A program made the translations under genes and the position numbers. The notes below the pieces were generated by a model. The model was not told where the DNA came from. It searched no databases and worked only from the letters and a program-made list of their open reading frames with translations. Shown one piece after another: positions 1 through 64,000 of a stretch of 64,000 nt of DNA. How positions within the stretch are numbered: the stretch's first letter is position 1; every line of letters begins with the position of its first letter. The stretch is taken from positions 558,394 through 622,393 of the forward strand of contig NZ_LMEF01000001.1 of NCBI RefSeq assembly GCF_001427905.1, read 5' to 3'. The stretch is from Flavobacterium sp. Root420 (GTDB taxonomy: Bacteria; Bacteroidota; Bacteroidia; Flavobacteriales; Flavobacteriaceae).

Positions 1-425
1 TCGGGATAAAAAACAGATCGTATTCCTTCCGGCTTTCCGTTTTTATAATTTTCAAGTGTCATAACAACTTTTGAAGCTTTATGGTAATATTTCCATTCCC
101 CTTCACGTGCTTTCCCCACTTCTTTCCCTTCGCTTACCTTATTCTTATTCTGATCATAAAAAATAGTGTAAGAGCTTCCATCATTAGCTGTGAAATCACG
201 AGTAGCTACAACATCACCTTTTTTGGTATCATCAAAAAACTTAAAAAGTCCGGTTTCTTTTCCATGGCTAAAAGCCCCTTCGTAACGCGGACGTTTTGAA
301 AGTTCGTAAGTTCCTTTCCAGACTCCGTCTTTTTTTCCGCTAGCATCAAGTTTATTCACTTCTTGTGCCGAAACTAAAAAGGCATTTAAAAAAAGTAATC
401 CGATTATTATTTTTTTATAAGTCAT
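1..425 (-). CDS. YwqK-like MORN-repeat secreted protein (partial, C-terminus outside window)
   Basis: Reading leftward from the ATG at 425, an open frame runs off the left edge. It begins with a signal peptide (MTYKKIIIGLLFLNAFLVSAQ) and continues with short repeats of the form KKDGVWKGTYE, YEGAFSHGKETGLFKFF and GKAREGEWKYYHK. These are the MORN/YwqK-type (Gly-Lys-x-x-Gly-x-Trp) repeats common in Flavobacteriaceae envelope proteins. The YwqK family was first named from Bacillus toxin-antitoxin loci, but in Bacteroidota its role is unknown and it is usually a standalone exported protein. An intrinsic terminator separates it from yidC upstream, so it probably has its own promoter. Confidence 0.72.
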   Translation of the reverse strand, partial: MTYKKIIIGLLFLNAFLVSAQEVNKLDASGKKDGVWKGTYELSKRPRYEGAFSHGKETGLFKFFDDTKKGDVVATRDFTANDGSSYTIFYDQNKNKVSEGKEVGKAREGEWKYYHKASKVVMTLENYKNGKPEGIRSVFYP

Positions 426-483
426 ATTAAATTCAATTTTAAGCTTTAACGAAAATGCTTTTGATAAAGTATACTATAAAAAT

Positions 484-513
484 AAAAAAATCTCGATAAA
501 TCGAGATTTTTTT
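484..513 (-). terminator. intrinsic terminator after yidC
   Basis: A perfect 13-bp stem (484-496 with 501-513) with a 4-nt loop ends in a T-run when read leftward. It lies just past the yidC stop and before the YwqK-like gene. The A/T flanks make it usable on both strands, but only the leftward direction has a gene ending here. Confidence 0.8.
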
Positions 514-519
514 ATTGTA

Positions 520-2433
520 TTATTTCTTTTTGTTTTGACCTTTTGTAGCCTCTTGTTGTTCCATTACCTCTTGAAGACGTTGTTGAAACTTGCTTTGTTT
601 TTTAGGCTCTTTTAATTTATTCTCCTGAATTTGAGCGTGAATTTTATCTGTATCAACAATATAATTTTTGATCACAAACATAATTCCGATTGTAATTAAA
701 TTTGAAATAAAGTTATACAAACTCAAACCAGCACCATAACTATTGAAGAAAATCAACATCATTAATGGCGAAACATAAATCATGATTTTCATCATTTTAG
801 CCATATCCGGCATACCTTCTTGCTGAGGCGCTGCCATTTGCTGATCTCCAGAAGTCATTTTCATATAAAAGAAAATAGCAATTGCAGCCAAAATTGGAAA
901 CAAACTGATATGATCTCCGTATAATGGAATATGGAATGGTAATTGTACCACAGCATCAAATGACGATAAATCGTCTGCCCATAGGAAACTTTTTTGTCTT
1001 AACTCAAAAGCAGATGGAAAGAACTGGAATGATGCATACATAAACGGAAGCTGAATCAAGGCCGGAATACATCCTGCCATTGGGTTTACTCCTGCTTTAT
1101 TGTACAATTTCATTGTTTCCTGTTGTTTCTTCATTGGGTCTTTTTTGAATTTTTCCCCCAACTCTGTAATCTCCGGACGCAAAACTTTCATTTTAGCCTG
1201 AGACAGGAATGACTTATAGGTAATTGGTGACATTGCCAATTTTATCAAAATAGTAAAGATGATAATTGCAATTCCTAATGACAATCCAATTGTAGAACTC
1301 AAGAATCCGAATAACGGAATAAAAATCCATTGGTTAATCCATCCGAAAATTCCCCAACCTAATGGAATAATTTTTTCGAAGTTTTTATCATAAGATTTTA
1401 AAGTTTTATAATCAGAGGGTCCAAAATACCAGCTCATTTTATAATCAACTTCTCCATTAGAAAAAGCTAAGGGAACTGTTGCTCTAAATTGCTTTACAAA
1501 TGTTGTGTCGATGCTTTCATCTTTAATTAACGCATCAGATTGCAATTTAGATTTTTCGAATGGTTTATCTGTGGCTAAAATAGCAGTAAAAAAATGTTGT
1601 TTAAAAGCTATATAACTCACTTTTTCAGGAGTATCTTCTTTTCCTACACCATCACTTACTGAGCTGTATTTTTCGTCACCATATTCATATTCTAACTGAG
1701 CATATCTCTTTTCGATAGAAACACTCTTCTCGTTTCTAAAACTTTTCAAATCCCAAACTAAATCCAAAGGTTTAGAAGAATTCAAAACTTTATTTAATCC
1801 TTGAGAACGAATATCAAAACCAACTAAATAATCATTTGCTTTTAAAATATATTTGTACTCCAAAAATTCGTTAGCACCAGCTTTCAAACGCATGGTCAAA
1901 ATTTGATCTGCACCGCTTTTAGTAAGCGTTGGCTCAAAAAATAAATCTTTAGAATTTAAAGTTCTGTTATCCGTTGTTTGTAACTGAATATTTAAATGAG
2001 AATTATTGTCTTTGATTAATTCAACTAATTCTCCAGAACCTTTTTTGAACTTTTCAAATTCTTTAAGTGTAGCTTCAACTATATATCCACCTTTATTAGC
2101 GATTTTCAGTTTAATCTTTTCGTTTTCAATAGTTGTAAAACCTTCTTTTGCAGAAGGAAGTGTAGCAGAATAAGCAAAACCTCCTAAAGTTTTTTGCAAA
2201 TTTGCCAATTGAACAGTATCACCCGGAGTCGTTGCAGCAGCAACTGGCAAAACAGCTGTTTTGGTTTTATCTGCTTTAGCCTGAGCTTCTTGCTTGGCAA
2301 CTAATTCTTTCTTGGCTTTTTCAGCAGCAATTTCCTTATCAGAAGGCTGATTTTGGTACATAATCCAAATCAAAATTCCGAATATCAATACAAAACCAAT
2401 GATTGAATTAAGATCAAATTTTTTTTCTTCCAT
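520..2433 (-). CDS. yidC: membrane protein insertase YidC
   Basis: YidC inserts proteins into the inner membrane, alone or with SecYEG. The 637-aa product has the family layout: an N-terminal transmembrane helix (residues about 11-27), a charged Ala/Lys linker, a large periplasmic beta-domain (about 80-350), then the conserved five-helix insertase core (about 370-600). The core includes the LSLGIAIIIFTILIKLAMSP segment and the Lys-rich cytoplasmic hairpin after it. The C-terminus is Lys/Gln-rich, as is usual for ribosome-contacting tails. It follows pyrG in the same direction with an 81-bp gap, an order common in flavobacteria, so co-transcription is likely. Confidence 0.97.
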   Translation of the reverse strand: MEEKKFDLNSIIGFVLIFGILIWIMYQNQPSDKEIAAEKAKKELVAKQEAQAKADKTKTAVLPVAAATTPGDTVQLANLQKTLGGFAYSATLPSAKEGFTTIENEKIKLKIANKGGYIVEATLKEFEKFKKGSGELVELIKDNNSHLNIQLQTTDNRTLNSKDLFFEPTLTKSGADQILTMRLKAGANEFLEYKYILKANDYLVGFDIRSQGLNKVLNSSKPLDLVWDLKSFRNEKSVSIEKRYAQLEYEYGDEKYSSVSDGVGKEDTPEKVSYIAFKQHFFTAILATDKPFEKSKLQSDALIKDESIDTTFVKQFRATVPLAFSNGEVDYKMSWYFGPSDYKTLKSYDKNFEKIIPLGWGIFGWINQWIFIPLFGFLSSTIGLSLGIAIIIFTILIKLAMSPITYKSFLSQAKMKVLRPEITELGEKFKKDPMKKQQETMKLYNKAGVNPMAGCIPALIQLPFMYASFQFFPSAFELRQKSFLWADDLSSFDAVVQLPFHIPLYGDHISLFPILAAIAIFFYMKMTSGDQQMAAPQQEGMPDMAKMMKIMIYVSPLMMLIFFNSYGAGLSLYNFISNLITIGIMFVIKNYIVDTDKIHAQIQENKLKEPKKQSKFQQRLQEVMEQQEATKGQNKKK

Positions 2434-2514
2434 TATAATTTAAAAAAAGTTATTCGTTAAAGGCTATTAGTTGTGAGTTAGACTCAAACGTTACATCCTT
2501 TTAGAATATTAATA

Positions 2515-4227
<1,713 letters not shown>

Positions 4228-4393
4228 TTAAACAGAATGATTACTTGCTTTCGTAATCGATAATTTTAAGGATTTATTAGGATTATTTTTGAAGATTGTA
4301 TTTAAATTGAGACTAGTTACTATCTCTAATTTGTTATATATTTTCACTTTTTGCCTAAATTATAAGTTTTACAAGAAAGTTCAGGCATAAAAA

Positions 4394-4583
4394 AATATTA
4401 TAATTTTAAAACATCGACTTGTACACATTTACAAATTCAGTCTTGAATTCTGTGGTGCCAATTTGTTTTCAAAAATTATAATATTTTTTATTTGTATTAT
4501 AATTTCAAAACATTGACTTGTACACATTTATAAATTCAGTCTTGAATTCTGTGGTATCAATTTATTTTTAAAAATTATAATAT
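4394..4583. repeat. two tandem 99-bp units, each bounded by inverted repeats
   Basis: The gap 4201-4635 between pyrG and the DUF3820 gene holds no credible ORF. It contains two near-identical copies (starting 4396 and 4495, period 99). Each opens with TATTATAATTTtAAAAC and closes with its reverse complement (copy 1 arms at 4394-4412 and 4465-4485), so each unit can fold into a long hairpin. The core carries the conserved string CAGTCTTGAATTCTGTGGT. It resembles a small non-coding mobile or REP-type element duplicated in place. The rest of the gap is plain A/T-rich sequence. Confidence 0.75.
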
Positions 4584-4635
4584 TATATATATCAAACTTA
4601 TATAAAAAAATTGAAATAACCAAGTATTTTTCTTA

Positions 4636-4872
4636 CTATTTTAAAGGTTTAGGATATTGCTTCTTGATATTACGAATTAATTCCTCCAAACCATTTAATT
4701 TTAGTTCATAAATAAGCTGCAATTGCTGCCCTAATTCTCCTTTAGGAAAACCTTTATTTTGATACCAAACCACATAATATTCTGGTAAATCAATTAAAAA
4801 ACGACCTTCGTATTTTCCGAAGGGCATTTTGGTATGCGCTAATTTTATGAGAAGTTTTTTGTCTTGTTCCAT
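4636..4872 (-). CDS. DUF3820 family protein
   Basis: This 78-aa protein has the DUF3820 signature: MPFGKYEG near the start, then LIDLPEYYVVWYQNKGFP, and a basic C-terminus. The family is small and cytoplasmic. Some members are called quorum-sensing-regulated virulence factors, but no biochemical role is established. It has no signal peptide or membrane segment. It stands downstream of the palindromic repeat region of pyrG and just after a terminator-like hairpin, so it probably has a very short leader or depends on readthrough from nagB. Confidence 0.82.
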   Translation of the reverse strand: MEQDKKLLIKLAHTKMPFGKYEGRFLIDLPEYYVVWYQNKGFPKGELGQQLQLIYELKLNGLEELIRNIKKQYPKPLK

Positions 4873-4883
4873 TTTTTTTTAGA

Positions 4884-4932
4884 AAAAAGAAGCAAGAGAA
4901 AAGAATATAGATTTATTCTCTTTCTTGCTTCT
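4884..4932 (-). terminator. terminator-like hairpin downstream of nagB
   Basis: Read leftward, AGAAGCAAGAAAGAGAAT pairs imperfectly with ATTCTTTTCTCTTGCTTCT and is followed by TTTTTT. It would end the nagB transcript, but it sits only about 12 nt before the DUF3820 ATG, so it might also be a leader hairpin for that gene. Confidence 0.5.
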
Positions 4933-4954
4933 TGTTGGTACAAAGCTATTATTT

Positions 4955-5112
4955 TTTGCCACAGATTAAAAGGATTAAAATGATTTTTATAATCTGTGTG
5001 CTTTTTTGCCGCGAATTGCACGAATTAGCTCGAATTCTAATTAGTAAAAATTAGTGCTGAATATTCTAAGAGCTAAAAGACTTAGCATCTTAGCATCTCA
5101 GAGCCTTAGCAA
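4955..5112. repeat. flavobacterial intergenic repeat cluster (gccacagatt / cttagcatcttag types)
   Basis: Between nagB and DUF3820 the DNA holds a palindrome CACAGATTAAA...TTATAATCTGTG (about 4963-5000), then the stretch GCCGCGAATTGCACGAATTAG. It ends with a reiterated CTTAGCATCTTAGCATCTCAG run ending at the nagB stop. Similar strings recur at 11881-12006 and 45780-45975. No ORF is supported. Confidence 0.55.
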
Positions 5113-5113
5113 C

Positions 5114-7042
5114 TTAGTAATGCCATCTTACAAAAGCTTCCATAGCGGCATAAGTTGCCAATCCTAATTGTTGGTACAAAGCTGCTGTTTCTGCGTTTCT
5201 GTCTTCGGCTCTTTGCCAAAATTCTCTGGCGTCGGTTCCCTGGAAGACAACTCCGTCTTTTTGAGATTGATGCTTGAAAATTCCATGGCGTTTTGCCAAA
5301 ACCTGATCCGGGCTCATTGGCACTGCCATTTCCACTTCATCAATTCCCCATTCCTGCCATGCTCCTCTGTATAACCATAACCAGCAATCGTCCATAAATG
5401 ATTTTGGTTTTAGGACTTTTACGGCTTCAAAAATAGCATCCAGACATACTTTATGTGTTCCGTGTGGATCTGCTAAATCTCCGGCTGCGTAGATTTGATG
5501 TGGTTTTATTTTTTCAATTAAATCAACTGTTAATTGAATATCTTCCGGTCCGATTGGTTTCTTCTCAATGGTTCCGGTTTCATAAAATGGTAATTCCATA
5601 AAATGAATCTGATCATCAGTCAATCCAACAAAATGACTTGTTGCCCTTGCTTCTCCTTTTCTGATCAATCCTTTGATGTAACGCACTTCCGGAATGTCAA
5701 TTTCACTGTTCTTTTTATTGGTTAAAAAGGTTGCTGCTTTCTGGTAAATATTATCTGCTTCTGCACTTTTGATTCCGAATTTTTCATTGTAATCAATCAC
5801 GAATCTGGCAAAACGAAGCGCTTCATCATCCGCGACAGCGATATTTCCTGAGGTTTGATACGCCACGTGTACTTCATGTCCCTGTTCCTGCAAACGCATG
5901 AAAGTTCCACCCATACTTATAATATCGTCATCTGGATGCGGACTGAAAATCAGGACACGTTTTTTAGCCGGTTCTGCTCTTTCCGGACGGTTTGAATCGT
6001 CGGCATTTGGTTTCCCACCTGGCCAGCCTGTGATTGTATTTTGAAGTTTATTGAAGATTTTAATATTGATGTCGTAAGCCGGACCTGAATCTGCCAATAA
6101 ATCGCTCATTCCATGTTCAATATAATCGGCATCGGTAAGCATTAAAATTGGTTTTTTAAGCTGAAGGGCCAATCCTAAAACCGCTTTACGGGTTAATTTG
6201 TCTGTCCATGTTACTTTTTCTACCAACCATGGTTTGTTGATTCTGGTTAGTTTTGAAGAAGCTTCTTTGTCTAAAACAAAAACCGCATTATTATGTTCCT
6301 GTAAAAATGAAGCCGGTACGCGATTCGTAACTTCATCTTCTACTGATTTTTTTACAATATTCGCTTTTCCTTCTCCCCAAGCCAATAATATTACTTGTTT
6401 GGCCTCCATGATTTTTTTAACTCCAAGGGTAATGGCTGTTCTTGGTGTATTGCTCAATCCAAAGAAATCTTTGCTTGCCGCAACTCTCGTAATATGATCT
6501 AAAGCCACTAATCGTGTTTTTGAGTTTTGAAGTGAACCTGATTCGTTAAAACCAATATGACCGTTTCCTCCAATTCCAAGAATCTGCAAATCGATGCCGC
6601 CTAAAGCTTCAATTTTAGCTTCGTAATCATGGCAATAATCGGCAATTTGTTCTTTTGTTAAAAGTCCGTCCGGAACGTGAGCATTTTCAGGTAAAATATC
6701 GACATGGTCAAACAGCAATTCTTTCATGAAACGAACATAACTGTTGATTGAGTTTGGTTCCATTGGATAGTATTCATCCAGATTAAAGCTGATTACATTC
6801 TTAAAACTCAAACCTTCTTCTTTATGCAAACGAACTAATTCAGCATACAATCCTTTTGGTGAAGAACCAGTTGCAAGACCTAAAATGCAAGGTTGATTCT
6901 CTTTTTGTTTGGATTGAATTAAAGCCGCAATTTCCTGAGCAACTGCTTTTGAAGCATCAGAAGAATTTTCAAAAACAACCGTATTGATGTTTTCGAATCG
7001 CTTTTCGAATCCTGTTGCTTTGTCGATTTTACTTTTTAACAT
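5114..7042 (-). CDS. nagB: glucosamine-6-phosphate deaminase fused to PIG-L/LmbE-type deacetylase domain
   Basis: The 642-aa protein joins two enzyme folds. Residues about 20-280 are a NagB/RpiA-fold deaminase with the active-site motif GIGGNGHIGFNE; NagB converts GlcN6P to fructose-6-P and ammonia. Residues about 360-620 are a PIG-L/LmbE N-deacetylase-like domain with the zinc-binding motif PHPDDD (368-373) and a late GDLADPHGTH. In length it is more than twice a plain NagB. The fusion could deacetylate and deaminate the same N-acetylhexosamine, but the second activity is inferred. I chose the ATG at 7042 (MLKSKIDKATGFEKRFE). An upstream ATG at 7081 overlaps the transporter stop and would add 13 Lys/Asn-rich residues. 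It is the last gene of the leftward sugar-catabolism set. Confidence 0.9.
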   Translation of the reverse strand: MLKSKIDKATGFEKRFENINTVVFENSSDASKAVAQEIAALIQSKQKENQPCILGLATGSSPKGLYAELVRLHKEEGLSFKNVISFNLDEYYPMEPNSINSYVRFMKELLFDHVDILPENAHVPDGLLTKEQIADYCHDYEAKIEALGGIDLQILGIGGNGHIGFNESGSLQNSKTRLVALDHITRVAASKDFFGLSNTPRTAITLGVKKIMEAKQVILLAWGEGKANIVKKSVEDEVTNRVPASFLQEHNNAVFVLDKEASSKLTRINKPWLVEKVTWTDKLTRKAVLGLALQLKKPILMLTDADYIEHGMSDLLADSGPAYDINIKIFNKLQNTITGWPGGKPNADDSNRPERAEPAKKRVLIFSPHPDDDIISMGGTFMRLQEQGHEVHVAYQTSGNIAVADDEALRFARFVIDYNEKFGIKSAEADNIYQKAATFLTNKKNSEIDIPEVRYIKGLIRKGEARATSHFVGLTDDQIHFMELPFYETGTIEKKPIGPEDIQLTVDLIEKIKPHQIYAAGDLADPHGTHKVCLDAIFEAVKVLKPKSFMDDCWLWLYRGAWQEWGIDEVEMAVPMSPDQVLAKRHGIFKHQSQKDGVVFQGTDAREFWQRAEDRNAETAALYQQLGLATYAAMEAFVRWHY

Positions 7043-7074
7043 GATATAGTTTTTTTTTAATTTCTCGTTTTTAT

Positions 7075-8448
7075 TTACCATTTTCGGTATTTATGACCTT
7101 TAACCGCATAAAAAAGAATCATTATATAAGATGGCAATAACATTAAATACGCAAGCTGATTTCCACTTCTTGAAACGTCTTGCGTTCCTGCTGTAATATT
7201 TGATGTATTTATTGCTTCTGTAATTAATCCATATAATAAAGGAAAAATAGCACCGCCAATAATTCCCATAATCAAAATAGCACTTCCAATTTTAGTATAA
7301 CCACCTAAATCTTCTAATGCCATTGGCCAAATTGCCGGCCAGCAAAGCGCATTTGCTAAACCAAGTAATGCTACTAAAAGAATTACAATTGGCAAATTTG
7401 GAATTCCAGGCAATTGAATCATCAATTTAGGTGAAATAATAACAATTGCCAAAACTAAAATGATTCCCAATATCCCAGATCCTTTTAAAGCTGTTACCTG
7501 TGATAGGTATTTTGGAATCAGGGTTATTCCTAAAATATAGCCAACCACCATTGCTGACATGGTAAAAGAGGTTAATTTTAGATAAAAATTTCCTTCATCG
7601 CCATACACTCCTAATTGTTTTCCGAAACCTCCAATTGAATCTCCAGCCAAAACTTCAGCAGCTAAATACAACATTAAAGTAATCACTCCCAAAACCAATT
7701 GAGGACGTCTGAATGCATTTTTAATTTGTTTGAAAATGCTCAAATTTGAAATATTCCCCTCTTCATCCAAATCAATTTCAGGAAGTGGAGAAAACTTTAC
7801 CATTAAAGCCAATACCATAATAATCAATCCCATATAAAGATAAGGTCTTTGCAATTGTAATGCAAGAGAATTTAAGGCATTTGATTTTGCAACCGAATCC
7901 AGCATCGCGATCTTATCTGCTGTAAACTCCTCCATATTGGATAAAACCAAAGCAGTCAATATAATTGGCGCCACAAAACCGGCCAATTTATTCGCAATTC
8001 CTAAAACACTAATTCGGGCTGCGGCACTTTCTCTGGGACCAATTACAACCACATAGGGGTTTGAAGCTGTCTGCAAAATTGCCAAACCCGTTCCCATCAC
8101 AAAAAGTGCTATTAAAAACAATAAAAAAGTACGACTTTCTGCAGCAGGATAAAACATAAATGCGCCGCATGCAATAATTAATAATCCTAAGGAAATTCCG
8201 TTTTTATACCCAACTTTTTCAATTACCCAGGACGATGGAACGGCCATAACGAAATAAGCAATATAAAAGGCAAAAGTTACAAAGTACGCTTGTGAAGAAG
8301 AAAGTTCGCAAGCCAATTCAAAAAATGGAATTAAAGGTCCGTTGAGCCAGGTTACAAATCCGAGAATAAAAAATAATGCGGTCAGAATAACCATCGGAAG
8401 AATTGCACTTCTTTTTTCTATTTGTATGGCACTTTCAATGTTTGACAT
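7075..8448 (-). CDS. sugar MFS transporter (FucP/NagP-like)
   Basis: This 457-aa inner-membrane protein has about 12 hydrophobic segments and resembles the FucP-type sugar:H+ symporter subfamily. Typical features are the N-terminal FFILGFVTWLNGPLIPFFEL segment, SSQAYFVTFAFYIAYFVMA, and the LQTASNPYVVVIGP motif in the first half. Family members import fucose, glucose/galactose or GlcNAc. Lying directly before nagB (the stop overlaps the alternative nagB start) and after a sugar kinase, it probably brings the liberated amino sugar or galactose into the cytosol. Exact substrate cannot be read from sequence. Confidence 0.88.
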   Translation of the reverse strand: MSNIESAIQIEKRSAILPMVILTALFFILGFVTWLNGPLIPFFELACELSSSQAYFVTFAFYIAYFVMAVPSSWVIEKVGYKNGISLGLLIIACGAFMFYPAAESRTFLLFLIALFVMGTGLAILQTASNPYVVVIGPRESAAARISVLGIANKLAGFVAPIILTALVLSNMEEFTADKIAMLDSVAKSNALNSLALQLQRPYLYMGLIIMVLALMVKFSPLPEIDLDEEGNISNLSIFKQIKNAFRRPQLVLGVITLMLYLAAEVLAGDSIGGFGKQLGVYGDEGNFYLKLTSFTMSAMVVGYILGITLIPKYLSQVTALKGSGILGIILVLAIVIISPKLMIQLPGIPNLPIVILLVALLGLANALCWPAIWPMALEDLGGYTKIGSAILIMGIIGGAIFPLLYGLITEAINTSNITAGTQDVSRSGNQLAYLMLLPSYIMILFYAVKGHKYRKW

Positions 8449-8558
8449 AATACTTTTGGGTTGATTGTTAATAGATTTTTGGTTTTCAATCTAAGATAGC
8501 ATCAACACTTTAATTCATTTGCGTTATTTACGCAGTATTTTGCGTTTTTTTTGCAATA

Positions 8559-8566
8559 CAAAAGTA
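8559..8566 (-). promoter_or_regulatory. possible internal promoter for the MFS-nagB pair
   Basis: In the 173-bp gap before the MFS gene, TACTTTTG read leftward matches TAnnTTTG exactly. No clear TTG lies 19-22 nt upstream, so this is a weak call. Nearby GCGTTATTTACGC (8521-8533) is a short palindrome. Confidence 0.3.
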
Positions 8567-8621
8567 ATGTAATAAGTTGTACTTATCCCTAAAATAGATA
8601 TGAAATATTTGTTAATATTTG

Positions 8622-9497
8622 TTAAGCTTCCCAGTCCAGCACGGGATAATATTTTTTGAGATATTCTTTGACATCTGCAATATCTTCTTTAGCAGTTAAA
8701 TCTGGAACATGTTCTGAAAATGGAATTCCAATAGTTGTATTTGGATTTGCTTTAACCGAATTCAAAAGAACCGTTGGCAACTCTTTTTCGTCTCTCTCCA
8801 GATTAACAGGGCAATTTTTAAGATGTGTATATAAAGTGCTTCCCTTAAATTTAAAGGCATTCATACTTACTCTTATCCTTCCTTCTACATCTTTATAATG
8901 TTCTAAATCATCTGCTGTTGGTTTTTCTAAAATATCCAGTAATTGATTATTTTGATCTAATTTGGCAATCGCAAAACGTGAAATCCTTTCAGAAGGAAAT
9001 TCTAAGGCATCACGATCGTAACTGATAAATGCATTTGGACTTTCTGTTTCCCTCAGTGCCAACAAGGCTTTCGCCGAATATAAATTATCACTATTACAAA
9101 CCGAATATTCCTGTGTATTTAATTCCGGAAACTGTTCTACGGCCTGAAACAACGCATCAGCAGTTCCAAAAGGTTTTACTCGTCCTTCAGGAATATATTG
9201 TACCGCAAATGAGATGTTAAGCCCGTGAAAATTATTGTTTTCATTATGGTTTCCATAAAATTCTTTAAACAACTCACCTTGTTCTCCTATAATAATATAG
9301 ATGTTTATATATCCTGCTTTTTTAGCATTCAATAAAAGATAATCCAGTAAAGGTCTTCCGCTTGCGCCAACGCCTATTAAACCTTTACTTCTTTCGTTGG
9401 CCTGTGCAATTTCCTCAGGAGACAAATTATCTAAAACGGCTTCCTTTTTCATACGAGAGGATGCACCGCCCGCAAGAATAACTAAATTGTTGTGCAT
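8622..9497 (-). CDS. sugar nucleotidyltransferase (NTP_transferase family)
   Basis: The 291-aa protein begins NNLVILAGGASSRMKKEA, a version of the LAGGxGxRM nucleotide-binding loop of sugar-phosphate nucleotidyltransferases. Later it has PFGTADALFQA and the metal-site type stretch YSVCNSDNLYS. No signal peptide or fused acetyltransferase repeats are present. It lies 9 bp after the GHMP kinase gene, so the kinase product (a sugar-1-phosphate) is the obvious candidate substrate. An NDP-sugar step within a catabolic locus is unusual; a salvage role is possible. The substrate sugar and nucleotide are unknown. Confidence 0.78.
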   Translation of the reverse strand: MHNNLVILAGGASSRMKKEAVLDNLSPEEIAQANERSKGLIGVGASGRPLLDYLLLNAKKAGYINIYIIIGEQGELFKEFYGNHNENNNFHGLNISFAVQYIPEGRVKPFGTADALFQAVEQFPELNTQEYSVCNSDNLYSAKALLALRETESPNAFISYDRDALEFPSERISRFAIAKLDQNNQLLDILEKPTADDLEHYKDVEGRIRVSMNAFKFKGSTLYTHLKNCPVNLERDEKELPTVLLNSVKANPNTTIGIPFSEHVPDLTAKEDIADVKEYLKKYYPVLDWEA

Positions 9498-9506
9498 ATT
9501 TATATC

Positions 9507-10598
9507 TTAAATTTCAATATTTTCAATAATTCTCACTCCGGGATCAACGCTAACCGAATATGCTTCCAAGGCTCCGGCTTTTAAAATAGCATCGATAACT
9601 AAGTTTTCTTTTTCGGGATCTGCAATTACAACGATACTTCCACCGCCACCAGAACCCACAATTTTAGCTCCGTACGCACCTGCACGTAAAGCCGCATTAA
9701 TCATATCATCAATTCTGGGGACTGTAATTTTCAATAAATCACGCAAAACTTCATGATGCTGATTCATTAATTCACCAATTCTTTTAAGATCTAAAACTGG
9801 TTTTTCAAACTCTTTTAAAGCTTCTTTGGTATAATGGTAATTTCTCAAAGCCGCTTCAAAAAATGGAATCAATCGATCTGGTAAACAATTTCTATAACGA
9901 TCAATATCTTGAATTTCGGAAGTGTTCAAATCAAAATTTGGAAAATTCTGTTTTACAATATCAATTGCCATCAAAGCATTTCCTTTTAATTCGCCAATCA
10001 ATCCGATTGTTTCTTTAGGAACTCCGGAAACCCCTGTAATTAAACCTTTTAAATTGGTTCCGATAACTTTATACGAAAAAGGATCTTTTGTATTGATATA
10101 CACGATATTCCCTACTCCAATACTAAAATGATCCATCATACCACCTGGTTCTTCATGCTCTAAAACTTCAGAGGCATATCCTATTTTGGCAGTAAATTCC
10201 GGCGTCACTTCATCATCAACTCCAAAAGCAGTTATCAAAAACTGAATCCAGGCCATTAATAACGCCGACGAACTTGATGTGCCAGAATTTATTGGAATAT
10301 CGCCAGTGATTGTAATATCGTATCCAACAGTTGGAATACAACCATGTCTCCGCAAAACACGCAGCGATGAGGCAAAATAATCACGAGATTCTAATTTTTC
10401 GAAAGTTGCATGAATATCTATCACCCGAATTTCATCAATATCGATCATATTAAGAACAAACGTATTGGTTTGATTTTCTTCTGCAGTTAATTTTATATCC
10501 CGATTAATAGCACATGCTATAACAGGTAATCCTAAATAATCCTGATGATCTCCAAAGAGACATGTCCGACCCGGGGCTAATGAAGTAATTTTTCTCAC
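9507..10598 (-). CDS. GHMP-family sugar kinase (galactokinase-like)
   Basis: This 363-aa cytosolic kinase carries all three GHMP motifs. Motif 1 is APGRTCLFGDHQDYLG, matching the galactokinase signature PGRVNLIGEHTDY. Motif 2 is PINSGTSSSSALLMA, the phosphate-binding loop. Motif 3 is KIVGSGGGGSIVVIA near the C-terminus. Relatives phosphorylate galactose, GalNAc, mevalonate or heptose at an anomeric or terminal hydroxyl. In this locus galactose or GalNAc (as in GALK2-type enzymes) is most plausible, but this is inferred from context. It is the first gene of the leftward unit, driven by the shared operator module at 10688-10770. Confidence 0.85.
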   Translation of the reverse strand: MRKITSLAPGRTCLFGDHQDYLGLPVIACAINRDIKLTAEENQTNTFVLNMIDIDEIRVIDIHATFEKLESRDYFASSLRVLRRHGCIPTVGYDITITGDIPINSGTSSSSALLMAWIQFLITAFGVDDEVTPEFTAKIGYASEVLEHEEPGGMMDHFSIGVGNIVYINTKDPFSYKVIGTNLKGLITGVSGVPKETIGLIGELKGNALMAIDIVKQNFPNFDLNTSEIQDIDRYRNCLPDRLIPFFEAALRNYHYTKEALKEFEKPVLDLKRIGELMNQHHEVLRDLLKITVPRIDDMINAALRAGAYGAKIVGSGGGGSIVVIADPEKENLVIDAILKAGALEAYSVSVDPGVRIIENIEI

Positions 10599-10687
10599 TT
10601 GAAAATTTTACATTACAACCTTGTAATTCAAACAATTACAAGGTTATTTGGTTATGAATTTATTTTATTATTTCGGTTTTGATTCTA

Positions 10688-10718
10688 CGAAACTATATAT
10701 TATATTTTTATAAAACAA
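10688..10718 (-). promoter_or_regulatory. promoter of the GHMP kinase-nucleotidyltransferase-MFS-nagB unit
   Basis: Read leftward, TTG (10716-10718), a 20-nt spacer and TAGTTTCG (10688-10695) form a TTG/TAnnTTTG-type promoter with one mismatch in the -7 box. The same boxes with the same 20-nt spacer occur before susC. The transcript leader would be about 80 nt. Confidence 0.65.
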
Positions 10719-10733
10719 GAAAAAAACAAAAAA

Positions 10734-10770
10734 TGTGCTCGAACACACAAAATAAATGTTCTCGAGCACA
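10734..10770. promoter_or_regulatory. paired LacI-type operators between the kinase and regulator genes
   Basis: Two 14-bp palindromes, TGTGCTCGAACACA (10734-10747) and TGTTCTCGAGCACA (10757-10770), have a start-to-start spacing of 23 bp. The central CG and dyad symmetry are typical of LacI/GalR sites. They lie upstream of the leftward -33 box, and also upstream of the lacI -7 box, so the regulator could act on both genes. The pair is repeated in inverted orientation at 13027-13063. Confidence 0.75.
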
Positions 10771-10817
10771 CAATCTAATTCTTCTAAAAAATTTTACATT
10801 AATTAAAACAAAGTTTC

Positions 10818-10825
10818 TATATTTG
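10818..10825 (+). promoter_or_regulatory. -7 promoter box of the LacI-family regulator gene
   Basis: TATATTTG matches TAnnTTTG exactly and ends 5 nt before the regulator ATG at 10831. Transcription would start at or within a few bases of the start codon, giving an almost leaderless mRNA. A clear -33 TTG is not visible. Confidence 0.5.
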
Positions 10826-10830
10826 CTTAT

Positions 10831-11871
10831 ATGGATAAGAAGTACACAATTAAGGATATTGCAAAAATGGCAGGAGTTTCTAAAGGAACTGTTGATCGTG
10901 TTTTGCATAAAAGAGGAAAGGTTTCTCCTACTGCATTGGAAAAAATTAATGAAGTTTTAAATGTCATTAATTACGAACCTAATTTAATTGCCCGAAATCT
11001 AAAAAACACTAAAGTTTATCGTATTTGTGTTTTACTGCCTGATCCTGAAATTGACCCTTATTGGTTTCCTTGCGTTAATGGGATTCAGGATGCCATAACA
11101 GAATTTAAAGCCTATAGTGTTATTATAGAAACCTATTTTTTTAATCCTGAAAGTACTAAATCGTTTTTAAGTACCAACGAAAAAATAATCGAAAAAGCGC
11201 CTGATGCTGTTTTGATCGCACCTTTATTTCATAAAGAAACTGTCGAAATTATTAAGCAATACGATGAATTGGAAATTATCGTTAATACCTTTAATAACCA
11301 GGTTGAGTCGTCGTCTATTAAAAGTTTTGTCGGACAGGATTTATATAAAAGTGGTCGTGTGGCCGCTAGTTTAATGAACCTGATTCTGGCGGAAGGGCAA
11401 ATTGCAATAATCCATATTGATGAAAGTCTTAAAAATGCCGTTCACATGCAGGAGAAAGAAAAAGGATTCAGAAATTATTTTGATGAAAAAAAACTATCTG
11501 ATTTTTCTTTAACGACATTAAAATTAAAATACTCCAATATAGAAACCAAGTTTCCTGCATTTATAGATGAAAATCCAAATTTACGTGGTATTTTCATCAC
11601 AACTTCCAAAGCCTATCAAATTGCCTCCATTTTATCTTCTCAAAAAAACAAAAAGATTGCACTTATTGGTTATGATTTAATTGAAAAAAATGTAAACTTC
11701 TTAAATCAGGGGTTGGTTCATTTTTTAATTCATCAAAATCAAAAGAGGCAGGCTTATTTAGGAGTCAGCACTTTAGTGGAGCATTTTTTATTCCGAAAAG
11801 AAATTCCGGAAACGATTTTGCTACCAATCGATATTATTAATGTGGAGAACGCTTCTTTTTACGTTTCGTAA
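10831..11871 (+). CDS. LacI-family transcriptional regulator of the glycan locus
   Basis: The 346-aa protein begins with a LacI helix-turn-helix (TIKDIAKMAGVSKGTVDRVL, residues about 6-25) and hinge region. A periplasmic-binding-protein-type sensor domain with an effector pocket follows (starting YRICVLLPDPEIDPYW). LacI proteins bind a sugar or sugar-phosphate and act as dimers or tetramers on palindromes with a central CG, exactly what lies at 10734-10770 and 13027-13063. It sits between the two units it probably controls. The operators are upstream of the -33 boxes rather than over the start site, so activation is as plausible as repression. Confidence 0.92.
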   Translation: MDKKYTIKDIAKMAGVSKGTVDRVLHKRGKVSPTALEKINEVLNVINYEPNLIARNLKNTKVYRICVLLPDPEIDPYWFPCVNGIQDAITEFKAYSVIIETYFFNPESTKSFLSTNEKIIEKAPDAVLIAPLFHKETVEIIKQYDELEIIVNTFNNQVESSSIKSFVGQDLYKSGRVAASLMNLILAEGQIAIIHIDESLKNAVHMQEKEKGFRNYFDEKKLSDFSLTTLKLKYSNIETKFPAFIDENPNLRGIFITTSKAYQIASILSSQKNKKIALIGYDLIEKNVNFLNQGLVHFLIHQNQKRQAYLGVSTLVEHFLFRKEIPETILLPIDIINVENASFYVS

Positions 11872-11890
11872 TTGATATAAAATTGCCGGC

Positions 11891-11978
11891 GGATTTAACG
11901 GATCAAACGGGTTTACACAGATTTTAATTATAAATTTGCAATAAAAAACAGCGAAGACCCGCTTAATTCGTTAAATCC
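11891..11978. repeat. 22-bp inverted repeat between convergent genes
   Basis: GGATTTAACGGATCAAACGGGT (11891-11912) is a close inverted match to ACCCGCTTAATTCGTTAAATCC (11957-11978). It fills the 137-bp gap between the 3' ends of the lacI-type and CBM9-like genes and could act as a bidirectional terminator. Its TTAA-CG-ATTCG content resembles other intergenic repeats in this window. Confidence 0.6.
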
Positions 11979-12008
11979 TTGGGCTAAACTTCACATCTTT
12001 GCCGCAAA

Positions 12009-12647
12009 TTACTTCATCAAAATAAACTTTCCAAACGAAGACGCAATATGAAAATTGGGTTCCGGCGTATTTGGATTTACCCAGGAGATCCAGGTTGGTT
12101 CGTAGTTTTGCTTTTCATCTTTAGAAAATTTAGCTCTATAAACTCCAGCTTCAATCGTATTGCTCTGAATTAAATTCAATTCTTTTAAAGAAGCAATACT
12201 GATTCTTCCTTCAACGATAAAAGAATTTTCTCCTTTTGAAGATTTTACTTCCAAATGTTCTTTGGGCCAATTCCAGTTAAAATCAAAATCCTTATTTGGC
12301 TTTGCCTCAAAATCCATTATTCTGGCTGCAGTATCCATTTCAAGACAATAATAAGGATTTAGAGTATCATTTGTTCTAAAAAATAATTCTACCCGATCTG
12401 AATTTCCTATACTATCTACGCTATCATCTTTTTTGTCGATATAAATATCGGTATCAAAAACCTGGAAATTAAAATAGAAATTTTCTAAATCATGAAGTGC
12501 CCGAAATTCAATTTTTGAAACCGGATCGCTTTTCCATGGAGAAGAAAAATCGGTTAAACAATTTGCTTTTTCCCAAAAAGAAGCTTCTAAAATTTCTGGA
12601 TCTTTTTTTTGATTTTTATTGATAAAAACAACTTTATATTCTTTCAC
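12009..12647 (-). CDS. CBM9-like carbohydrate-binding protein
   Basis: The 212-aa protein resembles the CBM9-like domain found in xylanases and in standalone Bacteroidota proteins. Indicators are the WEKANCLTDF and SPW segment, RALHDLENFYFNFQVFDTDI, the DRVELFFRTND strand, and a closing WISWVNPNTPEPNFHIASSF (about 180-200). No signal peptide is visible at the chosen ATG, so it may be cytosolic or the start may be further upstream. It is convergent with the regulator gene and divergent from susC. A role in binding imported or surface sugars is plausible but not shown. Confidence 0.75.
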   Translation of the reverse strand: MKEYKVVFINKNQKKDPEILEASFWEKANCLTDFSSPWKSDPVSKIEFRALHDLENFYFNFQVFDTDIYIDKKDDSVDSIGNSDRVELFFRTNDTLNPYYCLEMDTAARIMDFEAKPNKDFDFNWNWPKEHLEVKSSKGENSFIVEGRISIASLKELNLIQSNTIEAGVYRAKFSKDEKQNYEPTWISWVNPNTPEPNFHIASSFGKFILMK

Positions 12648-13026
12648 AATTTTGGTTTTTAAATTTTGTTATTTTCTATTTTTTAAAAAGCAAAAATGTC
12701 CTGAAATCCAAATTGAAAACAGGTCATTTTTAAGATCACCAATATAGTTCAAAAATTAAGAACAAAATATTCTTTACTTAATTAAAATAAAATCATCGAA
12801 AAGCGATTTTCTTACTAAATAAAACAATAAGAAAATCCTGTTTAATTACCATCTATTCAATCTACTCATTGCGAAATTCATAATATTTCACAAAAGCATC
12901 ATTTATTATTCATCTAAACAACAATTTCGTATTAAATAAGCCTAAATAAAGAAGTCCATTTATTTCTAAAAATATTTGTAAAAATCACACTATTTTAAGT
13001 CAAAAAAAACGTTTCGCACAAATTTA

Positions 13027-13063
13027 TGTGCTCGAGAACATAAATTTTGTGTGTTCGAGCACA
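13027..13063. promoter_or_regulatory. paired LacI-type operators upstream of susC
   Basis: TGTGCTCGAGAACA (13027-13040) and TGTGTTCGAGCACA (13050-13063) are 14-bp palindromes spaced 23 bp, the same sites and spacing as at 10734-10770 but reversed. They end 16 bp before the -33 TTG of the susC promoter. The conservation continues through the promoter itself, so the whole module of about 86 bp appears to be a duplicated unit. Confidence 0.78.
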
Positions 13064-13079
13064 TTTTTTGTGTTTTTTC

Positions 13080-13110
13080 TTGTTTTATAAAAATATAATC
13101 TATAGTTTCG
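13080..13110 (+). promoter_or_regulatory. promoter of the susC-led unit
   Basis: TTG (13080-13082), 20 nt, then TAGTTTCG (13103-13110) matches the Bacteroidota TTG/TAnnTTTG promoter with one mismatch. The same elements drive the leftward kinase operon. The predicted leader is about 240 nt. Confidence 0.65.
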
Positions 13111-13355
13111 TCAGACATTAATCTTAAAACTAAGTTAATTCAGTAAAATTTAAGGTGATTTTGATGCTTCAAAAAAGGATAAAAACAGATAAAATAACCC
13201 GTTTTTAAATCGAAAAATGAAGTGAATATTTCAAAAAAAAATAATTCAAACAGAAGTCAAACAGAAAAATAAAAATGAATTCCTCAGTCAAAAAAGAAAT
13301 CTAAAACTTACAACAACAAAAAACAAATTAATATTAACCAAAACCAATTTTAAGT

Positions 13356-16300
13356 ATGAAATTATTAACCCAAAAAAAGCCAAGAGATTTTCGGATTAAC
13401 AATTTATCCGGAAAAGAAATCAAACTAACCGTTCTTTCGCTATTAGTTTTCACATTTCAAGCTTCGGCGGCTTCAACGATAAATATATCACACAAAAACA
13501 ATACTGTATTGTTTTTTGAAAAAACCGTAAAAGGTACGATAACAGATCAAAACGGACTTCCTTTACCTGGCGTAAATGTTACAGTGAAAGGTTCTGGTAA
13601 AGGTGTTCAAACTGATGTTGATGGAAGTTTTGCGATTACGGTACCAGATAATGCTACCAAACTTATTGTAACTTATATTGGTATGGAAGATCAGGAAGTT
13701 ACAATAACTGGTGCTCCGCTTAAAATTATAATGAAAGAAGTTGGACAAAAGCTAGATGAAGTAGTTGTTGGATACGGAAAAGCAAAGAAAAAAGACCTTA
13801 CAGGTTCTGTGAGTTCTATTGGAAAAGACAATTTAAACTTAGGCGGAACTGTTTCTAACGTTGGGCAAGCTTTACAAGGACGTGCGTCAGGAGTTCAGGT
13901 ACAACAAAACAGTTACGCTCCGGGAACCAGCCCGTCAATTGTAATTAGAGGTGGAAACTCAATCAACAACTCTAATGCACCTTTATATGTTGTTGATGGA
14001 TTTATTACAAGTACAGGTGCTTCTATTAGTCCAAACGATATCGAAAATATTCAGGTATTAAAAGATGCGTCTTCTACCGCTATCTATGGTGCCAGAGGAG
14101 CAAATGGAGTAATTTTAATTACAACCAAAAAAGGAAAATTAGGAAAAATGCAGGTTGAAGCAGAGATTTCTGATGGTTTTCAAAACATCATCAAAGAACC
14201 ATCTTTGTTAAACGGGCAACAATATGCTGATATTCAAAATGCAATCGCAAAAGAAAATGGAAGACCACCCGTTTTTCCGGCAAGTTTTCCAGTTGCTAAT
14301 ACCAACTGGTTTGATGCTGCAACGCGTCCTGGAGAAGTATTGAACAGAACGCTTACTTTTAGTGGAAGCGACAAAACATCTAAATTCTTTCTTTCCGGAA
14401 ACTACATCAAACAAACCGGAGCTATTGAAAATACTGATTTTGAAAGATATAGTGTGAGAATGGGTGGTGAGAAAAGATTTAATGACAAATTAAATATAGG
14501 TACTAATTTTTATGGCGCTTCAAGCGAAGGCAATAACAGTGATTTTGGAGATAATATTTTATCGCCAATGTTCTCTGTACAGACTGCACCACCTTCTATT
14601 CCAATTTATAATGCTGATGGATCTTACTACAAATTTCAAGGAAAAGACAATGCTTTAGCGCTTTTACTAGAGCCAACTGATCACACAATCAACAGATTGG
14701 CTAATGGAAATATGTTCCTGGATTATGAAATCATTAAAGGTCTGACTTATCATTTTGGTGCAGGTGCTGAGTGGCAAGAAGTTATTCAGGGAAAATATAC
14801 ACCTAGCACATTGGTGGCAGGAGCCGCTCTAAAGGGCTCTGGATCTGAGGAAAACAGAACTTATTTTAGATGGAGTACTGAACAATATTTGACTTATAAA
14901 TTTAACATAAGTGAACATTCTATATCAGCAATGATTGGAACTTCAAACCAAAAAGATACCTATGAGAGAGTAAGGGCAGCCGGAACTGGTTTCTCTAATG
15001 ACTTATTAACATACTATAATCTTCAGGGTGCTGCAGTTTATTTGAAACCAGAAACCGAAAAGACAGAAACTAAACTGACTTCTTATTTTAGCCGTTTGAA
15101 TTACTCATTTGCAGATAAATATTTACTTTCTTTCACCATTAGAAAAGATGGATCTTCTCGTTTTGGTCCTAATAACAGATTCGGAATCTTCCCTTCCGGA
15201 GCCGTTGCCTGGAAAATGTCTAACGAATCTTTCATCCAAAATTTAAATACTTTTTCTGAGCTTAAATTAAGAGCTAGTTACGGTATTACAGGAGCAGATG
15301 GTATTGGAGATTACGCCTACATGAACAGATTGACTTCCTGGGGAGTAACTATTGGTGATGGTAATTTTGTTGGTGGCACTGAACCTGCCAATTTAGCAAA
15401 CCCAAATTTAAAATGGGAACAAACAGCCCAAACTGATATAGGTTTGGATATGGGATTTTTCAATGACAGACTTACTGCAACCATAGATTTTTATAAAAAG
15501 AGAACTACAGATGCTCTTATAAATGTTCCCGTTGGAGGATGGTGGGGCTTTAGTACTCAAAGAGTTAACTCTGGAGTTATTGACAACCAAGGTATTGAAT
15601 TAGGTCTTAGCAGTACAAACTTTAGAAACGATAAATTTACCTGGACAACTTCTTTAAATGTTGCATACAATAAACAAGAAGTAGTATCACTTGCTGATAA
15701 TGTTAAAATCATTAGTCAAAACACTTCAAACCCAAGTGGAACTGTTTCCGGTCAGGAATTTACACGATTAGAACCGGGAAAAGAAATGGGTGTACTATAT
15801 GGCTATAAATATGCCGGAGTTATTAAAACCGGAGAAACTTATGCTGCACAGCCATTATCTGTTGCCGGAGATCCAAAATATGTTGACGTAAATGGTGATG
15901 GTACAATCACAGCTGATGACAGAACTTATTTAGGAAATTCAACTCCACATTATATTGCTGGATTAAATAATGATTTTAAATATGGAAATTTTGATCTAAA
16001 TATCTTTTTCCAGGGCGCTTTTGATTATTCAGTATATAATATGACGGCAATGGTTGGTGAATCATCTACAAGTACGGATGCCTTAAACCGTTTTGTAGTT
16101 GGCACAAATGAAAACACTGATATACCGAGAGATGGTTATTACAAAAGTAAATATGGTAGTTATGTGAATTCAAAATTCGTTGAAGAAGCCTCATACCTAC
16201 GTTTAAAAAATGTTTCTATCGGTTATTCTATTCCCGAAAGTGTTTTAAAACAAGCCAAATTTATAGACAGTATAAGATTGTATGCAATAGGTCAAAATTT

Positions 16301-16451
16301 ATTGACTATCACAAACTATTCTGGAAATGATCCTGAAATAAATGGACACACAGCTAGTGCTACGTCACAAAACATAGGTGGAGGAATTGATTTCAACTCA
16401 TTCCCGGCTTCAAGAACGTTTATTCTTGGAATAAAAGTCGCAATTCACTAG
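13356..16451 (+). CDS. SusC/RagA-family TonB-dependent outer-membrane transporter
   Basis: This 1031-aa outer-membrane transporter imports oligosaccharides using TonB energy. After an extended signal region (about 1-40) it has a CarboxypepD_reg-like domain (VKGTITDQNGLPLPGVNVTV, about 57-130). The TonB box-like LDEVVVGYGK, a plug with SIVIRGGNSINNSNAPLYVVDG, and a long beta-barrel ending SRTFILGIKVAIH complete it. It lacks an N-terminal FecR-interacting STN domain, so it is not an anti-sigma-linked type, in keeping with LacI control. It is followed 38 bp later by its SusD partner. Confidence 0.97.
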   Translation: MKLLTQKKPRDFRINNLSGKEIKLTVLSLLVFTFQASAASTINISHKNNTVLFFEKTVKGTITDQNGLPLPGVNVTVKGSGKGVQTDVDGSFAITVPDNATKLIVTYIGMEDQEVTITGAPLKIIMKEVGQKLDEVVVGYGKAKKKDLTGSVSSIGKDNLNLGGTVSNVGQALQGRASGVQVQQNSYAPGTSPSIVIRGGNSINNSNAPLYVVDGFITSTGASISPNDIENIQVLKDASSTAIYGARGANGVILITTKKGKLGKMQVEAEISDGFQNIIKEPSLLNGQQYADIQNAIAKENGRPPVFPASFPVANTNWFDAATRPGEVLNRTLTFSGSDKTSKFFLSGNYIKQTGAIENTDFERYSVRMGGEKRFNDKLNIGTNFYGASSEGNNSDFGDNILSPMFSVQTAPPSIPIYNADGSYYKFQGKDNALALLLEPTDHTINRLANGNMFLDYEIIKGLTYHFGAGAEWQEVIQGKYTPSTLVAGAALKGSGSEENRTYFRWSTEQYLTYKFNISEHSISAMIGTSNQKDTYERVRAAGTGFSNDLLTYYNLQGAAVYLKPETEKTETKLTSYFSRLNYSFADKYLLSFTIRKDGSSRFGPNNRFGIFPSGAVAWKMSNESFIQNLNTFSELKLRASYGITGADGIGDYAYMNRLTSWGVTIGDGNFVGGTEPANLANPNLKWEQTAQTDIGLDMGFFNDRLTATIDFYKKRTTDALINVPVGGWWGFSTQRVNSGVIDNQGIELGLSSTNFRNDKFTWTTSLNVAYNKQEVVSLADNVKIISQNTSNPSGTVSGQEFTRLEPGKEMGVLYGYKYAGVIKTGETYAAQPLSVAGDPKYVDVNGDGTITADDRTYLGNSTPHYIAGLNNDFKYGNFDLNIFFQGAFDYSVYNMTAMVGESSTSTDALNRFVVGTNENTDIPRDGYYKSKYGSYVNSKFVEEASYLRLKNVSIGYSIPESVLKQAKFIDSIRLYAIGQNLLTITNYSGNDPEINGHTASATSQNIGGGIDFNSFPASRTFILGIKVAIH

Positions 16452-16489
16452 TCTAAAAAAGCTTTTTTAGTAACATTAAATTTATTAAA

Positions 16490-18001
16490 ATGAAAAAATA
16501 TACATTATTATTACTTTTACTTACCGCAGGGACACAATTTTCGTGTAACCAGGATCTTGATCCGACGGTATATAGTAGTTTGACCAATACCAATGGATAT
16601 CAAACAAAGTCAGATGCTATTGCGGCTATAAACTCCATTTATGGTAGATTAAAAGGGCCCTCTGTAGGTGATAACTTCTCTTATTGGGCAACGCGACACT
16701 TCGCTTTGACAGATATTGCCACAGATTTAGGGCATTGTCAATACGGTGGAGATCCTGGGCAATTGTCTTTAGGAACATGGAGTTCTACAAATGGATTGCT
16801 TCAGGAAGACTGGAATGCTATGTACAAACTAATTGCAAATGCCAACTTTGCCATTTTTAACATTACTCCAATGCCTGGAATTACAGCTGCAGAAAAAGCA
16901 CAATTCATAGCTGAAGCTAAGTTTTTAAGAGCTTCTGCTTACATGGATCTAACGGATGCCTGGGGTCCGGTAATTTTGATTACGGAAGCAAATTTAGGAA
17001 ATCCAAATTATTTGGATCAAACTCCACCTTCATCTGTCGAAGAAATTGATGCCTTTTTGGTTAAAGAATTGACTGAAGCTGCTGATGTATTACCCGTTAA
17101 TTATAAAAACAATGCCATTTATGGCACAAATGATGTAGGACGTGCCACAAAAGGGGCTGCACTTACTTTAATGGCAAAATTATACTTACGTAGTCATGAT
17201 TGGCAAAAGGTAGCTTCACTTACGCAACAAGTAATAAACCTAAACGAATACAGCCTTTATCCTTCCTATTTAGGATTGTTTAAAGAAAGTAACAAATGGT
17301 GTAGCGAAAATATTTTCTCTTCATTAAGTGATGCCAACACAAACGGAACAGAATTATTAAATCACTTTGGACCAATTGATCATCCGGTTGTTCAAAACAG
17401 ATGGCAATATTATACAGTAAACTGGGATTTCTATAATACTTTTGGTAATGAAGACGAAAGAAAACAATGTTTCTTCCCTGAATTTGAAGGTGTTGATGGA
17501 TTATTACACAAGCAAGCACCTTCATTAGGAGCAGAACCACCAGCAGGAGAATTTTACATGCCGGATGTATCTACAAGAAAATATGCTGATGATGAAACTA
17601 CAACCTATTATGATGGTCATAGTGTAAATATCCTTCGTTATGCTGATGTATTATTGAGCAGGGCTGAAGCATTAAATGAAATTAGTGGTCCTACAACAGA
17701 AGCTATCGATCTTATTAATAAAGTTAAAGGAAGATCTCACGCCAAACTATTGGTTTTGTCTGATTACAATCAATCTACTTTGAGAGATGCTATTTTACAG
17801 GAAAGAGGATGGGAGTTTTTCTACGAAGGAAAGCGTCGTGCAGATTTAATTAGAATGAACAAATATGATGTTTTGGTAAATGCTTATCACTTAAGAGTTG
17901 GAGAAGCTGCACAAATCAAAATGCCTCAAAATAAATATTATACTTATCCTCAAAGTCAGGTGAATCTTAACCCAAAATTAAGCAACGCTGACAGACAATA
18001 A
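16490..18001 (+). CDS. SusD/RagB-family glycan-binding lipoprotein
   Basis: The 503-aa surface lipoprotein caps the SusC barrel and binds the glycan. The lipobox Cys is residue 19 (TAGTQFSCNQ). The N-terminal TPR-like core has the usual segments AIAAINSIYGRLKG and AEAKFLRASAYMDLTDAWGP. The C-terminal RagB part has LRYADVLLSRAEALNEI and ILQERGWEFFYEGKRRADLIR, diagnostic of the family. A strong terminator hairpin follows directly, which should raise susCD expression over the downstream enzymes. Confidence 0.96.
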   Translation: MKKYTLLLLLLTAGTQFSCNQDLDPTVYSSLTNTNGYQTKSDAIAAINSIYGRLKGPSVGDNFSYWATRHFALTDIATDLGHCQYGGDPGQLSLGTWSSTNGLLQEDWNAMYKLIANANFAIFNITPMPGITAAEKAQFIAEAKFLRASAYMDLTDAWGPVILITEANLGNPNYLDQTPPSSVEEIDAFLVKELTEAADVLPVNYKNNAIYGTNDVGRATKGAALTLMAKLYLRSHDWQKVASLTQQVINLNEYSLYPSYLGLFKESNKWCSENIFSSLSDANTNGTELLNHFGPIDHPVVQNRWQYYTVNWDFYNTFGNEDERKQCFFPEFEGVDGLLHKQAPSLGAEPPAGEFYMPDVSTRKYADDETTTYYDGHSVNILRYADVLLSRAEALNEISGPTTEAIDLINKVKGRSHAKLLVLSDYNQSTLRDAILQERGWEFFYEGKRRADLIRMNKYDVLVNAYHLRVGEAAQIKMPQNKYYTYPQSQVNLNPKLSNADRQ

Positions 18002-18012
18002 CAAAAAAATTC

Positions 18013-18053
18013 AATCAGGAATAGACAGTTAAATGGTCTGTCTATTCCTGATT
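18013..18053 (+). terminator. strong hairpin terminator after susD
   Basis: AATCAGGAATAGACAG (18013-18028) pairs perfectly with CTGTCTATTCCTGATT (18038-18053) and is followed by TTTT. A 16-bp stem with a T-tail here suggests partial or full termination between susCD and the enzyme genes. Confidence 0.75.
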
Positions 18054-18098
18054 TTTAAACAAAAACAAGTACTTTCTGTTTCATAAAAAAAGTTTCAG

Positions 18099-19508
18099 AT
18101 GATCAAAAAATTAATAGTAAAAGGGAGTTTTATTTTGGCATTGCTTGCCTTGGCAAGTTGTTCTAAAAATCAGGCGCGTATCACAAATATCAATATTGGG
18201 ACCCATAGCAACAACGAATTGAAGATTCAAATCGATGTTACTACGAGTGACAATGTTCAGGTATATGCAGAATACTGGTCTGAAAAAAAAGGAATAAAAA
18301 ACAAAATAAGTTCTCCAATTTCAAAAACAGGTCTCTCCCACTCTTTGGTACTTTGCAATATTACTCCTGAAACCAATTATAATTTTCAATTGATAACCAT
18401 TCAGGATAAACAAAAAGACAGCAGTAAAGTCTATAATTTTAAATCAAGAAGTTTACCAGAATGGCTTCAAAAACAATTCAAAGCAAATTGTCCAAAACCG
18501 GAACTTTTACCTGAAAACTTCAAAAAAGGTTTTATGCTTTTAGCGAAAAGAGAAACACCTGGAGTTGCCTACATTGTGGATTATAAAGGAAATTTAAGAT
18601 GGTATCATACTGTTGAAGGAACTGGATTTAAAGTAACTCATTTCACAAAGGACCAAACCATTATTTCGATTTTAGGTAAAAATGATGAACCAACAAGTTA
18701 CGGAAGTGAAATTTTGGAAATCAATTTACAAGGTGACACTTTAACACATATCAAAAAAGGTCAGGCCGATTTTAAACAGACTATTCATCATGAAATCATC
18801 AAAAAATCGACTAACGAAATTGTTACTATAACTGTGGATCAAAAAATAATGGATTTAACTTCTATTGGAGGAAAAAAGAATGACACAATAAATGGAGACG
18901 GAATTTTGATCATGGATAAAAAAGGAAAACAACTTTGGAAATGGAGTGTTTTTGATGATTTGGATCCGTTGAAAGATAAGTCGTTGCTCAAAACAAAAAA
19001 AGACTGGACGCACGCCAACAGCCTTAATTATGATAAAGATGGAAACTTTTTAATTTCATTTTACAATAATGGCCAAATCTGGAAAGTAGATTCGAAAACT
19101 GGAAAAGTAATCTGGAAATTAGGAAAAGATGGCAATATAAAAATGGCTGCAGAAAGTAATTTCTCTCAGGCACATGCCGCACATATTAACCAAGATGGAA
19201 GTTTAATGTTCTTTGATAACGGTGTAGATAAAAAACAATCTTCTGTTTTTGCTTTGAAATTAGATGAAGAAGGTAAAACAGCAAAACTGGATTTCCACAT
19301 CAATTTGCCAAAAGACATTTACAACGACAGAATGGGAAGTGCTTATATGATTGATAAAGATGCCATTTTAGTTTGTTGCTCGAAAAGACATATAACGGTT
19401 TTAACAAATAAAAAAGGAGTTTTGCTTTGGGCTTTAGAGTCTGAAATTCCACCTTACCGTGTGCAGTTTATACCGGAAGAAAAAATGAAACCTTTTCTTC
19501 TGAATTAA
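18099..19508 (+). CDS. arylsulfotransferase (ASST)-like lipoprotein
   Basis: This 469-aa predicted lipoprotein (lipobox Cys21, ALASCSKN) has the ASST beta-propeller signature. Three conserved His positions can be matched to those of the E. coli enzyme: IHHEI (His230/231), DWTHANSLNYD (His305) and SQAHAAHINQDG (His359, the likely sulfuryl-accepting His). An N-terminal Ig-like domain (about 25-120) precedes the propeller, as in other ASSTs. Known ASSTs move sulfate between phenolic compounds in the periplasm without PAPS. Its place between SusD and glycosidases suggests action on a substrate liberated from, or attached to, the glycan. The real acceptor is unknown, and some Bacteroidota family members may be non-enzymatic. 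Confidence 0.82.
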   Translation: MIKKLIVKGSFILALLALASCSKNQARITNINIGTHSNNELKIQIDVTTSDNVQVYAEYWSEKKGIKNKISSPISKTGLSHSLVLCNITPETNYNFQLITIQDKQKDSSKVYNFKSRSLPEWLQKQFKANCPKPELLPENFKKGFMLLAKRETPGVAYIVDYKGNLRWYHTVEGTGFKVTHFTKDQTIISILGKNDEPTSYGSEILEINLQGDTLTHIKKGQADFKQTIHHEIIKKSTNEIVTITVDQKIMDLTSIGGKKNDTINGDGILIMDKKGKQLWKWSVFDDLDPLKDKSLLKTKKDWTHANSLNYDKDGNFLISFYNNGQIWKVDSKTGKVIWKLGKDGNIKMAAESNFSQAHAAHINQDGSLMFFDNGVDKKQSSVFALKLDEEGKTAKLDFHINLPKDIYNDRMGSAYMIDKDAILVCCSKRHITVLTNKKGVLLWALESEIPPYRVQFIPEEKMKPFLLN

Positions 19509-19530
19509 ATAAAAGATTAAAATTTTAAAC

Positions 19531-20520
19531 ATGAAAAAAATAATTCTTATTGGTATCTTTTCGGCATTGCCAATTATTGTTTTCAATTCTTGCAATACTT
19601 CAAATTCTCAAACTTTAGCAGAAAAAACTGCTGATGACGAGGCCTATATTACGATTGACACATCTAAAATTCCGGACGATCAATTCGGAGAATCGGTTCG
19701 TTACGGAAGAGAATTAATGATGAAAACAGCTTATTATATTGGTCCAAATGGGATCAAAGGAAAATATTTAGGCAATAAAATGAATTGTACCAATTGTCAT
19801 CAGGATGCAGGTACAAAACCGTATGCTTTCAATTTAATGTCTTCACATGACAATTATCCACAATACCGTGGACGTGAAAATAAAGTACTTACACTTGCTG
19901 AACGTGTAAACAATTGCATTATGCGCCCCCATTCAGGAAAACCGCTTCCGCTTGACAGCGATGAAATGGTTGCTTTTTTATCTTACTTTAAATGGATCAG
20001 CAAATTTGTTCCGAAAGACGGCGATTTTAAAGGAGCCAAAAACTTAGAAATCAAATTTCCTGATGTTGCAGCAAGTCCTGCAAGAGGAAAAGCGCTGTTT
20101 GTTGAAAATTGTGCCCGTTGCCATGGAAATAACGGCGAAGGAGTTTACAATGCAGATAAATCAGGTTATACTTATCCACCGCTTTGGGGCGAATACGGTT
20201 ACCAACCCGGTTCAAGCATGCATCGCGTTATCAAACAGGCACAATGGTTAAAAAGCAACATGCCTTACGATAAGGTTACAATTGGAAAACCGTATCTGAC
20301 AGACCAACAAGCGCTGGATATCGCCGCCTTTGTAAATGACGATGCCATACATCCAAGACCAAATCCAAAAACATTCGATTATCCAAATAAAATGGGGAAA
20401 CCTATTGATTACTCGCATAGTCCTTTTCAGGATAATTTTACCGAAGAACAACACAAATACGGGCCTTACAAACCCATTATTGCCTACTGGAAAAAAAATG
20501 GTTGGAAAGCTGTTTACTAA
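19531..20520 (+). CDS. dihaem cytochrome c, thiosulfate dehydrogenase (TsdA)-like lipoprotein
   Basis: This 329-aa predicted lipoprotein (Cys21) has two haem c sites, CTNCH (86-90) and CARCH (194-198). Between them, ERVNNCIMRPHSGKPLP places a Cys at 129 in the position TsdA enzymes use as the unusual axial Cys ligand of haem 1. GNNGEGVY follows the second site. TsdA oxidises thiosulfate to tetrathionate or works in reverse. It lies 22 bp after the ASST-like gene, so the two are probably co-expressed. A sulfur-compound role is a family-based inference; it could also be a generic electron-transfer protein with the same fold. Confidence 0.8.
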   Translation: MKKIILIGIFSALPIIVFNSCNTSNSQTLAEKTADDEAYITIDTSKIPDDQFGESVRYGRELMMKTAYYIGPNGIKGKYLGNKMNCTNCHQDAGTKPYAFNLMSSHDNYPQYRGRENKVLTLAERVNNCIMRPHSGKPLPLDSDEMVAFLSYFKWISKFVPKDGDFKGAKNLEIKFPDVAASPARGKALFVENCARCHGNNGEGVYNADKSGYTYPPLWGEYGYQPGSSMHRVIKQAQWLKSNMPYDKVTIGKPYLTDQQALDIAAFVNDDAIHPRPNPKTFDYPNKMGKPIDYSHSPFQDNFTEEQHKYGPYKPIIAYWKKNGWKAVY

Positions 20521-20562
20521 CTTTTTAATTACGCATACCCTTTTAACCTGAACATCAAAAAA

Positions 20563-23500
20563 ATGAAACAAAACCAAAAAAACAGACCTCTTTTAAGTAA
20601 AATATTGATTATGTGTCTTTGCATTTTCAGTATTCCATTGGCTGCGCAACAAATAAAATATACAGATGGAAATAACGGCTGGAATCCTAATTTACTAGGA
20701 AACCACCGCGTTGTTGTTGAATTTACAGGAAAAGATAATGTTGCCAAAACTACAATTGAATGGCGCAGAAGAGATGAAAACCCGGAACTTAAAAGAATCA
20801 TTGTTCAGGATGCGAATGGAAAGGAAATTCTAAATACAAAAACAGAAAACATAAATAGAGAAAACGGTACGATTTATTTTGAACCTGTTTCAGGAAAAGG
20901 AACGTATTATATTTATTATATGCCTTATATTGATGAAGGAGACGCTAATTATCCAAAAGGAGTTTACGCTAAACCGGAAAGCAAAGCTGATGCTGCCTGG
21001 TTGTCTAAAATTAAAACTAATTTAAAAGACAATTGTACGGTTAAAGAAATTCAGAGTGTAAATGCTTTTAATAGTTTTTATCCGATGGAAGTTATTGCAA
21101 CTGCAGCTGAAACAAAAAACATCATTGCTAAAAATAGTGGTAATTCCTTTTTAGTTTTCCCGGAAGACAGATTATATTCTATCCGAATGAAAAATGATTT
21201 GCCTCAAAGATGGATTCAAAAAGGAGTTCAAAGTTCTTTTGGTGACACCGCAATGAAAGGTGAATATTTAGACTTTCAATTAGGGGTTTATGCCTTAGAA
21301 AATTTAAATAATGTAAAAGTTACTTTCTCAGATTTAAAAAATGAAAGCGGAGCTGTAATTGATGCCAAAAACATCAATTGCATCAATACCGATGGAGTTC
21401 GTTATGACGCATCCATCTTTGCTGCTCCTGTTTCTGTTTCAAAAGGAAAAGTACAGGCAATGTGGTGCGGTGTTGATGTGCCGGAAACTGCTGCTGCCGG
21501 AACTTATACAGGAAAAGCTACCGTTATTGCTGACGGAAAATCAAAAGAAATTACACTTCAAATAAAAGTAACTAATGAAGTAACTAAAAACGGCGGAATC
21601 GACAGCCCTGAAAAAATGACGCGTCTGAAATGGTTAAACTCAACTTTAGCTCAGGAAAATACTGTTATCGCGCCTTATACTCCATTAGAAATAAAAGGTT
21701 CAGAAATTTCATTATTAGGTAGAAAATTAATTTTAGGAGCTGATGGTTTTCCTGCACAAATTCAGACTTTCTTTACACCTGAAATGACGGTTATTGGTAC
21801 AAAAGCGAATGATATTTTGACTGCTCCAATTGCGTTTCATTTTGTAGATGGTGCCGGAAAAGAATCATTGCAATGGAAAAATACAGGGGTTAAATTCCTG
21901 AAAAAAGAAGCCGGAACTGTAGCCTGGGAAAGTGTTTCGACTTCGAAATCACTTCAAATGGATGTAAATGCTTCTATTGAATTTGATGGTTTTGTACATT
22001 ATAGCGTCAAAATTACGGCTCTTGAAGATGCTTCTTTTAATGATATCAATATTCATTTACCAATGCAATCTTCATCAGCAAAATATATGATGGGATTAGG
22101 TCAAAAAGGAGGGAATCGTCCTGAAACTTTTGAGTGGAAATGGGATGTTGCTCATAAAAACCAAGATGGCGCCTGGATTGGAAATGTAAATTCCGGATTG
22201 CAATTTTCTCTAAGAGATGAAAAATACAGCCGTCCGTTAAACACAAATTTCTATTTACAGAAACCATTATTATTGCCAACTTCATGGGGTAATGATAACA
22301 AAGGCGGAATCACAATTATGCCAAACCAAAAATCAGTTTTGGTAAATGCTTATAGTGGAGCGCGTATCGTTAAAAAAGGAGATGTTTTATATTATAACTT
22401 CAATTTATTGATTACTCCTTTCCACGCATTAAACACAGACTTTCAATGGAATACTAAATTCTATCACAAATACAGTCCAATTGATACCATTGCTAAAACT
22501 GGTGCGACGGTAATTAATATCCACCATGCAAATGCAATCAATCCTTATATCAATTATCCTTTTATTGAATTTAAAAAGATGAAAAGTTATATCGATGAAG
22601 CGCATGAAAAAGGACTAAAAGTAAAAATTTATAATACTGTACGAGAAGTTTCTAATAAAGCTTATGAGACTTTTGCTTTAAGAAGTTTAGGTCACGAAAT
22701 ATATTCTCCAGGAAAAGGAGGTGGATTCTCATGGTTGCAGGAACATGTTGGTGACGATTATATCGCTGCCTGGTTTGTACCTGAAATCAAAGATGCTGCA
22801 ATCGTAAACAGCGGTATGAACCGTTGGCATAATTATTATGTTGAAGGAATGAACTGGTTAACGCAAAACGTCGGTATCGACGGTATCTATCTTGATGATG
22901 TTGCTTTTGACAGAATCACAATGAAACGTGTGAAAAGAGTTCTAACTAAAGATGGACATCCTGGAATTATCGATTTGCACAGTGCGAATCAATACAATAA
23001 AAGTGACGGATTTAATAACAGTGCTAACTTATACATGGAACACTTTCCGTACATCAATAAACTTTGGTTTGGAGAATATTTTGACTACGAAAAAAATCAA
23101 CCTGACTTTTTCTTAACCGAAGTAAGCGGAATCCCTTTCGGATTAATGGGAGAAATGTTGCAAGATGGAGGAAATCCATGGAGAGGAATGGTTTACGGAA
23201 TGACAAACAGAATGCCGTGGAGTCATAATGCTGACCCACGACCTATTTGGAAATTATGGGATACTTTCGGAATCAAAGGTTCTGAAATGATTGGATACTG
23301 GAGTGAAAACTGTCCGGTAAAAACAAACAACGAAAAAGTATTGGCAACCGTTTACAAAAAGAATGGTTCAACCTTAATTTCAATTGCAAGCTGGGCCGAC
23401 TCTGATGTAAAAGTGAAACTAAGCATCGACTGGAAAAAACTAGGAATCGATCCTACAAAAGCGACAATAACAGCTCCTGAAATTGCGAATTTCCAACCTG

Positions 23501-23571
23501 CACAAACTTTTACTACAAAAGATGAATTGCCTGTAACGAAAGGAAAAGGATGGTTGCTTATCGTTAAATAA
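20563..23571 (+). CDS. secreted glycoside hydrolase-domain protein (DUF6067, GH123-like)
   Basis: This 1002-aa protein has a signal peptide (cleavage near AAQQ, residue about 28) and an N-terminal beta-sandwich part. It belongs to the DUF6067 / glycoside hydrolase-domain group related to GH123 (beta-N-acetylgalactosaminidase). The TIM-barrel half has VINIHHANAINPYINYP, GFSWLQEHVG, and VGIDGIYLDDVAFDR (about 769-783), whose paired Asp residues are candidates for catalysis. The C-terminus is a small beta-domain. Its neighbours fit GalNAc or galactose release. The exact reaction is not established from sequence. Confidence 0.7.
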   Translation: MKQNQKNRPLLSKILIMCLCIFSIPLAAQQIKYTDGNNGWNPNLLGNHRVVVEFTGKDNVAKTTIEWRRRDENPELKRIIVQDANGKEILNTKTENINRENGTIYFEPVSGKGTYYIYYMPYIDEGDANYPKGVYAKPESKADAAWLSKIKTNLKDNCTVKEIQSVNAFNSFYPMEVIATAAETKNIIAKNSGNSFLVFPEDRLYSIRMKNDLPQRWIQKGVQSSFGDTAMKGEYLDFQLGVYALENLNNVKVTFSDLKNESGAVIDAKNINCINTDGVRYDASIFAAPVSVSKGKVQAMWCGVDVPETAAAGTYTGKATVIADGKSKEITLQIKVTNEVTKNGGIDSPEKMTRLKWLNSTLAQENTVIAPYTPLEIKGSEISLLGRKLILGADGFPAQIQTFFTPEMTVIGTKANDILTAPIAFHFVDGAGKESLQWKNTGVKFLKKEAGTVAWESVSTSKSLQMDVNASIEFDGFVHYSVKITALEDASFNDINIHLPMQSSSAKYMMGLGQKGGNRPETFEWKWDVAHKNQDGAWIGNVNSGLQFSLRDEKYSRPLNTNFYLQKPLLLPTSWGNDNKGGITIMPNQKSVLVNAYSGARIVKKGDVLYYNFNLLITPFHALNTDFQWNTKFYHKYSPIDTIAKTGATVINIHHANAINPYINYPFIEFKKMKSYIDEAHEKGLKVKIYNTVREVSNKAYETFALRSLGHEIYSPGKGGGFSWLQEHVGDDYIAAWFVPEIKDAAIVNSGMNRWHNYYVEGMNWLTQNVGIDGIYLDDVAFDRITMKRVKRVLTKDGHPGIIDLHSANQYNKSDGFNNSANLYMEHFPYINKLWFGEYFDYEKNQPDFFLTEVSGIPFGLMGEMLQDGGNPWRGMVYGMTNRMPWSHNADPRPIWKLWDTFGIKGSEMIGYWSENCPVKTNNEKVLATVYKKNGSTLISIASWADSDVKVKLSIDWKKLGIDPTKATITAPEIANFQPAQTFTTKDELPVTKGKGWLLIVK

Positions 23572-23796
23572 TTTACAAGCTCCAGCGGAGCGATATATTT
23601 ATAACTAATTCAATTGTTTCGTTCAAAGCTCCAGCGGAGCGTCATATTTATAGCCTCTAACAGAGCGACATTATAATTTCGATTATCAAATAAATGCCAC
23701 CCCGATGGGGTTCGTTTGATACAAACTATAATCTCTATAAATATAACGTCCCGCCGGGACTTCATAAAATCTAAAAATTAAAAAATAGCTATCCAT
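23572..23796. repeat. palindromic GC-rich repeats (CCAGCGGAGC and CCCGCCGGGAC types)
   Basis: This 225-bp gap has two copies of the string AGCTCCAGCGGAGCG followed by ATATTTATA or TCATATTTATAG (about 23579 and 23628). Further on are CTCTAACAGAGCGACATTAT, CACCCCGATGGGGTTCG and GTCCCGCCGGGACTTCAT (the last near 23749-23766). Each has a short palindromic core of higher GC than the surroundings. Such modules are widespread in Bacteroidota intergenic DNA; function is unknown. No ORF is supported. Confidence 0.7.
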
Positions 23797-26700
23797 ATGA
23801 AACTTAAGCCTTTCTTATCAATTGTACTCTTTGGAAGCCTGTTTGTCACCGCACAAAATAAACCAACCTTTAAGGAATATAAAAAAGTCTTTACAACGTA
23901 TCCTTTTTCAGATCCTGATCCAATTCCAAAACCAGATACAAAAGTGTATCCTTATTTCCGTTTTGATGGTTTTACAGATAAACCTGTTCAAAAAGAATGG
24001 AAAGTAGTTGAGATAGAAAACGATTATATCAAATTAATGATTCTGCCAGAAGTAGGTGGGAAAGTTTGGTCGGCGGTCGAAAAATCAACCGGAAAAGATT
24101 TTATTTACAACAATCATGTCATCAAATTTAGAGATATCGCCATGCGCGGTCCATGGACAAGCGGTGGTGTTGAAGGCAATTATGGAATTATTGGTCACAC
24201 ACCTAATTGTGCTACTCCGGTAGATTATAGAATAATAACCCGAGAAGACGGAAGTATCAGCTGCGTCATTGGTGTTTTAGATTTACTAACGCGTACATCT
24301 TGGAAACTGGACATCAATTTACCAAAAGATAAAGCCTATTTTACGACGAATTCCTTTTGGTTCAATTCAACTGAATTTGAACAACCTTATTATACCTGGA
24401 TGAATACAGGAATTAAGGCGTCTCAAAGTTTACAATTTATTTATCCGGGACAAAGTTATATCGGTCATAATGGCGAACACAATTCGTGGCCAATTGACAA
24501 ACAAAACGGCAAAGATTTATCATTTTACAAAAACAATAATTTTGGTGGTTATAAATCGTACCATGTTTTTGGTAAATACAATGATTTCTTTGGAGGATAC
24601 TATCATGATGAAGATTTCGGAATGGGACGATATGGCAATCATGATGACAAGCCAGGCAAAAAAATATGGATTTGGGGATTGTCTCAGCAAGGCATGATTT
24701 GGGAAAAATTATTGACCGACACTGATGGACAATATGTTGAAGTACAAAGCGGAAGATTATTCAATCAGGCGGGCGATGGCAGTAATTTAAGGCCTTTTAA
24801 ACAACGTTCTTTTGCACCTTATCAAACAGATGCCTGGACAGAATATTGGTTTCCGGTAAAGCAAACAAAAGGTTTTGTAAAAGCAAATAATTATGGGGCT
24901 GTCAATGTTAAAAACGAAAATGGCTGGTTGAAAATCTACTTTTCTCCTCTTCAAAAATTAAATGAAAAATTAGAGGTTTTTGATAATGGCAAAAAAATCT
25001 ATTCTAAAGATATTGCGGTGAATACTTTGCAATTATTCAAAGATTCCATTCAAATTTCAATTGATCCAAACAAATTAAAACTGGTTCTTGGCGATAATAA
25101 ATTGGTTTGGAATTCAGCTCCCGAAGATGGAAATTTGGCGCGACCATTAGAAGTTCCAAAAGATTTTGATCATAATTCAGTATACGGATTATATCTGCAA
25201 GGCAAAAATTTTATCAGTTTTAAAGATTATATAAAAGCAGAAGAATTCTTAACGGCTTGTTTGAAAAAAGATACGAACTACGCTCCTGCCCTTTCTGATT
25301 TAGCAGGTTTGCAAATCAGAAAATTGGAATACAAAGAAGCAATTGTTACAGCAAGTAAGGCATTGTCAATAAACACTTATGATCCTGCAGCCAATTATTA
25401 TTACGGTCTTGCAAATCTTCATGTAGGAAATATAACGGATGCAAAAGATGGTTTCGATATTGCAGCTGCAAGTGTTGAATATCGCAGCCCTGCTTACACC
25501 GCGTTGAGTAAAATTTATTTTGCAGAAAACGATCAGACGAAAGCAATTGAATATGCTGAAAAAAGTTTGCTAAACAATCAGAATAATCTGGAAGGTTTAC
25601 AATTATTGGCGGTAATCTATCGTCTTCAAAATAAAGCCGAAAAAGCAAATTCGATCTTGGATAAAATTAATGAAGTTGATCCACTAAATCATTTTGTTGG
25701 TTTTGAAAAATTTCTTTTGAAAAATTCAGAAGCTTCAAAATTGGATTTCACTTCCTTAATCCGAAATGAAATGCCGGAGCAAACTTATCTTGAATTAGGT
25801 ATTTGGTATCAGCATCTGGGCCGTAAGGACGAAGCCTTAAAAGTTTTTTCATTGGCGGCTCCAAGTGCTGAAATTATATATTGGAAATCATTTTTAGAAA
25901 ACACACCAGTTGATTTGAGTAAAATTCAACCCGGAATTAGTTTTCCTTTCCGTGGAGAAACTGCAGAAATTCTGGAAGATTTAATTGAAACGAATGAGCA
26001 ATGGCAATTGAAATATCATTTGGCTTTAATTGAATGGAATCGCAACGACATTTCAAAAGCAAAAGCATTGTTCTCTCAATGTGCTGCAAAACCAAATGAT
26101 CCGGCTTTTTATGCCGCTAAAGCTTCCTTATTTAAGGATGATTCTCAATTGGTAATTACAAGCCTTCAACAAGCAATTAAACTGGATCCACAAAGTTGGA
26201 GATATCCAAAACTTTTGGCAGAACATTATATCATTCAAAAACAAAATGATAAAGCATTGGCTACTATAGAACCATTTTACAAACGCCATACTGAAAATTA
26301 TGTGGTAGGAATGTTATATGGAAAAACGCTTTTACTAAATAAAAAATACGCTGAAGCGGATGTCTTTTTAACCAAACTGAAAATTCTTCCTTTTGAAGGA
26401 GCAACAAGCGGAAGACAATTGTATCATGAAGCCAAACTGATGCAGGCTTTGGCGCAAATGAAAAATAAACAGTATAAAAAAACACTTCAATTTATTGGCG
26501 AAGCAAAACTATGGCCTGAAAATTTAGGAGCAGGAAAACCATACGATGAAAATATCGATGAAAGACTGGAAAACTGGTTAGATTATCAATGTTATACGAG
26601 TCTTGACGATACTGAAACAGCGAATAAATCATTGCAAAAAATCTTAGTTTTCAATCCAAAAATCGATAATACTGTAATGAACTTTTTACCGGCAAATCAA

Positions 26701-26892
26701 TTGATTTCAGCTTGGGCTATCGAAAAAACATCTTCTTCAAAACAAGCAGAAGAATGGCTTAGACATCAGACAGAGTTATATCCGACAAATAAAATTGTTC
26801 AATGGAGTTTGGAAATGTACACGAAAAAACAATCTACAATTTTAACTGAAGATGAGAAGGATGGTGAAGTTAGAATTATCGAAAAATTATAA
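23797..26892 (+). CDS. DUF5107 and TPR-repeat secreted protein
   Basis: This 1031-aa protein has a signal peptide (cleavage after about residue 19, FVTAQN). A DUF5107 domain covers about residues 40-420 and carries MILPEVGGKVWSAVEKSTG, HTPNCATPVDY and YYHDEDFGMGRYG. Several TPR repeats run from about 460 to 900, and the C-terminus is helical. DUF5107 is a galactose-mutarotase/beta-galactosidase-like fold that often occurs in polysaccharide loci, but no catalytic reaction is established. It may bind or modify the glycan on the way to the periplasm. It has the same orientation as its neighbours and probably belongs to the same regulon. Confidence 0.72.
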   Translation: MKLKPFLSIVLFGSLFVTAQNKPTFKEYKKVFTTYPFSDPDPIPKPDTKVYPYFRFDGFTDKPVQKEWKVVEIENDYIKLMILPEVGGKVWSAVEKSTGKDFIYNNHVIKFRDIAMRGPWTSGGVEGNYGIIGHTPNCATPVDYRIITREDGSISCVIGVLDLLTRTSWKLDINLPKDKAYFTTNSFWFNSTEFEQPYYTWMNTGIKASQSLQFIYPGQSYIGHNGEHNSWPIDKQNGKDLSFYKNNNFGGYKSYHVFGKYNDFFGGYYHDEDFGMGRYGNHDDKPGKKIWIWGLSQQGMIWEKLLTDTDGQYVEVQSGRLFNQAGDGSNLRPFKQRSFAPYQTDAWTEYWFPVKQTKGFVKANNYGAVNVKNENGWLKIYFSPLQKLNEKLEVFDNGKKIYSKDIAVNTLQLFKDSIQISIDPNKLKLVLGDNKLVWNSAPEDGNLARPLEVPKDFDHNSVYGLYLQGKNFISFKDYIKAEEFLTACLKKDTNYAPALSDLAGLQIRKLEYKEAIVTASKALSINTYDPAANYYYGLANLHVGNITDAKDGFDIAAASVEYRSPAYTALSKIYFAENDQTKAIEYAEKSLLNNQNNLEGLQLLAVIYRLQNKAEKANSILDKINEVDPLNHFVGFEKFLLKNSEASKLDFTSLIRNEMPEQTYLELGIWYQHLGRKDEALKVFSLAAPSAEIIYWKSFLENTPVDLSKIQPGISFPFRGETAEILEDLIETNEQWQLKYHLALIEWNRNDISKAKALFSQCAAKPNDPAFYAAKASLFKDDSQLVITSLQQAIKLDPQSWRYPKLLAEHYIIQKQNDKALATIEPFYKRHTENYVVGMLYGKTLLLNKKYAEADVFLTKLKILPFEGATSGRQLYHEAKLMQALAQMKNKQYKKTLQFIGEAKLWPENLGAGKPYDENIDERLENWLDYQCYTSLDDTETANKSLQKILVFNPKIDNTVMNFLPANQLISAWAIEKTSSSKQAEEWLRHQTELYPTNKIVQWSLEMYTKKQSTILTEDEKDGEVRIIEKL

Positions 26893-26930
26893 TATCATCA
26901 TCAAAAAACAAAATCTATAAATAACCTAAA

Positions 26931-29105
26931 ATGAAAAAGCTTTTTTTAAAATATATAATTTTTAATCTCATCGCTATAATGGGACAAAAAATTGAAGCGC
27001 AAACTACAGATCAAAAAACAGATGAATTAACTGTTTACAGAGTTACTGCATTAAAAGTTCATGATTTAGTACATACTAAATTAGATGTCTCATTTGATTA
27101 TGCAAAACGTCATTTAAACGGAAAAGCGTGGATTACTTTAAAACCTCATTTTTACGAAACAGATCAGCTTACTTTAGATGCCAAGGGAATGGAATTCAAA
27201 GAAATTGCAATCATCGACGGCAAAAAAAGTATTCCGTTAAAATATACGCAGGACAGCGAACAGGTTTTTATCACTTTGAACAGAAAATATAAAAGCACTG
27301 AAAAATATGTTGTTTACATTGATTACATCGCAAAACCTAATGAATTAAAAACAAAAGGCGGCGAATCTATTACGGATTCAAAAGGATTGTATTTTGTGAA
27401 TCCTGACGGAAAAGAAAACAAACCGGTGCAGATCTGGACACAGGGAGAAACAGAAGCTTCTTCGGCCTGGTTTCCTACTATTGACAAGCCAAATCAAAAA
27501 ACAACCTCTGAGATCGCAATGACCGTAGATTCAAAGTATACAACGCTTTCTAATGGAAAACTGACTTCTCAAAAAGACAATAAAAACGGAACGAGAACTG
27601 ATGTGTGGAAAATGGATCAGCCCAATGCGCCATACTTGTTTATGATGGCTGTTGGGGATTTTAAAATATACAAAGACACTTATAATGGCAAAGAAGTGAG
27701 CTATTATTTAGAGCCAAAATATGCACCATATGCCAAACAAATTTTCTGGAAAACACCTGATATGATGAATTTTTACAGCAAAATGTTAGGAGTTGAATAT
27801 CCTTGGGCAAAGTATTCGCAGATTGTTGTAACTGATTTTTTTGGAGGTGCAATGGAAAACACTTCTGCAACGGTTCATGGCGGTTATGTGCAAAAAACCG
27901 AAAGAGAATTATTAGATGATAATGAAGAAAGTACTGTAGCTCATGAGCTTTTTCATCAGTGGTTTGGTGATTACGTAACCGCTGAATCCTGGTCAAATTT
28001 AACCATGAATGAATCTTTTGCTACTTTTGGAGAAGTTCTTTGGCACGGACACGATGAAGGACAAGACGCAGAAGACAGATCACGATATGGAAAATTACAA
28101 AATTATCTGAGTTCTCAAAAAAATGGCGACAGCCCTATTTTAGCTCGTTTTCATTATAAGAACAAAGATGATATGTTTGACAATATCAGCTACTCAAAAG
28201 GTTCTATCATTTTATATGCAATCAAAAATCAAATGGGAGATGAAGCATTTTTCAAGTCTTTAAACCATTATTTGACAACAAATGCCTATAAATCGGGAGA
28301 AACACATCAATTGCGTCTGTCAATGGAAGAAGTGACAGGAAAAGACTGGAGCCCTTATTTTAACCAATGGTATTATCAAGGCGGGAACCCAATCTTGAAT
28401 ATCGAATACGGATATGCAAACGGTAAAGCAACAATTGCTGTAAAACAAGTTCAGCAAAGTTCAGTACAGACGTTTAGTCTTCCGTTAAAAGTAGATTATT
28501 ATGTGAACGGAACGAAAATCAGAAAAGAAATTTTAATTGATCAAAGAGAACAGAATTTCAGTTTTGATATTCCGTCTCAACCTACTTTTGTAGATCTTGA
28601 TCCTGATAAAATCTTAGTAGGCCAAGTTATAGACAACAAAAAAATAGCTGATTACCTGTTTCAATACAAAAATGTTCCAACATATTACAACCGAATTGAA
28701 GCTATAAAATACGCAGCTAAAGATAAAAGCCATGACGCTCAGCTTGTTCTTTTAGCCGGATTAAAAGATAAACAGGATGATTTGCGAACGCTTAGTATCA
28801 AAGCAATTGACTTAGGTGATAATCAAATTAAAGAAGAAGCAATTAAAACTTTGCTTGATATTGCTAAAAACGATAAAAAAACAATTTCAAGAGCTAATGC
28901 AATTATAAAATTAGCCGCTACAGGTGATGTATCTTATAAAGCATTAATGCAGGAAAGCATCAAAAATCAATCGTATAATGTAATTGCCGGAGGTATTATT
29001 GGCTTGACCAAATATGTGCCAGCCGAGGGTGAAAAGGCTTTAGCATCGTTAGATGACGATACTAAAAAACATGTTACAGCATTGATTAAAAAGTTAAGTA
29101 AATAA
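26931..29105 (+). CDS. M1-family zinc aminopeptidase
   Basis: The 724-aa exported protein (signal peptide ending near IEAQTT) is an M1 metallopeptidase. The exopeptidase motif GGAMEN (about 304) precedes the zinc site HELFHQWFGD (His338, Glu339, His342) with the third ligand Glu361 in NESFATFGE. The C-terminal third consists of short helical repeats of HEAT type. M1 enzymes trim N-terminal residues from peptides. Its presence among glycosidases suggests that the natural substrate is a glycoprotein or glycopeptide, though this is an inference. Confidence 0.93.
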   Translation: MKKLFLKYIIFNLIAIMGQKIEAQTTDQKTDELTVYRVTALKVHDLVHTKLDVSFDYAKRHLNGKAWITLKPHFYETDQLTLDAKGMEFKEIAIIDGKKSIPLKYTQDSEQVFITLNRKYKSTEKYVVYIDYIAKPNELKTKGGESITDSKGLYFVNPDGKENKPVQIWTQGETEASSAWFPTIDKPNQKTTSEIAMTVDSKYTTLSNGKLTSQKDNKNGTRTDVWKMDQPNAPYLFMMAVGDFKIYKDTYNGKEVSYYLEPKYAPYAKQIFWKTPDMMNFYSKMLGVEYPWAKYSQIVVTDFFGGAMENTSATVHGGYVQKTERELLDDNEESTVAHELFHQWFGDYVTAESWSNLTMNESFATFGEVLWHGHDEGQDAEDRSRYGKLQNYLSSQKNGDSPILARFHYKNKDDMFDNISYSKGSIILYAIKNQMGDEAFFKSLNHYLTTNAYKSGETHQLRLSMEEVTGKDWSPYFNQWYYQGGNPILNIEYGYANGKATIAVKQVQQSSVQTFSLPLKVDYYVNGTKIRKEILIDQREQNFSFDIPSQPTFVDLDPDKILVGQVIDNKKIADYLFQYKNVPTYYNRIEAIKYAAKDKSHDAQLVLLAGLKDKQDDLRTLSIKAIDLGDNQIKEEAIKTLLDIAKNDKKTISRANAIIKLAATGDVSYKALMQESIKNQSYNVIAGGIIGLTKYVPAEGEKALASLDDDTKKHVTALIKKLSK

Positions 29106-29204
29106 AAACAGCTTATTATCTTATATTCTAAAAATTAGTAATTAGTTATGTAGGTGAATTTCAATTCAAAAAATTTAATTATTTAGAATTGTTTGTTTTT
29201 GAAG

Positions 29205-29231
29205 CCTCTCTAATTTGGTTAATTAGAGAGG
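29205..29231 (+). terminator. hairpin between the M1 peptidase and DUF3472 genes
   Basis: CCTCTCTAATT (29205-29215) pairs perfectly with AATTAGAGAGG (29221-29231) around a 5-nt loop. No long T-run follows, so it may be an RNA-stabilising element or weak terminator rather than a strong one. Confidence 0.45.
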
Positions 29232-29262
29232 TTCTTCAAAAAACAAACTCATTATCCATCAA

Positions 29263-30585
29263 ATGAAAAATTTATTTTACTCCTTTCTTGCTTTCACATT
29301 GGTATCATTTTCCTGTTCGGATAATGCAAATTTATCATCTGAAAATAGTACCATTGGAAATTCTGAAACGAAAATTTCGCTTCCTATGGCAGGAAATGCT
29401 TTTAGTTCGAAACACATTGATGGGGGCACAACTATTACGGATAATGGAATCGAAAAATGGACTGACTCCAGTGAATATTTCACGGCTTATTTCAGAATAT
29501 CAAAGGCAGGAACTTTTAAAATTACGGTCGAAGAATCTGTTGAAGTTTTTGGAAAATCAGAATTGGAGTTTTCAATAAACAATGAATCAAAAAAAGTAAA
29601 ATTCACCACTTCAAAAAAAGCAATAATCGTTGGGAACTGGAAAATAAATCAGGAAGGTTATGTTTCTGTTAAAATAAAAGGAATCAGTAAAACCGGACAT
29701 CGTTTTCCGTCAATTAACCGCCTTACTATTTCCAGCACAGATTATGATGGAAAGATATCTTATGTACCAAATGATGAAGGAAATTTTTACCATTGGGGGC
29801 GTCGCGGACCATCAGTACATCTAAATTATCAGGTTCCTGAAAATACAAATGCCGAATGGTATTATAATGAAGTTACCGTTCCTGAAAACGAAGACAAGAT
29901 TGGGTCTTATTTTATGGCCAATGGTTTTGGTGAAGGTTATTTCGGAATTCAGGTAAATTCAGCAACCGAAAGAAGAGTTTTATTCTCGGTTTGGAGCCCA
30001 TTTTCAACAGATGATCCTAAAAGTATTCCGGATTCGCATAAAATTAAAATGCTTAAAAAAGGCGAAAATGTTCATATCGGAGAATTTGGAAATGAGGGTT
30101 CTGGCGGTCAAAGTTATCTGAAATACAACTGGAAAGCGGGAACAACCTATAAATTTTTATTGAGAGGATTTCCGGAAGGAAACAATTCCACTACTTACAC
30201 TGCCTATTTCTATGCACCGGAATTGAATAACTGGCTTTTAATAGCAAGCTTCAGCCGTCCTCAAACGAGTACTTATTTAAAAAAATTTCATTCGTTTTTA
30301 GAAAATTTCATTCCGGAACAAGGCGATTTATCCCGTCGTGTTTTATTCAATAATCAATGGATTTGTGATGATACAGGAAATTGGTCAGAGCTTAATTCGG
30401 CACGTTTCACAACAGACAATACCGGCGCAAAAGAATACCGAATGGATTTTGCAGGCGGGCTTGAAAAAGATTCTTTCTATTTAAAAAACGGAGGTTTTTT
30501 CAACAATTATACAACTCCAAAAACAATATTTACCAGACTTTTAAACAATAAAAAACCAGAAATAAATTTCAATAATTTACCTTAA
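29263..30585 (+). CDS. DUF5077/DUF3472 lipoprotein
   Basis: The 440-aa protein has a lipobox with Cys18 (LVSFSCSDN). An N-terminal beta-sandwich of DUF5077 type (about 40-165, with TTITDNGIEKWTD and STYFRI-like strands) is followed by a DUF3472 domain (about 185-435). DUF3472 features visible are GRRGPSVHLNY, the ANGFGEGYFGIQVNS block, and KYNWKAGTTYKFLLRG. The pair of domains is common in Bacteroidota glycan loci and is thought to bind carbohydrate; no enzyme activity is assigned. It is probably displayed on the cell surface. Confidence 0.75.
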   Translation: MKNLFYSFLAFTLVSFSCSDNANLSSENSTIGNSETKISLPMAGNAFSSKHIDGGTTITDNGIEKWTDSSEYFTAYFRISKAGTFKITVEESVEVFGKSELEFSINNESKKVKFTTSKKAIIVGNWKINQEGYVSVKIKGISKTGHRFPSINRLTISSTDYDGKISYVPNDEGNFYHWGRRGPSVHLNYQVPENTNAEWYYNEVTVPENEDKIGSYFMANGFGEGYFGIQVNSATERRVLFSVWSPFSTDDPKSIPDSHKIKMLKKGENVHIGEFGNEGSGGQSYLKYNWKAGTTYKFLLRGFPEGNNSTTYTAYFYAPELNNWLLIASFSRPQTSTYLKKFHSFLENFIPEQGDLSRRVLFNNQWICDDTGNWSELNSARFTTDNTGAKEYRMDFAGGLEKDSFYLKNGGFFNNYTTPKTIFTRLLNNKKPEINFNNLP

Positions 30586-30647
30586 ACAAGTAGCAATACA
30601 ACACACAAAACTATTACCAGACTATCATTAAACAAATTAACTCACTC

Positions 30648-32027
30648 ATGAAAACTACTTTTTTTAAATCTACAATAGTTCTTTTTCTTTTGTTCGGATG
30701 GACGATTGCATCGGCACAAATGATTAAGACCAAAACTCCTTCCCGCCCAAAAGGTCAGCAAGATGTTTTGCATTTGGCTACAACACCACTTCCGACAGTT
30801 CGTGTGGCTTTCATCGGACTTGGTATGCGCGGACCAGGAGCCGTAGAACGTATGACACATATACCTGGAGTAGAAATTGTAGCATTTTGTGATATGTTAG
30901 AAAAAAACACACAATCGGCTAATGAAATTTTAACCAAAGCCGGGCTTCCTAAAGCGCAGGAATTTTTTGGAGACGAAAATGCCTGGAGAAAAGTAACTGC
31001 ACTTCCAAATGTTGATTTAGTATATGTTGCAACAGACTGGAAGCATCATGCTATCATTGGCGTTCAGGCTATGAAAGATGGAAAACATGTGGCAATTGAA
31101 GTTCCGGGAGCTTTGACAATGAAAGAAATTTGGGACCTAATTGATACTTCTGAAAAAACCAGAAAACATTGTATGCAGCTTGAAAATTGCGTTTACGATT
31201 TCTTCGAGTTAACGACTTTAAATATGGCACAACAAGGTTTATTTGGAGAAATTCTTCATGCCGAGGGATCTTACATTCACGGTTTACAGCCTTTCTGGGG
31301 AGAATACTGGAACAACTGGAGAATGGATTATAACATCAAACACCGCGGTGATGTATATGCGACACATGGTATGGGGCCAGCGTGTCAGGCATTGAATATA
31401 CATCGTGGTGACAAAATGAATTTCCTGGTTTCTATGGATACAAAAGCGGTTGGAAATCCTGCTTATATCAAAGAAAAATCAGGTCAGGAAATTAAAGATT
31501 TCAGAAATGGAGATCACACAATGACTATGATTCGTACTGAAAATGGAAAAACAATTCAAATTCAGCATGATGTAACTTCGCCTCGTCCTTACAGCAGAAT
31601 GTATCAGTTAAGCGGAACTAAAGGTTTTGCAAACAAATATCCGTTAGAAGGTTATGCATTAGATGGAAAAGAATTGGGTGATGATGTAAAACCAAATCAT
31701 GAAAAATTAAGCGCTCATTCCTTTGTTCCTGAAGAAGTAAAAAAAGCTTTAATGGAAAAATACAAACATCCAATGGTGAAAAATATCGAAGAACAAGCCA
31801 AAAAAGTTGGTGGTCACGGGGGAATGGATTTTGTAATGGATTATCGTTTGATTCATTGTCTGCAAAAAGGACTTCCGTTAGATATGGATGTTTACGATTT
31901 AGCAGAGTGGTCTTGTTTAGGTCCTCTAACAGAAATTTCTCTTGATAAAGGATCTGCTCCTGTTGAAATTCCTGATTTCACGCGCGGCGGCTGGAACAAA
32001 TTACAAAAATTAGAGTTTTCAGAATAA
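30648..32027 (+). CDS. GH109-type NAD-dependent glycosidase (Gfo/Idh/MocA fold), probable alpha-N-acetylgalactosaminidase
   Basis: The 459-aa exported protein (signal peptide ending ASAQ) has a Rossmann motif, VAFIGLGMRGPGAVERM (about 55-70). It matches GH109 enzymes, which cleave alpha-GalNAc using NAD+ through a redox-elimination mechanism. Diagnostic parts are VATDWKHHA, EVPGALTMKEIWDLID, QLENCVYDFFELTTLNMAQQG and the substrate-site run HGLQPFWGEYWNNWRMDYN. The combination of signal peptide and NAD-binding fold is usual in GH109 and implies folding with cofactor before or during export. It is a strong pointer to GalNAc in the target glycan, although other GH109-like oxidoreductases exist. 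Confidence 0.85.
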   Translation: MKTTFFKSTIVLFLLFGWTIASAQMIKTKTPSRPKGQQDVLHLATTPLPTVRVAFIGLGMRGPGAVERMTHIPGVEIVAFCDMLEKNTQSANEILTKAGLPKAQEFFGDENAWRKVTALPNVDLVYVATDWKHHAIIGVQAMKDGKHVAIEVPGALTMKEIWDLIDTSEKTRKHCMQLENCVYDFFELTTLNMAQQGLFGEILHAEGSYIHGLQPFWGEYWNNWRMDYNIKHRGDVYATHGMGPACQALNIHRGDKMNFLVSMDTKAVGNPAYIKEKSGQEIKDFRNGDHTMTMIRTENGKTIQIQHDVTSPRPYSRMYQLSGTKGFANKYPLEGYALDGKELGDDVKPNHEKLSAHSFVPEEVKKALMEKYKHPMVKNIEEQAKKVGGHGGMDFVMDYRLIHCLQKGLPLDMDVYDLAEWSCLGPLTEISLDKGSAPVEIPDFTRGGWNKLQKLEFSE

Positions 32028-32052
32028 ATATTTATTGGTTAGTTAAGTCAGG

Positions 32053-32084
32053 CAAGAGAGCACAATTTATAAGGTGCTCTCTTG
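32053..32084 (+). terminator. hairpin between the GH109 and GH35 genes
   Basis: CAAGAGAGCAC (32053-32063) pairs with GTGCTCTCTTG (32074-32084) and is followed by TTTATTT. It is a plausible intrinsic terminator or attenuator inside the gene series. Confidence 0.6.
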
Positions 32085-32114
32085 TTTATTTGCCCATCAT
32101 TAATTTTAAAAAAA

Positions 32115-33974
32115 ATGAAAAAAGTTTATCTTACCGTTCTTGCTTCCTTTCTCGTGTTATCTTCACTTTTGGCACAGCAAAAACAAACATTTGCCATAAG
32201 CGATGGAAATTTTTTATTGAATGGAAAACCGATCCAAATCCATTCAGGTGAAATGCATTATTCCAGAATTCCGCAGCCTTATTGGCGTCACCGTTTACAA
32301 ATGATGAAAGCTATGGGATTAAATGCAGTGGCGACGTATGTATTTTGGAATTACCACGAAGTAAGTCCGGGAGTTTGGGATTTTAAAACCGGTAATAAAA
32401 ACTTAGCCGAATATATTAAAACGGCTCAGGAGGAAGGATTATTCGTGATTTTACGTCCCGGTCCATATGTTTGTGCGGAGTGGGAATTTGGCGGTTATCC
32501 GTGGTTTTTGCAAAACGTCCCAAATATGGTGATCCGTGGAAATAATGCGGCATATCTAACCGCTACAAAAGCCTATTTTACAGAGTTGTACAATCAGGTC
32601 AAAGATTTACAAATTACTAAAGGCGGGCCTATTATTATGGTTCAGGGTGAAAACGAATTTGGTTCGTATGTAGCACAACGCAAAGATGTTTCGCTTGAAG
32701 AACATAAAAAATACAGTTCGGCTGTCTTTCAACAATTAAAAGATGTTGGTTTTGAAGTTCCTTTTTTCACTTCAGATGGAAGCTGGCTTTTTGAAGGCGG
32801 TGCCTTACCGGGAGCTTTACCAACAGCAAACGGCGAAGATGATGTCGTAAAATTAAAAGCGGTAGTAAATCAATTTAATAATAATCAGGGGCCTTATATG
32901 GTAGCCGAATTCTATCCGGGTTGGTTAGATCATTGGGCAGAACCATTTCCAACACAAAAACCGGAACAAACCGTTCGTCAGACTAAAAAATATCTTGATA
33001 ATCAGGTTTCCTTCAACTATTATATGGTTCATGGTGGTACTAATTTTGGTTTTACTTCAGGGGCAAATTATGACAAAGAACATGACATTCAGCCCGACAT
33101 GACCTCTTATGATTATGACGCACCCATTAGCGAGGCCGGCTGGGCAACTCCAAAATATAATGCGTTAAGGGAATTATTAAAAACACCCGAAACGCCTCCC
33201 GTTCCGGTAAAAATACCGGTAATCACGATTCCGAATATTGCTTTGACAAAAACAGTAGATTTAGCCGATTTAAAAGCTAAAATTAATCCGGTCATTGAAG
33301 ATACTCCGCAAACATTCGAACAACTAAATCAAGGTGAAGGTTATGTTTGGTATAGCAAAAAATTTACACAACCCATCAGCGGGAAATTAGAATTAAACGG
33401 ATTGCGGGATTATGCAATCGTATATGTAAACGGCAAAAAGGTGGCCGAATTAAACCGATATTACAAGAAATACGATTGTGAAATTGAAGTTCCTTTTAAT
33501 GCAACTTTAGACATTGTTGTTGAAAACATGGGACGCATCAATTACGGTTCTCAAATTAACGCCAATACTAAAGGAATTATAAGTCCGGTAATTATCAATG
33601 GCCAAACGATTACCGGAAATTGGGAAATGTATCAATTGCCAATGAATAAAGAACCAGATTTGACTTCTTATAAAAATTCCGGAAAAGTAAACCGACCGAC
33701 TTTATATCAGGGAACTTTTAACCTGAATAAAACGGGAGATACGTTTCTGGATATGCGTGATTGGGGCAAAGGAATTGTTTTTATAAACGGAATCAATTTA
33801 GGAAGATACTGGAGTGTTGGACCACAACAAACATTGTATGTTCCGGGATGCTGGCTTAAAAAAGGTAAAAACAATATTGTTGTTTTTGAGCAAAAAAATA
33901 AAAAAATTCAAAAGGAAATAAAAACGATTGCAACACCAATTCTGGAAGATTTAAAAACCGAGACTACTCAATAG
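32115..33974 (+). CDS. GH35 beta-galactosidase
   Basis: This 619-aa exported enzyme hydrolyses terminal beta-galactosides. The signal peptide is MKKVYLTVLASFLVLSSLLA, which decides the ATG at 32115 over an upstream one at 32082. The GH35 barrel has GEMHYSRIPQPYWRHRLQMM and ILRPGPYVCAEWEFGG. The acid/base Glu is in MVQGENEFGSY (Glu181) and the nucleophile in MVAEFYPGWLDHWAE (Glu265). C-terminal beta-domains follow, with GINLGRYWSVGPQQTLYVP. Together with GH109 and the DUF6067 protein it suggests that the glycan carries both Gal and GalNAc. A terminator follows. Confidence 0.95.
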   Translation: MKKVYLTVLASFLVLSSLLAQQKQTFAISDGNFLLNGKPIQIHSGEMHYSRIPQPYWRHRLQMMKAMGLNAVATYVFWNYHEVSPGVWDFKTGNKNLAEYIKTAQEEGLFVILRPGPYVCAEWEFGGYPWFLQNVPNMVIRGNNAAYLTATKAYFTELYNQVKDLQITKGGPIIMVQGENEFGSYVAQRKDVSLEEHKKYSSAVFQQLKDVGFEVPFFTSDGSWLFEGGALPGALPTANGEDDVVKLKAVVNQFNNNQGPYMVAEFYPGWLDHWAEPFPTQKPEQTVRQTKKYLDNQVSFNYYMVHGGTNFGFTSGANYDKEHDIQPDMTSYDYDAPISEAGWATPKYNALRELLKTPETPPVPVKIPVITIPNIALTKTVDLADLKAKINPVIEDTPQTFEQLNQGEGYVWYSKKFTQPISGKLELNGLRDYAIVYVNGKKVAELNRYYKKYDCEIEVPFNATLDIVVENMGRINYGSQINANTKGIISPVIINGQTITGNWEMYQLPMNKEPDLTSYKNSGKVNRPTLYQGTFNLNKTGDTFLDMRDWGKGIVFINGINLGRYWSVGPQQTLYVPGCWLKKGKNNIVVFEQKNKKIQKEIKTIATPILEDLKTETTQ

Positions 33975-33991
33975 AACTTATATAAAAAGCA

Positions 33992-34019
33992 AAAGCCATT
34001 CACCGCAGTGAATGGCTTT
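33992..34019. terminator. bidirectional terminator between the GH35 and OsmC genes
   Basis: AAAGCCATTCAC (33992-34003) pairs perfectly with GTGAATGGCTTT (34008-34019) around CGCA. A-rich and T-rich flanks on either side make it usable by both convergent genes. Confidence 0.75.
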
Positions 34020-34036
34020 AAATATTTATTAGAAAA

Positions 34037-34438
34037 TTACTTCCAGTTAAAAGTAATTCGTTTTTCAATTTCAGAGCTTAAACTTAAAAACACCGGGCAA
34101 GTCATTGCAGCACGTTCCAGAATTGTTCTGTTTTTTTCTCCATCAACACCTTGCATTTCAAAAACAATTTCAATAGCACCAATTCGTCTTGGTTCAGCAT
34201 TCATTATTTTAGTCACTTCAGCAGTCGAATTAATGAAATCTACATTCAAATCTCTCGCTTTGATTCCCATAATCGTCATCATACAACTCGCTAAAGCATT
34301 GGCAACCGTATCTGTTGGTGAAAAAGCTTCCCCTTTTCCGTTATTGTCTAGTGGTGCATCTGAAATGATTTCGCTTCCTGATTGCACATGAATTGATTTT
34401 GTTCTTAAATCCCCTAAATAGGTTACTTTTGATGTCAT
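34037..34438 (-). CDS. OsmC/Ohr-family peroxiredoxin-like protein
   Basis: The 133-aa protein has the OsmC fold, with NALASCMMTIMGIKA carrying the conserved Cys of helix 2 and a later TCPVFLSL with the second Cys. OsmC proteins reduce organic peroxides via these cysteines. It overlaps the LysM/PBP gene by one base (TAATG), so its translation is probably coupled to that gene, although the two functions do not obviously belong together. Confidence 0.9.
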   Translation of the reverse strand: MTSKVTYLGDLRTKSIHVQSGSEIISDAPLDNNGKGEAFSPTDTVANALASCMMTIMGIKARDLNVDFINSTAEVTKIMNAEPRRIGAIEIVFEMQGVDGEKNRTILERAAMTCPVFLSLSSEIEKRITFNWK

Positions 34439-36525
34439 TAGTTTGCTACTTTTAAAGTTAAATCTGTGTCGTAATATAAAATGTACACCCCTTTGTTGGC
34501 GTGTCCTCCATCTTCTTTTTTATAATATTGAAATTTATTGTCAACTTGTTCTGTTGTCATTAAATCTGCCGTTTCCTGATACGTTTTTCCTTGTACCAAA
34601 CGCATCATCGTATCAAAAGTAACATCAAAACCACGAGTTGCATACGTATTTGGGTTCACTTTATTTTTAAGACGATATTCTTTTTCAAAAATTAAAACTC
34701 CCGCTTCATCGCTTTCACGTGTTACTGACGGATACATCAATTTTAGTTTAATTAAGTTTTCAAAACTAATTTCATCTGTATCAAGCGTACTGTTTGGTTC
34801 TAAAATTACCAATTGTACCTGACATGATTTTTGCGCATCAAGCAAAGCTTTTATTGTCGTTTTAACCATTGCCGTATTTCCGGTTTCCATTACCACATAG
34901 TTCATTCTATTTGGCAATAGCAAGCTTTTTAAGTTGGCAACATCTAAACCTCCGGTTTCTGTTAAAGCAGCAAATACAACACCTTTTTGATTTAGTTTGA
35001 TGTAATTAGTAACAGATTCTTTTTTCTTATCTACAACAGCAACAATATTTCCGTTTTTAGCACGCATATAATCAAAAACCGCGTTTCTTACTACGTCGTT
35101 TGTTGGTATGGACTGATATAAATTATCAATTGGATTCGCACTATCTTTGGACAATGGCGAAATCACAGGAACATTATACAAGCGTAATGAATTAGCTGTT
35201 GTTTCCGCATTAGTTTGGTAAAATGGTCCAATTACAGCATTGGCATCCTGCAATTTATTTTGAGCAATTAAACCCGAAACATTCGATGCTATTTTGGTTT
35301 CTCCTGAATCATAAATAGAAACATCAATGGGTAATTTTAAGGTTTTAGCCGAATCGATTGCCATCATCGCTCCTGAATAAAAATCCAGGGTCATGTTCAA
35401 AAATTTATCATTTTTAATTTTATTAGCCGTGCTTGTTGTATCATTTTGCATTTTAGCTAAGTTAAAAGGCAATAATAAAACCATTTTTTTACGTTCCGTT
35501 TGGCCTCGTTTTTTAGTCAGTTCAACCACTTCCGGAGCTGCTGAAACGGTCTCCGATTTTACTTTTTCTAAAATTTTAATACCTCCACCTGTACTCTCAA
35601 CTGGTTTTTCAATTGATTTCTCCGCTGCTTTTTCAGTTGGCAGTGCTTGTGCAATGATTGGGGTTGGTGCCAAATATCCTGAAGGTACTTTTAAAACCAT
35701 TCCCTCTTTTACTCCTTCGGAAAGTGATGGATTCAATTCCGTTAATTCTTCCTGAGTAATATGAAAAGTTCTTCCTAAACTATAAAAAGTCTCTTTCGGT
35801 TTTACTTGATACTCCATATAAGTAGTTACTTTTCTTGGAGTTTCTGCTGGTTTGGCAGCATGCGAAACCGGAGTCGAATTTTCTGTTTTTGGTGCTGTTC
35901 CTTTTATCGTCAATCGGTATCCAATTGGTAAACTGGATACAATTTCCGGATTACGTTTTTCTAAATCGGCTATCGTAGTATTATATTGTTTTGCAATCGA
36001 GAACTTGGTTTCTTTTGCTACAACATCATGATACACATATTTTTCAGATCCTTTTTCTTTAGTAGTTTTTGTCGAAGCTGAACTAGCTTTCGGAGCGCTT
36101 CCTTTTGCCGGAATTACCAATTTTTGACCAATTTGAACTCCTGTCTTTTCAAGACCCGGATTTGCAGCTTTTAAAGCTTCATCAGAAACACCGTATTTTT
36201 TTTCGATACTGTAAAAAGTTTCTTTTGGCTGAACTTCATGTATTATTTCTTTTGAATTTGCAGCAACTTTTGTGCTAGTTGCTTCTGTTTTACTCGCTGC
36301 AACTTTACTAACATTCGTCGGAATTAATAAAACCGTATTTGGTTTCACTCCATTTCTTGCATCTGGATTTAATGCATAAATATCATAAGGCGTAATCTTA
36401 AATTTTACGGCTATCTGGTTAATAGTTTCTCCACTAGAAACGGTATATTTTATCACTTTTTCCTGCGAAAAGGCAGAACAAGTAACAAAAAACACAAGGG
36501 ATAATAAGGCAAAATAATATTTCAT
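34438..36525 (-). CDS. LysM-repeat protein fused to a periplasmic-binding-protein fold
   Basis: This 695-aa protein has a signal peptide (MKYYFALLSLVFFVTCSAFS) and four LysM repeats, at about residues 25-70, 95-140, 165-210 and 235-280. The repeats end in recognisable units such as IGQKLVIP. A low-complexity linker precedes a type I periplasmic-binding-like domain (about 340-690, opening KKMVLLLPFNL and with NAVIGPFYQTNAETTANSL). LysM repeats bind peptidoglycan. The combination is known in Bacteroidota as 'PBP1 and LysM' proteins, but the ligand is unknown. The neighbour downstream on this strand is OsmC. Confidence 0.85.
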   Translation of the reverse strand: MKYYFALLSLVFFVTCSAFSQEKVIKYTVSSGETINQIAVKFKITPYDIYALNPDARNGVKPNTVLLIPTNVSKVAASKTEATSTKVAANSKEIIHEVQPKETFYSIEKKYGVSDEALKAANPGLEKTGVQIGQKLVIPAKGSAPKASSASTKTTKEKGSEKYVYHDVVAKETKFSIAKQYNTTIADLEKRNPEIVSSLPIGYRLTIKGTAPKTENSTPVSHAAKPAETPRKVTTYMEYQVKPKETFYSLGRTFHITQEELTELNPSLSEGVKEGMVLKVPSGYLAPTPIIAQALPTEKAAEKSIEKPVESTGGGIKILEKVKSETVSAAPEVVELTKKRGQTERKKMVLLLPFNLAKMQNDTTSTANKIKNDKFLNMTLDFYSGAMMAIDSAKTLKLPIDVSIYDSGETKIASNVSGLIAQNKLQDANAVIGPFYQTNAETTANSLRLYNVPVISPLSKDSANPIDNLYQSIPTNDVVRNAVFDYMRAKNGNIVAVVDKKKESVTNYIKLNQKGVVFAALTETGGLDVANLKSLLLPNRMNYVVMETGNTAMVKTTIKALLDAQKSCQVQLVILEPNSTLDTDEISFENLIKLKLMYPSVTRESDEAGVLIFEKEYRLKNKVNPNTYATRGFDVTFDTMMRLVQGKTYQETADLMTTEQVDNKFQYYKKEDGGHANKGVYILYYDTDLTLKVAN

Positions 36526-36620
36526 AATAGGGCTTAAACAATTTAATTTTTAATTCAAAAACAAGATACTAATTTTGTTCCAAGCAAGATTCAGGCCACT
36601 TGTTAATTTTTTTCCAATTA

Positions 36621-38537
36621 TTATCTAAGATCAATTTCTGCCTTAGCAATAATAATGTCTTTATATAACTCATCTTCCTCCTTTTTCTTGCATTTATATA
36701 AAACTTCTTCCATATTTTGGTATCTGTCTGAATAAACATAATACGAAAGACTGTTTATATTAAAGAAAAAACTAGCGTTAAAATCCCCGGAATCAATAAG
36801 TTTCATAATGAACTTATCTCTCGGTATCGCATCGGTAAATATACCTAAAACTAAGTAATAGCCATTTGAAACTTCTTTAAGATTATCAAAAATTTCCACT
36901 TTTATGGTTTTACCATTTTTAAGCGGATTTTCCTTCAGCTCTCGTTTCATTTCTTCTAAAGAAATTGCTTTTGAAGCTTCATCAGAATTAGTTTTATTTT
37001 GATTTTTTAAAGCATCGTCCTGATATTTTTTCAATTTCATCAAAGCCAGTTTGTCGTCAAATTGTCGGGCTTCCATACTGTAAAATGAAGCTTTACTAAT
37101 ATGTCTTTTTACTTCGATTTTTTTCTGAGTATCTAATGAATCAATCTTGGCGATCAAAAGCTGATTTTGTGCATCACCTTGCTCCTGCTCTATTTTATAA
37201 TGTTTTATTTCTTCTAAAAAAAGACGTTTCTGCAATGAAGTTGACGGTTTATTCTTTTCGCTTTCGCGGACTTTCTTCTTGTATTCCTGATTTTCTTCAA
37301 CAGCAATTCTCTCCACTTTATTCATTAAACCGGCATATGCTTTCCTGTTTTCAGCCAGTTCTTTTTTTAATTGAGAAGATAATTCACTTGTTTTTCCGAT
37401 GCTTTCATACGATTGTTTTTCTAGTCGTTTTGATTCATCAACATTCAAAACATCCATTCTTTTCAAATCAACTAAATCATTATTCATCGTATTGACTAAT
37501 GAATCTAATTTGGCCATTAAAATATCCTGCACATTTTTATTGGCTTCTAAAACCAATCGCAATTTTTCAACCGAATTATCTTTAGAACCATTCATATCAT
37601 TCAGATTGACTTTCAAATCATTAATTTTTATGATTTTCTGATTCATTTCTTTCTGAACAACCAATCTGTCTTTTAAATCATCAATCTCAACTGTTTTGGC
37701 TTTTGTTTTTTCAACCACAACTTGTTTTTCGGCAAGAGCCAACATCAATTCTTCACTTTCATTTGTTGGTTTAATTGCTGTAGTATTAATGGCTAATTTA
37801 TTACCGACAACCAATCCGTTTACAATTTCAGGATTTTGAGATTCCAATTGATCAATTGAAATACCGTACTTTTTAGCAATCGAAAACTTAGTTTCCTTAG
37901 ATTCAACAACATGAAAAATGGTTTCCTGATTAATAACACGAACTCTTCCGTCGAGCGTTTTTCTTTTGTTCGGAATAGCAATCGACTGACCAATCTGCAA
38001 TCCGTTTTGAAGCAACTCTTTATTCAAATTTTCAAGATCCTGAACCGAAACATTGTATTGTCTGGCAATACTAAACAGCGATTCTTTAGCAACTACCTGG
38101 TGGCTTACTTTTGAAGAGGTTGTAATTTCTGTTTTTGGGAGATTCCCACCGTTTTGCGGAATTACTAATTCCTGACCTACTTGAAGTCCGCTGGCAAGAA
38201 TTTCAAGATTTGCATTCTGAATGACATCAACGGTAACTTTGTATTGTTTCGATATGCCGTAAAGCGTTTCTTTAGCAGCAACAATATGAGTATTTTGTTG
38301 CTTTTGATTTTGTTTTTCTGTCGAATGAACTGGGATTTTAAGAACTTGATTATCTTGGATTCCGCTTTGTGATTCAGGGTTGAGTTTGTAAATTTCATCA
38401 ATAGAAACCTTATATTTTTGGGCAATAAAATAAGCGGTCTCTCCTTTTTGAATTTTGTGCTCGATAATTGAATCTTGTGCAGTTATTTTGTTAAAAGACA
38501 AAATAAAGACAAGAGAAATCGTTAAAAGTTCTCTCAT
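36621..38537 (-). CDS. LysM-repeat protein with coiled-coil C-terminal half
   Basis: The 638-aa exported protein (signal peptide ends ITAQDS) has four LysM repeats at about 25-70, 83-127, 145-188 and 207-250. A long Lys/Glu/Asp-rich helical stretch with predicted coiled coil follows (about 260-510). The final SPOR-like segment (YYLVLGIFTDAIPRDKFIMK) may contact peptidoglycan. It sits after guaA but is separated from it by a strong hairpin, and before the second LysM gene, giving a pair of cell-wall-binding proteins. Function is not established. Confidence 0.8.
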   Translation of the reverse strand: MRELLTISLVFILSFNKITAQDSIIEHKIQKGETAYFIAQKYKVSIDEIYKLNPESQSGIQDNQVLKIPVHSTEKQNQKQQNTHIVAAKETLYGISKQYKVTVDVIQNANLEILASGLQVGQELVIPQNGGNLPKTEITTSSKVSHQVVAKESLFSIARQYNVSVQDLENLNKELLQNGLQIGQSIAIPNKRKTLDGRVRVINQETIFHVVESKETKFSIAKKYGISIDQLESQNPEIVNGLVVGNKLAINTTAIKPTNESEELMLALAEKQVVVEKTKAKTVEIDDLKDRLVVQKEMNQKIIKINDLKVNLNDMNGSKDNSVEKLRLVLEANKNVQDILMAKLDSLVNTMNNDLVDLKRMDVLNVDESKRLEKQSYESIGKTSELSSQLKKELAENRKAYAGLMNKVERIAVEENQEYKKKVRESEKNKPSTSLQKRLFLEEIKHYKIEQEQGDAQNQLLIAKIDSLDTQKKIEVKRHISKASFYSMEARQFDDKLALMKLKKYQDDALKNQNKTNSDEASKAISLEEMKRELKENPLKNGKTIKVEIFDNLKEVSNGYYLVLGIFTDAIPRDKFIMKLIDSGDFNASFFFNINSLSYYVYSDRYQNMEEVLYKCKKKEEDELYKDIIIAKAEIDLR

Positions 38538-38553
38538 AAATAGTAGGTTTAAA

Positions 38554-38585
38554 AATTAAGGCGTTACAAATGTAACGCCTTAATT
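38554..38585 (-). terminator. terminator of guaA
   Basis: Read leftward after the guaA stop, AATTAAGGCGTTAC pairs perfectly with GTAACGCCTTAATT around a 4-nt loop and ends in TTTTT. Stem 38554-38567 with 38572-38585. Confidence 0.85.
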
Positions 38586-38597
38586 TGAAAAATATTA

Positions 38598-40127
38598 CTA
38601 TTCCCACTCAATTGTTGCAGGTGGTTTTGAACTAATATCGTAAACAACGCGGTTCACGCCTTTTACCTTATTTATAATGTCATTTGAGACTTTCATTAAG
38701 AAGTCGTAAGGTAAATGAACCCAGTCAGCAGTCATACCATCTGTCGATTCAACCGCTCTAAGCGCTACTACTTTTTCATAAGTACGTTCATCGCCCATCA
38801 CACCAACAGAATTTACCGGAAGCAAAATTGCTCCAGCCTGCCAAACTTTATCATATAGTCCCCAAGATTTTAATCCGTCGATAAAAACAGCATCAACATC
38901 TTGCAAAATCTGAACTTTCTCCGGAGTAATATCTCCTAAAATTCTGATTGATAATCCTGGTCCCGGGAAAGGGTGTCTTCCTAATAACTCAGGATCTATT
39001 CCTAAAGTAGCTCCAACTCTACGAACTTCGTCTTTAAACAACATTCGAAGTGGTTCTACAATTTTTAATTTCATGTAATCCGGCAATCCACCAACATTGT
39101 GGTGCGATTTAATAGTTGCCGATGGTCCTTTTACAGAAACCGATTCGATAACGTCAGGATAAATAGTTCCTTGTGCCAGCCATTTTACATCTTCGATCAA
39201 ATGTGATTCATCATCAAAAACTTCGATAAATACACGACCAATTGTTTTACGTTTGGTTTCCGGATCACTGATTCCGGCTAATTCTCCAAGAAAACGATCT
39301 CCTGCATCTACTCCTTTTACGTTCAATCCCATTCCTTTGTATTGATCTAATACATTTTGGAATTCGTTTTTACGAAGCAAACCGTTATTTACGAAAATAC
39401 AGTATAAGTTTTTACCGATTGCCTGATGCAATAAAACTGCCGCAACAGTTGAATCAACTCCTCCAGATAATCCTAAAACTACTTTATCATTACCTAATTT
39501 CTCTTTTAATTCTCCCACCATTTCTTCTACAAAAGCGTTTGGTGTAAAGTTTTGAGGAACTTCGGCAATATCTACTAAAAAGTTTTTCAGCATTTTTGAT
39601 CCATCAGTAGAATGGAAAACTTCCGGGTGATATTGAATCGCGTAAGTTGTTTCGCCATCAATTTTATAAGCTGCATATTCTACGTCATGCGTGCTTGCTA
39701 ATTTTACTGCATTGGTTGGTAAAGCCTTGATACTATCACTATGACTCATCCAAACCTGGCTGTTTTCTGAAACTCCATTAAAGAAAACTTCATTCTCCTT
39801 AATATAAGATAAATTAGCTCTACCGTATTCTCTGGTGTTCGAAGCCGCTACTTCTCCACCGCTAAAGTGAGCTAAGTATTGTGCTCCGTAACAAACCGCC
39901 AACATTGGAAGCTTGCCTCGAATTTGAGATAAATTAGGATGTGGAGCATCTTCTGCACGAACAGAAAAGGGGCTTCCTCCTAAAACTACGGCTTTATAAG
40001 GTGATAAATCACTAGGAAAGTGATTGTAAGGGAAAATTTCGCAGAATATATTTAATTCGCGAACTCTACGCGCAATAAGCTGAGTATATTGCGATCCGAA
40101 ATCTAAAATAAGTACGTTGTGTTGCAT
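38598..40127 (-). CDS. guaA: GMP synthase (glutamine-hydrolysing)
   Basis: GuaA converts XMP to GMP. The 509-aa protein has an N-terminal class I glutaminase ([20 protein letters not shown]; the nucleophile in [18 protein letters not shown]) and an ATP-pyrophosphatase domain with the P-loop [16 protein letters not shown]. The C-terminal dimerisation domain ends [14 protein letters not shown], the conserved end of the family. I chose the ATG at 40127. The two upstream codons (TTG CGC) add nothing. Confidence 0.97.
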
Positions 40128-40158
40128 GCGCAAAAATACTTTTTATATTCGAATTTGA

Positions 40159-40206
40159 AAAATCGGAACGGCGAAAAAAAATATTTTTTTTTGCCGTTCC
40201 GATTTT
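40159..40206. other. long perfect hairpin upstream of guaA
   Basis: AAAATCGGAACGGC (40159-40172) pairs perfectly with GCCGTTCCGATTTT (40193-40206). The bases between form an A8/T9 stem extension, so nearly the whole 48 bases can fold. It lies 32-79 nt upstream of the guaA start, in a divergent intergenic region, so it is not an ordinary terminator. The right side runs into a partial CAAAGGTT repeat (40207-40240). Confidence 0.7.
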
Positions 40207-40343
40207 AGGTACAAAGGTTAAGAGGAACAAAGGTTAAAAGGTTTTGAAATTTGCGATTTCACAACTTTTCTTTGTTACTTTGAACCCAAATAAAAAAAAA
40301 CACTTTTACAAAAACAACGTAGTTTAAGGAAAACCTATTAAAT

Positions 40344-40871
40344 ATGAAATCAAAACTTATTGCCCTTTCTCTTTTTTTATCTTTATTTTTAAGTTCTTGC
40401 GATGCTGTTGATGATTTATTAACTTTTAATATCTCAAATGAAGCTTCAATACAAATAAAAAGTACTTCTCCTATCAATTTGCCTACGGAAATTATAATGC
40501 CCGATGTAACGACAAATTCTTCGGCTGAATTTGAGAATAACAAAACAAAAGCGAGTCTGGTAAAAGATGTAAAATTGAGATCACTTCAATTATCAATCAC
40601 CGATCCTGCGGATAAAACATTTACGTTTTTAAAATCGGTGCATTTATACATATCAACAACAGATTCTGATGAAGTAGAATTAGCTTATCAGGACAATATT
40701 ATGTCTACAACAAATAAAATTGATTTGATTTGTACTGATAAAAAATTAGATCAATACATTAAAGCAGAGAAATATAAAATTAGAACGCAAGTTACTCTGA
40801 AGGAAGCACTTCCTAAAGATGTTACTGTAAAAGTTGACATGACGTTTAAGGTTACTGCGGATCCTTTTTAA
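40344..40871 (+). CDS. hypothetical lipoprotein
   Basis: This 175-aa protein has a lipobox (LFLSSCDAVDD, Cys19) and no domain that I recognise. It is predicted to be mostly beta-strand. A late segment, KTFTFLKSVHLYISTTD, followed by DVTVKVDMTFKV, suggests a small beta-sandwich. It is encoded alone, between guaA and the interrupted pyruvate oxidase gene, and is followed by a palindromic repeat. Confidence 0.7.
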   Translation: MKSKLIALSLFLSLFLSSCDAVDDLLTFNISNEASIQIKSTSPINLPTEIIMPDVTTNSSAEFENNKTKASLVKDVKLRSLQLSITDPADKTFTFLKSVHLYISTTDSDEVELAYQDNIMSTTNKIDLICTDKKLDQYIKAEKYKIRTQVTLKEALPKDVTVKVDMTFKVTADPF

Positions 40872-40968
40872 AAGAGGCACATAGGTTCAAAGCAACAAAG
40901 GTTCAGAGGTAAACGAAGTGTAAAACTTTGTCCCTTTGAGCCTTTGTCTCTTTGAACCTTCCTCAAAC
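40872..40968. repeat. palindromic CAAAGGTTC-type intergenic repeat, copy 1
   Basis: The left arm GAGGCACATAGGTTCAAAG...CAACAAAGGTTCAGAGG and the right arm CTTTGTCCCTTTGAGCC...CTTTGTCTCTTTGAACC can fold back on each other. The same vocabulary (ACAAAGGTTCAAAGG and its complement) is repeated at 42850-42955 and partially at 40207-40240. Confidence 0.7.
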
Positions 40969-41108
40969 CAAATCTTTTCCCTAAATTTATAGAAACATAC
41001 CAAAATCGCTTTTACATCACAATCACGTGTATTTAAAATTAAATCATTAAGAAAGTAAACCATAACCAATGTTTATACGATCTAAATATAATTTTAAAAA
41101 TATAATCG

Positions 41109-42845
41109 ATGAGTAAAATAGTTGCAGAACAATTAGTAGAAATGTTGGTGGAAGCCGGAGTAAAACGCGTTTATGCAGTTACCGGAGATAGTTTAAATTT
41201 TTTCAATGATGCAATAAGACGAAATGGAAAAATAAAATGGATTCATGTACGTCATGAAGAAGTTGGCGCATATGCTGCAGCAGCTGAAGCCGAATTAGAT
41301 GGTTTTGCTGTCTGTGCCGGTAGCTGTGGTCCTGGGCATGTACATTTAATCAATGGCTTATATGATGCACACAGGTCACATATACCCTTATTAGCGATTG
41401 CATCTACGATTAATACTGGTGAAATGGGAATGGATTATTTTCAGGAAACCAATACAATCAAGCTTTTTGATGATTGCAGTTGTTACAATCAAATGATCAT
41501 GACTGCCGAGCAGGCGCCCCGAATCATACAAACTGCCATACAACACGCTTTAGGTAAAAAAGGTGTTGCGGTTATTGGTTTGCCTGGTGATGTGTCTGAA
41601 TTAAAAGCTGTCGAAAGCAATATATCGACTCAGTATTTTCATTGTAATCCAGTTATTCGACCTTCTGATACCGAATTACAACTATTGGCAAAAGCCATAA
41701 ATGAAAGTTCTAAAATAACCCTATTCTGCGGAATTGGAGCTGAAAAAGCACACGATCAGGTAGTACAATTATCTTAGCACATCAAAGCTCCCGTAGGGTA
41801 TTCGTTCCGGGGAAAAATGAGTATCCAACCCAATAATCCTAATGAAATAGGAATGACAGGTTTACTCGGGCAGCCTTCGGCTTATCATAGCATGCACGAA
41901 TCTCATTTGGTATTATTGTTAGGAACTGATTTTCCATACGATAAATTCATGCCTACAGACAACAAAATTATTCAAATAGATACAAGCACCGAACGTCTAG
42001 GCAGAAGGGCGAATCTCTACATGGGATTATGCGGCGATGTAGCCGATACTATAGAAGCTTTATTACCCTTGTTAGAAACAAAAACAGACGATAGTTTTTT
42101 ACAGGCGCAGCTAAAATTTTATGCTACTGTAAAAGAAAATATGAATATCTATATTAATGACAATGGCGGAGAAGATACCATTCAACCAGAATATCTTGCA
42201 CATGTCATTGATAAATTGGCGGATCAGAATACAATTTTCACAGTAGATACCGGAATGACCTGTGTTTGGGGAGCGCGTTTTATAAAAGGAACCGGAGAAC
42301 GAAAAATGTTAGGATCTTTCAACCACGGTTCAATGGCAAACGCAATGCCAATGGCTATTGGGGCAGCGTTGGCACATCCGGAAAAACAGGTAATAGCAAT
42401 GTGTGGTGATGGTGGTTTATCAATGTTATTAGGAGATTTGGCAACCATTCATCAATATAATATTCCAATTAAAATTATTGTTTTTAATAATCGCGCTTTG
42501 GGTATGGTAAAACTAGAAATGGAAGTGAATGGTTTACCCGATAATGAAACCGATATGGTTAATCCGGATTTTGGTCTGATTGCACAGGCAATGGGATTTC
42601 AGGGTGTAAATGTTCATAAACCAGAAGAAGTTGAAAGTGCAATTGAAAATGCATTTCGCCACAATGGTCCTGTTTTGTTAAATGTATTTACCAATCCAAA
42701 CGCGCTGGCGATGCCTCCAAAAGTAGATTGGCAACAGGTTACCGGTATGGCAAAATCAATGACAAAATTAATGCTTGGCGGTAAAATGGAAGAAGTTTTA
42801 GATACTATTAAATCTAATTATAAGCATTTAAAGGAAAGTTTATAA
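41109..42845 (+). pseudogene. poxB: pyruvate oxidase / quinone-dependent pyruvate dehydrogenase, interrupted by one in-frame TAG
   Basis: One 579-codon frame encodes a ThDP-dependent PoxB-like enzyme that oxidatively decarboxylates pyruvate to acetate. Codon 223 (41775-41777) is TAG, and both halves stay in frame on either side of it. The first half carries the N-terminal ThDP domain (VRHEEVGAYAAAAEAEL). After the stop the frame continues HIKAPVGYSFRGKMSIQPN, the expected continuation of the central domain. The second half has the ThDP motif CGDGGLSMLLGD...NN. The context suggests CAG (Gln) mutated to TAG. It could be a recent pseudogene, a sequencing error or readthrough; no other damage is visible. 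Confidence 0.85.
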
Positions 42846-42849
42846 AAAA

Positions 42850-42955
42850 AGGTGCTGAGGTTCAGAGCGACAAAGGTTCAAAGGTAATTATATAACTTGA
42901 TAAGCTTTTTTTAACCTTTGAACCTTTGCTCCTTTGTAACTTTGAACCTCGAAGC
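42850..42955. repeat. palindromic CAAAGGTTC-type intergenic repeat, copy 2
   Basis: GAGGTTCAGAGCGACAAAGG...GGTTCAAAGG folds onto ACCTTTGAACCTTTGCTCC...CTTTGAACCTC. It lies between the poxB frame and the convergent hypothetical gene and reaches the stop of the latter, so it may act as a bidirectional terminator. Confidence 0.7.
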
Positions 42956-43668
42956 TACTCTTTCGTTACAATTATTGAAGCCTTAAATCCAGCCGCGAGA
43001 TTATCCCAATAATCATTGGTGACTAATTGTCCTTTATCATCATAAACCTGGATTTCGGCAGTATTTCCTCCTAATGAACCTATATTTAATGCTTCAAAAT
43101 CTAATTTATTGAAGCCGTTTACCAAATTAATTTTAACGTCTTTAAAATTAGAATCTAAAAATAACTGAGATTGTATTACCTGATCATTTGATGAAATTTT
43201 CACCAAATCACCATCAATTGCTCCGAAATCACGGAATTTCACAATAAAATAATTCGACTTGGTTTTAAAATCTCCTAAAGAAATATTTTTCTTCACCAAG
43301 GTTCCTCTACCTTCTTTTAAACCTGCATCTTTCAAGGCTCTATCGAGATCTTTTTCCATTTTAGCTACATAACGATCACCAGGGTTGGCAAAATCGGTTT
43401 CTGTAGACATGGTAAACTTACTTTTTTGCTCTCCTATCTGAAATTTTGATTTAGACGTAATAGTATTATTATCATACACATTTGGAGTTTTGATACCTGG
43501 TACCTCTGCTGTTGGAGCGGAAGGATCTAATGTTTCAGGCTGAGGAATCTTTTTCGGTTTTGCACTAAACTTTGGAGCAGGAATGCTCTTGAACTTAGTT
43601 CCAAATTCGGTTTGGGCTGATACTGTTACAGCGGTAAAAAATAATATGAATAATAAAATGTGCTTCAT
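42955..43668 (-). CDS. hypothetical exported protein
   Basis: This 237-aa protein has a signal peptide (MKHILLFILFFTAVTVSAQ). A Pro/Lys-rich low-complexity region (IPAPKFSAKPKKIPQPETLD, about 30-50) precedes a folded C-terminal half without a domain that I recognise. The ATG at 43668 is preferred over an upstream start at 43737 because of the signal peptide. It is convergent with the interrupted poxB frame. Flavobacterial homologues are likely but function is unknown. Confidence 0.72.
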   Translation of the reverse strand: MKHILLFILFFTAVTVSAQTEFGTKFKSIPAPKFSAKPKKIPQPETLDPSAPTAEVPGIKTPNVYDNNTITSKSKFQIGEQKSKFTMSTETDFANPGDRYVAKMEKDLDRALKDAGLKEGRGTLVKKNISLGDFKTKSNYFIVKFRDFGAIDGDLVKISSNDQVIQSQLFLDSNFKDVKINLVNGFNKLDFEALNIGSLGGNTAEIQVYDDKGQLVTNDYWDNLAAGFKASIIVTKE

Positions 43669-44001
43669 TGAAAAAGTTTTATCGAATCGGCTTTTATAAT
43701 TTTTTAAAATAATAGTATAGCAAAGCAAAAATAGCATAATTTAATTACTCACTTTAACTTTAAGACTTTTATAACAATATATTAGGCTAATTTTTGGAAA
43801 CAAAAAACTTGCCAAGAATTACTGTTTTTTGAAATTAAATTCCAATTCGATCCCGAAGCTTCGGGACCAAATTCCAAACTAACTCAACTACTATAAAAAC
43901 AATACGTTATTTTTTATTTAAAAAGAATTACATCATTTTGATAATTAACCACTTATTCATAACTTCAAGACTTTAATTAATTTTATTAAAAGACTTGTAA
44001 A
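43669..44001. other. 333-bp gap without a gene
   Basis: This divergent gap holds the promoters of the hypothetical gene (left) and cbpA (right), though no confident TAnnTTTG box was found. It contains the perfect palindrome TCCCGAAGCTTCGGGA at 43851-43866, with much higher GC than its surroundings, resembling other flavobacterial GC palindromes. Nothing else stands out. Confidence 0.55.
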
Positions 44002-44922
44002 ATGGATTATATCGATTACTATAAAATATTAGATGTTACAAAATCAGCTACTGAAGCCGAAATCAAAAAAGCATATCGAAAACTGGCCCGTAAATACCAT
44101 CCTGATTTAAATCCAAATGACAAAGAAGCGGAGAAAAAATTCAAGGAAATCAATGAAGCCAACGAAGTTCTGGGCAATCCGGAAAATCGTAAAAAATATG
44201 ATAAATACGGAAAAGACTGGAAACATGCCGATGAATTTGAAAAAGCAGGTTACGATCCGAATCAACAGCAATATTCAAGACAACAGCAGCAAGGCGGGAA
44301 TCCCGATTTTTCTGGTTTTGACGGAGATTTTTCAGGAAGTGATTTTTCTGATTTCTTCAATTCAATGTATGGCGGAGGAAGAAGTTCCAGATCGCAATCA
44401 AAATATCGCGGGCAGGATTTTAATGCCGAATTACAACTGGATTTAGCTTCGGCTTATACCACACATAAACAGAGCTTAACTGTAAATGGTAAAAATATCC
44501 GAATTACAATTCCGGCCGGAGTCGAAAACGGTCAAATCATTAAAATTCCCGGGCACGGCGGACCCGGTGCAAATGGTGGCCCGAACGGAGATTTGTATAT
44601 TACTTTTTTAATTGATAATGATTCCAATTTTAAACGAGAAGGAAATAATTTATATGCTGATGTAGATCTTGATTTGTACACTGCGGTTTTAGGTGGGGAA
44701 ACTTTCGTGAATACTTTTGATGGAAAAGTAAAAGTGAAAGTTCCCGCTGAAACTCAAACCGGAACGAAGGTTAAATTGAAAGGAAAAGGATTTCCAGTTT
44801 ACAAAAAAGAAAATCAGTTTGGAGATTTATACATTACATATAAATTGAAAACACCAACGAAATTATCTCAAAAAGAAAAAGAATTATTTGAAGAATTAGC
44901 TAAACTAAGAAATCATGAATAG
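44002..44922 (+). CDS. cbpA: DnaJ-like co-chaperone (CbpA type)
   Basis: The 306-aa protein has an N-terminal J-domain with HPD at residues 33-35 (KYHPDLNP), a Gly/Phe-Ser-rich linker (about 85-135), and a DnaJ C-terminal substrate-binding domain. It has no zinc-finger (CxxCxGxG) repeats, which separates CbpA/type II from DnaJ. It stimulates DnaK ATPase. The next gene encodes its partner modulator CbpM, overlapping by 8 bp. Confidence 0.92.
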   Translation: MDYIDYYKILDVTKSATEAEIKKAYRKLARKYHPDLNPNDKEAEKKFKEINEANEVLGNPENRKKYDKYGKDWKHADEFEKAGYDPNQQQYSRQQQQGGNPDFSGFDGDFSGSDFSDFFNSMYGGGRSSRSQSKYRGQDFNAELQLDLASAYTTHKQSLTVNGKNIRITIPAGVENGQIIKIPGHGGPGANGGPNGDLYITFLIDNDSNFKREGNNLYADVDLDLYTAVLGGETFVNTFDGKVKVKVPAETQTGTKVKLKGKGFPVYKKENQFGDLYITYKLKTPTKLSQKEKELFEELAKLRNHE

Positions 44923-45220
44923 TAAAAACTTAATCCAGATCAAACAATTTTGCCTGTATCACGAAATTGAAAACACTTTTATAACAGAGTTGAATAATTA
45001 TGGCTTAGTGGAAATTATTATTCAGGAAGAAGACGAATATTTACAGCCTGAACAGTTGCCGGCCATAGAAAAAATGATTCGCATGCATTATGATCTCAAA
45101 ATAAATTTAGAGGGAATTGACGCTATTTATCATCTGCTAAACAAGATTGAAGTTTTACAGCAAAATTTAACGGCAACGCAAAATAAACTTCGCCTTTTTG
45201 AACACTATCAAATTGAATAA
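44915..45220 (+). CDS. cbpM: chaperone modulator CbpM
   Basis: The 101-aa protein resembles CbpM, a MerR-like helical protein that binds the CbpA J-domain and inhibits it. Visible features are QIKQFCLYHEIE and a C-terminal helix (IEVLQQNLTATQNKLRLF). The start overlaps the cbpA end by 8 bp, so the two are translationally coupled. CbpM families are divergent, and the assignment depends partly on the gene pair. Confidence 0.82.
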   Translation: MNSKNLIQIKQFCLYHEIENTFITELNNYGLVEIIIQEEDEYLQPEQLPAIEKMIRMHYDLKINLEGIDAIYHLLNKIEVLQQNLTATQNKLRLFEHYQIE

Positions 45221-45386
45221 TCATCCAAAACTTGATCTTTAAATATCACAAAAAAGAATAATTTACAGATTGATTTCAAATAAATCTATACTCTTTTCAG
45301 TTACATATTTTATAAATTGCAGTCGTATTAACTAACCAGAATTGTTTTTAAAAATTGATGGAAAATAATTCAAAAAAACAGAAGAA

Positions 45387-45770
45387 ATGAAAAGAGAAAA
45401 CATCTTGACAGGATCACCATGGGAAGACAAAATGGGATATTGCCGTGCGGTACGAATTGGCAATATTATTGAAGTTTCGGGCACTGTGGCTATTGTTGAT
45501 GGCGATAAAGTAAAAGCCGATGATGCTTATGCTCAAACTTATAACATATTAGAACGTGTTGAAAAAGTACTGGAAGATTTGAATGTTGGAATGAAAGATG
45601 TCATCAGAACGAGAATTTTTACTACCAATATTTCAACTTTTGAAGAAGTTGCAAGGGCGCATTCTGCTTTCTTTAAGGACGTAAAACCTACGACTGGTTT
45701 TTATGAAATTAGTAAACTGGTTGCTCCCGAATATTTAGTTGAAATTGAATTTACAGCTGTAGTACAGTAG
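45387..45770 (+). CDS. RidA/YjgF-family protein
   Basis: The 127-aa protein has the RidA fold, including the segments PWEDKMGYCRAVRIGNIIEVSG and DVIRTRIFTTNI (the family Arg), and a conserved C-terminal Glu-containing strand LVEIEFTAVV. RidA proteins deaminate reactive enamine/imine intermediates. It is a standalone gene between CbpM and the CLC antiporter, with no clear pathway link. Confidence 0.9.
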   Translation: MKRENILTGSPWEDKMGYCRAVRIGNIIEVSGTVAIVDGDKVKADDAYAQTYNILERVEKVLEDLNVGMKDVIRTRIFTTNISTFEEVARAHSAFFKDVKPTTGFYEISKLVAPEYLVEIEFTAVVQ

Positions 45771-45779
45771 ATATTTTTC

Positions 45780-45857
45780 AACCACAAATTGCACAAATTT
45801 TCACTAATTTTTTTGCTACAAATTATTAATTTGTGAAAATTTGTGCAATTTGCGGTT
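45780..45857. repeat. 25-bp inverted repeat (AACCACAAATTGC type)
   Basis: The arm 45780-45804, beginning AACCACAAATTGC, is a 24/25 match to the reverse complement of 45833-45857. It follows the RidA gene stop, so it may serve as terminator. A second, less perfect GCCAC...GTGGC pair spans 45876-45965. These belong to the same vocabulary as repeats near 4990 and 11891. Confidence 0.7.
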
Positions 45858-45984
45858 AAAACTTCTCATTATTTTTTGCCACCCATTAAAGATTTAAAAA
45901 TATTCCTTTATTATTTTTCTAAATTAAAAAGCTATTAATTCGTTAAAATTCGTGAAATTCGTGGCGTAAAATTTTCATAAATTA

Positions 45985-47241
45985 ATGGCCTTCCAAAACT
46001 TAAAAGAAATATTCCTGACTACTTTCAAATGGATTTTGATCTGTGTTTTGATAGGCGTTTTGTCTGGATCGGCTTCGGCATTTTTTCTGGTTTCTTTGGA
46101 ATGGGTTACACAATTTAGAATTCACCACGACTGGATCATTTGGCTTTTGCCTTTGGGCGGATTAATCGTTGGATACACTTATTACTTTTGGGGAGAATCT
46201 GTTGTAAAAGGCAATAATTTATTGTTGGAAGAATACGAAAGTCCCAAGAAAGTGATTCCGTTTAAAATGGCTCCTTTAGTACTTTTAGGAACTTTAATCA
46301 CTCATTTATTTGGTGGTTCTGCAGGCCGTGAAGGAACTGCTGTACAAATGGGAGGCGCCATCGCTGACCAGTTCACCAAATTTTTCAAATTAGATAATTC
46401 TGAAAGAAAAATTCTGATTATACTTGGAATCAGTGCTGGTTTTGCATCGGTTTTCGGAACTCCTTTGGCTGGCGCTATTTTTGCTTTAGAAGTTTTATAC
46501 TTCAGCAAAATCAATGTTAAAAGCATTATTTTATCTTTTCTAGTGGCCTACACGGCTTATTTTACCGTAGAATTCTGGCAGGTAAAACATACGCATTACA
46601 GCATTCCAATTATTCCTGAGCTCAATCTGCACAATATCATATATACTGCTATTGTTGGTGTTTTATCCGGTTTTGCTGCTTTATTATTTTCCAGAAGCAC
46701 TCATTTTTGGGGTTCTCTTTTTTCAAAAAACATTAAATATCCTCCATTACGACCTTTTATTGGCGGAATCATTTTAGCCATTGCTATTGCAGGCTTCGGG
46801 CTCACAAAATTCTCAGGATTAGGCGTTCCGGTAATCGTAGATTCCTTTTCGAATGTTAATCCGTGGTATGATTTTTTACTAAAAATTTTATTTACGGGAT
46901 TCACTTTAGGCGCCGGCTTTAAAGGTGGAGAAGTAACGCCGTTATTTTTTGTCGGCGCTACTTTAGGAAGTGCATTATCTGTAATTATTCCAATGCCAAT
47001 TGCACTTTTAGCAGGAATAGGATTTGTAGCCGTTTTTTCAGGTGCAACCCACACTCCCATCGCCTGCACTATTATGGGAATGGAATTATTCGGAATTGAA
47101 CCGGGAATTTTCATTGCCATTGCTTGTGTCATTGCCTATTTTTCCTCAGGTTCAGTTGGGATTTATAAATCCCAGATTGTTAAAGGTATAAAATATAAAT
47201 TGTACCAGAAATTACAGAAAAAAGAATTAGAACATTTGTAG
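45985..47241 (+). CDS. CLC-family anion/proton antiporter, fluoride-type (CLC-F) candidate
   Basis: The 418-aa membrane protein has the CLC fold of about 10-12 helices. The gating-glutamate motif is GREGT (114-118, Glu116), not the Cl-type GREGP. The second-half motif is GGEVTP (314-319), and the helix that carries GSGIP in chloride CLCs reads GNNLL (76-80). This combination is that of the CLC-F fluoride/proton antiporters. Substrate is inferred from these motifs. No fluoride riboswitch was recognised upstream. Confidence 0.8.
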   Translation: MAFQNLKEIFLTTFKWILICVLIGVLSGSASAFFLVSLEWVTQFRIHHDWIIWLLPLGGLIVGYTYYFWGESVVKGNNLLLEEYESPKKVIPFKMAPLVLLGTLITHLFGGSAGREGTAVQMGGAIADQFTKFFKLDNSERKILIILGISAGFASVFGTPLAGAIFALEVLYFSKINVKSIILSFLVAYTAYFTVEFWQVKHTHYSIPIIPELNLHNIIYTAIVGVLSGFAALLFSRSTHFWGSLFSKNIKYPPLRPFIGGIILAIAIAGFGLTKFSGLGVPVIVDSFSNVNPWYDFLLKILFTGFTLGAGFKGGEVTPLFFVGATLGSALSVIIPMPIALLAGIGFVAVFSGATHTPIACTIMGMELFGIEPGIFIAIACVIAYFSSGSVGIYKSQIVKGIKYKLYQKLQKKELEHL

Positions 47242-47310
47242 ACAAATATTTTTTCTAATAATTAAGACTTTTTTTGTAGTATTGTTTTTCCTAAATCAAA
47301 TCTTACTACA

Positions 47311-48792
47311 ATGGCATTTGGATTCCCTGCGAACTTCTCAGAATTAATTCCTTTAAACAATCTATCTCAACCAGCTTTTATTCTGACTTCTATAAGTATT
47401 TGTAAAAAACTAAATTGGAATTTAATTACCATTGATGAAAATGAAATTATTGCAATTTCAAAAAACAAGAAAGACACATGGAACGAAACTATTTCTATTA
47501 CATTTGATGAGGAAAATACGGCAATTGTTACAAGTTCATCAAACGGAAATCAATTTTACGATCGAGGCCGAAATAAAAAAAACACTGGCAATTTTTTAAA
47601 TTTTTATTTCGAAGAATTAAAAGAAATTTCAAATCCAAATTTGAGTCAGGATGCTTTTCAGGAGCAAATTAAAATAGAGCAGAAAAACCTTTTGACAGGA
47701 AAAGAAACAGAACGAAAGATTACTTCATTTTATTCCATTTTTTCAATTTTCATTCCATCAAAAAGCTATTTCATTACGCCAGTTTTAATCTATTTAAATA
47801 TTATATATTTTTTGATTATGATATTTTCTGGTGTTCATTTTTTTGCTCCGACGGTTCAGGAAATAATTGACTGGGGCGGAAATCACGGTCCACTTACCTA
47901 TGAAAACCAATATTGGAGGTTATTATCTGCCTGTTTTGTACATATTGGATTCTTTCATTTAGTAACCAATTGCATTACGTTGGCTTATGTTGGATTGCTT
48001 TTAGAATCTTATCTCAAAAAATGGATTTTTCTAATTACTTATTTGTTCTGCGGAATTCTGGCGAGCTTAAGTAGTTTGTACTGGAATAAGGATCTTGTAA
48101 GTGCTGGCGCATCGGGAGCCATATTTGGAATGTTTGGTGTTTTGTTAATTGCTGCTCTAGGGAAAAGAATAGACGCAAAACTAACTGCTAAAATTGTCTT
48201 TTTGGTAGTTCTAAACATTTGTTACAGCTTTAGTGATGGAATTGACAGTGCAGCTCATATTGGTGGATTTCTTGCAGGAATTGTTTTTGGCCTAACTGTT
48301 TTTATTTCAGGTGAAAAAAGAAAAATTGGACTTGCCTCAATTTATTCAGTAGCCTTAATTTCAATCATTTGCCTTTATATAAATTTAAAAAGTTCTCAAG
48401 TTTATATTTATCAGATAATGGAATATGAAAAAAGAATGCAAGAGTTTGTTGACATGGAAAAAATGGCTTTAGAAGCTTATAGTGTTCAATATGGCAATTC
48501 CTATTTTGAAAATAAAGAAAGTACGCTGTATTTAATTAAAGATCGGGGTATTTATTATTGGAACGAGAATATTACTTTGATGACTGAGCTGGATAAATTA
48601 TATCTACCAAAAGAAATTCACGAGCAAAATGAAAGATTGATCGAGTATTGCAAATTGAGAATTAGCTTTTATGAACTTGCTTATAAAAAAATCGTGGAAA
48701 ACAGCACTTTATATGATGAAAAAATGCTTGCTCTGGACTTCAAAATATCTAGCATTATGAATCAGATTAATAAAGCAAACCCTAAGAGTTAA
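47311..48792 (+). CDS. rhomboid-family intramembrane serine protease
   Basis: The 493-aa protein has a cytoplasmic N-terminal region of about 150 residues, then a six-helix rhomboid core. The catalytic Ser is in GASGAIFG (Ser268) and the His in AAHIGGFLAG (His316). A long helical C-terminal extension (about 345-493) with no domain that I recognise follows the last helix. Rhomboids cleave transmembrane segments of partner proteins. It stands alone, in the same direction as the CLC gene. Confidence 0.88.
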   Translation: MAFGFPANFSELIPLNNLSQPAFILTSISICKKLNWNLITIDENEIIAISKNKKDTWNETISITFDEENTAIVTSSSNGNQFYDRGRNKKNTGNFLNFYFEELKEISNPNLSQDAFQEQIKIEQKNLLTGKETERKITSFYSIFSIFIPSKSYFITPVLIYLNIIYFLIMIFSGVHFFAPTVQEIIDWGGNHGPLTYENQYWRLLSACFVHIGFFHLVTNCITLAYVGLLLESYLKKWIFLITYLFCGILASLSSLYWNKDLVSAGASGAIFGMFGVLLIAALGKRIDAKLTAKIVFLVVLNICYSFSDGIDSAAHIGGFLAGIVFGLTVFISGEKRKIGLASIYSVALISIICLYINLKSSQVYIYQIMEYEKRMQEFVDMEKMALEAYSVQYGNSYFENKESTLYLIKDRGIYYWNENITLMTELDKLYLPKEIHEQNERLIEYCKLRISFYELAYKKIVENSTLYDEKMLALDFKISSIMNQINKANPKS

Positions 48793-48951
48793 ATTAAAAT
48801 TGGAATTTCGCTCTCGGTATAAAATAATTTCCTTCAAATACCAAATATTAAATTTTAAAAATAAAGTTCACTATAACTTATAACTCCTAACTTATAACTT
48901 ATAAAAGTGTGTTAATCTCCAAAATGTTTTCAGCATTACATTAAAAAAATG

Positions 48952-48959
48952 TAAATTCG
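48952..48959 (+). promoter_or_regulatory. possible -7 box of nrnA
   Basis: TAAATTCG resembles TAnnTTTG with one mismatch and ends 6 nt before the nrnA ATG at 48966. It would give a leaderless mRNA. No convincing -33 TTG is visible, so this is a weak call. Confidence 0.35.
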
Positions 48960-48965
48960 CACACT

Positions 48966-49970
48966 ATGAAAATACAAGATATTCAGGCAATAGAATTGTT
49001 GCTTGCGACTCCAAAGAAAATTGCAATTATACCGCACAGAGGACCAGATGGCGACGCTATGGGTTCTACTTTAGGCTTATACCATTTTTTATTAAAAAAC
49101 AATCACCAGCCTACGGTTATTGCTCCTAATGATTTTCCTGATTTTTTAGCTTGGCTTCCAGGTTCTGAAACTGTAAAAATATTTGAAAAAGACACTGAAA
49201 ATTGCACCAAAATATTAGAAGAAGCAGAGTTGATTTTCACACTTGACTTTAATGCTTTTCATCGAACAGGCGAAATGGAACATACTTTAGCAAAGTTAAC
49301 AGCTCCATTTATCATGATTGATCATCATCAAAAACCTGATGATTATGCTGCTTATACCTACTCTGATACATCATTTGGATCAACTTGCGAAATGGTTTAT
49401 AATTTCATTTCTTTCTTGAACAAAAAAGAGGATTTAGATAAAACCATTGCAACTTGCATTTATACCGGTATTTTAACCGATTCAGGTTCGTTCCGTTTTC
49501 CGGGAACCACAGGAAACACGCACCGCATTATTGCAGAATTAATTGATTTAGGAGTTGAAAACACTCAGATTCCTGTATTATTATTTGATAATAGTTCGTA
49601 CAGTCGCCTGCAATTATTAGGACGTGCTTTGCAGAACATGAAAGTATTAGAAGAACATAAAACGTCGTATACTTCGCTTACGCAGGAAGAGCTGGATTCA
49701 TTTGATTATGTAAAAGGCGATACTGAAGGAATTGTAAATTACGGTTTAAGTATAAAAGGTATTGTTTTTACCGCTATTTTTATCGAAAATAAAGATGAGA
49801 AAATTATCAAAATTTCTTTCCGTTCGCAAGGTGGATTTGATGTGAATCAGTTCGCCAGAGATCATTTTAACGGTGGCGGGCATAGTAATGCTGCCGGTGG
49901 AAGATCAGACGTTTCGATGGAAGAAACCCTGAAAAAATTTGAAGATTTAGTAACTAAACTAAAAATATAA
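48966..49970 (+). CDS. nrnA: bifunctional oligoribonuclease/pAp phosphatase
   Basis: This 334-aa DHH/DHHA1-family enzyme degrades short RNA oligonucleotides and pAp to nucleotides. It has the motif PHRGPDGDAMGST near the N-terminus, the DHH metal site MIDHHQKPD (Asp119-His121) and the C-terminal DHHA1 glycine motif (GGGHSNAAGG, about 305). It is followed 6 bp later by gldI, so a shared transcript is likely. Confidence 0.92.
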   Translation: MKIQDIQAIELLLATPKKIAIIPHRGPDGDAMGSTLGLYHFLLKNNHQPTVIAPNDFPDFLAWLPGSETVKIFEKDTENCTKILEEAELIFTLDFNAFHRTGEMEHTLAKLTAPFIMIDHHQKPDDYAAYTYSDTSFGSTCEMVYNFISFLNKKEDLDKTIATCIYTGILTDSGSFRFPGTTGNTHRIIAELIDLGVENTQIPVLLFDNSSYSRLQLLGRALQNMKVLEEHKTSYTSLTQEELDSFDYVKGDTEGIVNYGLSIKGIVFTAIFIENKDEKIIKISFRSQGGFDVNQFARDHFNGGGHSNAAGGRSDVSMEETLKKFEDLVTKLKI

Positions 49971-49976
49971 CCTACT

Positions 49977-50687
49977 ATGAACTACATAAAACTAAGCATT
50001 TACACGCTCCTTCTTGCTGTTTTATTGGTTAGCTGTAAACAACATGAAGATGCCAGAAGACCTATTTCAAGAGCTTCGGGAACTTTTATGAAAAAGTCAG
50101 TTGACCGTAATAAAAAATTAATAGCAGACGAAGAAAATGTTATTAAGAAAATCATCAAAAGCAATCCAAAAGTAAAATACTACGCCACAAGAAAAGGCTA
50201 TTGGCTTTCTTATGACGAAAGAAACTTAACCGAAACGCAGCAAACGCCCCGAAAAGGAGATATTGCTTATTTCAATTTGGAAGTAAAAGACATGAAAGGC
50301 AATATGATTTATTCAGAAGCTGATCTTGGCCCACAAACCTATTACGTAGACAAACAGGACATCATGATGGGTTTGCGTGACGGTATCAAACTGATGCGTA
50401 AAAACGAAACCGTAACTTTCTTATTTCCATCACATATTGCATATGGCTATCATGGAGACAATAAAAAAATTGGTCCAAATCAATCTTTAATGTGTACGGT
50501 TACGCTGCGTAATTTTGTTCCGGATCCGGCAGCTCCACAAACAGCAGTCCCGGCAGCACAAACTCCAACAGGGCAGACTTCAGCTCCAACAGCAACAACA
50601 ACCGGACAAGCTCCAAAACCTGCAGTGGCAAAACCTGCAGTGGCAAAATCAGTAACTCCAATTAAAAAAGATACAATAACCCCATAA
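49977..50687 (+). CDS. gldI: gliding-motility FKBP-type peptidyl-prolyl isomerase lipoprotein GldI
   Basis: The 236-aa protein has a lipobox (VLLVSCKQHEDAR, Cys20) and an FKBP-type PPIase domain (about 85-185, with KNETVTFLFPSHIAYGYHG). A Pro/Ala/Thr-rich tail contains the direct repeat KPAVAKPAVAKS. GldI is required for gliding and type IX secretion in F. johnsoniae, probably assisting envelope protein folding. It follows nrnA and precedes two more PPIase genes. Confidence 0.88.
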   Translation: MNYIKLSIYTLLLAVLLVSCKQHEDARRPISRASGTFMKKSVDRNKKLIADEENVIKKIIKSNPKVKYYATRKGYWLSYDERNLTETQQTPRKGDIAYFNLEVKDMKGNMIYSEADLGPQTYYVDKQDIMMGLRDGIKLMRKNETVTFLFPSHIAYGYHGDNKKIGPNQSLMCTVTLRNFVPDPAAPQTAVPAAQTPTGQTSAPTATTTGQAPKPAVAKPAVAKSVTPIKKDTITP

Positions 50688-50703
50688 AAACAACATTTTA
50701 AAA

Positions 50704-51777
50704 ATGAAAAAGAGTATTTTATTATTACTACTAGCCGTTACCTCATTTTATTCTTGTAAAGACGAGCATAGCAATTTGCCTGATGGTTTGTATGCTGACA
50801 TTGAAACTAGTAAAGGACATATTATTGTTGAATTGGATTATAAAAAAGCACCAATTACAGTAGCAAATTTTGTAACCTTAGCAGAAGGTAAAAACGAATT
50901 TGTTAAAGAATATCTTAAAGGCAAACCTTTTTATGATGGTTTAAAATTCCACAGAGTAATTGAAGAATTCATGATTCAAACCGGAGATCCTGAAGGAACT
51001 GGTTCTGGAGATACAGGTTATAAATTTAAAGATGAAATTACTGATTTAAAATTTGACAAAGCAGGTGTTTTGGCTATGGCCAATAATGGTCCCGGAACAA
51101 ACAGCAGTCAATTTTTTATTACCCATGTAGAAACTCCCTGGTTAGACGGAAAACACACTATTTTTGGTCATGTAGTTGAAAAAGGGCAAGAAGTAGTAAA
51201 TCAGGTAAAACAAGACGATAAAATTGTTACTGTAACTATCATCAGAAATGGTGAAGCGGCTAAAAAGTTTGATGCCGTTAAAGTATTTCATGATTATTTT
51301 TCAGAAATAGCAAAAGAACAAAGCAAATATGCAGGAGTTCAAAAAGAAAAAGTAGATGCACTTGCTGTATTAAAAGCTAAAGCTACAAAAACAAGCAGTG
51401 GTTTACAGTATGTAATTACTGAAAAAGGAACAGGAAAAAAACCTGCAAACGGAACCCAGGTTTATATTCATTACTCTGGTTTCTTAGAAAACGGAACCCT
51501 TTTTGATTCAAGTGTGGAAGAGGTAGCTAAAACTTTTGGAAAATTTGATGCTGCAAGAGCTGAAGCAAAGCAATATCAGCCAATTCCTTTTACAGCAGGA
51601 AGTAAATCAGGTCTGATTCCTGGTTTTATTGAAGGAATTGAACAACTTTCATTTGGAGATAAAGCAGTTATTTTTATCCCGTCTCATTTAGCGTACGGAG
51701 CAGCAGGAGCTGGAAACGTTATTCCGCCAAATGCTAATATTGTTTTCGAAATTCAATTATTAGAAAAACCACAATAA
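50704..51777 (+). CDS. cyclophilin-FKBP fusion peptidyl-prolyl isomerase lipoprotein
   Basis: The 357-aa predicted lipoprotein (SFYSCKDE, Cys18) has a cyclophilin domain (about 30-185, with FHRVIEEFMIQTGDPEGTG and NSSQFFITHVETPWLDGKHTIFG). An FKBP domain follows (about 235-355, with LFDSSVEEV and SHLAYGAAGAGNVIPPN). Two unrelated PPIase folds in one chain suggest a periplasmic foldase. It follows gldI by 16 bp and is similar to the next gene, consistent with duplication. Confidence 0.9.
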   Translation: MKKSILLLLLAVTSFYSCKDEHSNLPDGLYADIETSKGHIIVELDYKKAPITVANFVTLAEGKNEFVKEYLKGKPFYDGLKFHRVIEEFMIQTGDPEGTGSGDTGYKFKDEITDLKFDKAGVLAMANNGPGTNSSQFFITHVETPWLDGKHTIFGHVVEKGQEVVNQVKQDDKIVTVTIIRNGEAAKKFDAVKVFHDYFSEIAKEQSKYAGVQKEKVDALAVLKAKATKTSSGLQYVITEKGTGKKPANGTQVYIHYSGFLENGTLFDSSVEEVAKTFGKFDAARAEAKQYQPIPFTAGSKSGLIPGFIEGIEQLSFGDKAVIFIPSHLAYGAAGAGNVIPPNANIVFEIQLLEKPQ

Positions 51778-51816
51778 ACATTTTAAAACTTATCATAGAC
51801 TTAAATTCGGAATACG

Positions 51817-52947
51817 ATGAAATTTAAATTTCTATTTTTATTTTGCCTTGCAATAGTAAATATTCAGGCTCAGACAACAAAAAAACCTGTTGCAAAACCA
51901 AAAGCTGCACCAACAAAGACAGTTGCTAAGGGAGATCCAAATGATGGCATTTTTGCTACTATTTCTACAACAAAAGGAGACATTGTGGTTTCTTTAGAAT
52001 ATGAAAAAGCGCCAGTTACGGTAGCTAACTTTATTTCTTTGGCAGAAGGAAAAAATCCTAATGTAAAAGTGGAAAAACTAAAAGGAAAACCCTTTTATGA
52101 CGGATTAAAATTCCACAGAGTTATAAATGATTTCATGATTCAGGGTGGAGATCCTGACGGAAATGGTTCAGGAGGTCCCGGATATTCATTTAAAGATGAA
52201 TTTAGAGAAGAATTAAAATTTGACAAAGGCGGAATTTTGGCAATGGCAAATTCTGGTCCTGCAACGAACGGAAGCCAATTTTTCATTACCCATAAAGAAA
52301 CTCCATGGTTAAATGGAAAACACACTATTTTTGGACATGTCGTTTCCGGAATGGACAATGTAAATAAGATTGTTCAGGATGATATCATGACAAAAATTAC
52401 CATTACACGTAAAGGTGCTGCAGCTAAGAAATTTGATGCCGTAAAAGTTTTAACTGAAGACGCTAAAAAAGACGAAGCAAAAAAATTAGAATCTCAAAAA
52501 GTTGTTAAGAATAAAGCAACTTATTTTGCAGCTACAAAAGCTAAAGCGACTACAACAGCTTCTGGTTTAAAATATGTAATTATACAAAAAGGAACTGGTG
52601 TAAAAGGTGCTGAAGGCTCTAACATTTATTTTCATTATGCCGGTTATTTTGAGGACGGAAATCTTTTTGACAGCAGTATGCCAAGTGTAGCAAAAGCCTA
52701 TGGTAAATATGACGCCAACAGAGATGCACAAGGAGGATACAAAGCTTTCCCTTTTACAGTTGGTAAAAAAGACGGAATGATTCCGGGATTCATCGAAGCG
52801 CTTGCCATGATGACTGATGGAGAAAAAGCAATTTTCTTTCTTCCTTCTAATTTAGCTTACGGAGAAAAAGGTGCCGGAGGTGTAATTCCACCAAACGCTA
52901 CTTTAATTTTTGAAATTGAAACGTATCAAAATCAACCAGTGAAGTAA
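51817..52947 (+). CDS. second cyclophilin-FKBP fusion peptidyl-prolyl isomerase
   Basis: The 376-aa protein has an SPI-type signal peptide (MKFKFLFLFCLAIVNIQAQ) rather than a lipobox. A Lys/Ala/Pro linker leads into a cyclophilin domain (about 50-205, with FHRVINDFMIQGGDPDGNG), then an FKBP domain (about 240-370). It is a close paralogue of the preceding gene, with the same fused domains, and lies 39 bp after it. One copy is probably membrane-anchored and the other soluble in the periplasm. Confidence 0.9.
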   Translation: MKFKFLFLFCLAIVNIQAQTTKKPVAKPKAAPTKTVAKGDPNDGIFATISTTKGDIVVSLEYEKAPVTVANFISLAEGKNPNVKVEKLKGKPFYDGLKFHRVINDFMIQGGDPDGNGSGGPGYSFKDEFREELKFDKGGILAMANSGPATNGSQFFITHKETPWLNGKHTIFGHVVSGMDNVNKIVQDDIMTKITITRKGAAAKKFDAVKVLTEDAKKDEAKKLESQKVVKNKATYFAATKAKATTTASGLKYVIIQKGTGVKGAEGSNIYFHYAGYFEDGNLFDSSMPSVAKAYGKYDANRDAQGGYKAFPFTVGKKDGMIPGFIEALAMMTDGEKAIFFLPSNLAYGEKGAGGVIPPNATLIFEIETYQNQPVK

Positions 52948-52975
52948 TTAATACTGTTTATTTTAAGTAAAAATA

Positions 52976-53009
52976 AAAAGCCATCAAATCATAGATTTTG
53001 ATGGCTTTT
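52976..53009 (+). terminator. terminator after the PPIase genes
   Basis: AAAAGCCATCAAA (52976-52988) pairs with TTTGATGGCTTTT (52997-53009) around 8 nt and is followed by CTATTTT. It ends the nrnA-gldI-PPIase series. Confidence 0.8.
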
Positions 53010-53131
53010 CTATTTTGCTCCATTTTCAACATTCTGATAAATCTTCAATTTAAGCAGATAATCTGTCGCAAGAACAATGGTAGTAACACTATTTGTAACG
53101 ATTTTCTACTAAATCATAAACAAAATAGTTT

Positions 53132-53139
53132 ACCTTTGC
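53132..53139 (+). promoter_or_regulatory. -7 promoter box of the EamA gene
   Basis: TACCTTTG matches TAnnTTTG exactly, 31 nt before the EamA ATG. The expected -33 TTG is not clear. Confidence 0.45.
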
Positions 53140-53170
53140 CGGCTTTAATTTTTTAAAAAAGGAAATTCTG

Positions 53171-54067
53171 ATGTCACAAAACAATGTATTAAAAGGAGTA
53201 TTTTTAGTTGCTTTAGGAGCTACAACTTATGGAATGTTAGCCACTTTTGTGAAAATGGCTTATTCTGAAGGATATACCACTGCCGAAGTAACAACTTCTC
53301 AATTTGTTTTAGGGATTATTGGAATTCTATTAATCAATGCATTTCAAAAAATAAAGCATAAAGACAATGTTGTAAAAGCTACTCCAAAAAACATATTCAA
53401 CCTGATGCTTGCCGGAACCTCTTTAGGAATGACAAGTCTGTTTTATTATTTGGCTGTAAAGTACATTCCAGTTTCTATTGGAATCGTTTTATTGATGCAA
53501 ACCGTTTGGATGGGCGTTTTATTGGAAATGATTTTGGAAAAAAAATTACCCTCAAAACAAAAAGTAATCGCGGTTTTCATCGTCCTTGTCGGAACTGTTT
53601 TGGCTACTAATATCATCAATAACGATATAAAATTAGATTGGCGTGGAATTGTTTGGGGCGTTATGGCTGCAGCTTCTTTTACTACAACTATGTTCACTGC
53701 AAATCGTGTTGCTACCGAAATCTCATCGGCACAAAGAAGTTTATATATGCTTTTAGGAGGTGCTGTAATTGTATTTTCATTTGCATTTGTTACTCAGGTT
53801 ACGCCTTTTAATCTGGAAATTTTCATGAAATGGGGAATTGTGCTGTCTTTATTCGGAACTATTATTCCACCAATGCTAATGAATGCAGGTTTCCCGTTAA
53901 CCGGAATTGGTTTGGGAAGTATCGTTTCTGCATTGGAATTACCTGTTTCTGTAATGATGGCTTATATACTTTTAAATGAAAAAGTAATCTTGTTGCAATG
54001 GGTTGGAATTGTTTTAATTATCCTAGCCATTATTATCATGAATGTAAATTTTAAGCGTAAAAAGTAG
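53171..54067 (+). CDS. EamA/DMT-family transporter
   Basis: The 298-aa membrane protein has ten hydrophobic segments in two EamA repeats, starting GVFLVALGATTYGMLATFVK and with the second repeat opening WRGIVWGVMAAASF at about 155. DMT transporters export metabolites such as amino acids or nucleobases. The substrate cannot be told. It is a monocistronic gene between the PPIase and DoxX-like genes. Confidence 0.9.
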   Translation: MSQNNVLKGVFLVALGATTYGMLATFVKMAYSEGYTTAEVTTSQFVLGIIGILLINAFQKIKHKDNVVKATPKNIFNLMLAGTSLGMTSLFYYLAVKYIPVSIGIVLLMQTVWMGVLLEMILEKKLPSKQKVIAVFIVLVGTVLATNIINNDIKLDWRGIVWGVMAAASFTTTMFTANRVATEISSAQRSLYMLLGGAVIVFSFAFVTQVTPFNLEIFMKWGIVLSLFGTIIPPMLMNAGFPLTGIGLGSIVSALELPVSVMMAYILLNEKVILLQWVGIVLIILAIIIMNVNFKRKK

Positions 54068-54153
54068 TTCATTTTATACAGAATTAAAAAAAGCTTCTTG
54101 TAATGTTATAATTGTTAATTTTTTTATAAATTCGCGATAAACAATATGATATC

Positions 54154-54510
54154 ATGAATTTACCCTGGCATTTATATTTAATGGCTTTTCTATATATAAT
54201 TGCTGGAATTAATCATTTTAGAAGTCCCGGAATGTACATTCGAATCATTCCGCCCCTATTCAAAAACCCCAAATTAATAAATACTTTAAGTGGAATTGCC
54301 GAAATACTTTTAGGCCTACTTCTAATGTTTCCTTTCTCAAAAAAATTTGCTGCATGGGGAATTATAGCGCTATTAGTTGCTATATTTCCGGCCAACTTAT
54401 TTATGTTTCAAAATAAAAAAGCGAGTTTCGGTTTACCAAGATGGGTTTTATTCGTACGTTTGCCCTTACAAATTGTTTTGATTTATTGGGCTTACCAATA
54501 TACATTCTAA
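54154..54510 (+). CDS. DoxX/MauE-like small membrane protein
   Basis: The 118-aa protein has four predicted transmembrane helices. The first carries LYLMAFLYIIAGINHFRSPG, the DoxX-type opening, and a later one ISGIAEILLG-like turn (NTLSGIAEILLGLLLMFP). Family members are found near redox genes; no specific role is known here. It lies 24 bp before aqpZ and may be co-transcribed. Confidence 0.8.
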   Translation: MNLPWHLYLMAFLYIIAGINHFRSPGMYIRIIPPLFKNPKLINTLSGIAEILLGLLLMFPFSKKFAAWGIIALLVAIFPANLFMFQNKKASFGLPRWVLFVRLPLQIVLIYWAYQYTF

Positions 54511-54534
54511 CATTAACCATTAAATTATTTTATT

Positions 54535-55269
54535 ATGAAAAAATTATTTGCAGAATTTTTCGGAACCTATTGGCTCGTTTTTGGAGGTTGCGGAAGCGCC
54601 ATATTTGCTGCCGGAATTCCTGAATTAGGAATTGGATTTGCAGGTGTTGCTTTAGCTTTTGGTTTAACTGTATTAACAATGGCTTATGCTGTTGGACATA
54701 TATCGGGTGGGCATTTTAATCCTGCGGTATCTTTTGGTTTATGGGCTGGAGGAAGATTTCCTGCCAAAGATTTAATTCCATACATCATTGCACAATGTGT
54801 TGGCGCGGTAGCTGCAGCAGGAACGTTGTATACGATTGCTTTAGGAAAAGCCGGTTTTGTCATTGACAATACTAAAGCCGGAGCATTTGCATCTAATGGT
54901 TTTGGGGCATTTTCTCCCGATGGATATTCTTTACAATCTGCTTTTATTGCTGAATTTGTTCTGACTTTGTTTTTCTTATTGATCATTTTAGGAGCAACTG
55001 ATAAATTTGCAAACGGAAGATTTGCTGGTCTTGCTATTGGTTTGGCTTTGACTTTAATTCACTTAATTAGTATTCCAATTACCAATACATCTGTAAATCC
55101 TGCAAGATCGTTATCACAAGCTGTTTTTGTTGGCGGTGAGCCACTATCTCAAGTTTGGTTATTTTGGGTTGCACCTATTTTAGGTGCTCTCCTGGGTGGA
55201 TTTATCTATAAAAATCTATTACAAAAGCATTCTGAAGAATCACAAATAAACAAATCAACTATTACATAA
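54535..55269 (+). CDS. aqpZ: aquaporin Z
   Basis: The 244-aa water channel has six transmembrane helices and both NPA motifs, [11 protein letters not shown] (Asn62) and [11 protein letters not shown] (Asn188). The Arg after the second NPA belongs to the selectivity filter. N-terminal [17 protein letters not shown] is typical of AqpZ. The C-terminal tail ([14 protein letters not shown]) is part of the sequence unit that has been tandemly copied downstream. Confidence 0.95.
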
Positions 55270-55287
55270 CCCTTAAAACATAAACTA

Positions 55288-55384
55288 TGGAGTTTTATTT
55301 CTTACTTATCGAAGCAATCTCAGGCGGCAGTTTCGGACCTTCCTGGTAATATCGCTGTTGGTATCATTGGTGGAGGCGCATGGA
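55288..55384 (+). pseudogene. degenerate GlsB-like copy 1
   Basis: From ATGGAGTTTTATTTCTTACTTATCG the frame reads MEFYFLLIEAISGGSFGPSW and stops at TAA. In a shifted frame the following DNA still codes for GLPGNIAVGIIGGGAW, matching the middle of the intact neighbour. Compared with that gene, the copy has lost about 36 bp in the middle and is frameshifted. Confidence 0.75.
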
Positions 55385-55453
55385 ATTACAAAAGCATTCC
55401 GAAGAAGCACAAATAAAAAAATCAACTATTACATAACCCTTAAAACATAAACT

Positions 55454-55548
55454 ATGGAGTTTTATTTCTTACTTATCGAAGCAATCTCAGGCGGTTTCGG
55501 GCCTTCCTGGTAATATCGCTGTTGGTATCATTGTCGGAGGCGCATGGA
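55454..55548 (+). pseudogene. degenerate GlsB-like copy 2
   Basis: This second copy has the same structure as copy 1, with the same internal loss and the same early TAA. It lacks a further three bases (GGCGGTTTCGG in place of GGCGGCAGTTTCGG). The shared lesion shows that the damaged copy was itself duplicated. Confidence 0.75.
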
Positions 55549-55617
55549 ATTACAAAAGCATTCCGAAGAAGCACAAATAAACAAATCAACTATTATATAA
55601 CCCTTAAAACCTAAAAT

Positions 55618-55860
55618 ATGGAGTTTTTATATTTCTTACTTATCGGAGCAATTTCCGGATGGTTAGCAGGTCAAATCTGGAAAGGTGCCGGATTTGGTCT
55701 AATTGGCAATATTATTGTTGGAATCATTGGCGGAATCGTTGGTGGTTGGATTGCAGGTCAACTTGGTATTGGCGGCGGCGGACTTCTTTGGCAAATTCTA
55801 ATTGCTGTTGGAGGTGCGTGGGTTTTACTATTCATCATAAGCCTGATCAAAAAAGCATAA
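55618..55860 (+). CDS. GlsB/YeaQ/YmgE-family stress-response membrane protein
   Basis: The 80-aa protein is Gly-rich with three hydrophobic segments and the repeated GxxGGxxGGW pattern of the transglycosylase-associated family (ISGWLAGQIWKGAGFGLIGN, GIIGGIVGGWIAGQLGIGGG). Members are induced by general stress in many bacteria; their biochemical role is unknown. It is the intact member of a local array with two broken copies upstream. Confidence 0.9.
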   Translation: MEFLYFLLIGAISGWLAGQIWKGAGFGLIGNIIVGIIGGIVGGWIAGQLGIGGGGLLWQILIAVGGAWVLLFIISLIKKA

Positions 55861-55882
55861 ATTATAGCATATTATTTATTTT

Positions 55883-55928
55883 AAAGAGAAAATCAGATAT
55901 ATTTATATCCGGTTTTCTCTTTTCTTTT
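55883..55928 (+). terminator. terminator after the GlsB-like gene
   Basis: AAAGAGAAAATC pairs with GGTTTTCTCTTT, with a smaller inner AGATATA/TATATCC pairing, followed by TCTTTTT. Confidence 0.7.
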
Positions 55929-55975
55929 TATATTTTTAAAAAAGAAATAAAACTGATTTCAAATACATTTTTATT

Positions 55976-56803
55976 ATGAATGAAATTATTTCTTATTTCA
56001 GTACGATTCCGTCTTCTCACCGCAGTTTAATTTTGGTTGGAGGAATAACTATTTTTTGGCTAATCGAAAATACTTTTCCGCTATTCCAGATGCAATACAA
56101 AAAATGGCATCATGCCGGAATCAACTTTTTCCTGACATTTACTACAATTATTGTCAATTTTGTTTTGGCCTTTGTCTTAATTAAAACAGCTGACTGGACG
56201 ACTGAAAATCATTTCGGAATTCTGCAATGGCTGCCTGAACTTCCAATTTGGCTGTATACCATTATTGGTTTACTTCTGTTAGATTTAATTGGTGCGTATC
56301 TTGCACATTTTGTTCAGCATAAAATAAAAATGCTTTGGCGTTTTCATCTTATTCATCATACTGATACCTGGATTGATACTACAACAGCAAACAGACATCA
56401 TCCTGGCGAGAGCATCATTCGTTTTTTATTTACAACTGCAGGCGTCCTAATTGTAGGAAGTCCAATGTGGATGGTTTTTCTATATCAATCCTTATCTGTT
56501 GTAGCTTCTCAATTCAATCATGCCAACATTTCACTACCTGACAAATTAGATGTCTTCCTGAGTTATTTCATCGTTTCTCCTAATATGCATAAAGTTCATC
56601 ATCATTACGTTTTACCTTATACAGATAGTAATTATGGAAATATTTTCTCTGTTTGGGATCGGCTTTTTGGCACTTTTACCACATTGCCCAAAGAAGAATT
56701 AATTTACGGAGTTGATACACATATGGCACCCGAAGAGCATAACAAATTGAAAAATTTATTGCAAATTCCGTTTCAAAAATCAAAATCAATAAAAAACACT
56801 TAA
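55976..56803 (+). CDS. sterol desaturase/fatty acid hydroxylase-family membrane protein
   Basis: The 275-aa membrane protein has the di-iron His motifs of the family: HFVQHKIKMLWRFHLIHHTD, NRHHPGE and HKVHHHY (about 205). Four or so hydrophobic helices precede and interleave them. Family members hydroxylate or desaturate sterols, carotenoids or fatty acids; bacterial ones are often of unknown substrate. It is a single gene between two terminators. Confidence 0.87.
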   Translation: MNEIISYFSTIPSSHRSLILVGGITIFWLIENTFPLFQMQYKKWHHAGINFFLTFTTIIVNFVLAFVLIKTADWTTENHFGILQWLPELPIWLYTIIGLLLLDLIGAYLAHFVQHKIKMLWRFHLIHHTDTWIDTTTANRHHPGESIIRFLFTTAGVLIVGSPMWMVFLYQSLSVVASQFNHANISLPDKLDVFLSYFIVSPNMHKVHHHYVLPYTDSNYGNIFSVWDRLFGTFTTLPKEELIYGVDTHMAPEEHNKLKNLLQIPFQKSKSIKNT

Positions 56804-56923
56804 AATCATTAAAAAAAATATCACAGATCGAACCAACTAATTATTTTTTTTATTAATATTGATACTTAAATTGAAAATCAATCTATTAATCATTAACCCC
56901 TATTTTGAATTAATTTTCACGTG

Positions 56924-57202
56924 ATGAAAAAGAGTAACCGCAAAGAGTTGAGCTGGGAACAAACGGAAAAACTTGTTTCGTTAGCCTTGGAAGAAAGAAA
57001 TCCATTTGAAATTATTAAAAAAGAATTTGGATTGGCAGAAAAAGAAGTTTTGGAAATCATGAAAAAGAAAATGCCGCTTGAAAAATTTGAAATGTGGAAA
57101 AAGAAGGCTATAGCAAATAAACCAAAACCAAAACCCGTTAAAATAGATGATTTTGATGAAGATCTGGATGGCAAATATTATATAAAAAACAAACTAGACT
57201 AA
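56924..57202 (+). CDS. TIGR03643-family small protein
   Basis: The 92-aa Lys/Glu-rich protein matches the TIGR03643 family, with KELSWEQTEKLVSLALEERNP-type helices and the segment EIIKKEFGLAEKEVLEIMKK. The family resembles a small helix-turn-helix and has no known function. I prefer the ATG at 56924 over the GTG at 56921. A good terminator follows. Confidence 0.8.
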   Translation: MKKSNRKELSWEQTEKLVSLALEERNPFEIIKKEFGLAEKEVLEIMKKKMPLEKFEMWKKKAIANKPKPKPVKIDDFDEDLDGKYYIKNKLD

Positions 57203-57207
57203 GATAG

Positions 57208-57234
57208 AACTCCTGAAATTCAGGAGTTTTTTTT
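57208..57234 (+). terminator. terminator after the TIGR03643 gene
   Basis: AACTCCTG (57208-57215) pairs with CAGGAGTT (57221-57228) around AAATT and is followed by a run of T's to 57234. Confidence 0.85.
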
Positions 57235-57302
57235 ATATTTAAAGTAGCACTGTAACAATTTCATATTTTAGCAGTCAAATACAAATAACTAAACGCGAAC
57301 AA

Positions 57303-59162
57303 ATGAAAAAAATATTTTACACCTTAGCTCTTGCTGTAACTCTTTGGAGCTGTAAAACGGGTAGTACATCAGGCGCTGCAAAAAGCAATACCGTAGATGT
57401 AAACATTAATCTTACTGATGTAAAGGATGATAAAGTCCTGGTAACGGTTACTCCTCCCGCAATTAAAACAGACGAAATTATCTACAGTATTCCAAAGACA
57501 GTTCCGGGAACTTATTCTACAGATAATTACGGTAAATATTCAGATGGTTTTAAAGCTTTTGATGCTAAAGGAAATGAATTAACTGTAAAAAGAATTGATG
57601 ATAATTCCTGGTCAATTGCTAATGCTAAAACATTAAAAAAGATCACTTATTTAGTTGGAGATACTTTTGACACTGAAAAAGGAGCTGGTTTTGGAGGTGG
57701 AGATGTTTTTTCTCCGGCCGGAACTAATATCAATGCAGGAGTTAACTTCATGGTGAATACGCACGGTTTTGTAGGTTATTTTAAAGATAAACTAGATGTA
57801 CCATATAATGTTACAATTACGCATCCTGAAACATTATGGGGAGCAACTTCAATGACTGATGAAGATGCCAGCAAAACAAGTGACGTTTTTAAAACTTCTC
57901 GCTATGCTGTTTTGGTAGAAAATCCAATTATGTATTCTAAACCAGATTATACTACATTCAACGTTAATGGTATGGATATTTTGATTGCTGTTTATTCTCC
58001 AACAGGAAAATTTACTGCTGAAAGCATTACTCCGGAAATGAAAACGATGATGACGGCACAGAAAAACTTTTTAGGAAAAGTAAATTCTACTAAAAAATAT
58101 ACTGTTTTATTGTATTTATCAAGCATGGCTAAAGATGATGCACATGGTTTTGGAGCATTAGAACACCCAACAGCTACTACTGTTGTCTTACCGGAATCTA
58201 TGCCAAAAGAAAAATTGGTAGAATCTATGAAAGATGTAGTTTCTCATGAATTTTTCCATATTGTAACCCCATTAACTATTCACTCAAAAGAAATTCAGTT
58301 TTTTGATTACAATGATCCAAAAATGTCAGAGCATTTATGGATGTATGAAGGTGTAACAGAATACTTCGCAAACCTTTTCCAAATCAATCAGGGATTAATT
58401 AATGAAGGGGAATTTTACACGCGAATTGCCGATAAAATTGAGCAGGCAAAAACATTGGATGACACTATGTCTTTTACTAAAATGAGTGCTAATGTTCTAC
58501 AAGAACCTTATAAAGATCAATATTTAAATGTATACCAAAAAGGAGCTTTAATAGGTATGTGCATTGATATTATTATCAGAGAAAAAAGCAACGGAGAAAG
58601 AGGAATTCTTGATTTAATGCACAAATTATCTGATGAGTATGGTATCGAAAAACCATTTAACGATAACGAACTTTTCGCAAAAATTACACAATTGACTTAT
58701 CCTGAAGTTGGTGAATTCCTAACTAAATATGTTGCCGGAACAACACCAATCCCTTACGATTTTTATTTGGCTAAAGTTGGCGTAACTAAATCTTCTGAGA
58801 AAAAAGCAGGATCAATTTTCATTAAAGGACAAACTCCATATATTGGTGTAGACAAAGCAACTAAAGCAATAAGTGTGCGTCCTGATATTGACTTAAACGT
58901 ATTCTTTACTAATTTAAATCTTAAAGCTGGTGATGGAATTGTTTCTATTAACGATAAAGTTTACAACTTAGACAATATTTATGATTTAATTGGAGAAAGT
59001 GAAAACTGGAAAGATAACGATCCTATTACAGTTAAAATAAAACGTGCTGGTGCTGAACAAACCATTAAAGGAACTGTAAAAGTCCCTTTTGAAGAAACAG
59101 AAACTTTTAAAGCTACAGATGCTTCAAAAGAGAAGCTTAAAAATGCATGGTTGAAAGGATAA
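57303..59162 (+). CDS. M61-family metallopeptidase lipoprotein
   Basis: The 619-aa predicted lipoprotein (LWSCKTGS, Cys17) is a peptidase of the M61 glycyl aminopeptidase family. The zinc site is HEFFH (315-319) with the third ligand Glu349 in MYEGVTEYFAN. A PDZ-like domain (about 510-590, with GIVSINDKVYNLDNIYDLIGE) follows, as usual in the family. It probably acts on peptides in the periplasm or on the outer membrane. It is a monocistronic gene with its own terminator. Confidence 0.93.
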   Translation: MKKIFYTLALAVTLWSCKTGSTSGAAKSNTVDVNINLTDVKDDKVLVTVTPPAIKTDEIIYSIPKTVPGTYSTDNYGKYSDGFKAFDAKGNELTVKRIDDNSWSIANAKTLKKITYLVGDTFDTEKGAGFGGGDVFSPAGTNINAGVNFMVNTHGFVGYFKDKLDVPYNVTITHPETLWGATSMTDEDASKTSDVFKTSRYAVLVENPIMYSKPDYTTFNVNGMDILIAVYSPTGKFTAESITPEMKTMMTAQKNFLGKVNSTKKYTVLLYLSSMAKDDAHGFGALEHPTATTVVLPESMPKEKLVESMKDVVSHEFFHIVTPLTIHSKEIQFFDYNDPKMSEHLWMYEGVTEYFANLFQINQGLINEGEFYTRIADKIEQAKTLDDTMSFTKMSANVLQEPYKDQYLNVYQKGALIGMCIDIIIREKSNGERGILDLMHKLSDEYGIEKPFNDNELFAKITQLTYPEVGEFLTKYVAGTTPIPYDFYLAKVGVTKSSEKKAGSIFIKGQTPYIGVDKATKAISVRPDIDLNVFFTNLNLKAGDGIVSINDKVYNLDNIYDLIGESENWKDNDPITVKIKRAGAEQTIKGTVKVPFEETETFKATDASKEKLKNAWLKG

Positions 59163-59183
59163 TTTTTTAGACCTTAAATATAA

Positions 59184-59213
59184 AAAAAACCGACAAGTGA
59201 TTGTCGGTTTTTT
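59184..59213. terminator. terminator after the M61 gene
   Basis: AAAAAACCGACAA (59184-59196) pairs with TTGTCGGTTTTTT (59201-59213) around GTGA. The A/T flanks allow use by both convergent genes. Confidence 0.85.
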
Positions 59214-59272
59214 TTATGGTATACGTTTGCTTGTCATCTTGACGAAGGAGAAATCACACAAAATGTGACTAA

Positions 59273-59716
59273 TTATTTCTTCAGTGGAAATTTCCAGTCA
59301 AACTCATCTTTTTCATTAATAATTGCACCTACTTCAAACTTCACTACTTCATCAAATTCAGTTTGAAGAATAAACCAGTTTTCTTCATTAAAATAGTTTT
59401 CGAAAGTATCAAAAGTTTCCTGAGTGTATTTGGTAATTCCTTTTGTCACTAAATCTTTCTTTACATCTGCAATTTTTCTACCGATTATTTTGAATCCAAA
59501 AACTTCAAGATCATTGCTTGATGCTACTAAATAACCTAATTTCAAGTCTTCTTCCTCATAAAATGTTAATCTGATTTTATGTGAATTGTACACAAAAATA
59601 ACATTGTCATCTTCGTCTTTGTAATTTTTATCAGGTTTGCCAAAAACGGCCGTAACATCATTTTGCTTCATTCCGAAAAGCAATTTATCAATTCCTGATT
59701 TTAGGTTTATTTTCAT
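59273..59716 (-). CDS. hypothetical cytoplasmic protein
   Basis: The 147-aa protein has no signal peptide and no domain that I can name. It has the pattern GMKQNDVTAVFGKPDKNYKD at the start and alternating acidic and aromatic residues after it, like small SMI1/KNR4-style or 'knotted' proteins, but without a clear match. I chose the ATG at 59716. The longer frame to 59764 adds residues without conservation signals. Confidence 0.65.
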   Translation of the reverse strand: MKINLKSGIDKLLFGMKQNDVTAVFGKPDKNYKDEDDNVIFVYNSHKIRLTFYEEEDLKLGYLVASSNDLEVFGFKIIGRKIADVKKDLVTKGITKYTQETFDTFENYFNEENWFILQTEFDEVVKFEVGAIINEKDEFDWKFPLKK

Positions 59717-59806
59717 ATGGATATCATTAAATTTTGAAATGCAAATTTCGTGAAGTTTTTGCAAACTCTGTTATGTTTAGCTTTTATTATTTTTTCGCCA
59801 CGAATC

Positions 59807-59833
59807 CTCCAAGGTTTTCAAAACCTTGCAGGA
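59807..59833. repeat. short palindromic repeat (CCAAGGTTTTCAAAACCTTG)
   Basis: CAAGGTTTT pairs with AAAACCTTG; CGCCACGAATC just before it resembles the GCCAC element at 4973 and 45886. It sits between the GH92 gene and the upstream hypothetical gene and may act as a terminator for GH92. Confidence 0.5.
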
Positions 59834-59861
59834 AGTCAAAATTAACCTGTTGATACATAAT

Positions 59862-62189
59862 CTAGTAATTCTTCTTATTAGCTTTTGCACTCATATAAAA
59901 CGTGATTTTTCCTCCATTCATAACATCTGCATGTTTTAAGAAAGGTTTGGAAAGTTCTTTTCCGTTTAAAAGCACTTTGCTCACAAACACATTTTTATCA
60001 GATTGGTTTACGGTTTCAACTTCGAATTTCTTTCCGTTTTCTAAATTAAAAACAGCATTTTTAACCAAGGGACTTCCTAACGCATATTCATCAGATCCCG
60101 GTGCAACCGGATAAAAGCCTAAACTACTAAAAATATACCAGGCACTCATTTGTCCAAAATCATCATTTCCGCCTAAACCATCAGCTCCATTTCGGTACAT
60201 TTTTTTCAGAATCATTCTGATTTTGTCTTGTGCTTTCCAAGGTGAATTTGTCCAATTGTATAAATAAACTACGTGATGTGAAGGTTCATTTCCGTGGACA
60301 TAATTCCCGATGATTCCTTCTCTGGTAATATCCTCTGTATTTTCAAAATATTTGTCCGGCAAATGCATATTGAACAACGAATCTAATCGAACATTAAATT
60401 TATCATTTCCACCCATCATTTTAATCATTTCAGCTGGATCTTGCGGTACGTACAAGCTGTAATTCCACGAATTTCCTTCGATGAAACCTTGTCCGTGTGT
60501 GTCTAAAGGATCAAACTCTTTTTTGAAAGTTCCGTCATTTAGTTTAGGTCGCATGAAACCCGTTTTGGCATCGTAAACATTTTTATAATTTTTAGATCTT
60601 TCAATAAACTCCTTATAAATTTCTGTTTTACCTAATTTCCTGGCAGCCTGAGCAATCGCCCAGTCATCATACGCATATTCTAAAGTTTTAGAAACTGAAG
60701 AACCATTTTTATCTTCAGGAATATAACCCATTCTCATATAATATTCCAATCCGTCATAATATAGTACTTTTGCCGTGTTTACACAAGCCTGAAGCGCCTT
60801 TTCAGTATCGAAATTGATATTGCCTTTTACAATCGCATCTGCCACAACAGAAACCGAATGATATCCAATCATACACCAATTTTCATTGGCATAATGCGAC
60901 CAGATAGGCAACATTTTATGTACACTTTGGTCTGAATGTGCAAGCATCGAACTCACCATGTCTGAATTTCTCGTTGGCTGTACAATATTAAAAAAGGGAT
61001 GCAAAGCTCTGTAAGTATCCCAAAGCGAATAACTGGTGTAATTTTTAAAGTTTTCGGCTTTATGCACGTTCATATCCAAACCTTTATAATTTCCATCCAG
61101 ATCCATATATTCTGTTGGTCCTAAAAAAGCGTGATACATCGCAGTGTAAAAATTCACATAATCTTCTTTTTGAATGGCTTCAATTTGAATTTTATTTAGT
61201 TCATTATTCCAGATTTCCTGACTTTGTTTTTTTACTTTTTCAAAATCCCAGTCCGGAACTTCTTTCTTCATATTTTCTAATGCTCCGGCAGAACTTACTG
61301 GAGACAAAGCCATTTTTATCTTGATTTTCTCTCCTTCTTCAGTATTAAAATCAAAAAACAATTTTAAGTTTTGACCTGCCATTTCAGGGAAATTTTTGGT
61401 TTGATCAAATCTCCCCCAAAAACCTCTGTACACACTTTTTTCCTGCGCAGCCTGTCCGTAGCTTTTAATTGGTTTACTAAAAGACATGGCAAAATAAACC
61501 GTTCTGGTTCTTGCCCAGCCATTTGTCTGACGGTATCCGGTAATTAAAGTATCGTTTTCAACACGAACAAATGTCCATACATTCTTTTTATCGTAATTGT
61601 AAATTCCAGAAGTTAAGTCCAAAATAATATGTGCTTCATCTGATTTCGGAAAAGTGTATTGATGCATTCCGACACGCGTTGTAGCTGTAAGCTCTGCCTT
61701 AATCTTATGATCTTCTAAAAGAACGCTGTAATAGGCTGGTTCTGCTTTTTCTGTAGAATGCGAAAATGCTGAACGATATCCCGAATGTGGCTTTGAAGCT
61801 ACTCCCGGATTTAATTGGAGTTTACCGGTTGTTGGCATGATTAAAAAATCGCCTAAATCAGAATGCCCGGTGCCGCTAAAATGGGTATGGCTGAAGCCTA
61901 CAATTGTTTTGTCTTCGTATTGATATCCGGCACAATATTTATAGACCTCACCATTATATTTTCTATTTAAGCCGTAGGCAATCGTATCAGTTTCCGGACT
62001 TAATTGCACACTCCCAAAAGGTACTGTCGCACCAGGATAAGTGTGCCCCATTTTTGCAGTACCGATCATTGGATCTACGTACTGAATCAAGTTTCGTTTT
62101 TCAGTATTTTTTTTCTGTGCATTGGAAGCGTATCCAAGCATTAAAAATGATAATCCAAAAAGAAACCTTTGGTAATTTATTCTATTCAT
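59862..62189 (-). CDS. GH92 exo-alpha-mannosidase
   Basis: The 775-aa exported enzyme (signal peptide ending near YASNAQ) belongs to GH92, calcium-dependent exo-alpha-mannosidases active on N-glycans and fungal mannan. Diagnostic parts are VDPMIGTAKMGHTYPGATVPFG at the N-terminus, GFSHTHFSGTGH, and near the end GNDDFGQMSAWYIFSSLGFYP, which carries the catalytic acids. It is not next to a SusCD pair, so it may work with enzymes elsewhere. A link with the GH35/GH109 locus 26 kb away is possible but not shown. Confidence 0.93.
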   Translation of the reverse strand: MNRINYQRFLFGLSFLMLGYASNAQKKNTEKRNLIQYVDPMIGTAKMGHTYPGATVPFGSVQLSPETDTIAYGLNRKYNGEVYKYCAGYQYEDKTIVGFSHTHFSGTGHSDLGDFLIMPTTGKLQLNPGVASKPHSGYRSAFSHSTEKAEPAYYSVLLEDHKIKAELTATTRVGMHQYTFPKSDEAHIILDLTSGIYNYDKKNVWTFVRVENDTLITGYRQTNGWARTRTVYFAMSFSKPIKSYGQAAQEKSVYRGFWGRFDQTKNFPEMAGQNLKLFFDFNTEEGEKIKIKMALSPVSSAGALENMKKEVPDWDFEKVKKQSQEIWNNELNKIQIEAIQKEDYVNFYTAMYHAFLGPTEYMDLDGNYKGLDMNVHKAENFKNYTSYSLWDTYRALHPFFNIVQPTRNSDMVSSMLAHSDQSVHKMLPIWSHYANENWCMIGYHSVSVVADAIVKGNINFDTEKALQACVNTAKVLYYDGLEYYMRMGYIPEDKNGSSVSKTLEYAYDDWAIAQAARKLGKTEIYKEFIERSKNYKNVYDAKTGFMRPKLNDGTFKKEFDPLDTHGQGFIEGNSWNYSLYVPQDPAEMIKMMGGNDKFNVRLDSLFNMHLPDKYFENTEDITREGIIGNYVHGNEPSHHVVYLYNWTNSPWKAQDKIRMILKKMYRNGADGLGGNDDFGQMSAWYIFSSLGFYPVAPGSDEYALGSPLVKNAVFNLENGKKFEVETVNQSDKNVFVSKVLLNGKELSKPFLKHADVMNGGKITFYMSAKANKKNY

Positions 62190-62369
62190 CGGGTACTTTA
62201 TTTAATCATTATTTTGTGGATAAAAACAATATCAGGTATTTACTAAAACGTTTTATCAATACTTTCAATTTAGAAAAATACAATAAAATATGCTTTTTAA
62301 AAAATATAAATTTATCGAACCTCAAAAGGTTTTTAAATATCTTTGATTTACTAATATGCAATCCCATTC

Positions 62370-62993
62370 ATGAAAAATTATATTTTCATTCTGATTCTTT
62401 TTTCTTCGACATTTAACTATGCTCAAAAAATAGAAAGTTACAGACTTACAAAAGAACAAATTATAGAACGTGAACTCGACGGTGTTTCAGATTTCCCCAT
62501 ATACAAAGCGTTTGAGTACAGTGATAAAGGAGGAGTTTATGAATTGCTTTTATGCGAAAATCAAAAAAAAATTAGTAAAAAAGATACTTTAAATACTAAA
62601 ATTCAAGCCATTTGCACAATGAACGATCATGGTGGTTTTCTTGAAAAATGGCGCATAAATGATTTACTCGAAATCACAGAACCAAAAGAAACCAATATTT
62701 GGTTTTGGACAAAATATTGCAGTACTAAAGATCTTGATGGAGATGGTTATATTGAGCCTATTATTGTTTATGGAACAAGAAATGAAAGTGACGAAATAAA
62801 ACGACTTAAAATTATTACAATTTACAAAAACAAAAAATATGTGATCCGCGCTGTCGAATGCGATTTAGACTATTGCAGAAGTTTTAAAAAAGATGCGAAC
62901 TGGAATTTATTGCCACAGAAAATAAAGATTTTTGTAGATAAATTAGTTGAGAAAATAAGGCAGGATCAGGGATTATTATTGAAAGATGGGTAG
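62370..62993 (+). CDS. M949_RS01915-like exported protein
   Basis: The 207-aa protein has a signal peptide (MKNYIFILILFSSTFNYAQ). It resembles the Bacteroidota family known from Riemerella (M949_RS01915, named for an effect on surface polysaccharide), with the recurring KWRINDLLEI, NIWFWTKYCSTKDLDGDGYIEP and IIVYGTRNE segments. The biochemical role is not established. It is encoded alone after the GH92 gene in the opposite direction. Confidence 0.6.
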   Translation: MKNYIFILILFSSTFNYAQKIESYRLTKEQIIERELDGVSDFPIYKAFEYSDKGGVYELLLCENQKKISKKDTLNTKIQAICTMNDHGGFLEKWRINDLLEITEPKETNIWFWTKYCSTKDLDGDGYIEPIIVYGTRNESDEIKRLKIITIYKNKKYVIRAVECDLDYCRSFKKDANWNLLPQKIKIFVDKLVEKIRQDQGLLLKDG

Positions 62994-63127
62994 GTTTCTC
63001 TTTCCCGTTAATTGCTGGCTTAGTTGAATTATCATTTTTGATATATTTTTGTTTAGACAAAATAACCTTTTTTATAATTTTTAAATAGCTAGTAGCTGGA
63101 GACATCAATTTAGCTAACATCGAACTC

Positions 63128-63775
63128 ATGAAATCACTTACACTCTTTTTATCAATTTTGATATTTGCTACTTCTAGCTGCCAAAAGAAAAATATTGAAA
63201 ATAATAAAAATGAATTTGAAGGAAAAATTACATATGAAATTTCTGTTGTGTCGAAGACAAATAACATTTCTACAGAAGATCTCCAAAAAATATATGGTAC
63301 CAGAATGACAAAGTACTTTAAAGAAGGTAACTTCAAAATGTCATATAATGGTGAAGACATAAAAACGATATATTTTATCAAAAATGACAATAAGGAATAT
63401 GATTATCGAAATGGTATTGACACGCTTTTTGTTACACCTTATAATAATGAAAGCCGACAATTAATTAATTCCAAATTTGAAAAGTCTGAAAAAATAATTC
63501 TTAACCGAAAATGTAAATTGTTAATTCATGAATTGGAGGATACTAAGAATTCTTATTGGTACGATCCTTCATTATATATAAACCCGGAAAACTACAAAGA
63601 CAGTAAATTTAGTTTTACTGATTTATATTTTGAGCAAGCAAAAGCACCTTGGTTAAAATATAAATATGATGGAAAAAATATTGCGATAACATATACCGCA
63701 ATTCAAATAAGTGAGGAAAAACTAGACAATAATACATTTCATTTGCCTGATTTACCAAAGATTTACTATCATTAA
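63128..63775 (+). CDS. hypothetical lipoprotein
   Basis: This 215-aa predicted lipoprotein (FATSSCQKKN, Cys18) has a beta-rich body of the type EFEGKITYEISV, as in GLPGLI/DUF4412-like Bacteroidota proteins, but no clear match. It ends with a Leu/Pro-rich FHLPDLPKIYYH. Function is unknown. It is followed by the convergent acetyltransferase. Confidence 0.65.
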   Translation: MKSLTLFLSILIFATSSCQKKNIENNKNEFEGKITYEISVVSKTNNISTEDLQKIYGTRMTKYFKEGNFKMSYNGEDIKTIYFIKNDNKEYDYRNGIDTLFVTPYNNESRQLINSKFEKSEKIILNRKCKLLIHELEDTKNSYWYDPSLYINPENYKDSKFSFTDLYFEQAKAPWLKYKYDGKNIAITYTAIQISEEKLDNNTFHLPDLPKIYYH

Positions 63776-63780
63776 TTCAA

Positions 63781-64000
63781 TTATAATTTCCTTCTTAAAT
63801 TTTCCTTAACCTCATCAAACCATTCGTCTTTAAGAATACTTAAAACTATAGAATCGCGACGAACTTCGCTATTTGTGGTTGGCATGTGGCTCCTTAAAAC
63901 ACCCTCGACTTTACAGCCAATGCTTTTCATTGCAGCAATACTTCTTTTGTTGCTGTTGTCTGCGCGAAATTCTACTCTTTCTAATCCAAGAGTTTCAAAA
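63781..64000 (-). CDS. GNAT-family N-acetyltransferase (partial, N-terminus outside window)
   Basis: Reading leftward from the window end, 73 codons are open to the TAA at 63781-63783. They encode FETLGLERVEFRADNSNKRS and a following IAAMKSIGCKVEGVLRSHM, the acetyl-CoA-binding end of a RimJ/RimL-type GNAT acetyltransferase. The active acceptor and the start are outside the window. Confidence 0.85.
   Translation of the reverse strand, partial: FETLGLERVEFRADNSNKRSIAAMKSIGCKVEGVLRSHMPTTNSEVRRDSIVLSILKDEWFDEVKENLRRKL

Follow-up and report, generated by a model that had tools for sequence, protein, structure and literature searches.

A poxB-like gene interrupted by one amber codon

The window, by which we mean the whole 64,000-nucleotide stretch of Flavobacterium sp. 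Root420 DNA analysed here, contains on its forward strand a frame of 579 codons including the terminal TAA (41109–42845) that, on translation, is interrupted by exactly one internal stop. This stop is a TAG at codon 223 (41775–41777). A further 355 codons are open in the same frame 3' of the TAG, a run whose chance of following one given stop is approximately 2e-12 from base composition alone. The full 578-codon frame aligns without gaps to the 578-codon frames of other Flavobacterium, with protein identities of up to 96%. Translation and alignment thus agree with the first-pass annotation, which had described a single in-frame amber codon at this position with both halves of the gene intact and in the same frame. 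The features of the gene are:

41109–41777, + strand: 5' part of the poxB-like gene, 222 amino acids plus TAG (translation, domain match)
about 41121–41456, + strand: N-terminal TPP-binding (PYR) domain, PF02776, in the 5' part (domain match)
about 41676–42062, + strand: expected span of the central domain, PF00205 (from residues 190–318 of the intact orthologue L004)
41775–41777, + strand: in-frame TAG, codon 223, within the central domain (translation, orthologue alignment)
41817–42845, + strand: 3' part of the poxB-like gene in the same frame, from the first downstream ATG, 342 amino acids (ORF list, domain match)
about 42246–42686, + strand: C-terminal TPP-binding domain, PF02775, in the 3' part (domain match)

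In the window copy the TAG divides the three TPP-enzyme domains. The central one gives only a partial match, and its remainder lies together with the C-terminal TPP domain on the 3' part.

Identity of the encoded enzyme

The intact F. aquidurense orthologue (L004), the protein product of which is 96% identical to that of the window gene, carries PF02776, PF00205 and PF02775 in one chain, the three-TPP-domain arrangement expected of a PoxB-type enzyme. Among NCBIfam models it scores best against the pyruvate dehydrogenase equivalogs PRK06546 and PRK09124, in both cases below the equivalog cut-off (771.8 versus 893 bits and 727.6 versus 792, respectively). The best solved match is chain A of structure 3ey9, the PoxB pyruvate dehydrogenase [cytochrome] (residues 2–571, 561.1 bits), which we take to be the E. 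coli enzyme. Phosphate-dependent pyruvate oxidases belong to the same general TPP-enzyme family but match L004 much more weakly, at 264.8 bits to 1pow and 369.1 to the SpxB model TIGR02720 (cut-off 637.85). In place of the initial label of pyruvate oxidase, the structural and family scores favour a PoxB-type pyruvate:quinone dehydrogenase-like protein. We use the PoxB-type name because 3ey9 is the best match and PRK06546 and PRK09124 are the best families even though their cut-offs are not reached. On these matches the gene is predicted to encode a PoxB-type pyruvate:quinone oxidoreductase, not quite a pyruvate oxidase in the strict sense.

Genomic context and distribution

The gene lies between orf40344 and orf42955 in a draft genome of 5,627,472 bases in 34 contigs (completeness 100). 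Its neighbours include a GMP synthase gene on the upstream side and, on the downstream side, one gene of the DnaJ-domain and one of the MerR type. Comparisons of the neighbourhood were made with 80 named loci, the best 80 of 452 confirmed by scan; ten of the more distant genomes of the genus are without loci. At least three of the five neighbours are present within the 4-kb flanks of 26 of these 80 loci (L004–L029), and none of the five was found in the 4-kb flanks of the other 54. The same 26 of the best 80 loci have, downstream of the gene, a 260-amino-acid protein (window 42955–43737) that has no Pfam match at E <= 0.001. The gap between the gene and this protein is absent in some loci, 1.3–1.8 kb in others and 2.8 kb in L028.

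The gene is flanked on both sides by a short repeat in the intergenic DNA, AAAGGTTCAAAGG, which occurs with near copies on both strands in clusters at 40213–40241, 40881–40961 and 42872–42943. There are 11 matches to the repeat in the window when up to two mismatches are allowed (3.85 expected), of which 10 are in the three clusters, and the genome contains 30 exact copies as compared with none for the reversed control. Of 27 relatives (L004–L030), 25 have copies with at most one mismatch no more than 1 kb from the gene, a count made without a shuffled control. A literature search for the repeat gave no paper. Elsewhere in the window, the region 13356–33974 contains a GH35 beta-galactosidase gene and two ORFs of 1,031 amino acids, both with another large ORF behind them. 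This region may be a polysaccharide-utilization locus with two putative SusC/SusD-like sets.

The poxB-like gene is optional in the genus and was detected in 40 of 398 genomes at E <= 1e-80. An open frame of at least 576 codons is present in 38 of these 40 genomes; the frames of the other two are 223 codons in Root420 and 336 codons in another Flavobacterium species (G052). The G052 gene (L100) is frameshifted near residue 330, within a run of T (about 2230–2250), and its two pieces are both free of stops, each in its own frame. That an accessory gene is broken in two unrelated ways suggests that it is occasionally dispensable, though either break may be a sequencing error.

We also considered whether a second copy could replace the gene, and rejected this because the genome has no close one. 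Searching it with the 342-amino-acid half recovered, besides the gene itself, a single TPP enzyme of 28% identity; a TPP_enzyme_N domain is present at a third place, which did not match that half at E <= 0.001. A literature search on Flavobacterium and pyruvate oxidase found no paper with either term in its title or abstract.

Codon 223 in orthologues

The first-pass annotation had proposed checking related strains for the stop, and this comparison found it in no relative: each of the 89 other distinct orthologous sequences encodes an amino acid at position 223. The premature stop is thus absent from orthologues (0/89), as expected of a young nonsense pseudogene. The set comprises 91 distinct DNA sequences, two of which are the window itself, with matches of at least 60% identity spanning at least 500 residues; it omits the split gene of G052, in which the residue at this position is Q, and the named loci behind it are the same best 80 of 452. 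No second strain of the Root420 species was found. The residues at position 223 in the 89 sequences are Q (31), K (21), A (13), H (7), E (5), S (4), R (4), N (2) and G (2), a range of nine amino acids which implies that no special residue is needed there. Programmed readthrough is disfavoured as an explanation because the residue is not conserved and none of the 89 sequences has the stop.

The proposal that the TAG arose from CAG is plausible, but the orthologues do not demonstrate it. The nearest sequence by DNA among equal-length orthologues (L195, 86% identical) has CAG at codon 223, but the neighbour in the tree (L198) has CAA. In 32 named loci of the Flavobacterium group the codon is CAA in 18, CAG in 6, CAT in 6, CGG in 1 and AAT in 1.

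The two ORFs could in principle be made separately, with translation restarting at ATG 41817, and their products reassembled as a split TPP enzyme. This ATG is 13 codons after the stop and has an A at -3, and the N-terminal and C-terminal TPP domains are on different halves. The F. johnsoniae initiation study describes A at -3 as a positive determinant of initiation and reports that A at -6, -12 and -13 is also favourable (PMC6847099). However, none of the latter three positions of ATG 41817 is an A. The cut and the restart both fall inside the central domain, such that the 3' part matches only positions 52–137 of the 137-position model, and none of the 89 other orthologous sequences is cut there. 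Moreover, the same methionine is found inside the intact L004 protein, and the ATG is therefore not a new start. We consider a split enzyme extremely improbable.

Constraint on the interrupted gene

We assessed decay in a set of 32 equal-length sequences with more than 90% protein identity (the window and 31 relatives), drawn from 90 sequences collected without duplicates, of which 60 are equal in length. At columns that are invariant in the 31 relatives, 2 changes are private to the window, within the range of 0 to 7 seen across the 32 sequences. With the nucleotide tree held fixed, the terminal branch of the window carries 0.037 amino-acid changes for each site, or about 21 changes, and 0.45 changes per fourfold site (156 columns). 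The resulting ratio of 0.082 is the 24th highest of the 32. In the 29 taxa whose fourfold branch exceeds 0.1, the median ratio is 0.106, and the window ranks 8 of 29 from the low end. Because the ratio of the window is below the median of its relatives, any unconstrained period of the gene can have lasted no more than about 5% of the branch: the upper bounds are 0.5% with the median as baseline, 1.6% with the lower quartile and 5% with the lowest ratio, which is near zero. These bounds are rough, combining the 95% upper mean of the amino-acid changes with a simple neutral rate from random changes.

On either side of the stop, the mean protein distance of the window to the other 31 sequences slightly exceeds the median (rank 23 of 32, counted from the low end, in each case), and the same holds for its distance at third positions (rank 26 of 32 in each case). 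These distances fit a somewhat long branch rather than relaxed constraint. The earlier statement that the rest of the sequence shows no decay is therefore upheld in quantitative terms by the private changes, the branch ratio and the bound on the unconstrained fraction. An old pseudogene was rejected because neither a second stop, nor a frameshift, nor excess amino-acid change was seen.

The lack of loosened constraint in the rest of the gene would fit a single-base assembly error, with an intact poxB-like gene in the living strain, as well as it fits a recent mutation. The genome is a draft in 34 contigs, and 23 N were counted in the 1.264 Mb read. Against this, all five window neighbours are full length relative to F. 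aquidurense L004, and a collapsed repeat is not to be expected since no second close copy was found, although both observations leave room for one wrong base. We regard an error of this kind as unlikely overall, but as the most serious competitor to a genuine mutation.

Termination at TAG in Root420

Release factor 1 is present in the genome (prfA model TIGR00019, 493.9 bits, cut-off 423.25), and in the 1.264 Mb examined TAG ends 124 of 724 mechanically called ORFs of at least 200 amino acids, the cut gene itself being one of the 124. The whole genome has 47 tRNA genes by Rfam, and ARAGORN names the anticodons of all 47. A TAG-decoding tRNA, which the first-pass annotation had suggested searching for, did not emerge: no CTA anticodon occurs among these 47 tRNAs (Rfam loci, with 150 of 518 first-look candidates scored, in the 34-contig draft), and ARAGORN found none in the 1.264 Mb. 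There is one tRNA-Leu with anticodon TAG, which decodes CUA and not UAG. Pyrrolysyl-tRNA synthetase (TIGR02367) gave no match in this genome; the control matches 13 of 14 genomes, above the cut-off in only 1. The presence of release factor 1, the use of TAG as a stop, the lack of a CTA tRNA and the lack of a pyrrolysyl-tRNA synthetase match together make recoding or amber suppression at codon 223 unlikely, and we set aside reassignment of TAG and a suppressor tRNA on these grounds.

Partial readthrough of a leaky amber codon by a near-cognate tRNA would yield some full-length enzyme. Almost any inserted amino acid might serve, given the nine residues tolerated at position 223 in orthologues, and the sequence 3' of the stop shows no decay. 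However, release factor 1, the 47 anticodons, the common use of TAG as a stop and the absence of the stop from 89 orthologous sequences all count against it, and we think it very improbable. More broadly, conditional passage of the amber codon, by leaky readthrough or by a split-enzyme restart at ATG 41817, with low or regulated PoxB activity kept, would be compatible with the absence of decay but is only slightly less improbable. Where nonsense mutation, sequencing error, suppressor tRNA and readthrough had originally all been held to fit, the first two stand and the last two are disfavoured.

We also considered whether the genome contains many amber-cut genes. The 1.264 Mb examined (of 5.63 Mb) contains 79 stops with at least 80 open codons on each side, comprising 64 TAA, 8 TGA and 7 TAG. 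The sites inspected were the 7 TAG sites. The poxB-like gene is the only one of these at which both halves belong to one family, and on this sample the idea was rejected. At three sites the upstream and downstream halves match different families (HlyD/AcrB, GH28/GDSL lipase and KaiB/histidine kinase). The other three, which may or may not be cut genes, have no family match downstream, and upstream have GH35 (window, 33972), DUF3817 (L275, NCBIfam only) and only weak matches below cut-off (L242). At the KaiB site (L259, about 4678–8218; genome C1:64678–68218), the KaiB-domain protein is followed by a PAS/histidine kinase and preceded by a two-ATPase-domain protein that is presumably KaiC-like by its motif.

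Interpretation and comparison with known systems

Our preferred explanation, to which we assign a probability of roughly three in four, is a recent nonsense mutation that has left a young pseudogene and a non-functional enzyme. A very recent single-base change would have made codon 223 amber in a single-copy accessory gene for a PoxB-type pyruvate:quinone oxidoreductase. Release factor 1 would end translation there to give a 222-residue fragment, in which the PYR domain is kept, the central domain is broken and the C-terminal TPP domain is gone. No enzyme would be expected from such a fragment because of the broken central domain and the missing C-terminal TPP domain, and the outcome would be either a young pseudogene or a loss of function at the level of the strain. 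We infer the recency of the change from the lack of decay; the loss of activity is predicted from the missing domains.

Provided that the stop is genuine, the PoxB route from pyruvate to acetate should be missing from the strain, which would set it apart from its relatives by a small metabolic difference. The case would then add another to the recent losses of optional metabolic genes, and be of small general importance. Its use lies mainly in correcting the genome annotation, in which the interruption should not be read as evidence of recoding. For a bacterial genome, none of these features is out of the ordinary.

In comparison with PoxB (3ey9), the window copy is cut at codon 223. We found no feature that distinguishes the window gene from ordinary young nonsense pseudogenes, with which it shares a single stop, a frame kept on both sides, intact relatives and no detectable decay.
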